Positions 1 to 46,987 of a stretch of 46,987 nt of DNA are shown piece after piece. The stretch comes from a candidate division WWE3 bacterium CG_4_9_14_0_2_um_filter_35_11 (GTDB lineage: Bacteria; Patescibacteriota; WWE3; 2-01-FULL-39-13). The translations under genes and the position numbers were made by a program. The notes beneath the pieces were generated by a model, which had not been told where the DNA came from, did no database searches, and saw nothing but the letters and a program-made list of their open reading frames with translations. The DNA is taken from the NCBI GenBank assembly GCA_002789015.1, contig PFSJ01000003.1, positions 1-46,987 on the forward strand. The letters are read 5' to 3'. Positions within the stretch are counted from its first letter, which is position 1, and every line of letters begins with the position of its first letter.

Positions 1-1266
1 GTTAAATCCCCAGTTGCCGGTAAAGTTGCTGTCGCTTATGGTGTTTGTGCCAAGGTCTAATGTTGTGATGTTTCCTGTCGTGTATGTGAGGGTTGTGCCA
101 TCTAATGTTACTATTGTTCCTGTTAGACTGTCTACATCTCCGGTGACTACTAAATTTCCTGTAATGTTCGTGTTTCCATTTACGTTTAATCTGTATGCTC
201 CCGGATCTATGGTGCCAATACCCACATTGTCATTAATTGCCGTTGGGTATAAACGGCCAAGAACTGAATTCCTCGTCCACACACCGGTTACACCCGCAAC
301 TACATCTGCAAGTTGTATGTCAAGCACATCAATTGAGGACGTGAAGGTTTGTCCGTCCGTGACATAGTTATCTTCTGCATAAACTCTATCACCCAAAGTT
401 TTTGATCCAAATGAATACAACTCTGAACCCTGTGCTAAATAGAGATCACCTTCAACATCCAAATCAGATTCTAAACTAAGATCATTTAGGAAATTTGCAT
501 CACCAGTTAGTGTCAAACCACCACGCCCAAAAATATCGCCAGCTACAACAATGTCATCTTCAATGTTTACCTTCTTATAAAAATATGCGTCTTCGTACAC
601 GTCAAGCTCTGCATTAACCTGCAAACTAGTAACGCCATACTTGGCATACTTGTCATCGAAATACAAAACCTTCTTATTTCTAGCATCTCTAACAAAAAAC
701 AAATCAGCTAAAAAACCGGCTAATAAATCATTATTATCAGTACTAGAAGAATCAGAAGAAACAGCTGTATCTTGACCTCCAAGTACCCTAGACTCAATCA
801 AAGGTTGAGGCACAATAGTAGCCTCATTTCTAATAAAAACAGCACGTAGTAAAAAGTAAGACAAAAGCCCAACAAACACCACCAGCCCAATCACAATGCT
901 AAATTTACTAAAATTATACTTTCGGTTTTTTGTGACAAAAGCTGCAGACTTATTCATACCGTGTACAGGAACCATGACAACTGGTGACGTTTTAAGGTTT
1001 ATTGATCCAGCAAATTTAATAACAGTAGAAATTATTCTCTTTTCTGTAGCAAGCGCTACATTAGTCGAAATCAAAAACTTCCTATAGTCCTCAACGTCGG
1101 TAGCAAAAAACGGGTCTTTCCCCTTCCAAGCTAAAAACTTCTTTAAATCAGAAATGTAATTTTTGATAGTTATCTTTGAAAAACCATTCGACTGGAGATA
1201 GGATTCAAATTCTTTTAAATATTCTTCATGACCCTTTTTCAAGGCCGTATCAGCAGGACTTTTCAC
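1..1266 (-). CDS. Partial surface protein: N-terminal SAM-like (tyrosine recombinase core-binding-like) domain, TM helix, extracellular beta-repeat region; runs off the left edge
   Basis: Manual minus-strand translation from GTG at 1266 is open for 422 codons to position 1: VKSPADTALKKGHEEYLKEFESYLQSNGFSKITIKNYISDLKKFLAWKGKDPFFATDVEDYRKFLISTNVALATEKRIISTVIKFAGSINL...FSIVIGLVVFVGLLSYFLLRAVFI...NVNGNTNITGNLVVTGDVDSLTG. Probably absent from the ORF track because it has no in-window stop. Confidence 0.85.
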   Translation of the reverse strand, partial: MKSPADTALKKGHEEYLKEFESYLQSNGFSKITIKNYISDLKKFLAWKGKDPFFATDVEDYRKFLISTNVALATEKRIISTVIKFAGSINLKTSPVVMVPVHGMNKSAAFVTKNRKYNFSKFSIVIGLVVFVGLLSYFLLRAVFIRNEATIVPQPLIESRVLGGQDTAVSSDSSSTDNNDLLAGFLADLFFVRDARNKKVLYFDDKYAKYGVTSLQVNAELDVYEDAYFYKKVNIEDDIVVAGDIFGRGGLTLTGDANFLNDLSLESDLDVEGDLYLAQGSELYSFGSKTLGDRVYAEDNYVTDGQTFTSSIDVLDIQLADVVAGVTGVWTRNSVLGRLYPTAINDNVGIGTIDPGAYRLNVNGNTNITGNLVVTGDVDSLTGTIVTLDGTTLTYTTGNITTLDLGTNTISDSNFTGNWGFN

Positions 1267-1330
1267 ATACGAAACAGTTCCCCGTCCGAAACTGTCGGAA
1301 TCAAGATAAACAGCTATATCTAAGTAAATT

Positions 1331-1358
1331 ATACGAATCGAGTACAAAGATGCAAGTA
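1331..1358 (-). promoter_or_regulatory. Putative promoter of the surface-protein gene
   Basis: Minus strand TTGCAT-16 bp-TATAAT (CTTTGTACTCGATTCG spacer), about 65 nt before the GTG start. Confidence 0.5.
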
Positions 1359-1499
1359 CCAAATCGCACTAGCGATAAAACCAGTAGAACCAAGGTACGC
1401 GACATCCCATAGCAAAACTGTATACGGGGGCATTTAATACTCAATCTAGCAGATTATAATGCCAGGAATGGACGCTAGTACAATTAATCTACCTACAGC

Positions 1500-1528
1500 T
1501 TGCAAGAACAATTATTTGTACATACAAT
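1500..1528 (+). promoter_or_regulatory. Putative promoter of glgA1
   Basis: TTGCAA (1500-1505), 17-bp spacer, TACAAT (1523-1528); predicted TSS about 1535, 2 nt before ATG 1537. Confidence 0.6.
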
Positions 1529-1536
1529 CAAGTAAT

Positions 1537-2985
1537 ATGAAAGTATTATTAATCGCGTCAGAATGCGCACCGCTTGTGAAAGTTGGAGGCATTGCAGACG
1601 TAATTGGAAGCCTACCATTAGCCTTAGAATCAATCGGTGTTGACGCTAGAATAGTAATTCCCTACTACAAACCATTGCTAGACGCAGTAAACTTTAAACT
1701 GATAAAAACATTCCTTGTAAATTTTGCGGGAATAGACGAAAACGTATCTGTTCACGAAACCAAACTTTCGAATAGCAATGTTACTGTCTACTTACTAAAA
1801 AACGATAAATATATAAGCAATGGCGGAATCTACTTTTCGCCACAACATATGGCAAGCCCCGATGAAGAATTAGATCGATTTGCGTTTTTCAGTAAAGCTG
1901 TATGTCGTATTTTCTCATACAACAACGACATCTTTAACGCAGATATTTTTCATTGTAACGATTGGCATACGGGATTGATCCCGCAACTTTTACAAAGTAT
2001 GCACAATTACAACAAGTCGCAAATCCTAAAAACAATTTTCACTATTCACAATTTGGCATATCAAGGGTTCACTAAAACTGATATTGCACAAAAACTTGAC
2101 ATAAATATAAATTCAGACCAAAGCTTAAAATGGGATGCAACAGACGACAACCTTGACATGGTTTTACAGGGTATTGTTGGTGCAGACTACATAACAACCG
2201 TTTCAGAAAAATATGCAGAAGAAATTCAAACATCTGAATTTGGAGAAGGCCTACACGAAATTTTAGAATCACGTAAAAATAGATTAAAAGGCATCCTAAA
2301 CGGAATCAGTTACGAAGTATTCGACCCATCAAAAGACCCGTATATAAAGGCAAATTATACACATGGGGATGTTATAAGTGGAAAACAAAAAAACAAATTA
2401 TCTCTTCAAAAAGAGTTAGGACTTACAATAAACCAAAACACTCCACTGATCGGTATAATAACTAGGCTAGCAAGCCAAAAAGGCCTTAACCTAGTTTCAG
2501 ATAGCTTAGAAAACATTTGCGAATCAGGCCACCAAGTGGTTCTCTTAGGTAATGGAGATCCACTGCTAGAAGAAATATTTAAACAAGCCAACTACAAACC
2601 ATCTTTAAAAGGCAAGTTCAAAGGCCTAATTCAGTTTTCAGAAAAAATGGCACGGAAAATTTATGCATCATCTGACATGTTTCTAATTCCTTCAAAATAT
2701 GAACCATGTGGATTAACTCAAATGATTGCGATGAAATATGGAACAGTACCAATCGTAAGAGCTACTGGCGGACTTTTTGACACAGTTTCAGACAAGGAAA
2801 CAGGTTTTTCATTTATTGAATTCTCCTCGAATGCTTTACTGAACTCGATAATGAGAGCGTCAGAATTATATAAAAATAAGGGAAATTGGAACAAAATGGT
2901 ACAGAAATGTATGTCACAAGACTTCAGCTGGACCCAAAGTGCTAAAAAGTATGCTTCTCTGTATCAAAAAGTTTTAAACCTTTAA
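1537..2985 (+). CDS. glgA: Starch/glycogen synthase (GT5)
   Basis: MKVLLIASECAPLVKVGGIADVIGSLPLAL N-terminus and C-terminal EPCGLTQMIAMKYGTVPIVRATGGLFDTV. Start moved from 1459 to 1537 on homology and promoter position. Confidence 0.92.
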   Translation: MKVLLIASECAPLVKVGGIADVIGSLPLALESIGVDARIVIPYYKPLLDAVNFKLIKTFLVNFAGIDENVSVHETKLSNSNVTVYLLKNDKYISNGGIYFSPQHMASPDEELDRFAFFSKAVCRIFSYNNDIFNADIFHCNDWHTGLIPQLLQSMHNYNKSQILKTIFTIHNLAYQGFTKTDIAQKLDININSDQSLKWDATDDNLDMVLQGIVGADYITTVSEKYAEEIQTSEFGEGLHEILESRKNRLKGILNGISYEVFDPSKDPYIKANYTHGDVISGKQKNKLSLQKELGLTINQNTPLIGIITRLASQKGLNLVSDSLENICESGHQVVLLGNGDPLLEEIFKQANYKPSLKGKFKGLIQFSEKMARKIYASSDMFLIPSKYEPCGLTQMIAMKYGTVPIVRATGGLFDTVSDKETGFSFIEFSSNALLNSIMRASELYKNKGNWNKMVQKCMSQDFSWTQSAKKYASLYQKVLNL

Positions 2986-4760
2986 TTTTTAGAATTTACA
3001 ACATCTTCGATTACACGAATAGCAGTATCAAACCTCTTTCCTACTGTTTTATTTGAGTTGAACCTTCTATCTATTGTTGTCATAAAAATGGATTTTTCAT
3101 CATTAATTTTAGCAATAACAGCATCACATATTTTGACTAGTTTGCGTTTTGATATTTCCGTCATGTAATATCCTAATAAAAACTCGGAAACAAATTCCCT
3201 ATCATCAATATTCCGTCCACGAACATCTATCAACCATAATGCTATTGCCTTTGCCAAATCAAAAAATTTGGCGTGCTTTGACTTGGTGAATCTGCCCCAT
3301 TCAAAGTCTATGACACCTGACACCTTTGATCTTCTAAAAAGAAGGTTTTCCTTGCTAAAATCGCCATGAATAATGTTGCTATCGTGTATAATACGAAGCG
3401 CACAACCAGCATTCTTGCTTGAATTTGCATTTGACCACTTCGACTGTATCTTTTTACCCTCTAAATAAGTTAAAACAGCGATTCTTCTTACCTTGCCATA
3501 TAATTTGTACTCAACGAAAAGCTCCCCACCAAGTGTGGAAATCACGTCGTATGATTTTATTCTACTTCCAGATAAAGTCTTAAAAATGTTAAGTTCCCTA
3601 ACTATTAAAGTTTTTGACCTCGATTGTGAATAGAATCTAAAAATTAATTTTTGCTTTTCCCCATTTACGCGTGCCAAAACCTTAACCACAGTATTTCCTT
3701 TACTGGCATAAAATATTTCATAATCATAGACCTTTTCGATACCATATAATTTTGACACTTCATCAATGTCTTCTTTGTCTAAGAAAAACTTAATATTTCT
3801 AGGACTCGCAATCTCACCAGAAATAGCGTCCTCAATTGCTGAAATGAATGACAGTTTCGCATGTAAATAATCATGCAACTCCTTATCACCAAACGTTTCT
3901 AGTTGATATAGGAAACGAACCCCCAGTGATATCAAACAAAAGCGAAAAGAAACTATAAAAGTCCTTAATGAATCCGAAGCGATTTGATCGACATATCTAT
4001 GGTAAAAATGGCTAAAAACCTTTGCCTTCCAATATTCTTCGCGCCAGAACAACAAATATAAGAAAGCTGCGTTAAACCCAATTGGTACAAAACTTAAATA
4101 TTCCCAATCTAAAAATGCAAATCGGCAATCTCCTGGTTTTGCAATCAATATATTTTCAGGATATAGATCTCTATGTGATAGGACCTTTTTTTCAAAAGCT
4201 ATTTTTTTATATTTATAATTGAATGAAACAACCTTGTCATACAATTCAGAAGGCAAAAGATTATTAACATTCTCAAAGTAAGACTGCAACTCTTTACTTG
4301 CTGTCCTAAAACCCCATGACCCAGGACCAACTAAAAGTTCGTTGTCATCGATTGACTCTGTTACGTCAAAAAAGTCAATAAAAGTCTTAAAATTATTATG
4401 CCTGAAATTTCCCCATTTTATCCCAAAGTCAGAAACAAAAAAACCAAGTTGTTGATAGTCAATGTATGAATATATGTAATAAGGATTCTCTCCTGCTTTT
4501 GAATACCATTTAATAGTTGGAAGCCACGATTTAAATCTTTTTGGTAACAATGAGTGCAAGCTTCTTATGTACCCGATTTCATTGATAAACCTTATCCTAG
4601 CTTGATTATCCTTAGAGGAAAAAATCTTTACCGAATATTTTCTTTCACTTGAATCATGAGCAAGTATGACATGAGATCTAACTCCCTTTGATCCAGCCTC
4701 TCTGATCCATTCGTCTTTTTCTAAACTATATTTTAAAAGGACATCGTCCACAAAAGTCAT
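2982..4760 (-). CDS. Tandem APH/choline-kinase-like phosphotransferase (two kinase-like domains)
   Basis: Two catalytic-loop motifs: VLSHRDLYPENILI...FAFLDWEY and NIIHGDFSKENLLF...GVIDFEWGRF. Confidence 0.75.
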   Translation of the reverse strand: MTFVDDVLLKYSLEKDEWIREAGSKGVRSHVILAHDSSERKYSVKIFSSKDNQARIRFINEIGYIRSLHSLLPKRFKSWLPTIKWYSKAGENPYYIYSYIDYQQLGFFVSDFGIKWGNFRHNNFKTFIDFFDVTESIDDNELLVGPGSWGFRTASKELQSYFENVNNLLPSELYDKVVSFNYKYKKIAFEKKVLSHRDLYPENILIAKPGDCRFAFLDWEYLSFVPIGFNAAFLYLLFWREEYWKAKVFSHFYHRYVDQIASDSLRTFIVSFRFCLISLGVRFLYQLETFGDKELHDYLHAKLSFISAIEDAISGEIASPRNIKFFLDKEDIDEVSKLYGIEKVYDYEIFYASKGNTVVKVLARVNGEKQKLIFRFYSQSRSKTLIVRELNIFKTLSGSRIKSYDVISTLGGELFVEYKLYGKVRRIAVLTYLEGKKIQSKWSNANSSKNAGCALRIIHDSNIIHGDFSKENLLFRRSKVSGVIDFEWGRFTKSKHAKFFDLAKAIALWLIDVRGRNIDDREFVSEFLLGYYMTEISKRKLVKICDAVIAKINDEKSIFMTTIDRRFNSNKTVGKRFDTAIRVIEDVVNSKN

Positions 4761-6304
4761 TCAGGTTGTCCCTTTGAAATTTCTCTGAATTTATTTTTAT
4801 ATTCAGACAAAATTTCATTAAACTTTTCAAAATCACCTTCATTTCTAAATAAATCAAGAATATGAACTGCGTCATATATGTCTAAGTCTCGCTCTAGCTT
4901 ATATTGACCATCTCTCCACTTAATTGCTTGCTCATATTCCCTATTATTGGAAGCTTTTTCCTCTTGGATTTTTAACACAGACAACAAGGCTTTATAGTGA
5001 TCAGAGGCTCCAAATCTTTTTGACAAAGGAATTCTACGTTCTTTAGAATCATTTCTTTCCATTGCATCTACAATTCCGTTTCTTTGCCATTCATGAGCCG
5101 TGAACAGAATGTTCTTATATAAATCTTCGCCTTTATCTTTTATCTCGTCAGAAACATCTGGAATCGTAGTAATAACGGAAAAAAGTGCAAACATGCCTTT
5201 TTCTATCATTTCGACACTCCACCAAGGTTTCGCACTTGCCCACCACCACGGATCGCTATTTAGCGCGCGATCTAAAGCATCGCGCGCTTTCAACCATTGC
5301 CTTTTCTTTTCTTCTCCTTGTTTTTGATCAGAAGTCATTTCATCCCACTTTATAGTTTCTTCCAACATCTCTGGATACTTAACATCGGAATAATTAGAAT
5401 CATGTAACGCTGTAATAGCTAATGTCGCTAACTCCCATTCATATTCGTGAATTTTGTTTGACTTATCGAACCATAAATTAAAAGGATTTCCTGCATTTAC
5501 ATCCTTCATATTTGACGCCCAAGTAGAATCAAGTGGCATGACAGATTCACCTTTTGGGTAAGATGTCTTTAAATCGGATATCAAAACGTTGTCAAACGAG
5601 TCGGAATGCATAACCTCAAAAAATATTTTTTCAAGACCAGGTCTATGGTGTCCAAAAGTTTCACCATCCATGGCCGTTATTACATACTCATTTTTCGACA
5701 TTCTTTCTTTCATCGCGGCCTCTAAAGATTTAGCAGACCTTACAAACGCTCCCATAATCAAGTTACTTGGAGCTTTTTCTCTGAAATAAACATCGATATC
5801 AAGATCTCCGATTTTGCGTATTGTGTCATTAATTAGATCTCCGTTTTTTGCAGTCATTGAAACTTCATCTAAAATAACCCATTCATATCCTAAATCAGCA
5901 GCAACTTCTGCAACCTTTGGACTATACGCCATCTCTGGAGGAAAAAACCCTTTTGGATTAAAAGCATCACCAAAATATCTCTTATTTGTTTCATGATTTA
6001 ACATGATCTGCCTTTTAACCTCATCTTCTGGCAAGAACGGCAAAAATGCATGAAATTTGGCAGATCCAGTAAGTTCAACTCGTCCCATTTCGACAAGGAT
6101 TTTAATATCCTCGATAACATCACGATATCCGTGTTCAAATAACATTTCTGATAGAACTGCATTTATATTAAGCGTGATTTTTGTTTTAGGTTCCTTTAGA
6201 AAACCACGTATCAAAGGACGATAAGACTCATTTACGATTTTTTCTAATACACCTGGGTGTTGGTCACTTGGTTGATAAATGTGTAAGAAATGTGCCCATT
6301 TCAT
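4757..6304 (-). CDS. Glycoside hydrolase family 57 (alpha-amylase/glucanotransferase-like)
   Basis: MKWAHFLHIYQPSDQ...GSAKFHAFLPFLP...GFFPPEMAYSPKVAEVAADLGYEWVILDE, typical of GH57. Confidence 0.85.
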   Translation of the reverse strand: MKWAHFLHIYQPSDQHPGVLEKIVNESYRPLIRGFLKEPKTKITLNINAVLSEMLFEHGYRDVIEDIKILVEMGRVELTGSAKFHAFLPFLPEDEVKRQIMLNHETNKRYFGDAFNPKGFFPPEMAYSPKVAEVAADLGYEWVILDEVSMTAKNGDLINDTIRKIGDLDIDVYFREKAPSNLIMGAFVRSAKSLEAAMKERMSKNEYVITAMDGETFGHHRPGLEKIFFEVMHSDSFDNVLISDLKTSYPKGESVMPLDSTWASNMKDVNAGNPFNLWFDKSNKIHEYEWELATLAITALHDSNYSDVKYPEMLEETIKWDEMTSDQKQGEEKKRQWLKARDALDRALNSDPWWWASAKPWWSVEMIEKGMFALFSVITTIPDVSDEIKDKGEDLYKNILFTAHEWQRNGIVDAMERNDSKERRIPLSKRFGASDHYKALLSVLKIQEEKASNNREYEQAIKWRDGQYKLERDLDIYDAVHILDLFRNEGDFEKFNEILSEYKNKFREISKGQPE

Positions 6305-6309
6305 AATTT

Positions 6310-7857
6310 TTATAATTCAAACAAATCACCGTGGAAAAAACCTTCTTGTTTATAATGAATCGCCGTCTTATATAAGTCCTCGTATTTAGACGCAACTTCT
6401 GTCCAGGAAAAGTTCTGTCTAATCGCATTTTCTTGTATTTTTCTCCAAGTTTCTTTATTCCTGTATGTTTCAGTAGCACGAACTAACTGTCCATAAAGTG
6501 ACCAACCATCAAAATCCTTAAATTTAAAGCCAGTACCGTTTAAAGTTGCTGGGTCAAAATCAGTAACAGTATCATCTAAACCACCGGTAGCTCGTACGAT
6601 CGGCACAGCACCATATCTCATAGCTTCCATTTGAACAATTCCACATGGTTCAAACCTAGAAGGCATAACCATCATATCTGCACCGCCAAAAACAAGCTTT
6701 GGCAGTGTAAAATTTGGGAATGTGTGTACACCAACGATCTGTGGAAATTTCTTAGCAAGTCTTTGTGCAGCTTTCTCATAACCATTGTCTCCAGAGCCAA
6801 TCAAAACAAATTGAGCATTAAAGTCTTTTAAAAACTTTTCAAGAACTTCCAAAAGCAAATCAACGCCTTTTTGTTGATCTAAACGTCCAACATATCCAAT
6901 TAATGGAACTTCGGCTTTTTCTTTTAAACCAAATTCTTTTTGCAGGCTTAACTTATTTTCTGACCTTGCGTCAATAGAATTGATGTCAAAATTAGCTGGC
7001 AATAAAGGATCAGTTAGAGGATCAAACTTCTCATAATCAATTCCATTTATTACTCCAAATAATTTAGACCTTAGTTCAGTCAGTAACTTATCTAATCCCG
7101 AACCATACTCCCTAGTTAAAATTTGTCTTGCGTACCCATTTGAAACTGTATTGACTAAATCAGAGTAAATAATACCTCTTCTTAAAAAATTTAATGTTTT
7201 TAGTCGCCCACTAAAAAATTTAGGAATTTGAGATTTGCCGTCATCAAAATTCAATTCGCTACTTGGATCCACTGACTTTCCTTGAAAATGGATATTATGA
7301 ATGGTCAGCACGGTAGCAATATCTTCAAAAAATGGTGACGTTCTATATTTTGTAGCAACAATATTTGGGACAAGTGCAGTATGCCAGTCATGAGAATGAA
7401 TTATGTCTGGCTTCCAATCTAGTTTTTCAGAAATAAATTGCAAAGCTCCATAAGATAGCAAAGCCCATCTTACGTGATCATCTGAATAATTGTAAACATT
7501 AGACCTTTTTTCATAATATTCCATGTTTTCCAGGAAATACACGATGATTCCATCTTCCGTTACATGTTTTCTTATATTACAAATCAATTCAGTAGGTTTA
7601 CCATCTCCTTCGGCATATCCAGTAGGAACAGCCAAACCTTCAAAAACCATCTCCATTGGAAATTGTTTTTCATCAATAAAACTAAACCTTGGCATAAAAA
7701 TTCGGACATCATGCCCTTTTTTTAATAATGATTTTGATAAATATGCTATTACGCTGCTTAGCCCGCCTACATTAGAAAATGGAGTAACCTCTGCACCGAT
7801 ATGTAAAATTTTATATTTTGGTGAAGATTGACTTGAGGAGTTTAAAGGCTTTTTCAT
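6310..7857 (-). CDS. glgA: Starch/glycogen synthase (GT5), second paralog
   Basis: KILHIGAEVTPFSNVGGLSSVIAYLSKSL...RFEPCGIVQMEAMRYGAVPIVRATGGLDDTV. Confidence 0.92.
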   Translation of the reverse strand: MKKPLNSSSQSSPKYKILHIGAEVTPFSNVGGLSSVIAYLSKSLLKKGHDVRIFMPRFSFIDEKQFPMEMVFEGLAVPTGYAEGDGKPTELICNIRKHVTEDGIIVYFLENMEYYEKRSNVYNYSDDHVRWALLSYGALQFISEKLDWKPDIIHSHDWHTALVPNIVATKYRTSPFFEDIATVLTIHNIHFQGKSVDPSSELNFDDGKSQIPKFFSGRLKTLNFLRRGIIYSDLVNTVSNGYARQILTREYGSGLDKLLTELRSKLFGVINGIDYEKFDPLTDPLLPANFDINSIDARSENKLSLQKEFGLKEKAEVPLIGYVGRLDQQKGVDLLLEVLEKFLKDFNAQFVLIGSGDNGYEKAAQRLAKKFPQIVGVHTFPNFTLPKLVFGGADMMVMPSRFEPCGIVQMEAMRYGAVPIVRATGGLDDTVTDFDPATLNGTGFKFKDFDGWSLYGQLVRATETYRNKETWRKIQENAIRQNFSWTEVASKYEDLYKTAIHYKQEGFFHGDLFEL

Positions 7858-7881
7858 AACTTTCTGTTATTCTATCACACT

Positions 7882-7941
7882 AAAAAACCGCCTCTCCATA
7901 AACAAGTGTCCTGCCCATCACCTGCTTTGAAAGAAGCGGTT
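7882..7941 (-). terminator. Intrinsic terminator in the leader of glgA2 (near-symmetric)
   Basis: Minus AACCGCTTCTTT...GGAGAGGCGGTTTTTT: 12-bp stem (GU allowed) then a U-tract, ending about 25 nt before ATG 7857. Confidence 0.75.
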
Positions 7942-8121
7942 TTTTATTACCTTTACTTTATATCCGAATGGTTTTTCTTCGAAGGAATAAAGATAAAACC
8001 CTTTCCGTGAGGAGGATTGGAGGCAGTCAATTTTTAAGGATAATTGAATAATTCCAGATAACCAACCCCTGATGACCACCTGTCTCTCAGAAAGGATTCT
8101 ACCTTCATTTAGCAGTCCTAT
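7882..8121 (-). ncRNA. Structured leader or small RNA upstream of glgA2 (class unknown)
   Basis: Consensus promoter upstream. AAGGUAGAAUCCUUUCU pairs with GGAAAGGGUUUUAUCUU over about 17 contiguous bp; further inner stem GGGUUGG/CCAAUCC; ends at an intrinsic terminator. Confidence 0.5.
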
Positions 8122-8127
8122 AGCGAA

Positions 8128-8156
8128 ATAGTATAATCATCAGGAGGTTATGTCAA
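8128..8156 (-). promoter_or_regulatory. Consensus sigma70-type promoter
   Basis: Minus TTGACA-17 bp-TACTAT. Confidence 0.75.
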
Positions 8157-8173
8157 GTATTTTCATACTTAAG

Positions 8174-8207
8174 TGGGGGTAGCCCCCGTTTTTGAAGGGC
8201 TACCCTC
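8174..8207. repeat. GGGTAGCCC/GGGCTACCC palindromic repeat, copy 1
   Basis: gggggtagccc ... gggctaccctc inverted repeat immediately 3' of the 8211-9167 gene. Confidence 0.75.
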
Positions 8208-8210
8208 ATA

Positions 8211-9167
8211 TCATGCAGACATTAAGTGTTGTCTGAATTGTTTTACTAAATCTTCTTCGTTCCTGTTAGCGAGATCTCTCATCAAAACCTTGTCATCAAC
8301 TACTTTAAAACTACCTATTTCTTTTGATGGAACAAAAACTATGTCGGTGTTCACCAACACTCCAATATTGGAATCTTCACGATTTTGTACAGGAGTAAGT
8401 CTTAGCTCACTTTTCCATATTTGCATATCTTCTGGATTTGCATAAAAATGAAGCTTAGTAAAAGGCTTGATCGAAAAATGCAAAGATAGACCTGCGAATA
8501 AAGTGAATGCATATTCAAGATCCCTACTCATTGCAGTATCCTTGACTTTTCTTGCCAATTCTATTAAATCAGAATAATCGCTCTTATAATATCTGACATT
8601 AACATCATTCAAATCTAATGATTCATTCTTAGCTTCAATCACAGGGTTATCAATTACAGTAGAACTCTGACTAACTTCAGTGCTCATGATTTGCGATGAA
8701 AAAGAGTTACTATTCGTGGTGACTTGTGCTGCTTCTGGAGCAACCGGCCTAGTGTCAATTTCATTAAATGTCGGCCCTCTCAAGTCTTGAGATTGAAATG
8801 GCTTATCTTCTTTCAACCAATCCATACCAGGGACTTCAGGAACTTCAGAAACTTTATTTGAAGTTGAAATATAACGAGTTGTAGACACAGAAGGTGATGT
8901 AAAGACATCATTGTCTATTTCTACGTTTTTATTTTGATTAGCACTCACACTATCTAAGTTGCCGACTGTAGGATTAGCACCACCAAAACCTCCTGCATTA
9001 AGAAAGTCTAATATCTGGTCTTTAGTGAAACGATGCCTCCCTGACGCAGTTCGCATAGATTGGATTTTCCCGTCTTCCATATATCGATACAAAGTGCGAA
9101 GGCTTACGCCTAAAATATCTGCCACTTGGGTTGAGGTGTAGAGTTTATCTTTTAATTCTATTGACAT
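8211..9167 (-). CDS. MerR/excisionase-type HTH DNA-binding protein with a low-complexity linker and uncharacterised C-terminal domain
   Basis: LYTSTQVADILGVSLRTLYRYMEDGKIQSMRTASGRHRFTKDQILDFL. Confidence 0.8.
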   Translation of the reverse strand: MSIELKDKLYTSTQVADILGVSLRTLYRYMEDGKIQSMRTASGRHRFTKDQILDFLNAGGFGGANPTVGNLDSVSANQNKNVEIDNDVFTSPSVSTTRYISTSNKVSEVPEVPGMDWLKEDKPFQSQDLRGPTFNEIDTRPVAPEAAQVTTNSNSFSSQIMSTEVSQSSTVIDNPVIEAKNESLDLNDVNVRYYKSDYSDLIELARKVKDTAMSRDLEYAFTLFAGLSLHFSIKPFTKLHFYANPEDMQIWKSELRLTPVQNREDSNIGVLVNTDIVFVPSKEIGSFKVVDDKVLMRDLANRNEEDLVKQFRQHLMSA

Positions 9168-9458
9168 AAGTACAAGTTATAGGAATATGCCTGACTGGTC
9201 AAGACATAAGGGTTACTATGGGGTTGGGTGGGTGATAACTCGAGTCATATCGTACTATTTTGGTATAGCGACAGACGATGAAACTCCCTCGTGCAAGTCC
9301 TTGGCCTAGTAGCCGAGATCAACGACCAATTACGCCAAGTACGATAATACATGTACTGCTGTTTTAGTTCCATTGTCCTGCCAAGCCACGTGTAACAAAC
9401 CAGCAAATTAAAAAATAGCTTATTAGCTGTAAATAACAAACTTTGATATCATTTGTGT

Positions 9459-10673
9459 ATGAAAAATTTAGCTTCACTCTTGATTACCGTAGCTTCATTA
9501 ATTTTAATCACATCAGGAACCGTCCTATATAGTGAAGGCTGGAGAATCAATTTATCAGGCGAAAGCTCAAAGTTGACTGATGGCACGACAAGCCGTGTAC
9601 ATAAAACAGGAATGATAGCTGTAAGATCAATTCCAAACGGAGCCAAAGTTTATATAAACGACGTGTTAACTACTGCAACAGACGATACGATCGCATCATT
9701 AGTCCCAGGTGATTATAAAGTTAGAGTTGAACATGATGGATTCGAATCCTGGGAAAAAACATTAACAGTTTATCCAGAATTAGTAACAGATATTACCGCA
9801 GTATTAGTTCTTCAAAGTCCAAGGCTAGAGCCTTTAACAAATGCGGATGTAAAAGCATTTTCGCAGTCATCAAATCAAAACAACATTGCATTTTTAACAA
9901 AAAACCATGAAGAACCAGGAATATGGATACTTCCACTAACAGGATCTCCCTTGAACTTATTTAAAAGTTCTTCGAGGCTATTAATAGCAGACAATATAAA
10001 CGCCTCGCCATCATCAGGAGAAAACGTCTGGTGGTCATACTACGACAAAGAAATATTAGTTCAGATGAATACCAACGGATATTTGCTTTATGACATTTCA
10101 AACCAAACATCAACAAAATCAATCCCAACATCGATAACAGACGTGAAGGCAGTATTTGAAAAGTGGGACACAGATTGGAAATCTAATTTTTTGACAGATA
10201 AGATTGACAACTTAACGAACTCAAAAGATCAAGAAGTTCCAAAATCAATATTGAATAAATTAAAAACCGAAAAATCTACTTGGTCTCCAGACGATAAAAA
10301 ATTCTTTTTCGTAAACACAAATGAATCAGATAACAAAAAGGCTGACATCATTATCTATAACTCCGAATCGCCACTACCAATAGGAGAAAAGAGACTTTAT
10401 AACTCAATAGAAGTTTCGGATATTAAAAATACAACAATCCAATGGTACTCTGACTCTTATCACCTTATCTTGCTTGAAAAATCAGATTCAGTAGATAGCA
10501 ACATTTATACAATAAGCTTAATCAGGATAGATGGAACAAACAAAACTCCAATTTATACAGGTGAATTAGCCTCAAATCAGGCATATGCAACACCTTCAGG
10601 AGACAAAATAATAGTCCTTACCTCATTAAAAGAAAATTCACAAACCAATTTGTATGCCATTGCAATACGATAA
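9459..10673 (+). CDS. PEGA-domain membrane-anchored protein
   Basis: N-terminal TM segment, then GMIAVRSIPNGAKVYINDVLTTATDDTIASLVPGDYKVRVEHDGFESWEKTLTV (PEGA-like). Start taken at 9459. Confidence 0.75.
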   Translation: MKNLASLLITVASLILITSGTVLYSEGWRINLSGESSKLTDGTTSRVHKTGMIAVRSIPNGAKVYINDVLTTATDDTIASLVPGDYKVRVEHDGFESWEKTLTVYPELVTDITAVLVLQSPRLEPLTNADVKAFSQSSNQNNIAFLTKNHEEPGIWILPLTGSPLNLFKSSSRLLIADNINASPSSGENVWWSYYDKEILVQMNTNGYLLYDISNQTSTKSIPTSITDVKAVFEKWDTDWKSNFLTDKIDNLTNSKDQEVPKSILNKLKTEKSTWSPDDKKFFFVNTNESDNKKADIIIYNSESPLPIGEKRLYNSIEVSDIKNTTIQWYSDSYHLILLEKSDSVDSNIYTISLIRIDGTNKTPIYTGELASNQAYATPSGDKIIVLTSLKENSQTNLYAIAIR

Positions 10674-10684
10674 ACACATTTTGG

Positions 10685-11356
10685 TTACAAAACTAGGCGT
10701 CCTTTTACAACTCGTCGGTTTTGAGTCGTTCCCGGAGGGTCACAGGTTACCAAAGTAACAACGGGTTCCGCGTATTCTTGATCAAATGGCTTTGTATTCC
10801 AACCATGCACAATACTTGTTTCAAAAATGCTGTATACATAGCCTTTACCTTCATAATATATAACAACCGTGTCTCCAATTTCTAGTTTTGAAAGTAGGTT
10901 GAAAACCGTTGCATATGGGCCTAATTGCCAAAAGTTAAGTGAAGAATGTGCAAATATGAACATATTACCATTTTGGCCTGGAAGTGCAGTTCCACCTGCG
11001 TGTGCGACACCAGACCTTAATGCTTCCATGTAGGATTTCTCATTCGTGATATCTACATTTGCAACCACAGGCGCATTTACAGAAATTTTATCAATTATTA
11101 CATCAAAGTCCTGACTTACTGGAGTTGTCGATTCAATATTCTCGTAATCAAAGCTGTTTTCTTGTAGATTGCTTTGTGAATTTAACTGCTCGGAGGATAA
11201 AATCTCCTTTTTAGGTTCACTATATATAAGACCACCAACTTTAAGTTGATACACGACCTCGGAGTAAATAATTGGCGCATAAGTAAATAACGCTATGCCC
11301 AAGCCAATAATAAAAAATAAATCCCCTAGAACCTTTGTGAAAAATCGCAATATCAT
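10685..11356 (-). CDS. Sortase family transpeptidase
   Basis: N-terminal TM, GNMFIFAHSS (His), VTLVTCDPPGTTQNRRVVKGRL (TLVTC Cys and Arg). Confidence 0.88.
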   Translation of the reverse strand: MILRFFTKVLGDLFFIIGLGIALFTYAPIIYSEVVYQLKVGGLIYSEPKKEILSSEQLNSQSNLQENSFDYENIESTTPVSQDFDVIIDKISVNAPVVANVDITNEKSYMEALRSGVAHAGGTALPGQNGNMFIFAHSSLNFWQLGPYATVFNLLSKLEIGDTVVIYYEGKGYVYSIFETSIVHGWNTKPFDQEYAEPVVTLVTCDPPGTTQNRRVVKGRLVL

Positions 11357-11978
11357 ATTGCAAATATTATACTATACATAATTTACTCAAATGATATAAA
11401 GGCGTATTAGGTAGCCGTCACTTGACACCCCAGAGTGACAAAATTTGGCTAAAAATCAATGATATAGTATGAAAGAACCAAGGGCGACTATGGGATAGGG
11501 CGAATTAGCTCAATAAGTGATTTTCGAATCAGTCCTGAGTTCCCTGTGTGTATTTAGCCCTAAGGAGTCTATAAATTTGAATAAACCAAAAAGATCGTAA
11601 TTTGCATATACTATAATCTCCAAAAGAATATCGAAGATTAAGGCAATGAATACGATGTAAACTACGTACCCAAGAAGCGAAACTGGCATAAGGTCGGAGG
11701 TATCTCCGAGTACTTACGGTACTCGTTGCAGCTCCTAAAACTAGGCTATCGGCTTTATTAGTCGCCACTACAAACATAGCCACAACTATATTTACAAGCT
11801 TCAATTTGGGATAATATTGAAGATATTAGTGGTAAAAGTATTCGTCATGCAAAACATGTCTGTTTAGTACCTATGGGATGATTGCATTTCTGGAATTTTA
11901 AAAAAATATGACACTTGGACCAAAAAAGTAGCGTTGCCTTTTACCTACACTACTAGTAAAATCAACTAAATTAAGCAT

Positions 11979-12054
11979 GCTCTCGTAGCTCAGGGGATAG
12001 AGCACGGGTTTCCTAAACCCGGTGTCGTAGGTTCAAGTCCTACCGAGAGCACCA
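11979..12054 (+). tRNA. tRNA-Arg(CCT), CCA encoded
   Basis: GCTCTCGTAGCTCAGGGGATAGAGCACGGGTTTCCTAAACCCGGTGTCGTAGGTTCAAGTCCTACCGAGAGCACCA; full cloverleaf. Confidence 0.95.
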
Positions 12055-12134
12055 TAAGACTTGCTTGCTACTGCAAGCTTAGTCGACTGAGTACGCGGAG
12101 CGTGCACCAAATCCTCTTTGAGCAATGCGAAAAG

Positions 12135-12632
12135 TTATAATTCTGGAAGATATATATTCAAATATTCAGTCTTGTCGTACTCGAAAAGCTCATCTGCGTC
12201 GAAGAATCTAACGATTTCTTCTTTTGCAGATTCAACAGAATCAGACGAATGCACAATATTTGATGTATACCCCATACCAAAATCTCCTCTAATACTTCCT
12301 GCTTCGGCCGATCTTGCCTTTGTTGTACCACATAGAAGTCTTATAGCTTCAACGGCCTCTAATCCTTCAAGGACCATCGCTATTAGTGGTGAACTTTTCA
12401 TAAAATCGGATAATGATTTGAAGAATGGTTTGTCAATATGATGAGAATAATGGGCCTCAAGCAACATATCATCAACCTGCATCATCTTTAATGCAACTAA
12501 CTTCAAGCCTTTTCTTTCAAAACGAGAAATAACTTCACCGATTAAACCGCGTTGTAAACCGTCAGGCTTTACTAAAACTACTGTTCTTTCGAAATGGAGT
12601 GAACTTCTTATCTTTTCTAAATCTTGATTCAT
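12135..12632 (-). CDS. ndk: Nucleoside diphosphate kinase
   Basis: ERTVVLVKPDGLQRGLIGEVISRFERKGLKLVALKM...GSIRGDFGMGYTSNIVHSSDS. Confidence 0.93.
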   Translation of the reverse strand: MNQDLEKIRSSLHFERTVVLVKPDGLQRGLIGEVISRFERKGLKLVALKMMQVDDMLLEAHYSHHIDKPFFKSLSDFMKSSPLIAMVLEGLEAVEAIRLLCGTTKARSAEAGSIRGDFGMGYTSNIVHSSDSVESAKEEIVRFFDADELFEYDKTEYLNIYLPEL

Positions 12633-12651
12633 ATTTTAATAAAATTAAATA

Positions 12652-13557
12652 CTAAAAAGAAATCTTCTCCACATAATAATCTCCATCATCATATACTGTC
12701 AATATCGCAAGATTTGGCCTTTCAATATTTCTTTCTGAATTAGTTGACCCAATAATGTAGTGAAACAAAGTATTTCTCGTCTCATCAACGTTTTCGCTAA
12801 ATAAATGCTGATCACCTGCAAAAACTGCAGAAACTGAGTCCGTAGACCTTATCTGGTCTAACAGTAACTTTCTTTGAGTATCAACTGATGAAGAATATTC
12901 GCCCATACCTTTTCCCCAGAGCGACCTTATGCCAAAGTATATCGGATTATGGAAAAGTACGAAACTAGATGACGATATGTTGCCTGAAATAAAACGCATC
13001 TGAACATCATCGATACCTTCATACTCATCTGCATTATTTATTAAGAGAAACTTTACTCCGTTAATATCTACTACCCTATATGACTCTCCAAAAACACTCG
13101 AAAATGCTTCGATCCCTCTTGATTTCCATAAATCTCTGTCACCAGGAATTGGGTATATTTTCAAACCTGAATCTACAAAATACTTATTGGCATCAGCCAA
13201 ATCAACCGAGACACCTAAATGAGTAATATCCCCAAGGTGAAAAACATCACTGACACCTTGTTTTTTCAACTCTGACAAAGCTAATTCAAGATAATTCCAA
13301 TCACTTTCAGAATCAGAGATGAAACCAACTCTAGCGACAATTAGCTTATCCTTACTATCTAGATGTGTCTTCTGAGTACTTTTGAACAGAAAGTGACTAT
13401 CAATGCCAGCTTCTATACGTGACATAAGATCAGAATGAGATACAACATTTACTAGGCTTGAAAAAAATGACCCTAATAGTAATATTAATAGAAAAGCTGT
13501 GAGACATGAAACCGAACATCCGGAAATTAGACAACTTTTACCTGAAAACTTGTACAT
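12652..13557 (-). CDS. Membrane-anchored metallophosphoesterase
   Basis: VARVGFISDSESDWNYLELALSEL...DVFHLGDITHLG...YPIPGDRDLW...VFAGDQHLF; N-terminal TM. Confidence 0.78.
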   Translation of the reverse strand: MYKFSGKSCLISGCSVSCLTAFLLILLLGSFFSSLVNVVSHSDLMSRIEAGIDSHFLFKSTQKTHLDSKDKLIVARVGFISDSESDWNYLELALSELKKQGVSDVFHLGDITHLGVSVDLADANKYFVDSGLKIYPIPGDRDLWKSRGIEAFSSVFGESYRVVDINGVKFLLINNADEYEGIDDVQMRFISGNISSSSFVLFHNPIYFGIRSLWGKGMGEYSSSVDTQRKLLLDQIRSTDSVSAVFAGDQHLFSENVDETRNTLFHYIIGSTNSERNIERPNLAILTVYDDGDYYVEKISF

Positions 13558-13579
13558 AACTCACATAATATCATAGAAT

Positions 13580-13674
13580 AACGGCGGAAGCCCCAAGGCC
13601 AAAAAGAGTTGCTACCACGGTGATTTCTTCGAACCTGAAAAGGTATCAAACAAAGGCGCACTCTGATAGCCGTT
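13580..13674 (-). ncRNA. Candidate small structured RNA (class unknown)
   Basis: 95 nt with nested pairs AACGGC/GCCGUU, AGAGU/ACUCU and UUGAUACC/GGUAGCAA; -10-like TATTAT about 11 nt upstream. Confidence 0.3.
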
Positions 13675-13704
13675 AGATTTCACTATAATATAAAGAAGAT
13701 TCTA

Positions 13705-15579
13705 TTATTTAAGAGAATCTGGTGAAGATATACCTATTAATTTCATACACCTAGACAAAACAATAGATGTAGAAAGTGTTAGATCCAAGCGGAATTCCTC
13801 CTGTTCGGATCCTATTATTTTGCATGAATTATAGAAAGCGTTAAACGATTTACTCAAATCAAATAAATATTTGCAAATATAATGAGGAGCCGATTCATTT
13901 GCTGACCTAAAAATAATATCTTCAAATCTAAATAGCAATTTTAAAATTTCTAGCTCAAACTCATTCAGTCCAAAAGAATAACTCTCTGCACCTCCATAAT
14001 CACTTGAGGTTCCAATGTCCCCCTTTGACATAACGCTTTGCGCACGAGCGTAAGTATACTGAACATATGGCCCACTGAAACCTTTTTGATCTAATGCACT
14101 TGAAATATCAAACGTAATATCCTGATATGTATCATATTTTAATAATTCAAACTTTATTGCTCCAAATACAACTTCATCAATAGCACTAAAAGAACCAAAC
14201 TGATTTAATAAAGAATCCCTTAGCGTTTCAATAAATGTAGATATCGTGACAACAGTTCCCTTCCTTCCGCTCATTTTCACAACGCTACTCTCGGAGTTAG
14301 CATCTTTTAAAAAAACAAACCCGTAATTCACATGATGATAGTTATCAGCATACTTCGAGTACCCAAGAACTCTTAGAGCCTCTTTTACACCTTCTTGAGG
14401 ATATGTTTGAGTTGTATCAATAATATTAACTATAGATTCAGCACTATTAAAAACATTGTTGAGAGTTTCTCCGTTATCAGAATCGGTTGCATAAAGAAGA
14501 CTATCCTGTGTACCCCAGTCCAAAACCTCATACTTAAAATCTTTTATTACGCCAAATTTCCAAAGATGATAAGCTATGTCATTGCCTGTATATGTAGGAA
14601 TTCCGTTAGACCTGACAATGACCTTATCGTCACTCATTGGCATCTTTACGAGCCAACAGCCGACCCTCCCTCCTTTTGTTGATTTATAAAACGCAGGACT
14701 TGCCTTTAATAGGTCAAACGTTGCCTCCCATAATTTGTTTTTGATTATGTCGCTTTCTTTTACTACCAGATCATACTCAATTGATAAATGTCCAAATAAA
14801 ACCAATGTTGCTTTCAAAATTGCGTCAGTAATCGAAATTGCAATTTTTGAATCTTCTGAATTCTGCGCAACAATTCTCCTTTGAATCTCTTCTTTCTCAG
14901 ATTTCAGTTCTGTTGAAGACTCCATTCTCTTTTCTATATCAACATAAGCCCTTGAGGCCCATTCCAGAACGGCTTTGCAATTTTCAAGTGAAACATCCTT
15001 AAATGGAATAAATTGCTTATTATAAGCTAATACAATTGAGGCGATTTGTTGCCCAACATCATTTTGATAATACTGAACAGTAACATCATTCCCAACAAAA
15101 CTTAAAATCTTTGACAAAGAATCACCAATACAAGCATTCCTCAAATGCCCAATATGAGGCTCTTTATTCGGGTTAATCTGCGTATGCTCTAACGAAATCT
15201 TCTTATCGCTAAGCTTAAATCCATTGAGATCACGAACATCAAACATATTTTTTACAAAAAAATCATTTGATAAATAGAAATTTATAAACCCGGGTCCTGC
15301 GACTTCAACCTTTGATATATTTTTTGATATAGATTTTTTTATTATGTTTGAGATCTTTTCTGCAAGCTCCTTTGGACTACTCGCAATAGACTTTGCACTT
15401 GGAAAAAGCTTCATCGCAACATTACAGGCATAATCTCCATTTGCAGAATCGAAAGGACGTTCAATAAGATAATCAGTTGAACTAATATTCAATTCAGCTA
15501 ATGAGTTATTAATAAGTTGTTCAATTTCTAAAAAAGCATTGTTCATCTCTGTCATTTTACAATAAATATTGTCATTCAA
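13705..15579 (-). CDS. argS: Arginyl-tRNA synthetase
   Basis: SLEHTQINPNKEPHIGHLRNACIGDSLSKIL; QYYQNDVGQQIA; SGRKGTVVTI; GFSGPYVQYTYARAQSVM. Confidence 0.93.
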   Translation of the reverse strand: MNDNIYCKMTEMNNAFLEIEQLINNSLAELNISSTDYLIERPFDSANGDYACNVAMKLFPSAKSIASSPKELAEKISNIIKKSISKNISKVEVAGPGFINFYLSNDFFVKNMFDVRDLNGFKLSDKKISLEHTQINPNKEPHIGHLRNACIGDSLSKILSFVGNDVTVQYYQNDVGQQIASIVLAYNKQFIPFKDVSLENCKAVLEWASRAYVDIEKRMESSTELKSEKEEIQRRIVAQNSEDSKIAISITDAILKATLVLFGHLSIEYDLVVKESDIIKNKLWEATFDLLKASPAFYKSTKGGRVGCWLVKMPMSDDKVIVRSNGIPTYTGNDIAYHLWKFGVIKDFKYEVLDWGTQDSLLYATDSDNGETLNNVFNSAESIVNIIDTTQTYPQEGVKEALRVLGYSKYADNYHHVNYGFVFLKDANSESSVVKMSGRKGTVVTISTFIETLRDSLLNQFGSFSAIDEVVFGAIKFELLKYDTYQDITFDISSALDQKGFSGPYVQYTYARAQSVMSKGDIGTSSDYGGAESYSFGLNEFELEILKLLFRFEDIIFRSANESAPHYICKYLFDLSKSFNAFYNSCKIIGSEQEEFRLDLTLSTSIVLSRCMKLIGISSPDSLK

Positions 15580-16405
15580 CTATGGACCATAAATATCCGT
15601 CGGAAATAACTTCAATACTGCCATCTTTATCGGTCCTAAAAACCTTTATTCCTAATTGCTCATAACCATCAATAGTAGAAGCAGAAGGTAAATGATAAGC
15701 GTTATTTTCGCCAACAGAGATGACCGCTGCTTCTGGCTTTAAAGCCAGAAGCAGCGGTCTATAAAAAGAATCCTTAGCTCCATGGTGTGGAACTTTTATA
15801 ATTTCAATATCACTAGAAAAAGAAGGTAAAGCTTTAATCTGTTCCGGAATCTCTGCATCACCTGTTAATAAAACATCAAAATCCCTATACGAGTAAATCG
15901 ATACCAAAGATTTAAGATTTGGATTATAAGTATGATCATTCCCGCCTGGCATGTAATATTTCATTACACCACCTATACAATCGTCTGTGACAGAAATACT
16001 TTCGGTTGATATCGTATTTCTCAACTCCTCCTCGACCTTTGAAATCGTGTCACCTGTACCACCATACTTCAAACATCCAATTTCATAACTTTCCATGAGT
16101 GAAATCAAACCAAAAATATGGTCGGCATGCGGATGAGAAACAACAACATAATCAATACGCTTTATCCAAAATGGCAAAACTTCTGAAATTCTATATAAAA
16201 CGCTATTATTATTTCCTCCGTCAGTCAAAATTAGCTTTCTATCAGGAGTTTTAATTAAGATCGAATCCCCTTGTCCGACATCAAAAAAGTAAACATGAAC
16301 TAAATCATCATAGTAATCAATGTACTTTGGAAATTCGTATAATAATCCAGTAACAATCAAAAAAACAAAGATTATAATTAATTTCTTAGCTTGCGATTTT
16401 CTCAT
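15572..16405 (-). CDS. ComEC-type metallo-beta-lactamase domain protein (separate ORF)
   Basis: VHVYFFDVGQGDSILIKTPDRKLILTDGG...VVSHPHADHIFGL...KVPHHGAKDSF. Confidence 0.88.
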   Translation of the reverse strand: MRKSQAKKLIIIFVFLIVTGLLYEFPKYIDYYDDLVHVYFFDVGQGDSILIKTPDRKLILTDGGNNNSVLYRISEVLPFWIKRIDYVVVSHPHADHIFGLISLMESYEIGCLKYGGTGDTISKVEEELRNTISTESISVTDDCIGGVMKYYMPGGNDHTYNPNLKSLVSIYSYRDFDVLLTGDAEIPEQIKALPSFSSDIEIIKVPHHGAKDSFYRPLLLALKPEAAVISVGENNAYHLPSASTIDGYEQLGIKVFRTDKDGSIEVISDGYLWSIVE

Positions 16406-17591
16406 TTAAATAAGACTTCCACTTGAATATCATTAAATATCCAAACAGTAAAACAAAATAGTATATAAACATATCAGCAATTGAAAACTTATATTGAACA
16501 TAACCAAATTCAAGGCTTCCAAAAAGTCTTATACAGATTAAATAAAAATCTATGAATATAATCAAACATATCTTAAGCAAGAAAACTGGAAATAAAAAAA
16601 AGAAAAATCCGCCAAAAGTAATAAATGGGATAATCCATATGACCAATAAGTTACTCAAAATACTAATTAAGCTTATGGTTCCGAAGTAATATGAGATAAT
16701 AGGAAATATGGCGAGGTTTACAAAAGTTGTAATAAAAACTGTTGAGATAAAAGCTTTCGCACCACTAATAAACATAGAACTAACAATTACAGTGGCTGTA
16801 GCAACTGCCGAAAGTTGAAACCCAATATCAGTTAAATATGAGGGATTTACCAACACCATAGAAGCCAAAGTAACATATAAAATATAAAGAGAAAATCGAT
16901 GATTGCCGTAAGATGAGCCGATAACTGCAATTATTCCCATTATTGAAGCCCTAACCACAGGCGGATCAAAACCAGCAAGCCCTGCAAATATCAAAACAAA
17001 AATGATACTTAAAAGTAAATTCCATCGCTTACCGAACATCGCAAAAATGATTGATATACCGGAAATCACAATCGAAACGTTGTATCCGGAAACCACAATT
17101 ATGTGTATTGTTCCAGTTCTTTTCAACAAATCTAAAAAGTCACTTGGAAAATCATCTTTATAGCCAATGGTCATTCCCAAAATCAAGCCAGAATAGGGTT
17201 CTGGGATATTTCTTTTTACAATAGAAATCAATCTAAATCGATAGTCCGAAATAACATTTAATACCCGAACTTTTTTTACATTAACCAACTCTATTTTGGG
17301 ACGATATAAAACCCTTTCGTTAGAAGGCTTTGCAACAATTACATCAACATAATCACCAAGTTTGTATTTTGGAAACGGATCAACTTTTATATTTATATTT
17401 TTTATTTGGAAATTTTGATAGCCATCTTTTTCAAAAGGATGAGACAAAATCAAACCTTCAATATGGCCAGCCTGGATAACATTTAATGTGGAATAGTACA
17501 AATAAACTCTACTTACAGTAGATACCGTTAGAAAAAGTAAAAAGAGTATTGGAACTAAAATCTCGCTTCGCATATAAAATGTGAAGCACAA
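16386..17591 (-). CDS. ComEC/Rec2 competence channel domain protein (N-terminal half)
   Basis: LILGMTIGYKDDFPSDFLDLLKRTGTIHIIVVSGYNVSIV...FDPPVVRASIMG; polytopic. Confidence 0.88.
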   Translation of the reverse strand: MCFTFYMRSEILVPILFLLFLTVSTVSRVYLYYSTLNVIQAGHIEGLILSHPFEKDGYQNFQIKNINIKVDPFPKYKLGDYVDVIVAKPSNERVLYRPKIELVNVKKVRVLNVISDYRFRLISIVKRNIPEPYSGLILGMTIGYKDDFPSDFLDLLKRTGTIHIIVVSGYNVSIVISGISIIFAMFGKRWNLLLSIIFVLIFAGLAGFDPPVVRASIMGIIAVIGSSYGNHRFSLYILYVTLASMVLVNPSYLTDIGFQLSAVATATVIVSSMFISGAKAFISTVFITTFVNLAIFPIISYYFGTISLISILSNLLVIWIIPFITFGGFFFFLFPVFLLKICLIIFIDFYLICIRLFGSLEFGYVQYKFSIADMFIYYFVLLFGYLMIFKWKSYLNEKIAS

Positions 17592-17600
17592 GGAAAACGA

Positions 17601-20117
17601 TTAAATAGCGATGCTTACAAGTCTTCCTTTAATGTAAATTGACTTTTTAATTTCTTTGCCTGAAATAAGATTTTCAACTAATCCTTTAGCTAAATTGATT
17701 ATTTCATCCTCTTTTATATCAGCTGGAACCTCTTTTACAATGCCTCTTACTTTGCCATTTACTTGAACTGCAACATCTATTAAATCTTCTTTTATTAAAT
17801 TTTCATCATGCTCTGGCCAAGATTGTATATGAATCGATGTGAAATCATCAGAAACATTTGATGAACTTTGATTAAACTTTTCATTACCCAAAAATATAGT
17901 TTGATAAATTTCCTCGGAAATAAAAGGCCCAAAAGGAGCAACCAATTTTAAAAACATCAAGGAATCTTCTTTAGAAAGTTTTTCTTCTTGTTTTACTAAA
18001 ATATTTATAAATTCCATCATTTTAGCTAGTGATGTATTGAACTTGAATTCATTCAGGTCTTCTGTTACACCTTTTATTGTTTTATGAAGTGCTTTTTTCG
18101 CATTCTCACTTGAATTATTTGCCTGCGATTTTTCGGCATTCACAAAGAAATCAACAACTCTTTGCAAAAACCTCTCAATGCCAGAAGTCCCCCTGTCCGA
18201 AAAATCGCCACCCTTATCAAATGGCCCGATAAACATCAAATACATTCGGAAGGCATCTGCTCCCATAGAATCAATATATTCATCAGGATTTACAATATTC
18301 CCAAGTGATTTACTCATCTTTTTTCCATCTTTTGTTATATGACCATGAGCAAAAAATTTAACGAATGGCTCATCAAAATCAATAAATCCCATTTCTTTAA
18401 ACGCCATTGTCAAAAACCTTGTATACATTAAATGCAAAACAGAATGCTCTGGACCACCAATATATAAATTAACAGGCAACCATTTTTTAAAAGCTTCAGA
18501 GTTTGGAGTCGCGTCATCAGCACCTGTAATTCCCGTTCCAGGAAAGGGAACGTCTTTTCTATTTACGAATGGATATCTAAAAAAATACCACGCACTATCC
18601 AAAAAGTTATCAATAGTGTCGGTCTCTCTTTCGGCCTTACCACCACAATTCGGACAAACTGTATTCACAAATTCTGAAATATTTGCCAAAGGCCCACGTC
18701 CATCACCTTTTGGCTTCCAATCTTCTACATATGGAAGTTCAACTGGCAACAGATCTTCTGGCACTGGCAACCATCCACACTTCTCACAGTGAATCATCGG
18801 AATCGGAGCACTCCAATATCTTTGCCTAGAAATCAACCAATCTCGGAGTTTGTATTTAACAACAAAATCGGCGCTACCAAGATCTTTCAACCATTTAGTA
18901 ATGTTTGACTTTGCTTCTTCTGATTTTTGTCCATCAAACTGGCCGGAGTTTATAAGAACTCCATATCCGGAAAAACATTTTTCTTGGTTTTTAATTAAAT
19001 CTATTTCTGAAACATCTTTTGTATCTGGAATTATTCCTATTTTTAGAGGAATTTCATATTTCTTTGCAAATACGAAATCTCTCTCATCGTGAGCATCTCC
19101 AAAAACTGCACCAGTTCCATATGAACCCAAAACAAAATCAGCAATCCATACAGGGATCTTTTCAGCATTTGCAGGATTAATTGCATAACTGCCAGTAAAA
19201 ACTCCGGTTTTGTCCTTTTCGTCTGAGGTCCTTTCCATAGCAGGTCTCTTTTTTGAGACTTCCACATATTTCTCAACAGCTGTTTTATTCTCAACTGATG
19301 TTAATTCTTTAACCAAAGGATGTTCTGGAGCCAATACTAAAAACGCAGCACTAAAAATTGTATCTGGTCGCGTTGTAAAAACTTTAACTTCCTTATCACT
19401 TCCATCAATCTTGAATGTAATTTCAGCACCTTCACTTTTTCCTATCCAATTCCTTTGTGCCTCTATAACTTTTTTACTCCAATCTATATGGTCTAAATTT
19501 TCTAACAATTTATCTGCGAATTTTGTGATTTTGAAAAACCATTGCTCTAAATCTTTTTGCTCTACCGTTGAATGACATCTTTCACAAAGACCTGCTATTA
19601 CCTGTTCATCAGCCAATACAGTTTTGCATCCAGGACACCAATTTACGTTTGCTTTTTTTCTTTCTGCTAAACCATGTTTAAAAAGTTGAACGAAAATCCA
19701 TTGAGTCCATTTGTAGTACCCTGGCCAATACGTGCGGACTTCCTTACTCCAATCATACCCATTTCCTATTGCTTCGAACTGTTCGTCTCTAAATCGATTA
19801 CAGAGGTCCTCCATGAGTGTCCAAGGATGCTCCCCAACTTTGATCGCATAGTTTTCTCCGTGAATTCCAAAAGCATCAAAACCCATTGGTTGCAAAACAT
19901 CTTTTCCATGCATTCTTTGAAAACGGCCCACAACATCTGATCCAGTTGATGCGTATGCATGACCAACGTGCATTCTGGCTCCAGATGGATATGGAAACAT
20001 CCACAAGTTATAAAAAGGATTCTTGGCATTTTGAACATCCACCTCATAAGTCTTTTTTTCTTTCCAAACTTTTCTCCATTTATTTTCTATAGATTTGCTA
20101 TCAAAGTTTTTCGGCAT
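17601..20117 (-). CDS. leuS: Leucyl-tRNA synthetase
   Basis: NLWMFPYPSGARMHVGHAYAS...ITKDGKKMSKSLGNIVNPDEYI. Start set to MPKNFDSKS at 20117, 6 nt after a TACAAT box. Confidence 0.94.
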   Translation of the reverse strand: MPKNFDSKSIENKWRKVWKEKKTYEVDVQNAKNPFYNLWMFPYPSGARMHVGHAYASTGSDVVGRFQRMHGKDVLQPMGFDAFGIHGENYAIKVGEHPWTLMEDLCNRFRDEQFEAIGNGYDWSKEVRTYWPGYYKWTQWIFVQLFKHGLAERKKANVNWCPGCKTVLADEQVIAGLCERCHSTVEQKDLEQWFFKITKFADKLLENLDHIDWSKKVIEAQRNWIGKSEGAEITFKIDGSDKEVKVFTTRPDTIFSAAFLVLAPEHPLVKELTSVENKTAVEKYVEVSKKRPAMERTSDEKDKTGVFTGSYAINPANAEKIPVWIADFVLGSYGTGAVFGDAHDERDFVFAKKYEIPLKIGIIPDTKDVSEIDLIKNQEKCFSGYGVLINSGQFDGQKSEEAKSNITKWLKDLGSADFVVKYKLRDWLISRQRYWSAPIPMIHCEKCGWLPVPEDLLPVELPYVEDWKPKGDGRGPLANISEFVNTVCPNCGGKAERETDTIDNFLDSAWYFFRYPFVNRKDVPFPGTGITGADDATPNSEAFKKWLPVNLYIGGPEHSVLHLMYTRFLTMAFKEMGFIDFDEPFVKFFAHGHITKDGKKMSKSLGNIVNPDEYIDSMGADAFRMYLMFIGPFDKGGDFSDRGTSGIERFLQRVVDFFVNAEKSQANNSSENAKKALHKTIKGVTEDLNEFKFNTSLAKMMEFINILVKQEEKLSKEDSLMFLKLVAPFGPFISEEIYQTIFLGNEKFNQSSSNVSDDFTSIHIQSWPEHDENLIKEDLIDVAVQVNGKVRGIVKEVPADIKEDEIINLAKGLVENLISGKEIKKSIYIKGRLVSIAI

Positions 20118-20210
20118 GGACGTATTGTATAACATAAAATCGGATATTAGAATTACAATATCCGGTTTTTCACCTAACAACCTCGGAGGTTCTTTTGCTA
20201 TACTTACCGC

Positions 20211-21323
20211 ATGATAGATACCGCAGAGATAACAATAAAATCTGGAGACGGAGGCGATGGCATCGTTTCATTCAGACGAGAAAAATACATTCCAAAAGGT
20301 GGACCTTGGGGTGGCGATGGTGGAAAAGGCGGAGATTTAATTTTCATCGTCGACAACCACATAAACACACTTTCATCATTTAGAAGAAAAAGGCTTTATA
20401 AAGCACAAAACGGCCAAGATGGAATGAAAAATCTAATGTCTGGGAAAAAGGGTGAAACATTATACGTTCAAGTTCCAAAAGGAACAATTATTAGAAACAA
20501 AGCAGGAGAAATATTAAAAGATCTAACAGTTGAGGGTGAAGAATTTACAATCTCCAGAGGCGGACGCGGAGGACTTGGAAACTGGCATTTTAAATCATCC
20601 ATTAATCAAACACCTCGAGAATCAACTCCAGGAATAAAAACACCGGAAATAAAAATAACACTGGAACTTAAATTAATAGCTGATGCTGGATTTATAGGAA
20701 TGCCAAACAGCGGTAAATCAACATTATTGAATATACTTACCAACTCAAACGTCAAAACTGCTACTTATGAGTTCACGACACTTGAGCCAAACCTTGGAGT
20801 TCTTGAAAGCCAAGATATAGTTTTAGCAGATATCCCTGGACTTATTGAAGGTGCTTCAAACGGAAAAGGCTTAGGACACGAATTTCTAAGACACGTTGAA
20901 AGAACCAAAGTTTTAATACACATACTTGATGGATCAATAATCTTAAACCAACCTATAAAAACAATTTATGAAAACTATAAAGCAATAAGGAATGAGCTTG
21001 GCGACTGGAATAAAGACCTTTTGGAGAAAGATGAAATCATAGTGATCAATAAAACCGACCTTTCTATCGTTCTTGAAAAAGAAAAAGAAATAACAAAAAT
21101 CTTCGCATCAAATGGAATCAACAATGTTCTATTTATATCTGCAATAACAGGTTATCAAGTAGATAAATTAATATATTCGATATCAAACGAAGTTAAAAAC
21201 TATAAAGCAAAAATAAACGAAAATGATGAAAATAAAGAAAAAGTCCTTAATATCAGGGATCTAAAAAATAGGCGGATTGTTTTTCTTGAAAAACAATCCG
21301 CCGAAATCGGACCTCAATTTTAA
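20211..21323 (+). CDS. obgE: Obg family GTPase
   Basis: MIDTAEITIKSGDGGDGIVSFRREKYIPKGGPWGGDGGKGGD...GFIGMPNSGKSTLLN...DIPGLIEGAS. Confidence 0.95.
   Translation: MIDTAEITIKSGDGGDGIVSFRREKYIPKGGPWGGDGGKGGDLIFIVDNHINTLSSFRRKRLYKAQNGQDGMKNLMSGKKGETLYVQVPKGTIIRNKAGEILKDLTVEGEEFTISRGGRGGLGNWHFKSSINQTPRESTPGIKTPEIKITLELKLIADAGFIGMPNSGKSTLLNILTNSNVKTATYEFTTLEPNLGVLESQDIVLADIPGLIEGASNGKGLGHEFLRHVERTKVLIHILDGSIILNQPIKTIYENYKAIRNELGDWNKDLLEKDEIIVINKTDLSIVLEKEKEITKIFASNGINNVLFISAITGYQVDKLIYSISNEVKNYKAKINENDENKEKVLNIRDLKNRRIVFLEKQSAEIGPQF
21271..21302 (-). terminator. Intrinsic terminator of the minus-strand Wzy/TPR gene, embedded in obgE coding sequence
   Basis: GGCGGATTGTTTTT-CTTG-AAAAACAATCCGCC, perfect 14-bp arms; minus strand continues TATTTTTTAG; 18 nt after the minus-strand stop. 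Confidence 0.7.
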
Positions 21324-23623
21324 TTACCTTCTGAAGGATTTGCTAAAGGCGCCTCTGTCCCGCTTGACCCATCAGCATTTGGTTGTACAACTTCTGCTGG
21401 AATATCGACATTAGACTCTATTTGAGTTGACGTCTGATCATTTGGATTAGAAAGCGGTTGCTCAACATTCACCGGCTGCTCATTTTGTATCTGAGGTACT
21501 CCACCAGTAACGCCTGATTCAACGTTTGCAGCTGCTTGTGATTTAGCTATTGCATCATCTGCTAATTTTTTCATTGCATCAATTTGCTCTCCTAGTGTCT
21601 TTGCATCTGCGCTATCAACCGGAATCAATCTTTGAACAATCTCAAGTTGTGTCAACGCACTTACTGGATCACCTGCATCATTTAGCGCAAAAGCTAGGTT
21701 ATAGTGAGCGTTTGCGAAATCATTTTTGAGCTGTACAGCCCTTGCAAAAGCTTGGACAGCGTTTGTATATGATTTTTGTCTGTAATAAACATTTCCAAGA
21801 CTTAACCACAAACTTGGATTCGTAGATTCAAGATTAATCGCATTAGTGTATGCACTTGCAGCAAATTGATCTGCATTATCCGCAACTCCAGATAGTGCAT
21901 CATAAACCTGACCCCTCACTTCCCAGTTGGCAACATCCAATGGATTAATGACTTCAGTCAATATTCTTGCATATTCAACAGATTGAGAAACTAAGCTTTG
22001 AACTTGTGTTGTATCTGTTGAAGTTGGCTTCTCATTTTGAGAAATTATACGAGCAATATACAAACTAGTATCTATAAATGATCTTACATAGACACTCTCA
22101 GATGGATCTGCTTGGATTGCTGAATTCTGAAGGTCATATCTTACTGAAACATCAGTTGCTAACAAACTCTTCATGAAATTCAACTGACCTAAGTAAACCT
22201 TGTAAGTCTGATAACCGAGTGTTCCTGACATAGCCAATGCTATTAAAACAAAAACACCAATTGAATTTACTGAATGTGTAGTAATAAAAGTTGAATCTTT
22301 ATTACTCATTACAATGCCAACTAGGATAAATAAAAATGCATATAATGAGGCGCTACTTCCGAAAAACATCAATGAAATAAAAGTCATTAAGATGATAAAA
22401 GAAATAAAGTATCTATCTTTTCCTTCTCTTACGATTCCAAAGCTATCTCTTATAACAAGTACCCAAAATAAAACATAAAGTGTAAGGCCTACTAAACCAG
22501 CTGTAGCCAGCCACAGGAATATGTCGTTATATGGGAAAGAAAACCTAGCTTCCCAGTATGCACCGACATTTAATGAAGCTGGTCTATATCTTGTGAAATC
22601 GGTTACAAATGTCCCAATTCCTGTTCCTGTAAACGGGAAATCACGCACAGACTGAATCGAAACTAACCATGATTCTGTCAATGGCAATCTCAAGGAATTT
22701 TGAAAAGGCTGAATGTTAAAAACATCTCTTGTAACGCTAAAATAGTTAATAAAAGTTACAAAAATAACCATTACGGCAATAGGCATAAAAATATTTCGTG
22801 TTTTAGCAAAATCAACTTTGGAGGAAATAAATAGGTAGAATACAGCGACAACAACAAAAGCTAACGATAAAACATTACCAATAATTAATAAATGTATTGT
22901 ACAAATTGATATAAAAAAACCGAAGAGTAAGGAAGATTTAATATCTTTCAACGGAAGATTCCCGAGTTTGTAAAATGACCCAAGAATAACTATAGATTCT
23001 AGCCCAACGAGTAGATTGTTGTTTCCAACAAGTGAAAACGAATTTCCGGTTGCACCAAGCCCTGGGATAAATTTCAAATAGAAGGCAACTAAAGAAATTA
23101 AAACCGATAAACTAACACCGCTAAAAAAGGCATTTACAATTTTCGACACACTAAGCTTTATATTTGATGCTACAAACCCAATAAAAACCAATGAAAGTAA
23201 AAATATAAATGAAGATTCATAATTTCCATAATACCCAAACAAGGAAATCCCTCTATTCGTAGAATAATACGTCGAAATCAAAGCACCCAACAAGATCAAA
23301 AAGAAAGGCAAATATGTAGATATGGATCTAATTTGAAGTTTCTTTTTTCGTAAAGCATCAACAAAAAAAAGTATTAATGATAAAGCAGAAACAAGCATTA
23401 CTAAGTATGTTTTATTTAAGCTGAAAGCGTCGGAAGTAAATGGCAAAAAGAAAACTGGCAATAAAAAAACCATCACCGATAGAATGTTCCCGATTATCGC
23501 ATGGATATCGATAGCTTTTTCTGACTGCAAAATGGAATTAGTATTTACTGGGTTATTTGTATTATCTAAGTTCATGTTGTCATTTTGCACTAGATAATTC
23601 TCCATGGCAATAAGACAAAGCAT
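21320..23623 (-). CDS. O-antigen ligase/polymerase-like membrane protein with C-terminal TPR repeats
   Basis: Multiple TM helices; TGIGTFVTDFTRYRPASLN...NDIFLWLATAGLVGLTLYV; SLWLSLGNVYYRQKSYTNAVQAFARAVQL...NAHYNLAFALNDAG. Confidence 0.82.
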   Translation of the reverse strand: MLCLIAMENYLVQNDNMNLDNTNNPVNTNSILQSEKAIDIHAIIGNILSVMVFLLPVFFLPFTSDAFSLNKTYLVMLVSALSLILFFVDALRKKKLQIRSISTYLPFFLILLGALISTYYSTNRGISLFGYYGNYESSFIFLLSLVFIGFVASNIKLSVSKIVNAFFSGVSLSVLISLVAFYLKFIPGLGATGNSFSLVGNNNLLVGLESIVILGSFYKLGNLPLKDIKSSLLFGFFISICTIHLLIIGNVLSLAFVVVAVFYLFISSKVDFAKTRNIFMPIAVMVIFVTFINYFSVTRDVFNIQPFQNSLRLPLTESWLVSIQSVRDFPFTGTGIGTFVTDFTRYRPASLNVGAYWEARFSFPYNDIFLWLATAGLVGLTLYVLFWVLVIRDSFGIVREGKDRYFISFIILMTFISLMFFGSSASLYAFLFILVGIVMSNKDSTFITTHSVNSIGVFVLIALAMSGTLGYQTYKVYLGQLNFMKSLLATDVSVRYDLQNSAIQADPSESVYVRSFIDTSLYIARIISQNEKPTSTDTTQVQSLVSQSVEYARILTEVINPLDVANWEVRGQVYDALSGVADNADQFAASAYTNAINLESTNPSLWLSLGNVYYRQKSYTNAVQAFARAVQLKNDFANAHYNLAFALNDAGDPVSALTQLEIVQRLIPVDSADAKTLGEQIDAMKKLADDAIAKSQAAANVESGVTGGVPQIQNEQPVNVEQPLSNPNDQTSTQIESNVDIPAEVVQPNADGSSGTEAPLANPSEGN

Positions 23624-23645
23624 GCCAAAGGCAACACATAAAAAG

Positions 23646-24782
23646 CTATAAAACCGATAGAGGATTCACGTATTTTCCATCTAACTGAACTGTAAAATGT
23701 ACATGAGGTCCAGTAGATCTTCCAGTTGAACCGACAACTCCGATTTTTTCACCCTTTGAAACATCTTGACCATTTGAAACGGCTATAACACTCATATGCG
23801 CATATGTAGTTACATATCCATTTCCATGATCAATCTGAACAGCATTTCCATATCCACCTTGCCACCAACCAGCTCTTATCACAGTACCCTTATCTGCAGC
23901 TACAATATTCCCGGTATTTGCAGCTATATCAATTGCTGGGTGATATCTATTGAAACCTTGCGTTATAATGCCAGAAAATGGCCATAAAAATGCCCCGGAG
24001 CCTTTGGTTGGACTATCAGCATAAGGAATTACCCCGTATGAGGATGTATCATAAACATCAGCTTGTGTATAATACCTTTGGGTAACTGGAACTTTCGCAT
24101 CCGGAATAGTTACAACTTGTCCGACAACCAATTCATACGGTGCATCGATGTAATTAAAATCAACTATTGTTTGTGCGGCAACATTATATTTATTCGATAG
24201 CGATTTAATCGTGTCTCCCTTTTTGACAATATGCAAAGTTCCCTCTACCGGTGGAATTACAAGAGTTTCACCTACCTTTAGCTTAGTGGCCGCTATATTA
24301 TTTGCGAATTTTATAGATTCCACAGATATACCATAAGCTTTCCCAATAGCTTCGAGTGTCTCGCCGTCTTTAACCACATGATCAATTGGCTTATCTGAAA
24401 GCCCTTTGTCTCCTGATTGAGTTGATGCCGAAGCTTGCGCAAGTAGTATAGAACCAGTTGAAGTTAAAAATTGGAAATCCGAAGAATCTGATCTTTCAAT
24501 CAAGCTACTCTGAAAAATCCCACCTGCAAATAGAACAAACCATCCAAGGATCAAAACAAGAACCCACCGCATACGTTTTTCGAGCTTTCCACCCGACCAA
24601 ATGAAGCTAGCAGCTGTTTGAAATTTCACCTTTACAAAAAGCTCAAAATTTTTGAGCATGAAAAGATACAGAATTTTAAATCCCCGATCAAGCCTGTGAG
24701 AGAGATATTCTAAAATAGAAACTCCAAAAGAACCCAGAGAATCAACAAATTCAAAAACTCTTGAGATAAAAGGAATTCTCAT
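23646..24782 (-). CDS. LysM (two repeats) and peptidase M23 family protein
   Basis: HVVKDGETLEAIGKAYGISVESIKFANNI; LHIVKKGDTIKSLSNKYNVAAQTIVDFN; YHPAIDIAANTGNIVAADKGTVIRAGWWQGGYGNAVQIDHGNGYVTTYAHM...GPHVHF. Confidence 0.92.
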   Translation of the reverse strand: MRIPFISRVFEFVDSLGSFGVSILEYLSHRLDRGFKILYLFMLKNFELFVKVKFQTAASFIWSGGKLEKRMRWVLVLILGWFVLFAGGIFQSSLIERSDSSDFQFLTSTGSILLAQASASTQSGDKGLSDKPIDHVVKDGETLEAIGKAYGISVESIKFANNIAATKLKVGETLVIPPVEGTLHIVKKGDTIKSLSNKYNVAAQTIVDFNYIDAPYELVVGQVVTIPDAKVPVTQRYYTQADVYDTSSYGVIPYADSPTKGSGAFLWPFSGIITQGFNRYHPAIDIAANTGNIVAADKGTVIRAGWWQGGYGNAVQIDHGNGYVTTYAHMSVIAVSNGQDVSKGEKIGVVGSTGRSTGPHVHFTVQLDGKYVNPLSVL

Positions 24783-24797
24783 AATGAGAGTAGTTTA

Positions 24798-26036
24798 TCA
24801 AACCTTACCGTTAGAAAGAGAATCTAAAAATTCCTCGTTTGTTTTTGTTTTTCTCATTCTCTCGATAACAACCTGAGTAGCTTCTTTGTCATCAAGCAAA
24901 TCGATCATTCTTCTTAAAGTTAAAACCCTCTCCGCTTCTTTCTTCGTATACAAAAGCTCTTCATGTCTTGTCATTGACAGTTTAATATCAAAAGCTGGAA
25001 ATATTCTTCTTTCGGCCAAGGTTCTATCAAAGAAAAGCTCCATATTTCCGGTTCCCTTAAACTCCTCAAAAATGACATCATCCATACGGCTTCCGGTATT
25101 AATCAAAGCTGTTGCGATAATTGTTAAAGATCCACCTTCTTCAAAATTTCTAGCTGCACCAAAAAACTTTTTTGGTGGATAAAGTGCTGCTGGGTCAAAA
25201 CCACCAGTTAAAGTTCTTCCACTTGGTGGTTCAACCATGTTATATGCACGAGCAAGTCTTGTTATAGAGTCCATCAAAATTACAACGTCTTGACCTTTTT
25301 CTGACAATCTTTTCGCCCTTTCTAGTGCCGTTTCTGCAACAGCTACTTGCTCTTGGGCTGATTCATCAAAATTGCTTGCCCATACTTCACCTTTTACTGT
25401 TCTTTTCATTTCTGTTACTTCTTCTGGTCTTTCACCAATAAGTACTACCAATAAAGTAATTTCTGGATAATTTTCAGCAACACCTGTTGCAATATGTTGT
25501 AAAACCCAAGTCTTACCAGCTTTAGGAGGAGCAACAAGCATGCCTCTTTGGCCTTTTCCTATCGGTGACAAAAGATCTATAAATCTTGTCGTAAGTTCAC
25601 CGTTTTTACTTTCTAATCTTAATCTTTCATTTGGATGAATAGGTGTTAAATTTTCAAATCTTGGTCTGTTTCTTGCTTGTTCAGAATCTATCCCCTCTAC
25701 TTTATCTACTCTTAATAGTGAAAGATACCTCTCACCTTCTTTTGGTTTTCTAGCAACACCTTCTACACGATCACCTTTTCTAAGACCGAATTTATTTATT
25801 TGGGTTTGGGCGACATACACATCTTTAGGCATATTAGGATCTTTAGGTTCAATATCTTGTCTCAAAACTCCATAATCTTGTTTGATTTCTAAAATGCCAT
25901 CAACTGGATAAGTATCTTCTTCTACTCTTTTGTTCTGTGGTTTTGGAGCTGGAGCAAATGCAGAATCTGGCTTTCCAACCAAGTCATTATAATCAACAAC
26001 TTCTGACGGGATGGTTACATCGTTTTCTTTAGACAT
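24798..26036 (-). CDS. rho: Transcription termination factor Rho
   Basis: DLLSPIGKGQRGMLVAPPKAGKTWVLQHIA...SMDSITRLARAYN-type motif; LTGGFDPAALYPPKKFFGAARNFEEGGSLTIIATALINTGSRMDDVIFEEFKGTGNMEL. Confidence 0.95.
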   Translation of the reverse strand: MSKENDVTIPSEVVDYNDLVGKPDSAFAPAPKPQNKRVEEDTYPVDGILEIKQDYGVLRQDIEPKDPNMPKDVYVAQTQINKFGLRKGDRVEGVARKPKEGERYLSLLRVDKVEGIDSEQARNRPRFENLTPIHPNERLRLESKNGELTTRFIDLLSPIGKGQRGMLVAPPKAGKTWVLQHIATGVAENYPEITLLVVLIGERPEEVTEMKRTVKGEVWASNFDESAQEQVAVAETALERAKRLSEKGQDVVILMDSITRLARAYNMVEPPSGRTLTGGFDPAALYPPKKFFGAARNFEEGGSLTIIATALINTGSRMDDVIFEEFKGTGNMELFFDRTLAERRIFPAFDIKLSMTRHEELLYTKKEAERVLTLRRMIDLLDDKEATQVVIERMRKTKTNEEFLDSLSNGKV

Positions 26037-26342
26037 AATTTCAAATTTTTAAAAAAATATAATAATTATTAGGATTCACAACTGTCTTTCGGGAGATTCA
26101 AACTACAAAATGCTAACACCTAAGTAACCTAATTGCAAGACGTAGATAGTTTTTACAACCGCATCGCCATTGAGTACAAATGCGTCGCTTGATTTTGCCA
26201 CAAATACAATGCGAATCAACTATTTTACTCAATTATGTGTCGGACTTAAAACTGGCGCTTGACACCAAGTTGACTTATGATAGATTTCTTTTATTGAAGT
26301 AATAGTTGCTTCCTTTCCCTGTCCTAGGAAGTAAAAATTATA

Positions 26343-26363
26343 CAGGCCCTCGGTAATACGAGG
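26343..26363. terminator. Intrinsic terminator-like hairpin
   Basis: gccctcg-gtaatac-gagggc, then TTTT on the plus strand; between the PIN-TRAM gene and rho. Confidence 0.4.
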
Positions 26364-26390
26364 GCTTTTCAATTTCTATAGACCAAGAAA

Positions 26391-27371
26391 TTAGATGTTA
26401 AGTTCCGCAAATATCATTCGGCCCGCACTAGTCTGCAAAACTTTTCCAACTTTAACTTCTTTATGAGAACCAACATACTCCGAGGCGTTTTTAACAACTA
26501 ACATGGTTCCATCCTCCAAATATGCAACAGCCTGTCCATCCTCTTTCCCCTTTTGGACAAGTTTTACAATCATAATTTCCCCGGGTAAAAGATTAGTCTT
26601 AATTTCATTTGCAAGCCTATTTATATTAAGGACCTTCACACCACTAACTTGTGCGGCTTTATTCAGATTGTAATCGACTGTCGCAATCTTAGCTTTGTAT
26701 TTTTTGCAATATGAAACAAGAGACTTATCAACATCTTCAGGCTTACTTTTTAAATCAACGACAGTAAAGACGTCCTTTGGCATAGATTTTCTTATTTCTT
26801 TTAGCGCATCAAGTCCTCTTCGACCTTTTTGTCTTTTTAATGCGTCGCTTTTATCTGCCATATGCTGAAGTTCGTCAATCACATTCTGCGACACAATAAT
26901 TGGTGCATCAAGAAATCCTGTTTGTATGACTCCTAATATTCTGCCATCAATAATCGTTGACGTATCTAAAACTATTGCTGGCGGAGAATATTCTTTACTT
27001 TTAACAGGTTCGGGAACAACTAACACCTTATTCTCTCTGGAAATTACGTCTACAAGACGTGCATATTGCACCCTCCAAAATTCGTTTAAAACCGTCCTAA
27101 GAGTCTTAATAACAAAGTTTTCAAAGGCCAAGCCTATTGAATGAACTAAAGCTTTTCCAAAAAAATAAGTTAAAAGAAACAAAATACAAGCAATAAGGAC
27201 TTCCCCAAGAAACGGAATGCTAAACAAAGACTTTTCTTTAAAATAAATAGATTCTGAAAGGTACAATCCGATAAGCCCGACTACAATAGACCAAATAATA
27301 GTCGAAAACATCGACAACTCAGAAAATAGCCATGCGAAAAATTTTAAAATTTGCTTTTTAGTCCTATCCAT
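26391..27371 (-). CDS. PIN and TRAM domain integral membrane protein (YacL-like)
   Basis: N-terminal TM helices; IVLDTSTIIDGRILGVIQTGFLDAPIIVSQNVIDELQ...ATVDYNLNKAAQVSGVKVLNINRLAN; C-terminal TRAM-like. Confidence 0.88.
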   Translation of the reverse strand: MDRTKKQILKFFAWLFSELSMFSTIIWSIVVGLIGLYLSESIYFKEKSLFSIPFLGEVLIACILFLLTYFFGKALVHSIGLAFENFVIKTLRTVLNEFWRVQYARLVDVISRENKVLVVPEPVKSKEYSPPAIVLDTSTIIDGRILGVIQTGFLDAPIIVSQNVIDELQHMADKSDALKRQKGRRGLDALKEIRKSMPKDVFTVVDLKSKPEDVDKSLVSYCKKYKAKIATVDYNLNKAAQVSGVKVLNINRLANEIKTNLLPGEIMIVKLVQKGKEDGQAVAYLEDGTMLVVKNASEYVGSHKEVKVGKVLQTSAGRMIFAELNI

Positions 27372-27405
27372 TGAATATAATTACAGAAAACTGTAATGCG
27401 AAAAA

Positions 27406-28692
27406 TTATAGCACGGACGCAATGTTTTTGACATTATCGGGGTACCTTATATTCGTGAAACCTAATGCCTTTGCTTCCTTGATTCTTCTGTCCGAAGCAA
27501 CTACCTTTCTGACCTCACCAGTTAATCCAACTTCTCCAAAATAGGCCGATTCCTTCGGAATCGGCCTGCCTTTGTAAGATGAAATGATTGCAGCACAAAC
27601 AGCTAAATCAACAGCAGGTTCCTTAACATTAAGGCCTGAAGCTACATTCACATAAACATCTTGATCTATCAAATTTATGTTCAAGCATTTTTGTATAACC
27701 GCACACAAAAGCTGTAAACGGTTCAAACTATATCCGCTAACAGCACGTTTTGGATATCCAAAAGAGGTTTTTGTAGTTAAAGCTTGAATTTCGATACACA
27801 AAGGACGACTTCCCTCTAAAACAATCGCGGTGGCAGAACCACTTTTTGGGACACCCTCCTCACCCAATAATAATTTCCCAGGATTTTCCACACCACAAAG
27901 TCCATCTGGCTGCATCTGAAAAATTCCAACTTCTGAATCGTCTCCAAAACGGTTTTTATGAACTCGTAACATTCTAAAAAGATGCGATTTATCGCCTTCC
28001 AAATACAAAACGGTATCAACCATATGCTCTAAGATTTTAGGGCCGGCAATCGAACCCTCCTTGGTAATATGTCCAATAATTATAGTTGAAAAACCATTAG
28101 ACTTAGTTGTATTCACGATTTTAGCTGCACATTCCCTAACTTGTGTAACAGAACCAGCCCTTGATGGAATCTCTTCACTTTCCATAACTTGTATTGAATC
28201 TACAATCAAAAGCTTCTGCCCGATATCTACCAAAGCGTCGTCGATTGAATTTGTAGACATAATATTAACGTCATCGCTTGATATTCCAAGTCTTTTTGAT
28301 CTAAGTGCAATCTGTGATTCGGATTCTTCTCCTGAAACATACAAAACCTTTTTTGTAAAAAGTCCAGCAAGTTGCAGTAACAAAGTTGACTTTCCAACTC
28401 CCGGAGTTCCTCCTAAAAGAATAACTTGTCCAGAAACTAGGCCTCCGCCTAAGGTTCTATCAAGTTCAGCTATTCCAGTTGGAATTCGACTTTGCTCAGA
28501 AGTATTGATATCGCTCAATTTTTTAGGAGATTTTTTAGCCCTGTTCAAACTTTTTGAAGCCTTACCAAAAGAAACATGAGTTGACCTTTCATAAGAATTC
28601 CAAGCACTACATGACCTACACTGACCCTCCCACCTTGGAGATTCATATCCACACTCTCTACAAACAAAGATTTCCTTAGTCTTACTTGGCAT
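27406..28692 (-). CDS. radA: DNA repair protein RadA
   Basis: FVCRECGYESPRWEGQCRSCSAWNSY zinc finger; GGTPGVGKSTLLLQLA; KNRFGDDSEVGIFQM; GEVGLTGEVR. Confidence 0.94.
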   Translation of the reverse strand: MPSKTKEIFVCRECGYESPRWEGQCRSCSAWNSYERSTHVSFGKASKSLNRAKKSPKKLSDINTSEQSRIPTGIAELDRTLGGGLVSGQVILLGGTPGVGKSTLLLQLAGLFTKKVLYVSGEESESQIALRSKRLGISSDDVNIMSTNSIDDALVDIGQKLLIVDSIQVMESEEIPSRAGSVTQVRECAAKIVNTTKSNGFSTIIIGHITKEGSIAGPKILEHMVDTVLYLEGDKSHLFRMLRVHKNRFGDDSEVGIFQMQPDGLCGVENPGKLLLGEEGVPKSGSATAIVLEGSRPLCIEIQALTTKTSFGYPKRAVSGYSLNRLQLLCAVIQKCLNINLIDQDVYVNVASGLNVKEPAVDLAVCAAIISSYKGRPIPKESAYFGEVGLTGEVRKVVASDRRIKEAKALGFTNIRYPDNVKNIASVL

Positions 28693-28712
28693 AGATTTTT
28701 GAAATATTAATT

Positions 28713-30845
28713 TTAACTATCAAATGACAAAGCATCATCCTTACATGATACCTTGATTTCAGAAATATCCTTAGACCTTAAAAGCATCTTTGAAATTGGA
28801 TCAATCAAATTTCTATTTATGACGCGTCTAAGTTCTCTTGCTCCATACTCAGTACCGGCTTTTTTTACCAAATATCTCTTTACTGAAACCGGAACTTTCA
28901 AAAATATATTTCTTGAAAACAAGCTTTTTGTAATCGGCAAAATCATTGAATCTGCAATTTTTAATAAAGATTTCTGATCTAATGGTTCGAAAATAATAAT
29001 CTCATCAAACCTATTTAGAAATTCAGGCTTTAATTGTTTCTTTAAAAAAGATCTTAGATCTGATTTCCAATGACTACCTTTAACACTCGCAAATCCCATA
29101 TCGTTTGAATTGATTAAATTTGCGCCATGATTACTTGTCATTAAAATTATCACTTCTTCAAATGAGACCATCTCCCCGGTATTACTTCTAATCTCAGCCT
29201 CATCCATAATGTGTAATAGAGAATTTAAAACATCTGGATGAGCCTTATCTATCTCATCGAAAAGAACTACAGAATTTGGGTTTTCAGAAACAAAATCGCA
29301 AAGAGAAGCGCCATCATCATATCCAATATACCCAGGAGGAGCACCAAACAATTTTGAGACAGTATGCTTTTCGGAATATTCAGTCATATCTATTCTCAAA
29401 AAACTATCAGGTTGCTTTTTTGTACCTTCTTTGTACCCAAAAAGCTGCCTTGCCAAAACCTTTGAAAGTTGAGTTTTACCTACACCTGTCGGACCCAAAA
29501 ACAAAAATGCGCCAACAGGACGCGGTTCACTATGAAGCTTTAAGCTTGAAACCCTTAGCGAGCTGACTAATAAAGAAATTGCGTTCTCTTGCCCAATAAT
29601 TTCTTTATTAAGCGTGTCCTCAAGGGTTTCAAGCTTGTCATTTAATATTTTGCTTGTTGAATACCTATCTTTTGAATCCAAAACCTGACCATTGAAAAAT
29701 GTGTCAACGTCTAAAGCAGTAATAATGTTCGATTCCGAAGATGGATCTAATGAACTGCTTGCAACATGTCTTTTGTATGTTGATAAAAGATCCATCATTT
29801 TTATTCCAGAACCAGGCATAACATCACTATTGGTTAAGTCGGATTTGCTAATTTCAATAACCTTGCTTATAGCGTCGTAAGAAAAGTCTATTTTGTCTTT
29901 TTTCCGAATTTGCTTTGCATAATCAAGTAAAATTTCTTTAACTTCTTTATCATTTTGATCATCTAGAAAAATGACGTTCCACATCTTTGAAATTGGACTT
30001 TCCCAAAACTTCTCACTATTGTCGTCTCTTGCGGCGCCAACGAATAAAATATCATTAGTAAGATAAGCTGATTCGATACCAACAAAAAAATTAACACCAT
30101 AGTTGAGATCATCAAAAAACAGAATTGTTTTTGTATACTGATCCTTATCCGTCTCAGCAATACTTGAAAAAAGGCTCGATAAAACACCACCTTGTAACGT
30201 ATTATTTTCAAGTGGCAATGAATTTACTAAGCTTGACAGTTTGATTCCAAGAATTCTTGAACCAATAAGTTCATTTGGAACGTCTTTCTCAACAATTTTT
30301 CTTGCAAGCTCCCTCATCAGAGTTGTTTTACCAGACCCGGAGCCACCAATTAATAATGTAGGTTTTCCTCCAGTAGTCGATAAATTCACCATTAGATGAA
30401 TTAATTCTTTTGATCTACCAGTCAATATTGGTTGCTTTTCTTTTTTTGCTAATTCAGTAAAATCCTCAACGAACTTACTTAAGTGGCCATTTTTTGAAGC
30501 ATGCGATTTAAGATTAATTTTCCGTTTTGCGTGATAATATTTCTGAACATCCATACCAAGTAGCAAAGCTAAAAGTAAGTGCTGGATTTCAACTGTTTTT
30601 GAATCAGCAACGTATGCTTCACTATATGCATTTATTATCCAATCTGAAATATCGATTTTTTTTCTTGATTTTGTGGAGATTTTTAGCTCACGAAGCACTT
30701 CTGCTATTTCTTCGCCTTCCTCTGCAATAAGGGAAACAACGTCACCGACTTTTACATTCTTTATTTCCGAAAAATCAGGGTTTAAGTCTCTAAGTAACTT
30801 AATACTTCTATCTGACAAACGGTCAAGTATATCGGTTTTCCCCAT
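28713..30845 (-). CDS. Clp-family AAA+ ATPase (ClpA/B/C-like)
   Basis: D1 IGGSGSGKTTLMRELA; D2 FLFLGPTGVGKTQLSKVLARQLFG...VVLFDEIDKAHPDVLNSLLHIMDEAEIRSNTGEMVSFEEVIILMTSNHGA. Confidence 0.88.
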   Translation of the reverse strand: MGKTDILDRLSDRSIKLLRDLNPDFSEIKNVKVGDVVSLIAEEGEEIAEVLRELKISTKSRKKIDISDWIINAYSEAYVADSKTVEIQHLLLALLLGMDVQKYYHAKRKINLKSHASKNGHLSKFVEDFTELAKKEKQPILTGRSKELIHLMVNLSTTGGKPTLLIGGSGSGKTTLMRELARKIVEKDVPNELIGSRILGIKLSSLVNSLPLENNTLQGGVLSSLFSSIAETDKDQYTKTILFFDDLNYGVNFFVGIESAYLTNDILFVGAARDDNSEKFWESPISKMWNVIFLDDQNDKEVKEILLDYAKQIRKKDKIDFSYDAISKVIEISKSDLTNSDVMPGSGIKMMDLLSTYKRHVASSSLDPSSESNIITALDVDTFFNGQVLDSKDRYSTSKILNDKLETLEDTLNKEIIGQENAISLLVSSLRVSSLKLHSEPRPVGAFLFLGPTGVGKTQLSKVLARQLFGYKEGTKKQPDSFLRIDMTEYSEKHTVSKLFGAPPGYIGYDDGASLCDFVSENPNSVVLFDEIDKAHPDVLNSLLHIMDEAEIRSNTGEMVSFEEVIILMTSNHGANLINSNDMGFASVKGSHWKSDLRSFLKKQLKPEFLNRFDEIIIFEPLDQKSLLKIADSMILPITKSLFSRNIFLKVPVSVKRYLVKKAGTEYGARELRRVINRNLIDPISKMLLRSKDISEIKVSCKDDALSFDS

Positions 30846-30857
30846 TTAAATTGCGCC

Positions 30858-31952
30858 TTATCTATAGATCTTCGAATCCTCAATCTGTCTTATACTTAAT
30901 GCGAGCTTCCGATCTTTAGAATCAACGTTAACTACAACGGCCTCAACTTCATCTCCAACATTTAATGGACCAACTGTTTCCGAAATATGAATAAGACCAT
31001 CAAGCCCTGGTTCAAGCTCTATAAATGCGCCGAATGGAACAACCTTAGAAACATTAGCTTTAATGCGTTTTCCAAGTGGATATCTCTCTTCAACTTTATT
31101 CCAAGGATTATCCTTTAGTTCTTTGACTGACAAAGCTATCTTATCTTCATCTTTTCCAATTACTTTAACTTTTATTGAATCACCTGGCTTGTAATAATCC
31201 TTTGGTGCCGAAACCTTTTCCCATGCGATTTCTGAAATATGGACTAATCCATCAACGCCACCAAGATCAACTAAAACTCCATATGGCAAAACAGTTGAAA
31301 CTGTTCCGTCAACAACATCGCCTTCTTTTACTTCTGCTAATCTTCGATCTTTTGAAGCAGCCTCTTCCTTTGACATTACTTCTTTTTCTGACATTACTAA
31401 TCTATTTTTCTCGGCATTTATTTCTATAATTTTGACTTCCATCGTGGAACCTTTTAATCCACCAAGATTTTGTGCTGTGTCAGAATTATTTCCTTCAGCC
31501 ATTGCAATATTAAATTGTTCAAAATGTACACGATTTAAGTGACTAATCGGGACAAAACCTCTTTGTCCATTTGTATCAACAATCAAACCACCTTTTAAGT
31601 AATCTATTACAGTAACTTCAATTGGCTCGCCTGATTCATAAACTACTTCTAATGATGACCAATTATGCTGAGATTTAGCTTTCTTAAGTGAAAGTATTAA
31701 ATTACCCTGCCTATTTTCTGGTTGAATAACAATTGAAGTGATTTTATCTCCAACTTTTACATCTCTATCTGGCAAAAGTTTTAGCTCTTCTGTTGGAATC
31801 ATTCCTTCTGATTTTGCACCAACATCAACTAAAACATACTTCCTATCTATTGAAACAATAGTACCTTCAACTATATTTCCAGGTCCAAAAGTTCTAACCT
31901 GCTTTGAATGTTTTTTTATTAACTCTGATAAATTATTCTGGGAATCTGACAT
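30858..31952 (-). CDS. rpsA: S1 RNA-binding domain protein (ribosomal protein S1-like)
   Basis: Repeated S1 motifs, e.g. GNIVEGTIVSIDRKYVLVDVGAKSEGMIP; GDVVDGTVSTVLPYGVLVDLGGVDGLVHISEIAW; FGAFIELEPGLDGLIHISE. Confidence 0.9.
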   Translation of the reverse strand: MSDSQNNLSELIKKHSKQVRTFGPGNIVEGTIVSIDRKYVLVDVGAKSEGMIPTEELKLLPDRDVKVGDKITSIVIQPENRQGNLILSLKKAKSQHNWSSLEVVYESGEPIEVTVIDYLKGGLIVDTNGQRGFVPISHLNRVHFEQFNIAMAEGNNSDTAQNLGGLKGSTMEVKIIEINAEKNRLVMSEKEVMSKEEAASKDRRLAEVKEGDVVDGTVSTVLPYGVLVDLGGVDGLVHISEIAWEKVSAPKDYYKPGDSIKVKVIGKDEDKIALSVKELKDNPWNKVEERYPLGKRIKANVSKVVPFGAFIELEPGLDGLIHISETVGPLNVGDEVEAVVVNVDSKDRKLALSIRQIEDSKIYR

Positions 31953-31980
31953 GACATGTAAAAAACTATATAAACTATGA

Positions 31981-32009
31981 GGGTAGCCCCTGCTTCGCAG
32001 GGGCTACCC
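31981..32009. repeat. GGGTAGCCC/GGGCTACCC palindromic repeat, copy 2
   Basis: gggtagcccctgc-ttc-gcaggggctaccc, perfect 13-bp arms; then a second hairpin tgcaggc-gga-gcctgca at 32013-32029. Confidence 0.9.
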
Positions 32010-32045
32010 CCTTGCAGGCGGAGCCTGCATTCATTCTACTGAGCA

Positions 32046-32169
32046 TAATGCTGGCGACGAGCTATCTTCGCATTTCGTTGCCAAAACACTATTTTCGCCG
32101 CTGACATGTTTAACGACTCTGTTCGGAATGGGAAGAGGTTGTTCCACGTCGCTAGAATCACCAGCATTA
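32046..32169 (-). rRNA. rrf: 5S rRNA
   Basis: Minus TAATGCTGG...CCAGCATTA terminal stem; CGACGTGGAACAACCTCTTCCCATTCCGAACAGAGTCGTTAAAC. Confidence 0.92.
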
Positions 32170-32207
32170 CACTCACTAGATAGGGGCGGGACAAAGTCCC
32201 GCTTCCT

Positions 32208-32246
32208 CAGAGGGTAGCCCCTGGCAAAGCCAGGGGCTACCCTCTG
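32208..32246. repeat. GGGTAGCCC/GGGCTACCC palindromic repeat, copy 3, in the 23S-5S spacer
   Basis: CAGAGGGTAGCCCCTGGC-AAA-GCCAGGGGCTACCCTCTG, perfect 18-bp arms; adjacent hairpin GCGGGAC-AAA-GTCCCGC at 32186-32202. Confidence 0.92.
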
Positions 32247-32334
32247 TTCCCTCCCTAAATACTGAATAGATTATTTGTCAACTACCTCAACCTTACAGTC
32301 AAGGTATGCTGAAATGCTCGCTTTCAGCGCGCAT

Positions 32335-35325
<2,991 letters not shown>

Positions 35326-35379
35326 ACAACAATCTATTCAGTTGTTAAAGAGCGAAAATCCGCATTTTATATGCTCATT

Positions 35380-35455
35380 TGGTGGACCGAATGGGATTCG
35401 AACCCATGACCTCTACATTGCAAATGTAGCGCTCTACCAACTGAGCTACCGGCCC
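35380..35455 (-). tRNA. tRNA-Ala(TGC), CCA encoded
   Basis: Minus GGGCCGGTAGCTCAGTTGGTAGAGCGCTACATTTGCAATGTAGAGGTCATGGGTTCGAATCCCATTCGGTCCACCA. Confidence 0.95.
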
Positions 35456-35577
35456 TCAATCCTGCCGGCTTTTCGAAAAAGCCATAAGGCCTTACGATAT
35501 ATAATAATGAAGACACCATAAATGGTATCTTCCTATCAGGCTTAACAACACAGTCTATACTGCAAAGAAAAACCATG

Positions 35578-35606
35578 ATAATACGGAATGTTAAGAGGTT
35601 GTACAA
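35578..35606 (-). promoter_or_regulatory. Putative promoter for the tRNA-Ala-23S-5S unit
   Basis: Minus TTGTAC-17 bp-TATTAT, about 120 nt upstream of tRNA-Ala. Confidence 0.45.
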
Positions 35607-35660
35607 CAACATTAACTGTATGGTCGAAAATATACTACAGCTAATACGAATTTACAATAG

Positions 35661-35689
35661 GGGTAGCCCTTTTAATAAAAGGGCTACCC
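35661..35689. repeat. GGGTAGCCC/GGGCTACCC palindromic repeat, copy 4
   Basis: gggtagccctttta-a-taaaagggctaccc; between tRNA-Ala and galU. Confidence 0.9.
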
Positions 35690-35700
35690 TGTTTGAGCGT

Positions 35701-35730
35701 TTGACATGCAGACAACCTTCAATGTATATT
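35701..35730 (+). promoter_or_regulatory. Putative promoter of galU
   Basis: TTGACA-18 bp-TATATT; predicted TSS about 2 nt before ATG 35739. Confidence 0.65.
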
Positions 35731-35738
35731 TCTTTGCA

Positions 35739-36632
35739 ATGGAAAAACAAAAAGTCAAAAAAGCCGTTTTAACGGATGCAGGTTACGCAACAAGATTTCT
35801 TCCTATTACAAAAACGCTTCCTAAATCAATGATTCCAATTTTGGACAAGCCAATAACTCACTATATCGTTGAAGAATGTATGATTGCCGGAATAACAGAA
35901 ATAATAATCGTAGCCACAGAAGAAGGCAAATCCATATACGAAGACTATTTTCACAATACAGTTCAGCATATTTACCAACAACTTCAAAAGCAAGGAAAAG
36001 AAGAAAGATTTAGGAAAGTAAGCCAGGTTTTCAGTCTTCCTAACATAATCGTTATTACACAAGACAAAAATCTCCCATATGGAAATGGATCACCTGCTAT
36101 CGTGGCACTTCCATATATTTCTGGAGAACCTTTTATTTATGCATACACAGATGACATGGTATTTGGAAATTCATCAGTAAAAGAGCTGATAGACGTTTAC
36201 AATAATTCTGGTGAAGATGTGCGAGCAGTCATAGCTGTAAAAGACATCCCAGATATCGATGTTACAAAATACGGAATAACTAAAATAAAAGAAGACACAG
36301 AAAACGAACTAGACTATATAATCGAAAAACCAACGCCTGAAGAAGCGCCATCAAGACTCGTTAGCTTTGGAAGATACCTTTTCACACCAGATATTTTCAA
36401 TTATTTATCACCATCCAAAGACAACCTTGGAAAAGACGATGAATTATGGACAGTCGATGCAATTCACCGAATGGCAAAGAAACAAAAAGTATTAGTAAAA
36501 CCAATAAGTGGAGCATGGAAAACAACAGGAGATCCTGTCAACTATCTTCAAACATCAATAGATTTCGCACTTGATAACCCGGAATACAATGGGAAATTTA
36601 AAGAATACCTTAAATCAAAGATAAACGGTTAG
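35739..36632 (+). CDS. galU: UTP-glucose-1-phosphate uridylyltransferase-like nucleotidyltransferase
   Basis: KKAVLTDAGYATRFLPITKTLPKSMIPILDKPITHYIVEECMIAGITEIIIV...LGKDDELWTVDAI. Start taken at MEKQKVKK. Confidence 0.85.
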   Translation: MEKQKVKKAVLTDAGYATRFLPITKTLPKSMIPILDKPITHYIVEECMIAGITEIIIVATEEGKSIYEDYFHNTVQHIYQQLQKQGKEERFRKVSQVFSLPNIIVITQDKNLPYGNGSPAIVALPYISGEPFIYAYTDDMVFGNSSVKELIDVYNNSGEDVRAVIAVKDIPDIDVTKYGITKIKEDTENELDYIIEKPTPEEAPSRLVSFGRYLFTPDIFNYLSPSKDNLGKDDELWTVDAIHRMAKKQKVLVKPISGAWKTTGDPVNYLQTSIDFALDNPEYNGKFKEYLKSKING

Positions 36633-37696
36633 TAGATGCTTTCAATTCCTATCTTCTTTTCGTTATTAAGCCTATCCATTTCGTTTTTCATTAAAAGCAT
36701 ACCTTCATTTGGACTCGTTTGAATAACATCCTCAATTTGATACGACTTGCCCTCTCTAATCAAATTCGAAACCGCATGATTCACAAACATAATTTCCTGA
36801 ACTGGAAGTCTGCCCCTTCCACCTATTTTCTTAACCAAAACCTGTGAAATAACAGCACGCAAAGTATCTGCAAGTAATGTTCTTATTTCATCTTTTCCTT
36901 CATCTGGAAATACATCAACAAGCCTATCAATAGTTTTTGATGCCGAATTTGTATGCAAAGACGCAAAAACTAAATGACCAGTTTCCGCCGCAGTTATGGC
37001 TAATTCGATTGTTTCCATATCTCTCATTTCCCCAACCATAATTACATCCGGATCTTCCCTTAAAGCCGATCTTAAAGCACTTGAAAAACTTTTTGTATGC
37101 TTTCCAACTTCGCGCTGGCTAACAAGACCCTTTAAATTATTGCTATGTATGAATTCAATAGGGTCTTCAATTGTAATTATATGATCAGGACGATTTGTAT
37201 TGATATAATTCAATAAGGCAGCCAGCGTTGAAGTTTTCCCGGATCCAGTTGGTCCAGTTACCAACACAAGACCATTTTTATATTGAGTTGATTCCAAGAT
37301 AGATTCATTCAAACCAAGTTCAGAAATTGTCGGAATTTTAACTGGAATAACCCTAAAAGTCGCTCCCAGTCCACCACTATGAAAATAGTAATTCACACGA
37401 AATCTTGATACACCAGATATTTCATATGAAAAGTCGACATTTGAATGTTTTTTCAAATGATCCTTCTCATCTACGCTAATTATTTCGTACAAAATAGTAT
37501 CAAGCGTCTTTGCGTCAAATTGATCAGTCGAGATACGAATTAAATCTCCATCCAATCTGCCAATAACTGGAACATTTGGGACAACATGAAGGTCACTAAA
37601 TCCGTTTTCAAAGATATATGAAAGATACTTATCAATAGCAGGCATTAAACCGATTCTATCATTTCTAAGAGGGTTTTTGATATATGAGAATAACAC
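36629..37696 (-). CDS. pilT: PilT-family twitching motility ATPase
   Basis: GLVLVTGPTGSGKTSTLAALLNYIN...HIITIEDPIEFIH...ALREDPDVIMVGEMRDMETIELAITAAETGHLVFASLHTNSA. Confidence 0.92.
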   Translation of the reverse strand: MLFSYIKNPLRNDRIGLMPAIDKYLSYIFENGFSDLHVVPNVPVIGRLDGDLIRISTDQFDAKTLDTILYEIISVDEKDHLKKHSNVDFSYEISGVSRFRVNYYFHSGGLGATFRVIPVKIPTISELGLNESILESTQYKNGLVLVTGPTGSGKTSTLAALLNYINTNRPDHIITIEDPIEFIHSNNLKGLVSQREVGKHTKSFSSALRSALREDPDVIMVGEMRDMETIELAITAAETGHLVFASLHTNSASKTIDRLVDVFPDEGKDEIRTLLADTLRAVISQVLVKKIGGRGRLPVQEIMFVNHAVSNLIREGKSYQIEDVIQTSPNEGMLLMKNEMDRLNNEKKIGIESIY

Positions 37697-38270
37697 GATC
37701 CTGCCCGCTTAATGAATATTTGTATTCCTCGGTTTTTATTAAGGAAAGTTCTTCGCAAACATCATCTCCAGCTTTTATTTCTTCTTCGTTTAGCATTTTA
37801 TACGCAACAATGTATCCGTCCCTAGAAACAAATTCGACCGCAGATCTCAACAATTCAGGCAAATACTTTACTGCACGTGCTAAAACGATTTCAAACTTGC
37901 GGTCAATATCTTCCGCCCTTGTCCAAATTGTTTGGACATTTTCTAAACCCAATTCTTTTGAAAACGCATTAACAACTTCAACTTTCTTTCTAGTCGAATC
38001 AACAAGCGAAAATTTTGAAGTAGAAAGCATCACAGCCAAAGGAAGGCCAGGAAAACCAGCTCCAGTTCCATAATCCATATATGAAAACTTCTTGCCAGCA
38101 TGAGACTTAAAAAATTCGGTATTCAAAAGCTCCAAAGAATCCAAGATGTGCTTTTCCCAAATTCCGTCAAAATCACGAATTGCTGTGATATTAACTACCT
38201 TTGATTTTTCTTCGACTAAATGTGCGAGTTTTTTCAGTTTTAAATCTTGTTCTTCAGAAAAAGAAATCAT
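37665..38270 (-). CDS. rsmG: 16S rRNA (guanine-N7) methyltransferase RsmG
   Basis: VVNITAIRDFDGIWEKHILDSLELL...YMDYGTGAGFPGLPLAVML...LVDSTRKKVEVVNAF. Confidence 0.92.
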   Translation of the reverse strand: MISFSEEQDLKLKKLAHLVEEKSKVVNITAIRDFDGIWEKHILDSLELLNTEFFKSHAGKKFSYMDYGTGAGFPGLPLAVMLSTSKFSLVDSTRKKVEVVNAFSKELGLENVQTIWTRAEDIDRKFEIVLARAVKYLPELLRSAVEFVSRDGYIVAYKMLNEEEIKAGDDVCEELSLIKTEEYKYSLSGQDRVILIYQKPS

Positions 38271-38304
38271 ATTAGTTCAATTCTAACTTGTAAATTTACA
38301 ATAT

Positions 38305-39282
38305 CTAAACCTCGCTTATTACGTCAAATCCCTTAAAGCTTCCGGTGACTGAAACTCCTAAAACTTTCTTTGCTATTCCCTTTTGTTTTAAACTTTTTGC
38401 GGTCTCGTTCAAAGTAGCACCAGAGCCAATTGCATCATCGATTATTAAAACAATATTAAACGACCTTTGGTCATCTACCACAATGGTTGATTTTGCGTTT
38501 TCGATACGATCCTCAAGTTTAGATAATGTTTTTTGAGGGACAGAAACTTCATTCCCAACTTTGACAATTTTCACCTGTGGCAATTTCAAATTTAATGACC
38601 TCGCAAATTCTTTTATAAATTGCGTTTCACGCTTAACCGTAGGAGGAATAAATCCCACGGCATCGACCTTCTTAGTTTTTATAAAATTTTTGATTCTGGC
38701 ATTAACCTCATCAGATATATCCGATATCAATTTTTTATTTTGGCTTTGTTTTGCATATAACAATTTCTGCCCAAGTTTTGTTTTACCAAACCGCTCAATA
38801 CTATAAAAATCCAAATAGTAAACTTCATTCAAAAAAACTTCGGCAAAAGACGATTTAAACTTTTTCATCCCATCTATAAGCCCGAATTCATTAAAGTATT
38901 TTTTGTATTTTTGCAAAATTGATTTGTAATCCTGTGCACTTTTTTCTAGTGGTAAATTTCTTTTTTCACACCACTTCACAAAGCCATCGAAACCTTGTTC
39001 TATCTTTCCAGTTGGAGTTATATGAAAAAAATGTTCTTCGATAATCGGATATTCAATATTATCTGGAATTTGTGGACTATCATTAACAAAAACTGGGACC
39101 TCGGATACCATATAATAAACCCTAGGCGGAGCACCCTTTTTAATAAGCTTCCCATTATTTACCAAGTTCTTGAGCTGTTTAAAAACAGCTCTACTGGAAA
39201 TTCCTAGGTAATTCGTAAGCTCAAAGGCCGAGGCCTCTCCTTTACTTAATATGTATGCAATTATCTTTTTTGAAGTTTTCAT
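38305..39282 (-). CDS. HTH and phosphoribosyltransferase fusion protein
   Basis: N-terminal winged-HTH-like KKIIAYILSKGEASAFELTNYLGISSRAVFKQLKNLVNNGKLIKKG; C-terminal VLIIDDAIGSGATLNETAKSLKQKG (PRPP loop). Confidence 0.8.
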   Translation of the reverse strand: MKTSKKIIAYILSKGEASAFELTNYLGISSRAVFKQLKNLVNNGKLIKKGAPPRVYYMVSEVPVFVNDSPQIPDNIEYPIIEEHFFHITPTGKIEQGFDGFVKWCEKRNLPLEKSAQDYKSILQKYKKYFNEFGLIDGMKKFKSSFAEVFLNEVYYLDFYSIERFGKTKLGQKLLYAKQSQNKKLISDISDEVNARIKNFIKTKKVDAVGFIPPTVKRETQFIKEFARSLNLKLPQVKIVKVGNEVSVPQKTLSKLEDRIENAKSTIVVDDQRSFNIVLIIDDAIGSGATLNETAKSLKQKGIAKKVLGVSVTGSFKGFDVISEV

Positions 39283-39288
39283 GGACTG

Positions 39289-39328
39289 ATTATACCAAAA
39301 TAGTTCATAGTTGACCATGAACTATGAA
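39289..39328 (-). promoter_or_regulatory. Promoter/operator of the HTH-PRTase gene
   Basis: Minus TATAAT 6 nt before ATG 39282; inverted repeat TTCATAGTT-N7-AACTATGAA (39304-39328) over the -35 region. Confidence 0.5.
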
Positions 39329-39898
39329 CCCACCCGGCCTTAAAATTTCCAGCTTATCTCCATTGAATTTCGCTAAGGTAGAAGAAACGCCTTCGCAAAC
39401 ACCTCCATCGACATAAAAATCTACATCATCCCCAAAAATTGCGATTGCTTCATCCATATTTTTTACGGTCGGAGCATTTTGTAAATTTGCAGATGGCGCA
39501 ACCAAAGGTCCGGTTTTACGAATAATATCCAACAACCATTCATCTTTAGGCATTCGTATTGCCAAAGAATTTGTTCCGCGATAAAGATATTCAAACTTAC
39601 TATCGCTACATTCAAAGATTAAACTCAAAGATCCAGGCCAATATTTGTTAACAACCTCCAATTGAAAGTTGGAAACCTCAATCCCAAAAACCTCCAAATC
39701 TTTAATATCCGATATTAAAATAATAAAAGGCTTATCCAAATCACGTTTCTTAATCGAATAAATTCTTTCAACAGCGGTTGGATTAAGAGCACAAGCAAAA
39801 AAACCATAAACAGTATCACTAGGCATAATAGAAACGGAACCGGAAAAGAGTTTGCTTGAAATTTCAGAGATATTGGATTTAGAGATTTTCATGTACAA
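39305..39898 (-). CDS. tsaC: Threonylcarbamoyl-AMP synthase (Sua5/YrdC/YciO family)
   Basis: SIMPSDTVYGFFACALNPTAVERIYSIKKRDLDKPFIILIS...NKYWPGSLSLIFE...AIRMPKDEWLLDIIRKTGPLVAPSANLQ. Confidence 0.9.
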   Translation of the reverse strand: MYMKISKSNISEISSKLFSGSVSIMPSDTVYGFFACALNPTAVERIYSIKKRDLDKPFIILISDIKDLEVFGIEVSNFQLEVVNKYWPGSLSLIFECSDSKFEYLYRGTNSLAIRMPKDEWLLDIIRKTGPLVAPSANLQNAPTVKNMDEAIAIFGDDVDFYVDGGVCEGVSSTLAKFNGDKLEILRPGGFIVHGQL

Positions 39899-39912
39899 GA
39901 CATAACTTTATC

Positions 39913-40350
39913 TTACTTTTTTAGTAAATCAACATCTTCGCAAACTAGCCAAGCGCTTTGCATGCCAAAACCTTTCTTATCAATATCAAAAGACTGAATA
40001 ACTTCGACATCTCTAAAACTTACAAAAATCGCATACATTTTTCCTGAAATATAATGAAGCACGTCTTCTGGAATATCAATTGTTCCCAAATCTGCCAGAG
40101 ATCTTTCCTTTATAATCTTTAGCGCATACTCATCATCGGAAATCTCTATTTGTTCAACACCGTCAACAACAGCTTTTACTTTTACCAAATCTCCCGAATC
40201 CTTAAAATACAAAGTATCTCCGAATGAAATTCGGTTCCACGGAGCAACCTTATTCTTATACCACCTTGATTCAATAGTCTTTTTACCAGACAGGATTTTA
40301 GGAATTAACTCCCAACGCTTTTTCATGATAACAACGTGGTTCATGGGCAT
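39913..40350 (-). CDS. ASCH-domain-like protein
   Basis: KKRWELIPKILSGKKTIESRWYKNKVAPWNRISFGDTLYFKDSGDLVKVKAVVDGVEQ. Confidence 0.7.
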   Translation of the reverse strand: MPMNHVVIMKKRWELIPKILSGKKTIESRWYKNKVAPWNRISFGDTLYFKDSGDLVKVKAVVDGVEQIEISDDEYALKIIKERSLADLGTIDIPEDVLHYISGKMYAIFVSFRDVEVIQSFDIDKKGFGMQSAWLVCEDVDLLKK

Positions 40351-40787
40351 ATTATATTAAGACCATACTTTTGGCCAAGATACATGTAGTGTTTATCAAG
40401 TGTTAGTATTGCATCTATACCCTTTTCTTTTGCATGTAATGTCAACATTAAATCAGCATAACTAATATCTTTTTTGCTAATTTTGAAAAACTCCTCGTAA
40501 GCACGATTTTCAACCGCCCTTGACGCATGAATCAATTCAACTCGGTTATTGTACAAAACATTAAGGCCTTCTTTTGTTTTCTTCTTTCCAATTCTTTGTG
40601 ACAGCACGGTGAGTACTTCCGATAAAATATAGTTGTTTATATATATACGATCAACGGTAATTAGCGCAGGCAAGACTTTCTGTGCTTTATCAACACTTAC
40701 ACTATCACCATAAAAAAGTGCAACAACAAAACTTGAGTCTAAAAATAATTTTGGAGTTTCCTCAATACCCATAAACGATCCTATCAA
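40341..40787 (-). CDS. PIN-domain toxin-like protein (VapC family)
   Basis: KLFLDSSFVVALFYGDSVSVDKAQKVLPAL...KKDISYADLMLTLHAKEKGIDAILTLDKHY; overlaps the upstream antitoxin-like ORF. Confidence 0.82.
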   Translation of the reverse strand: MIGSFMGIEETPKLFLDSSFVVALFYGDSVSVDKAQKVLPALITVDRIYINNYILSEVLTVLSQRIGKKKTKEGLNVLYNNRVELIHASRAVENRAYEEFFKISKKDISYADLMLTLHAKEKGIDAILTLDKHYMYLGQKYGLNIICP

Positions 40788-41070
40788 TTTGGTCTGTAAT
40801 ATTCTCGTCTGTAGTTACAGCAGGGTTACTTTCCAACCACTCGCTAATTCCACTAACAAAATCTTCTCCAGCAGACTTTGATTTTCTATTTCTATTCTGG
40901 CTAAGTCTAGCGGCTAATTTTTCATCATACTTAGTCAGCATAGATACTGGTTTATCTCTAACAGTAATTACGTAATAGCTATTTTTCTTTGCAACTTCTT
41001 CGGACAACTTACTTAAAAGTGGCCTTGCATCCCTTATCTTTATTTTTTTCTCTTCTAAACCGTTTACCAT
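40762..41070 (-). CDS. Phd/YefM-like antitoxin
   Basis: KKIKIRDARPLLSKLSEEVAKKNSYYVITVRDKPVSMLTKYDEKLAARL; position and overlap with the PIN gene. Confidence 0.7.
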   Translation of the reverse strand: MVNGLEEKKIKIRDARPLLSKLSEEVAKKNSYYVITVRDKPVSMLTKYDEKLAARLSQNRNRKSKSAGEDFVSGISEWLESNPAVTTDENITDQIDRIVYGY

Positions 41071-41106
41071 GCGTACACATTAGCATGCGGTGCGTACACC
41101 TGTCAA
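41070..41106 (-). promoter_or_regulatory. Promoter/operator of the minus-strand PIN TA module
   Basis: Minus TTGACA-18 bp-TAATGT; predicted +1 on A of ATG 41070; direct repeats TGCGTACAC at 41070-41078 and 41091-41099 (21-bp period). Confidence 0.6.
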
Positions 41107-41361
41107 TGAGCGCAACTAAATATAAACTGTTTATAACCTTTTTCACAATGGCTATGTAGTTCATGGAAAAAGTTTAACAAAACACCTTCGTTATTTTTTA
41201 CGCCTAACCATACTAAAGATCCAATTTACAAAAAAACGATAACGACAAATACAATTGCAAACACAAATTCATATATAAAAAATGAAGTTCCAAAATTCCA
41301 ATAGCTGGATCCACTAGAATTAAAAAGAGACTGACCTAATCTAAATATCCTGTCGTTAGAT

Positions 41362-41781
41362 TCAAAATACGCTGTCAGCATAACCTGTATACCAAAGATC
41401 CTTATACATTTCGTGTAAGAAAAGCAAAGAAATCGACAGTAACCCAGCAAATAAGACAGATATGGATCTAGCGTATTGGAATAAAAACCTTAGAAGAAAG
41501 CTAATAAATACAAAATAAACAACTGACGTAAGGTGAACATAGCTCTCATCAAAACCATTTATTGGATTGCATGGTTTTTGGCAAATATCTGCAGTATTCG
41601 AACTAGACCCATCCAAGTATCCACAAAGAGCGCATGAATAGTAAATGCTAGAAGTTTTATATTCAACAACGTTCGCAATACTCCACGACCCAATTATCAA
41701 ATTAAAAACAGTGACAAAAATAAAAGTAGCAATTACTATATAAATCAACGTAAGATTTCTATTTTTCATGAGGACATTCAA
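41362..41781 (-). CDS. Hypothetical membrane protein with CxxC and other Cys residues
   Basis: Predicted TM helices; extracytoplasmic-like loop YYSCALCGYLDGSSSNTADICQKPCNP. Confidence 0.6.
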   Translation of the reverse strand: MNVLMKNRNLTLIYIVIATFIFVTVFNLIIGSWSIANVVEYKTSSIYYSCALCGYLDGSSSNTADICQKPCNPINGFDESYVHLTSVVYFVFISFLLRFLFQYARSISVLFAGLLSISLLFLHEMYKDLWYTGYADSVF

Positions 41782-41786
41782 TCAAA

Positions 41787-42359
41787 CTATCTTAAAACCA
41801 AATAATCGTAAAAGGCAAAAACCTCACGAAACGAAGAATAAACATCCCTAAACTCATAATAATTTGCATGGGAATTATAAACTTCTTTAATCCCAATCTT
41901 TTTGAAAAAAATGACAGATCTTGGAATATGATAGTAATTCGAAACAACAATAACGGATTTGTAACCCAATTCATCCATGTATGACTTCGAGTTTAAGCCA
42001 GATTGTTCTGTATCAAAACCCAAATAATCTTTACGTATCTTGGATTTTGGGACACCTCTTTCTAATAAATATTCTTCCATAACCTCGGCTTCTCCATAAC
42101 CCTCTTTACTAAGACCTCCGCTAACAAAAATATTGAATGAATAGCCGGAATTATAAAGTTCTAAAGCCTTATCAAGCCGTGACTTAAGCCTTTCGGAAGG
42201 TTTCCCGTCCATCTCAACCTTATTTCCCAAAACAATTATTACATCTGCATTCTGAACCCGATCAAAATGACCAAAAAGAACGATTGCAATTATATGAAGA
42301 AAAAATATCAATGAAGCGATCAAAACTACGAATTTTAAATGTGCAATTTTAATTTTCAT
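41787..42359 (-). CDS. YdcF/SanA-like DUF218 protein
   Basis: ADVIIVLGNKVEMDGKPSERLKSRLDKALELYNSGYSFNIFVSGGLSKEGYGEAEVMEEYLLERGVPKSKI. Confidence 0.85.
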   Translation of the reverse strand: MKIKIAHLKFVVLIASLIFFLHIIAIVLFGHFDRVQNADVIIVLGNKVEMDGKPSERLKSRLDKALELYNSGYSFNIFVSGGLSKEGYGEAEVMEEYLLERGVPKSKIRKDYLGFDTEQSGLNSKSYMDELGYKSVIVVSNYYHIPRSVIFFKKIGIKEVYNSHANYYEFRDVYSSFREVFAFYDYLVLR

Positions 42360-42448
42360 AAGTGAATTATCCTGTATCGTAGATTTTTATCAATGAAGTA
42401 GTAATCGGTCACGGCCAAATCAACCCTTTGTGATTCACGAAAATCGTT

Positions 42449-42478
42449 ATGTACATTTAAATGTACATTTGGTAGTAT
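42449..42478 (+). promoter_or_regulatory. Operator palindrome and -10 of the plus-strand PIN TA module
   Basis: Perfect 20-bp palindrome ATGTACATTTAAATGTACAT (42449-42468), then TAGTAT (42473-42478) 6 nt before ATG 42485. Confidence 0.6.
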
Positions 42479-42484
42479 CCGACC

Positions 42485-42742
42485 ATGGAATATATTACAG
42501 CTACAGAACTAAGAACAAAAACTAAAGAACTCGTTAAATACCTTAGAAGTGGTAACAGCACAAACTTAGTATATAAGTCTAAAATTGTGGGTATTGTTAG
42601 CCCTGTAATAGAAAAAAAATCAAAAGTTGTTGATGAGCATTTCATAAAATTCATGAAAAAAGCCTCGACGGACACAATCACAACTAATAAACAAAGGGAA
42701 CAAACCTACAGAAAACATTTATTAGACAAATATGGTCGTTAA
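42485..42742 (+). CDS. Phd/YefM-like antitoxin
   Basis: MEYITATELRTKTKELVKYLRSGNSTNLVYKSKIVGIVSPVIE; overlaps the downstream PIN-like ORF. Confidence 0.72.
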   Translation: MEYITATELRTKTKELVKYLRSGNSTNLVYKSKIVGIVSPVIEKKSKVVDEHFIKFMKKASTDTITTNKQREQTYRKHLLDKYGR

Positions 42743-43109
42743 TAAAGTTTTTCTTGATACAAATAAAATCATAGATATTTTTGAACCAAGGGGAAAAGGT
42801 CGCCTAACAGCTGAAATGATGAGCGGAATGGAGATACATATTTCGCCATTATCAATTCATATCCTTTGCTATATTGGCAAATATAAAATCCCATCAGAAA
42901 AACTAGAAAGGATAGAGGATTATTATAAAATCGTTGATTTTGATGAGCAAATTTTAGCTTTAGCCTTAAAAGGCCCAACAAATGACCTAGAAGATAATAT
43001 CCAACTACATTCGGCTTCTCAATCAGGTTGCGATATATTTCTAACCGACGATAAGAAACTGCTCAATATGCACTATTTTGGAAAAGTGAGAATTGTAAGC
43101 AAATTATAG
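42732..43109 (+). CDS. PIN-domain toxin-like protein
   Basis: KVFLDTNKIIDIFEPRGKGRLTAEMM...DNIQLHSASQSGCDIFLTDDKKLLN. Confidence 0.78.
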   Translation: MVVNKVFLDTNKIIDIFEPRGKGRLTAEMMSGMEIHISPLSIHILCYIGKYKIPSEKLERIEDYYKIVDFDEQILALALKGPTNDLEDNIQLHSASQSGCDIFLTDDKKLLNMHYFGKVRIVSKL

Positions 43110-43715
43110 TTTCGGATACACGAAATACTCCGATTCAACTTTTCCGTTTTTAATATTAATTTTATAAGCATACATACAATATGTACCACAACCATATTGA
43201 ACGACAACATGCTCATCACCTGCCCATTCCCAATTTGAAGTTTTAAATCCACCTTCATAAATCGTGTTAACCTTTCTAGTTTCGACATCCATAATCCCTA
43301 ATGCAATATCGCCATGATAACCAGTTTTTGCTCCATTATCATAATAAAAACCAACGTGTTTACCAGATGGAGAAACCTTATATCCGTTGGTTTCCTGGCC
43401 AAAGTAAGTAATGCTAACCGTTTCTTCACCATCTTTATATAATCCTGGCATGTAAGTTGGCGTAGGGATATTATCGATTTCAATTCGAGTAACATCCATA
43501 TTCAAAGAAACTTTATCAGTACTCAACAATACCATTTCTTTCGGAGAGACAGCATCACTCTCAACTTCAAGCAAATCTTTTTTTAAAGATTGAATAGATA
43601 CATAACATTTTCCGAATTCTCGATCTACGACATATTCCTCAATCGCAAAATAAAAAGATACGGATAGGAATATAATAAATACCGATAATATCGCATAGAT
43701 AATAAAATGTTTCAT
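43104..43715 (-). CDS. Hypothetical single-TM protein
   Basis: 203-codon ORF with N-terminal TM segment IIYAILSVFIIFLSVSFYFAI; no family recognised. Confidence 0.55.
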   Translation of the reverse strand: MKHFIIYAILSVFIIFLSVSFYFAIEEYVVDREFGKCYVSIQSLKKDLLEVESDAVSPKEMVLLSTDKVSLNMDVTRIEIDNIPTPTYMPGLYKDGEETVSITYFGQETNGYKVSPSGKHVGFYYDNGAKTGYHGDIALGIMDVETRKVNTIYEGGFKTSNWEWAGDEHVVVQYGCGTYCMYAYKINIKNGKVESEYFVYPKL

Positions 43716-44899
43716 AATTTATGGAAAAATATCGGACCGATTTTTAGTTTAAAATTATTATCGTTTGCCCAATCCGGTGCAGTAATACTTTCGTCATAGT
43801 AATGATTTGATCCATTTGTTGGATCTTTTACTTCACCTTTTATTACATTACCTGCAATTTCATAGCAATTAAACCAAGCTAATTTATCAATTTTATTATC
43901 ACTAACAAACGGATTCTCAACATACTTTCTATTTGAATCGCTATTATTAAAAGCACTATATTGCCAAGGTTTCGTAATAACAGAAAGGTATGAATCACCC
44001 CACCATTTTGGATTATCAACCCGGTTTCGAATTGACCAACCTATTGCTAGTCGAACCTTATCAGACAAACTTGTGTTTCTGGCTTCGCCGTATATGGCTC
44101 TTGCCAAAAGTAATTGGTTATCATCGTCGGTAAAATCACCCGTCCAAACTGGATCATAAACAGATGACTTTCTCTTAACCTGCATACCAAAATCAATATA
44201 AAAAGTTTTTAATGACGGTTTTCGGTCGGCAAATAATTCAATATAATGTAGTCCTTCGTTTAGAGATGTTTCAAACTTTAACTCCTCAACATCACCATTC
44301 ATGAGACCACCGATCCAGTACCATAAATTTCGAAACACATTTCGCGAATTCCGAACAACCAAATCATCAATAATAATTTTTACATCATCTGAATCTCGAA
44401 ACCTTCTTTCGGCTTTAATTGTTAAACGAATTTCTTTTACAGACAAATCGACCATTGCTACTGTCAACCATGGTCTTCTATCAGAGTCTTCGGCTTCATC
44501 TGTAAGACCTAGGGAAATATCTTGTAACCTATATCCAACATAAGTAATTTTCAAGACTTCCAAAGTCGGCTCATTATCTGGGATAAAAGTAAGTTTATGC
44601 TTTCCTGAACCAAATCCTAACAAAAAAACCACAGTCTTTTTAGTTCCATGGAGTTCTCCTCCGGAAAATGATACAGGGGAATCTGAATACCTTTGCGGGT
44701 TAGTCAGCAATGGAAATTTCCTAGTATCAATTTCTACCATTAAGTCGTCATCATCTGTAGAACTTGAACTAATCTGCTTTTCTCCACGAGCTCTTGCCGA
44801 AACTTCTATCATATACAAACCATCTTCACTTGTTGCAAATTCATAATCAAAGGGTTTATTAACTGTTTTATGAAACATCTCGTAAACAACGGATTTCAT
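43712..44899 (-). CDS. Protein with C-terminal SleB-like cell wall hydrolase domain
   Basis: DDNQLLLARAIYGEARNTSLSDKVRLAIGWSIRNRVDNPKWWGDSYLSVITKPWQYSAFN. Start set at MKSVVYEMF because the upstream part of the ORF overlaps tRNA-Ile. Confidence 0.72.
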   Translation of the reverse strand: MKSVVYEMFHKTVNKPFDYEFATSEDGLYMIEVSARARGEKQISSSSTDDDDLMVEIDTRKFPLLTNPQRYSDSPVSFSGGELHGTKKTVVFLLGFGSGKHKLTFIPDNEPTLEVLKITYVGYRLQDISLGLTDEAEDSDRRPWLTVAMVDLSVKEIRLTIKAERRFRDSDDVKIIIDDLVVRNSRNVFRNLWYWIGGLMNGDVEELKFETSLNEGLHYIELFADRKPSLKTFYIDFGMQVKRKSSVYDPVWTGDFTDDDNQLLLARAIYGEARNTSLSDKVRLAIGWSIRNRVDNPKWWGDSYLSVITKPWQYSAFNNSDSNRKYVENPFVSDNKIDKLAWFNCYEIAGNVIKGEVKDPTNGSNHYYDESITAPDWANDNNFKLKIGPIFFHKL

Positions 44900-44944
44900 T
44901 TTCTCAATATAGCATAGGAAAAACCTGGATTCAAAAAATGGAAT

Positions 44945-45021
44945 TGGTGGGCGATCATGGACTCGAACCATGGACCTCTAACTTATCAGATTAGCGCTCT
45001 AACCACCTGAGCTAATCGCCC
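44945..45021 (-). tRNA. tRNA-Ile(GAT), CCA encoded
   Basis: Minus GGGCGATTAGCTCAGGTGGTTAGAGCGCTAATCTGATAAGTTAGAGGTCCATGGTTCGAGTCCATGATCGCCCACCA. Confidence 0.95.
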
Positions 45022-45040
45022 GAATTTTCCAAACATAAGA

Positions 45041-45124
45041 TATCAGATTAGCGCTCATACGCCTGCGCTAACGCTTCGGCTACCCTTCTCCTTCGTCGAA
45101 CGTAACCACCTGAGCTAATCGCCC
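45041..45124 (-). pseudogene. Truncated 5'-half copy of tRNA-Ile with a 47-nt insertion
   Basis: aaccacctgagctaatcgccc (45104-45124) and tatcagattagcgctc (45041-45056) match the adjacent tRNA-Ile; separated by 45057-45103 where the intact gene has one nucleotide. Confidence 0.85.
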
Positions 45125-45161
45125 ATAAAGTTTCACCAAGCGAAGATATTATAACAAAAAC

Positions 45162-45190
45162 AAAAAAAGGAGCCATTTCAGACCCCTTTT
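45162..45190 (-). terminator. Intrinsic terminator downstream of 16S
   Basis: Minus AAAAGGGGUC-UGAAAU-GGCUCCUUUU UUUGUUUUUG: 10-bp stem (two GU) with a long U-tract. Confidence 0.75.
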
Positions 45191-45366
45191 GGTTTTTTGC
45201 AATTTTATCAGTCTCTAAGCGGTGAAAAGAATTCGTTTGTAACTTTTAAGCCTCTTGTTACCAAGCTGTCTAGAAAAGATCGTGAGAAATTTTCCTTTAA
45301 AATACGAAAGCCGACTAAGCTTCTCGTAAGTTTGGAAAGCTTTTAAACCTTCCTTTTAATCTCCTT

Positions 45367-46826
<1,460 letters not shown>

Positions 46827-46925
46827 AAAACGTCATGCTTACGCATAACGTTTCCTTAATTACCTAAGGTAAATTCTTTTCACCATTCAAAAACCGATAT
46901 ATATTGCTGACTATTAAATTATTAA

Positions 46926-46987
46926 CGTGCTAACGCACTACCCTCCGACTTTCGTCGGACGTAACGTGCTAACGCACTACCCTCCGA
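46926..46987. repeat. 39-bp tandem repeat with two hairpins per unit, upstream of 16S (cut by the window edge)
   Basis: cgtgctaacgcactaccctccgactttcgtcggacgtaa (46926-46964), then an identical 23-nt partial unit; hairpins GTGC-TAAC-GCAC and TCCGAC-TTTC-GTCGGA. Confidence 0.9.

What the first reader, a model, noticed from the sequence alone, without database searches (positions are those of the whole stretch)
1..1266. Surface repeat protein with an N-terminal tyrosine-recombinase SAM-like domain
One unbroken minus-strand frame joins a roughly 80-residue all-helical segment (HEEYLKEFESYLQSNGFSKITIKNYISDLKKFLAWKGKDPFFATDVEDYRKFLISTNVALATEKRIISTVIKFAGSINL) to a TM helix (FSIVIGLVVFVGLLSYFLLRAVFI) and then to beta-repeat sequence (GLTLTGDANFLNDLSLESDLDVEGDLYLAQGS..., NVNGNTNITGNLVVTGDVDSLTG...). 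The first segment strongly resembles the XerC/XerD N-terminal core-binding fold. That fold normally precedes a catalytic recombinase domain, but here a TM anchor and an exported repeat region follow. A cytoplasmic DNA-binding-like domain tethered to a surface fibre could link the chromosome to the envelope or be an exapted recombinase. The gene runs off the window and may be very large.
Basis: partly seen in the sequence, partly recalled or inferred. Interest (0 to 1): 0.85.

Follow-up and report, generated by a model that had tools for sequence, protein, structure and literature searches.

The report
Surface fibre with recombinase-derived cytoplasmic foot
A giant phage-tail-fibre-like surface protein of ultra-small (CPR) bacteria is anchored in the membrane with its inner end made of the DNA-gripping domain of a recombinase, without the cutting domain; the combination recurs across many CPR lineages and hints that a cell-surface fibre may touch the chromosome.

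Summary
Confirmed and broader than reported. Window 1-1266 (minus; GTG start at 1266) encodes a core-binding (SAM-like) domain of tyrosine recombinases, one TM helix and fibre sequence, cut by the contig end. AlphaFold gives the four-helix fold at pLDDT 97-98; the leading Foldseek hits are XerA, integron integrase, lambda Int and Cre. No catalytic domain is present; two true recombinases lie elsewhere in the genome.

The architecture is not a one-off. It occurs in about 25 of 389 sampled CPR genomes, with one or two SAM domains, and complete copies end in tail-fibre, Gp34-trimer and Peptidase_S74 domains. Fibre SAM domains stand apart from CPR Xer domains and are the most constrained part of the protein (dN/dS about 0.15). 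In 21 loci SAM2 is broken at one loop into two ORFs, by varied stops, frames and gaps.

The probable 3' end lies on contig C30, interrupted by a split intein, so making the whole protein would need trans-splicing; the sister species has the same arrangement.

Best reading: a type-II, trimeric tail-fibre-like surface protein with an exapted recombinase foot. That the foot still binds DNA is plausible (basic residues of helices 2 and 4 kept) but untested; a protein-docking foot is the main rival.

The parts
1..1266 (-). SAM-TM-fibre gene, 422 codons, GTG start at 1266, truncated at the contig end
   Evidence: start inferred from alignment with the G002 homolog ATG
991..1218 (-). SAM-like core-binding domain of tyrosine recombinases (four helices)
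   Evidence: Pfam, PF02899 over cut-off 1012-1218, AlphaFold pLDDT 97-98, Foldseek to XerA/IntI/Int/Cre
832..903 (-). single transmembrane helix, predicted signal anchor, N-in/C-out
   Evidence: hydropathy 2.6; AlphaFold helix; positive-inside bias across the family
1..831 (-). start of the exported fibre region, incl. NVGIGT.. repeat at about 145-228
   Evidence: repeat type shared with complete relatives
1267..1372 (-). conserved non-coding leader with TATAAT (1333-1328) and an inverted repeat ACAGTT-N10-AACTGT (1274-1295)
   Evidence: about 95% identical to G001 while flanking DNA is about 65% and coding synonymous sites are diverged; related inverted repeat in G002

Best explanation
It is the N-terminal part of a giant type-II (N-in, C-out) surface fibre built like a phage tail fibre and very probably trimeric. 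Its cytoplasmic foot is a tyrosine-recombinase core-binding domain that has lost, or never had, the catalytic domain. The fibre would leave the cell through the Sec pathway on its single TM helix, fold with S74/Gp34-type trimerisation domains and act outside, most likely in attachment. The trimer would present three (single SAM) or six (tandem SAM) core-binding domains on the inner membrane face. Shown: domain identity, architecture, recurrence, purifying selection, absence of a catalytic domain. Inferred: topology, trimer, adhesion. Inferred and untested: that the foot still grips DNA, as a nucleoid-membrane tether or a membrane-tethered regulator. I put identity and architecture at about 0.9 and a DNA-binding role of the foot at about 0.45.
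For: SAM; in relatives Phage_int_SAM_1 E = 2e-20 with two stretches. Fibre: Gp34_trimer 3e-20, Peptidase_S74 8.5e-16 and PHROG long-tail-fibre 2e-33 in G051, a closed genome. S74 once in G000, at the start of contig C30. G002 carries SAM and S74 on one contig, in order and on one strand. Recurrence: about 25 of 389 CPR genomes, 80 GTDB loci. 19 of 20 CPR Xer core-binding domains form one supported clade apart from the fibre domains. SAM dN/dS 0.15 against 0.26 ectodomain. Positive-inside, 60 against 12. Nucleic-acid binding: R157 invariant and basic residues frequent at alignment positions 43, 158, 163 and 164 in fibre SAMs; R157, 158 and 163 shared with CPR Xer. In XerH the N-terminal helical domain inserts into the DNA major groove (PMC5241119).
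Against: No DNA binding was tested. The window's own domain lacks a basic residue at positions 158 and 163. Many lineages have SAM2 split into two polypeptides, which fits a docking module as well. No target DNA site is known. The middle of this gene is missing and the C24-C30 link is inferred.
Confidence: 0.5

Rival explanations
1. The foot is a protein-docking or assembly module, not a DNA binder: SAM domains hold the fibre to cytoplasmic partners or to each other. In split lineages a soluble SAM1-half-SAM2 protein docks onto the half-SAM2 left on the TM fibre by fragment complementation.
For: In 21 loci ORF1 ends after helix 2 of SAM2 and ORF2 starts before helix 3, with TAA, TAG and TGA stops, all three frame relations and gaps from -56 nt to about 7 kb, so the halves are separate polypeptides rather than products of recoding. 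In 7 of them the N-half is degenerate while the C-half on the fibre persists. Split and fused forms interchange several times.
Against: A reconstituted split domain could still bind DNA. The most conserved polar residues are basic ones on helices 2 and 4.
Confidence: 0.38
2. The SAM segment is an inert leftover of an integrase gene that landed in frame upstream of a fibre gene.
For: The first SAM family hits are weak.
Against: Conserved across many CPR lineages, tandemly duplicated, dN/dS 0.15.
Confidence: 0.03
3. Assembly chimera or frameshift joining an integrase fragment to a surface gene.
For: The gene runs off the contig.
Against: Same join in G001 and G002 and in closed chromosomes of other CPR genomes (G051; CP055308.1, CP011214.1).
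Confidence: 0.01
4. A working recombinase whose catalytic domain is supplied in trans, e.g. for fibre gene switching.
For: Two intact tyrosine recombinases exist in G000.
Against: The foot is membrane-tethered, has no catalytic residues, and no invertible segment or att-like site was found; sites were not searched for systematically.
Confidence: 0.03

Closest known systems
Core-binding domain of Xer / phage tyrosine recombinases (XerA 5hxy, XerD 1a0p, VchIntIA 2a3v)
   Same: Four-helix SAM-like fold, SxxT..Y..D..F..W and R-x-x-S motifs, basic helix 4
   Different: No catalytic domain; followed by a TM helix and fibre; forms its own groups apart from CPR Xer
RitA recombinases (two sequential core-binding domains; PMC8138268)
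   Same: Tandem core-binding domains, as in 38 of 68 scored relatives
   Different: RitA keeps the catalytic domain and is a mobile-element enzyme
MrpR, SPbeta master repressor (PMC10516654)
   Same: Recombinase fold reused without recombination
   Different: MrpR keeps a degenerate catalytic domain and is soluble; here only the core-binding domain remains, on a membrane fibre
MYRF, membrane-bound transcription factor with a phage tailspike chaperone (PMC3742443)
   Same: Type-II membrane protein that joins a DNA-binding-type domain, one TM and an S74/ICA chaperone
   Different: [quoted passage not shown] here S74 is at the far, exported end. The DNA-binding domains are unrelated
Phage long tail fibres with Peptidase_S74 / Gp34 trimer domains
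   Same: Repeat type, S74, Gp34_trimer, PHROG tail-fibre matches
   Different: Chromosomal, membrane-anchored, no phage genes among the neighbours that were read; no relative in viral contigs by a scan keyed to the post-TM motif
Split inteins in fractured genes
   Same: N- and C-intein halves on separate ORFs with a nuclease-like gene between them (contig C30)
   Different: In a surface fibre; the PD-(D/E)XK-like ORF is not shown to be a homing enzyme

Membership tests
Tyrosine recombinase (Xer/integrase) | Core-binding SAM-like domain | tested here: met
Tyrosine recombinase (Xer/integrase) | Catalytic domain with RKHRH pentad and Tyr nucleophile | tested here: not met
   No PF00589 in the protein; the only two in the genome are on C2 and C20; SAM is followed by TM and repeats
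Tyrosine recombinase (Xer/integrase) | Binds and recombines specific DNA | not testable with these tools
   needs a bench assay
S74 tail-fibre-like surface protein | C-terminal Peptidase_S74 chaperone | tested here: inconclusive
   Not in the window (gene truncated). Single genomic S74 at the start of C30 in a fibre frame; SAM and S74 on one contig in G002; both in one ORF in G051 and G310
S74 tail-fibre-like surface protein | Trimeric, self-cleaving | not testable with these tools
   Gp34_trimer domain in the G051 relative is indirect
Type-II membrane protein | One TM, N-terminus inside | tested here: inconclusive
   One TM in the large relatives; positive-inside bias 60/12; rows are not independent; no experiment
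MYRF-like membrane-bound regulator | ICA/S74 on the same side as the DNA-binding domain, releasing it by self-cleavage | tested here: not met
   Order is SAM-TM-fibre-S74 in complete relatives
Split intein (contig C30) | Cys1, TxxH block B, C-terminal HN with +1 nucleophile, on two ORFs | tested here: met
   C-V-T-G-D-T, TTANHPYL, GILAHN|T; TIGR01443 over cut-off, TIGR01445 just below
Split intein (contig C30) | Splices in trans | not testable with these tools
   needs an expression test

The most novel reading that the evidence does not exclude
A membrane-spanning device that physically couples an external trimeric attachment fibre to the chromosome through recombinase-derived DNA-binding feet, giving outside-in signalling or nucleoid anchoring. 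In some lineages the foot would be assembled from two polypeptides, and in the window's genus the fibre itself would be completed by protein trans-splicing.
Probability: 0.25. Interest if true: 0.92.

Novelty: new variant of a known kind. Interest (0 to 1): 0.72.

Why it matters
How CPR bacteria recognise and hold their hosts is largely unknown, and many of their biggest genes encode surface proteins of unknown build. This gives a recurrent, recognisable architecture for one class of giant fibres and a testable hypothesis about its inner end. It also offers a natural split domain in which both halves can be expressed and tested, and a probable natural split intein in a surface protein.

Tried and rejected
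Programmed frameshift or stop read-through for the split SAM2: rejected, because stops are TAA, TAG and TGA, all three frame relations occur, gaps reach about 7 kb, and ORF2, where its start could be assigned, begins just before helix 3. Recent Xer fusion: not favoured, since 19 of 20 CPR Xer domains form one clade apart, though trees of about 90 columns resolve little. Phage origin: the viral contig scan with A2 matched 50 stretches but none was confirmed; with A4 the tool found no usable pattern. RNA element in the leader: no Rfam match and no fold better than shuffles. MerR-like N-terminus seen by eye in a G005 fibre: no Pfam or PDB support. Literature: no paper on a SAM-TM-fibre architecture found in the library searched; most subscription papers are not held.

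Full report
OBSERVATION. The window is an entire contig (G000:C24) of a 750-kb, 31-contig genome whose sampled relatives are CPR/Patescibacteria. The reported frame is real. The GTG at 1266 is the best start: the G002 homolog begins with ATG exactly 24 residues before the SAM domain, as here. The protein has a SAM-like domain (about 991-1218), a TM helix (832-903) and exported repeat sequence, and it runs off the contig.

THE SAM DOMAIN. Sequence profiles are weak for the window copy (22.7 bits against a cut-off of 22.3) but strong for relatives: Phage_int_SAM_1 E = 2e-20 with two stretches in G051. AlphaFold2 on a 47-row alignment gives four helices at pLDDT 97-98, and the leading Foldseek hits are XerA, integron integrase (1.7 A over 80 columns), lambda Int and Cre, at E-values of 3e-3 and above but with probability near 1. 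A tandem SAM1-SAM2 model from G051 is equally confident and matches XerD and isolated core-binding domains. No catalytic domain follows; the genome has two complete tyrosine recombinases elsewhere.

RECURRENCE. A genus relative (G001) and a family relative (G002) have the same gene in the same glgA-linked context. In a sample of 389 CPR genomes about 25 have SAM plus TM plus fibre; this is my count from the rows, where many other hits are true Xer proteins or fibres without SAM. A scan of GTDB genomes gave 80 loci, mostly Microgenomates (Woese-, Levy-, Roizman-, Collier-, Shapiro-, Pacebacteria). This scan was keyed to the LS[FY]QGRL and TPDQDGIF motifs after the TM, so it misses lineages such as the window's own. 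Of 68 scored ORFs with a TM, 38 have two SAM domains and 30 have one. There is one TM in the large relatives, with an excess of K/R before it (60 of 82; 12 the other way). Complete relatives carry Gp34_trimer, Peptidase_S74 and long-tail-fibre PHROG matches.

EVOLUTION. In a tree of 153 domains, 19 of 20 CPR Xer core-binding domains form one supported clade (98) apart from the fibre domains. Columns are few and the backbone is unresolved, so this argues against many recent Xer captures but does not date the origin. Between window and G001 the SAM domain has dN/dS 0.15, the ectodomain 0.26 with saturated dS, and the TM about 1. Fibre SAMs keep R157 without exception and basic residues at most copies of positions 43, 158, 163 and 164; in XerH the N-terminal helical domain is inserted in the major groove (PMC5241119). 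The window copy keeps 43, 157 and 164 but not 158 and 163.

SPLIT FEET. In 21 loci, among them chromosome-level records (CP066686.1, CP011210.1, CP066689.1), SAM2 is divided between two ORFs at the loop between helices 2 and 3. ORF1 is soluble (SAM1 plus half of SAM2); ORF2 has the other half, the TM and the fibre. Stops, frames and gaps vary, and some gaps hold whole genes. The two halves are therefore separate polypeptides. That they rejoin is inference. L093, labelled 'split', is probably a frameshift and is not counted.

THE REST OF THE GENE. Peptidase_S74 occurs once in G000, at the start of contig C30, and this repeat type is at only two places, C24 and C30. G002 has SAM and S74 on one contig 15 kb apart in one direction, with an assembly gap and no single intact frame. 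So C30 is the probable 3' end; the length of the missing middle is unknown. On C30 the fibre is interrupted after S74: an N-intein and a stop, a PD-(D/E)XK-like ORF with a zinc ribbon, a 132-aa helical ORF, then a C-intein followed by a 630-aa fibre end. G001 has the same arrangement with 81-90% identity in the last three ORFs. Full-length fibre would need trans-splicing; this was not tested. The G002 fibre has four continuous inteins, one with a NYN domain.

JUDGEMENT. Identity and architecture are well supported. The function of the foot is open between DNA contact (about 0.45) and protein docking (about 0.38). No description of this architecture was found in the literature searched, which is incomplete.

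Noticed in passing
L160 (G000:C30) 1-4982; L179 (G001:C7) 2-6641: Split intein in the fibre with a PD-(D/E)XK-like ORF and a 132-aa helical ORF between the halves, conserved in both species of the genus.
   Followed up: partly
L160 691-732, 1376-1425, 2813-2862, 2929-2969; L179 2546, 4716, 5373: A 40-50-nt element (..AATGTCGGCACTGGGACG) inserted in frame in several ORFs of this locus, at partly different places in the two species; it resembles the fibre's own NVGIGT coding repeat, and its exact core occurs only on C30 in G000.
   Followed up: partly
L016 (G002:C7:21001-41000) 7492-14337: Four continuous inteins in one fibre, one holding a NYN domain and the others different inserted domains.
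   Followed up: no
window 1267-1372: Leader about 95% conserved with G001, TATAAT and an inverted repeat before the start; G002 has a similar repeat with changed but paired arms.
   Followed up: partly
L181 (G005:C7:12001-22000) 5088-8645 minus: An S74 fibre with a different N-terminal helical cytoplasmic segment before its TM, MerR-like by eye but without profile support.
   Followed up: partly
L047, L029, L040, L042, L100 upstream of the SAM gene: Conserved run of secreted proteins and a Big_1 membrane protein before the SAM gene, and in L047 an O-antigen-ligase/TPR gene after it, as after the fibre genes of L017, L020 and L021; most of the secreted proteins have no Pfam family.
   Followed up: partly
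L100 13414-14604; ORFs in the ORF1-ORF2 gap of L082, L088, L094: 23S rRNA-intervening-sequence / bAvd-like helical protein after the fibre in L100; similar ORFs, by eye, in the gap of split SAM loci.
   Followed up: no
PDB 9i5v chain 14: Best PDB match of the tandem SAM profile (E = 8e-11) is a chain named ribosome-associated inhibitor RaiA with an Xer-type N-terminus.
   Followed up: no

Follow-up and report, generated by a model that had tools for sequence, protein, structure and literature searches.

The intergenic region in front of glgA2, a starch/glycogen-synthase-like gene, raises the question of whether its structured sequence belongs to that gene as a leader or constitutes a gene in its own right. 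An earlier note on this DNA had read it as a riboswitch- or attenuator-like leader, or alternatively as a 6S-like RNA. The window, that is, the whole stretch of 46,987 nucleotides that was analyzed, is contig C24 of a 31-contig genome of 750,652 bases. On its minus strand, an HTH_17/MerR-type gene is followed by the RNA stretch, glgA2, a GH57 gene (6304-4757) and a kinase-like gene (4760-2982). The window also contains the 16S and 23S rRNA genes (32336-35325 and 45368-46828, minus strand), which share a strand and are separated by about 10 kb with intervening tRNAs. A REP-like palindrome, GGGTAGCCC-N-GGGCTACCC, was counted as 19 hairpins and 81 half-sites genome-wide; one hairpin (8177-8205) is placed directly upstream of the RNA promoter, and other sites include window positions 31981, 32212 and 35661, position 11436 of L147 and position 7256 of L177. 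Comparisons with related genomes suggest that the stretch is probably a gene for an independent structured small RNA that occurs in one order of WWE3/Katanobacteria, and we judge glgA2 to be its downstream neighbor and not its cis target. The features of the locus are as follows:

8211-9167, minus strand: gene for an HTH_17/MerR-type DNA-binding protein, the upstream neighbor; a homolog also adjoins the RNA in genome G005
8128-8156, minus strand: predicted RNA promoter, by sequence consensus, with TTGACA (8156-8151), a 17-nt spacer and TACTAT (8133-8128)
7882-8123, minus strand: full extent of the predicted small RNA (about 240 nt), with no conserved ORF
7990-8105, minus strand: domain D1, a long hairpin in which 26-29 pairs are conserved and a purine is bulged, in five of five genomes of family f1 and only in that family
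8068-8075, minus strand: unpaired asymmetric loop of D1, UCAUCAGG, directly after an invariant GGUGG
about 7882-7946, minus strand: domain D2, the 3' hairpin with outer stem AAAACCGCUUC/GAGGCGGUUUU, ending in UUUUUU (7887-7882), present in G005 as well as in the five f1 genomes
7903-7924, minus strand: apical stem of D2, CAGGUG (7924-7919) / CACUUG (7908-7903), with the loop AU-GGGCAGGA (7918-7909)
7869-7877, minus strand: putative extended -10 element of glgA2, TGATAGAAT, downstream of D2 and 11 nt upstream of the start codon (ATG at 7857)
6310-7857, minus strand: glgA2 (PF08323 and PF00534), the downstream neighbor

For the 242-nt strand, a folding energy of -76.1 kcal/mol was obtained, as compared to -56.9 +/- 4.8 kcal/mol for dinucleotide shuffles (z = -4.0, 0 of 200), while the signal for D1 and its flanks alone is weaker (z = -2.1). 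In D1, 90.8% of the cells in the alignment of the five f1 genomes are paired and two-sided changes were observed at 14 of 26 pairs, counts that come from five sequences only, two of them close, and from a structure that was picked after viewing the MAFFT alignment. The covariation score was 0.554, as compared to 0.246 +/- 0.043 for shuffled alignments (0 of 500 as good), and controls in which the structure was slid along the alignment scored at most 0.276, with at most 6 two-sided pairs. RNAalifold, run unaided, recovered the same stems for both domains and added to D1 the helix UGG/CCA together with an 8-nt one-sided loop. Given the slid controls and the unaided prediction, we do not believe that the after-the-fact choice of the D1 structure alters the conclusion. 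The asymmetric loop of D1 contains UYAU in four of the five genomes. For D2, 96.3% of the cells at 18 pairs are paired (0 of 500 shuffles as good), with two-sided changes at three pairs, one of which was seen as A-U, U-A, G-C and C-G. The covariation in relatives that the earlier note had proposed as a check was thus found in both domains. The 17 contiguous pairs that it had described in the long hairpin are present, G·U pairs included, whereas in place of its GGGUUGG/CCAAUCC helix the relatives support a lower stem that is longer and includes GG/CC and UGG/CCA.

Among the wobble cells, 30 G·U were counted versus a single A·C (binomial p = 3e-8), and the structure is therefore that of an RNA transcribed from the minus strand. 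The covariation of D1 and D2, the unaided RNAalifold prediction and the G·U excess show that the secondary structure is under selection, as is to be expected of an independent small RNA. An invariant segment is found in D2, where GGGCAGGACACTT, which covers the loop and stem, is unchanged in all six genomes while the surrounding intergenic sequence aligns poorly; neither the loop GGGCAGGA nor the 3' stem strand CACUU has changed across these genomes.

The near-consensus promoter noticed previously, TTGACA-17-TACTAT, is present on the minus strand, with an overlapping TATACT readable slightly upstream of TACTAT, and would place the 5' start of the RNA near 8121-8123. Taken alone, a simple scan for such sites does not exceed chance (6 sites found versus 5.3 expected). 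The arrangement TTGAC(A/T)-17-TAnnnT was recovered upstream of the structure in six of six genomes, that is, this one and its five relatives, as a consensus match in each, and each of the six was equaled by 1-22 of 300 shuffles. It is this recurrence across relatives that makes the RNA promoter credible, not the score of a single site. In G002, an extra hairpin-rich stretch of about 90 nt (L003, about 1276-1380) is inserted between the RNA promoter and D1. The predicted transcript of about 240 nt has its own promoter motif and no conserved ORF, in agreement with the ORF-less transcript proposed before.

We searched for the element in related genomes. By DNA search, the complete element was identified in G001, at 85% identity, and matches to its 3' end were obtained in three other members of family f1 (G002, G003 and G004). 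The order HTH gene, promoter, D1, D2 and glgA2 is shared by G001-G003; G004 has the promoter, D1, D2 and glgA2 in the same order, with the HTH match on a different contig. A search with the loop pattern identified a further copy in G005, from another family (f2) of the same order. This copy consists of D2 without D1, is preceded by a TTGACA-17-TATAGT promoter and is located about 330 nt after rplL of the rplJ-rplL pair, with a convergent HTH gene facing it. No same-strand gene was found within the approximately 1.5 kb fetched downstream of D2, and no GlgA2 match was obtained in this genome at E <= 1e-30. The argument for an independent locus is drawn from this single genome, which keeps D2 but not D1.

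Of 45 genomes of the class, those with a strong match to the D2 covariance model (at least 70 bits) were the five of f1 and G005, and no others; when 380 genomes were sampled evenly from the phylum, strong matches were again limited to the drawn members of this six-genome set. G006, from a third family of the order (84% complete), contains no strong D2 match. The phylum-wide matches below about 35 bits that were inspected are ordinary terminators that do not carry the GGGCAGGA loop, and opposite-strand self-matches of D2 score in the same range. One candidate, in G026 (L043, loop TAGGGTAGGA, E 4e-5), was left as an uncertain member, with no consensus promoter seen upstream. The D1 model matched the five f1 genomes at E of about 2e-19 or better and gave no convincing match outside this family (best other E 0.03). 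A scan of about 85,000 genomes for the exact pattern returned four Patescibacteria records, three of which are named WWE3, and one Spirochaetales coding match; where the D2 core is matched exactly in Spirochaetales and in viral contigs, the match is inside a coding frame and forms no hairpin. Within the window, the element is single-copy.

The strongest of the alternatives is that D2 is a conditional terminator in a cis leader of glgA2, whether riboswitch, protein-binding leader or attenuator, with D1 sensing the signal. In each of the five f1 genomes, the RNA directly precedes glgA2 and shares its strand; a promoter is present, a terminator-like hairpin ends the RNA in most of these genomes, and D1 contains conserved bulges. 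But the putative extended -10 element of glgA2 intervenes between D2 and the start codon. The site scan returned it as a promoter-like site, TG-TAGAAT, and the motif is located 6-11 nt before the glgA2 start in all five f1 orthologs, downstream of D2 in every case; in the class, 21 of 29 glgA2 orthologs, among them those of all five RNA carriers, have it 4-11 nt upstream of an in-frame start. Throughout this genome (loci L146-L194 and the window), TGnTAnnnT peaks sharply 6 nt before the ATG (39 of 457 open frames, versus about 1 per position further upstream), with further peaks at 7 and 9 nt, which indicates that leaderless transcription is widespread in this genome, as far as promoter motifs can tell.

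The HTH and glgA2 genes are also adjacent across much of the class in genomes that have no RNA between them, often with shorter gaps, and this synteny is therefore older than the RNA. In the simplest reading, the RNA was inserted between two genes that were already neighbors, on the upstream side of the glgA2 promoter. While five of five f1 copies precede glgA2, the f2 copy is an orphan, with no gene to control in cis. In addition, no exclusive pairing between D1 and D2 of the kind expected of an antiterminator is seen in the minimum-energy or centroid fold, and the invariant D2 loop is unexpected for a plain terminator. The conditional terminator of a GlgA-GH57-kinase operon proposed in the earlier note is thus not supported, given the downstream extended -10 element, its class-wide occurrence and the copy in G005, and we consider a cis leader unlikely. 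Read-through into glgA2, some control in cis or a leader role are possible, and nothing requires them.

For the preferred reading as an independent small RNA, the following mechanism may be envisaged. The sigma-70-type promoter would produce an RNA of about 240 nt that folds into two hairpins. D2 would be the core, as it is common to both RNA-bearing families, carries the fixed GGGCAGGA loop on the CACUU stem strand and ends the transcript. Its exposed loop would bind a protein or pair with a target RNA in trans, whereas D1 would be an extra, structure-constrained arm of f1 that stabilizes the RNA or serves as a second binding arm. Action in trans through the D2 loop is a tentative proposal, to which we give somewhat less than even weight. 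No target above chance emerged: the D2 loop is complementary to the decoding region of 16S rRNA over 10 pairs at most, which is typical of shuffled loops, and the genome-wide search for complements of the loop gave nothing persuasive.

Alternatively, the RNA could be a clade-specific housekeeping-like RNA, either a protein-bound particle or a global regulator, that is bound through the invariant loop of D2 and belongs to bacteria in which leaderless-type promoters are numerous and a signal recognition particle (SRP) is not detected; we regard this as rather improbable. The SRP pathway appears to be missing from Katanobacteria: the SRP RNA (RF00169) gave no match in the 45 genomes of the class even at E <= 1, the SRP54 domain gave no match over the cut-off in the same genomes (14 of 14 control genomes were positive), and no Ffh/FtsY domain over the cut-off was found in the class. 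In a limited literature search, no paper was found to state that the pathway is absent from Katanobacteria. It is unlikely that the RNA is itself the SRP RNA or its replacement, as neither an RF00169 match nor an SRP54/Ffh/FtsY partner was detected in the class.

It is also conceivable that the stretch is only a terminator or structured 3' UTR of the upstream HTH gene, with no function in trans. The HTH stop codon in G001 is about 10 nt from the RNA promoter, with no intervening terminator, so that D2 could end HTH transcripts, and at least five T are present at the end of the stem in four of the six D2 hairpins. But a clear T-tract is missing from the other two, G003 and G005, compensatory changes maintain D1, and the RNA of G005 is on the strand opposite to the HTH gene. 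Moreover, the plain terminators matched phylum-wide by the D2 model lack the GGGCAGGA loop, which is invariant here. The explanation is thus very improbable. The terminal hairpin and TTTTTT (7887-7882) of the earlier note are indeed present, 24 nt upstream of the ATG at 7857, but their interpretation as a terminator and nothing else does not agree with the invariant loop. We therefore rejected a plain intrinsic terminator, given the invariance of this loop in six genomes and the weak T-tract in G003 and G005; D2 may terminate transcription too.

Even less probable is a diverged 6S RNA, that is, an open-promoter mimic that binds RNA polymerase. In favor of it, the hairpin of D1 is long and has internal bulges, a separate promoter precedes the RNA, and no other 6S RNA was found in the genome. 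But RF00013 matched neither the stretch, at E <= 10, nor anything else in this genome or in any of G000-G006, which weighs against the 6S-like RNA suggested at first. The 6S architecture of a closing stem, an open central bubble and a terminal stem is not seen in D1, where the pairing is almost uninterrupted, with an 8-nt loop on one side, and it is D2 that is conserved most widely. Below-cut-off candidates from another family of the class differ from the RNA in sequence and architecture. In the class, 6S-like matches were obtained only in G013 and G018 (39.6 and 33.2 bits, cut-off 46.4; L220 1501-1658, plus strand, and L221 1501-1656, minus strand); these loci are unlike D1 or D2 and are probably diverged 6S RNAs. 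Finally, a DNA element, such as a protein-binding palindrome or a recombination or repeat element, has next to no probability: the stretch adjoins a helix-turn-helix gene and has a REP-like palindrome family beside it, but the 30 G·U versus one A·C, the strand-asymmetric model scores, the promoter in all relatives and the single copy in the window are at odds with it.

The Rfam search at gathering level, run on the whole genome, placed no family on the stretch, and at E <= 10 the stretch gave nothing above noise, in line with the impression at first reading that it follows no known riboswitch consensus. Elsewhere in the genome, a LOOT RNA (RF03000) was identified at L183 2949-3068 (minus strand, 79.9 bits). 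The RNase P RNA at L182 6658-6995 (minus strand) scored 68.7 bits versus a cut-off of 100, and most members of the class are below this cut-off; diverged forms of CPR RNase P RNA have been reported (PMC8172020), and the low scores are in line with this.

Judged from its sequence and conservation, the RNA represents a new structured family in one WWE3 order, of a general kind that is already known. Very little seems to have been described about regulatory RNAs of candidate-phyla bacteria, and a limited search of open papers found no small RNA described for WWE3. The analysis defines a family that is supported by covariation, with an alignment of six members, two covariance models and a well-defined loop for tests. 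In addition, it illustrates that a separate RNA gene is easily mistaken for a riboswitch when it precedes a gene of the leaderless type.

Riboswitch and attenuator leaders resemble the RNA in that a structured region and a terminator-like hairpin are located just upstream of a metabolic gene, but in this case a promoter motif of the downstream gene follows the hairpin, and in one relative there is no gene behind the element. With 6S RNA (RF00013), it shares a long imperfect hairpin, its own promoter and a comparable length, but it has no covariance-model match and no large central bubble, and its conserved core is a separate 3' hairpin. Like the orphan structured RNAs discovered by comparative genomics, LOOT (RF03000) among them, it is defined by its conserved structure, although LOOT is matched elsewhere in the genome and no Rfam family matches the RNA stretch. 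Pairing of a small RNA to Shine-Dalgarno sequences would be less useful in a genome with many leaderless-type promoters. As compared to those independently transcribed bacterial small RNAs that combine a functional loop with a terminator hairpin, it differs in that no target was found, no Rfam family matches and the distribution is limited to one WWE3 order, but it has in common with them a sigma-70-type promoter, a short ORF-less transcript, a terminal hairpin, a short invariant unpaired segment and compensatory changes in the stems.
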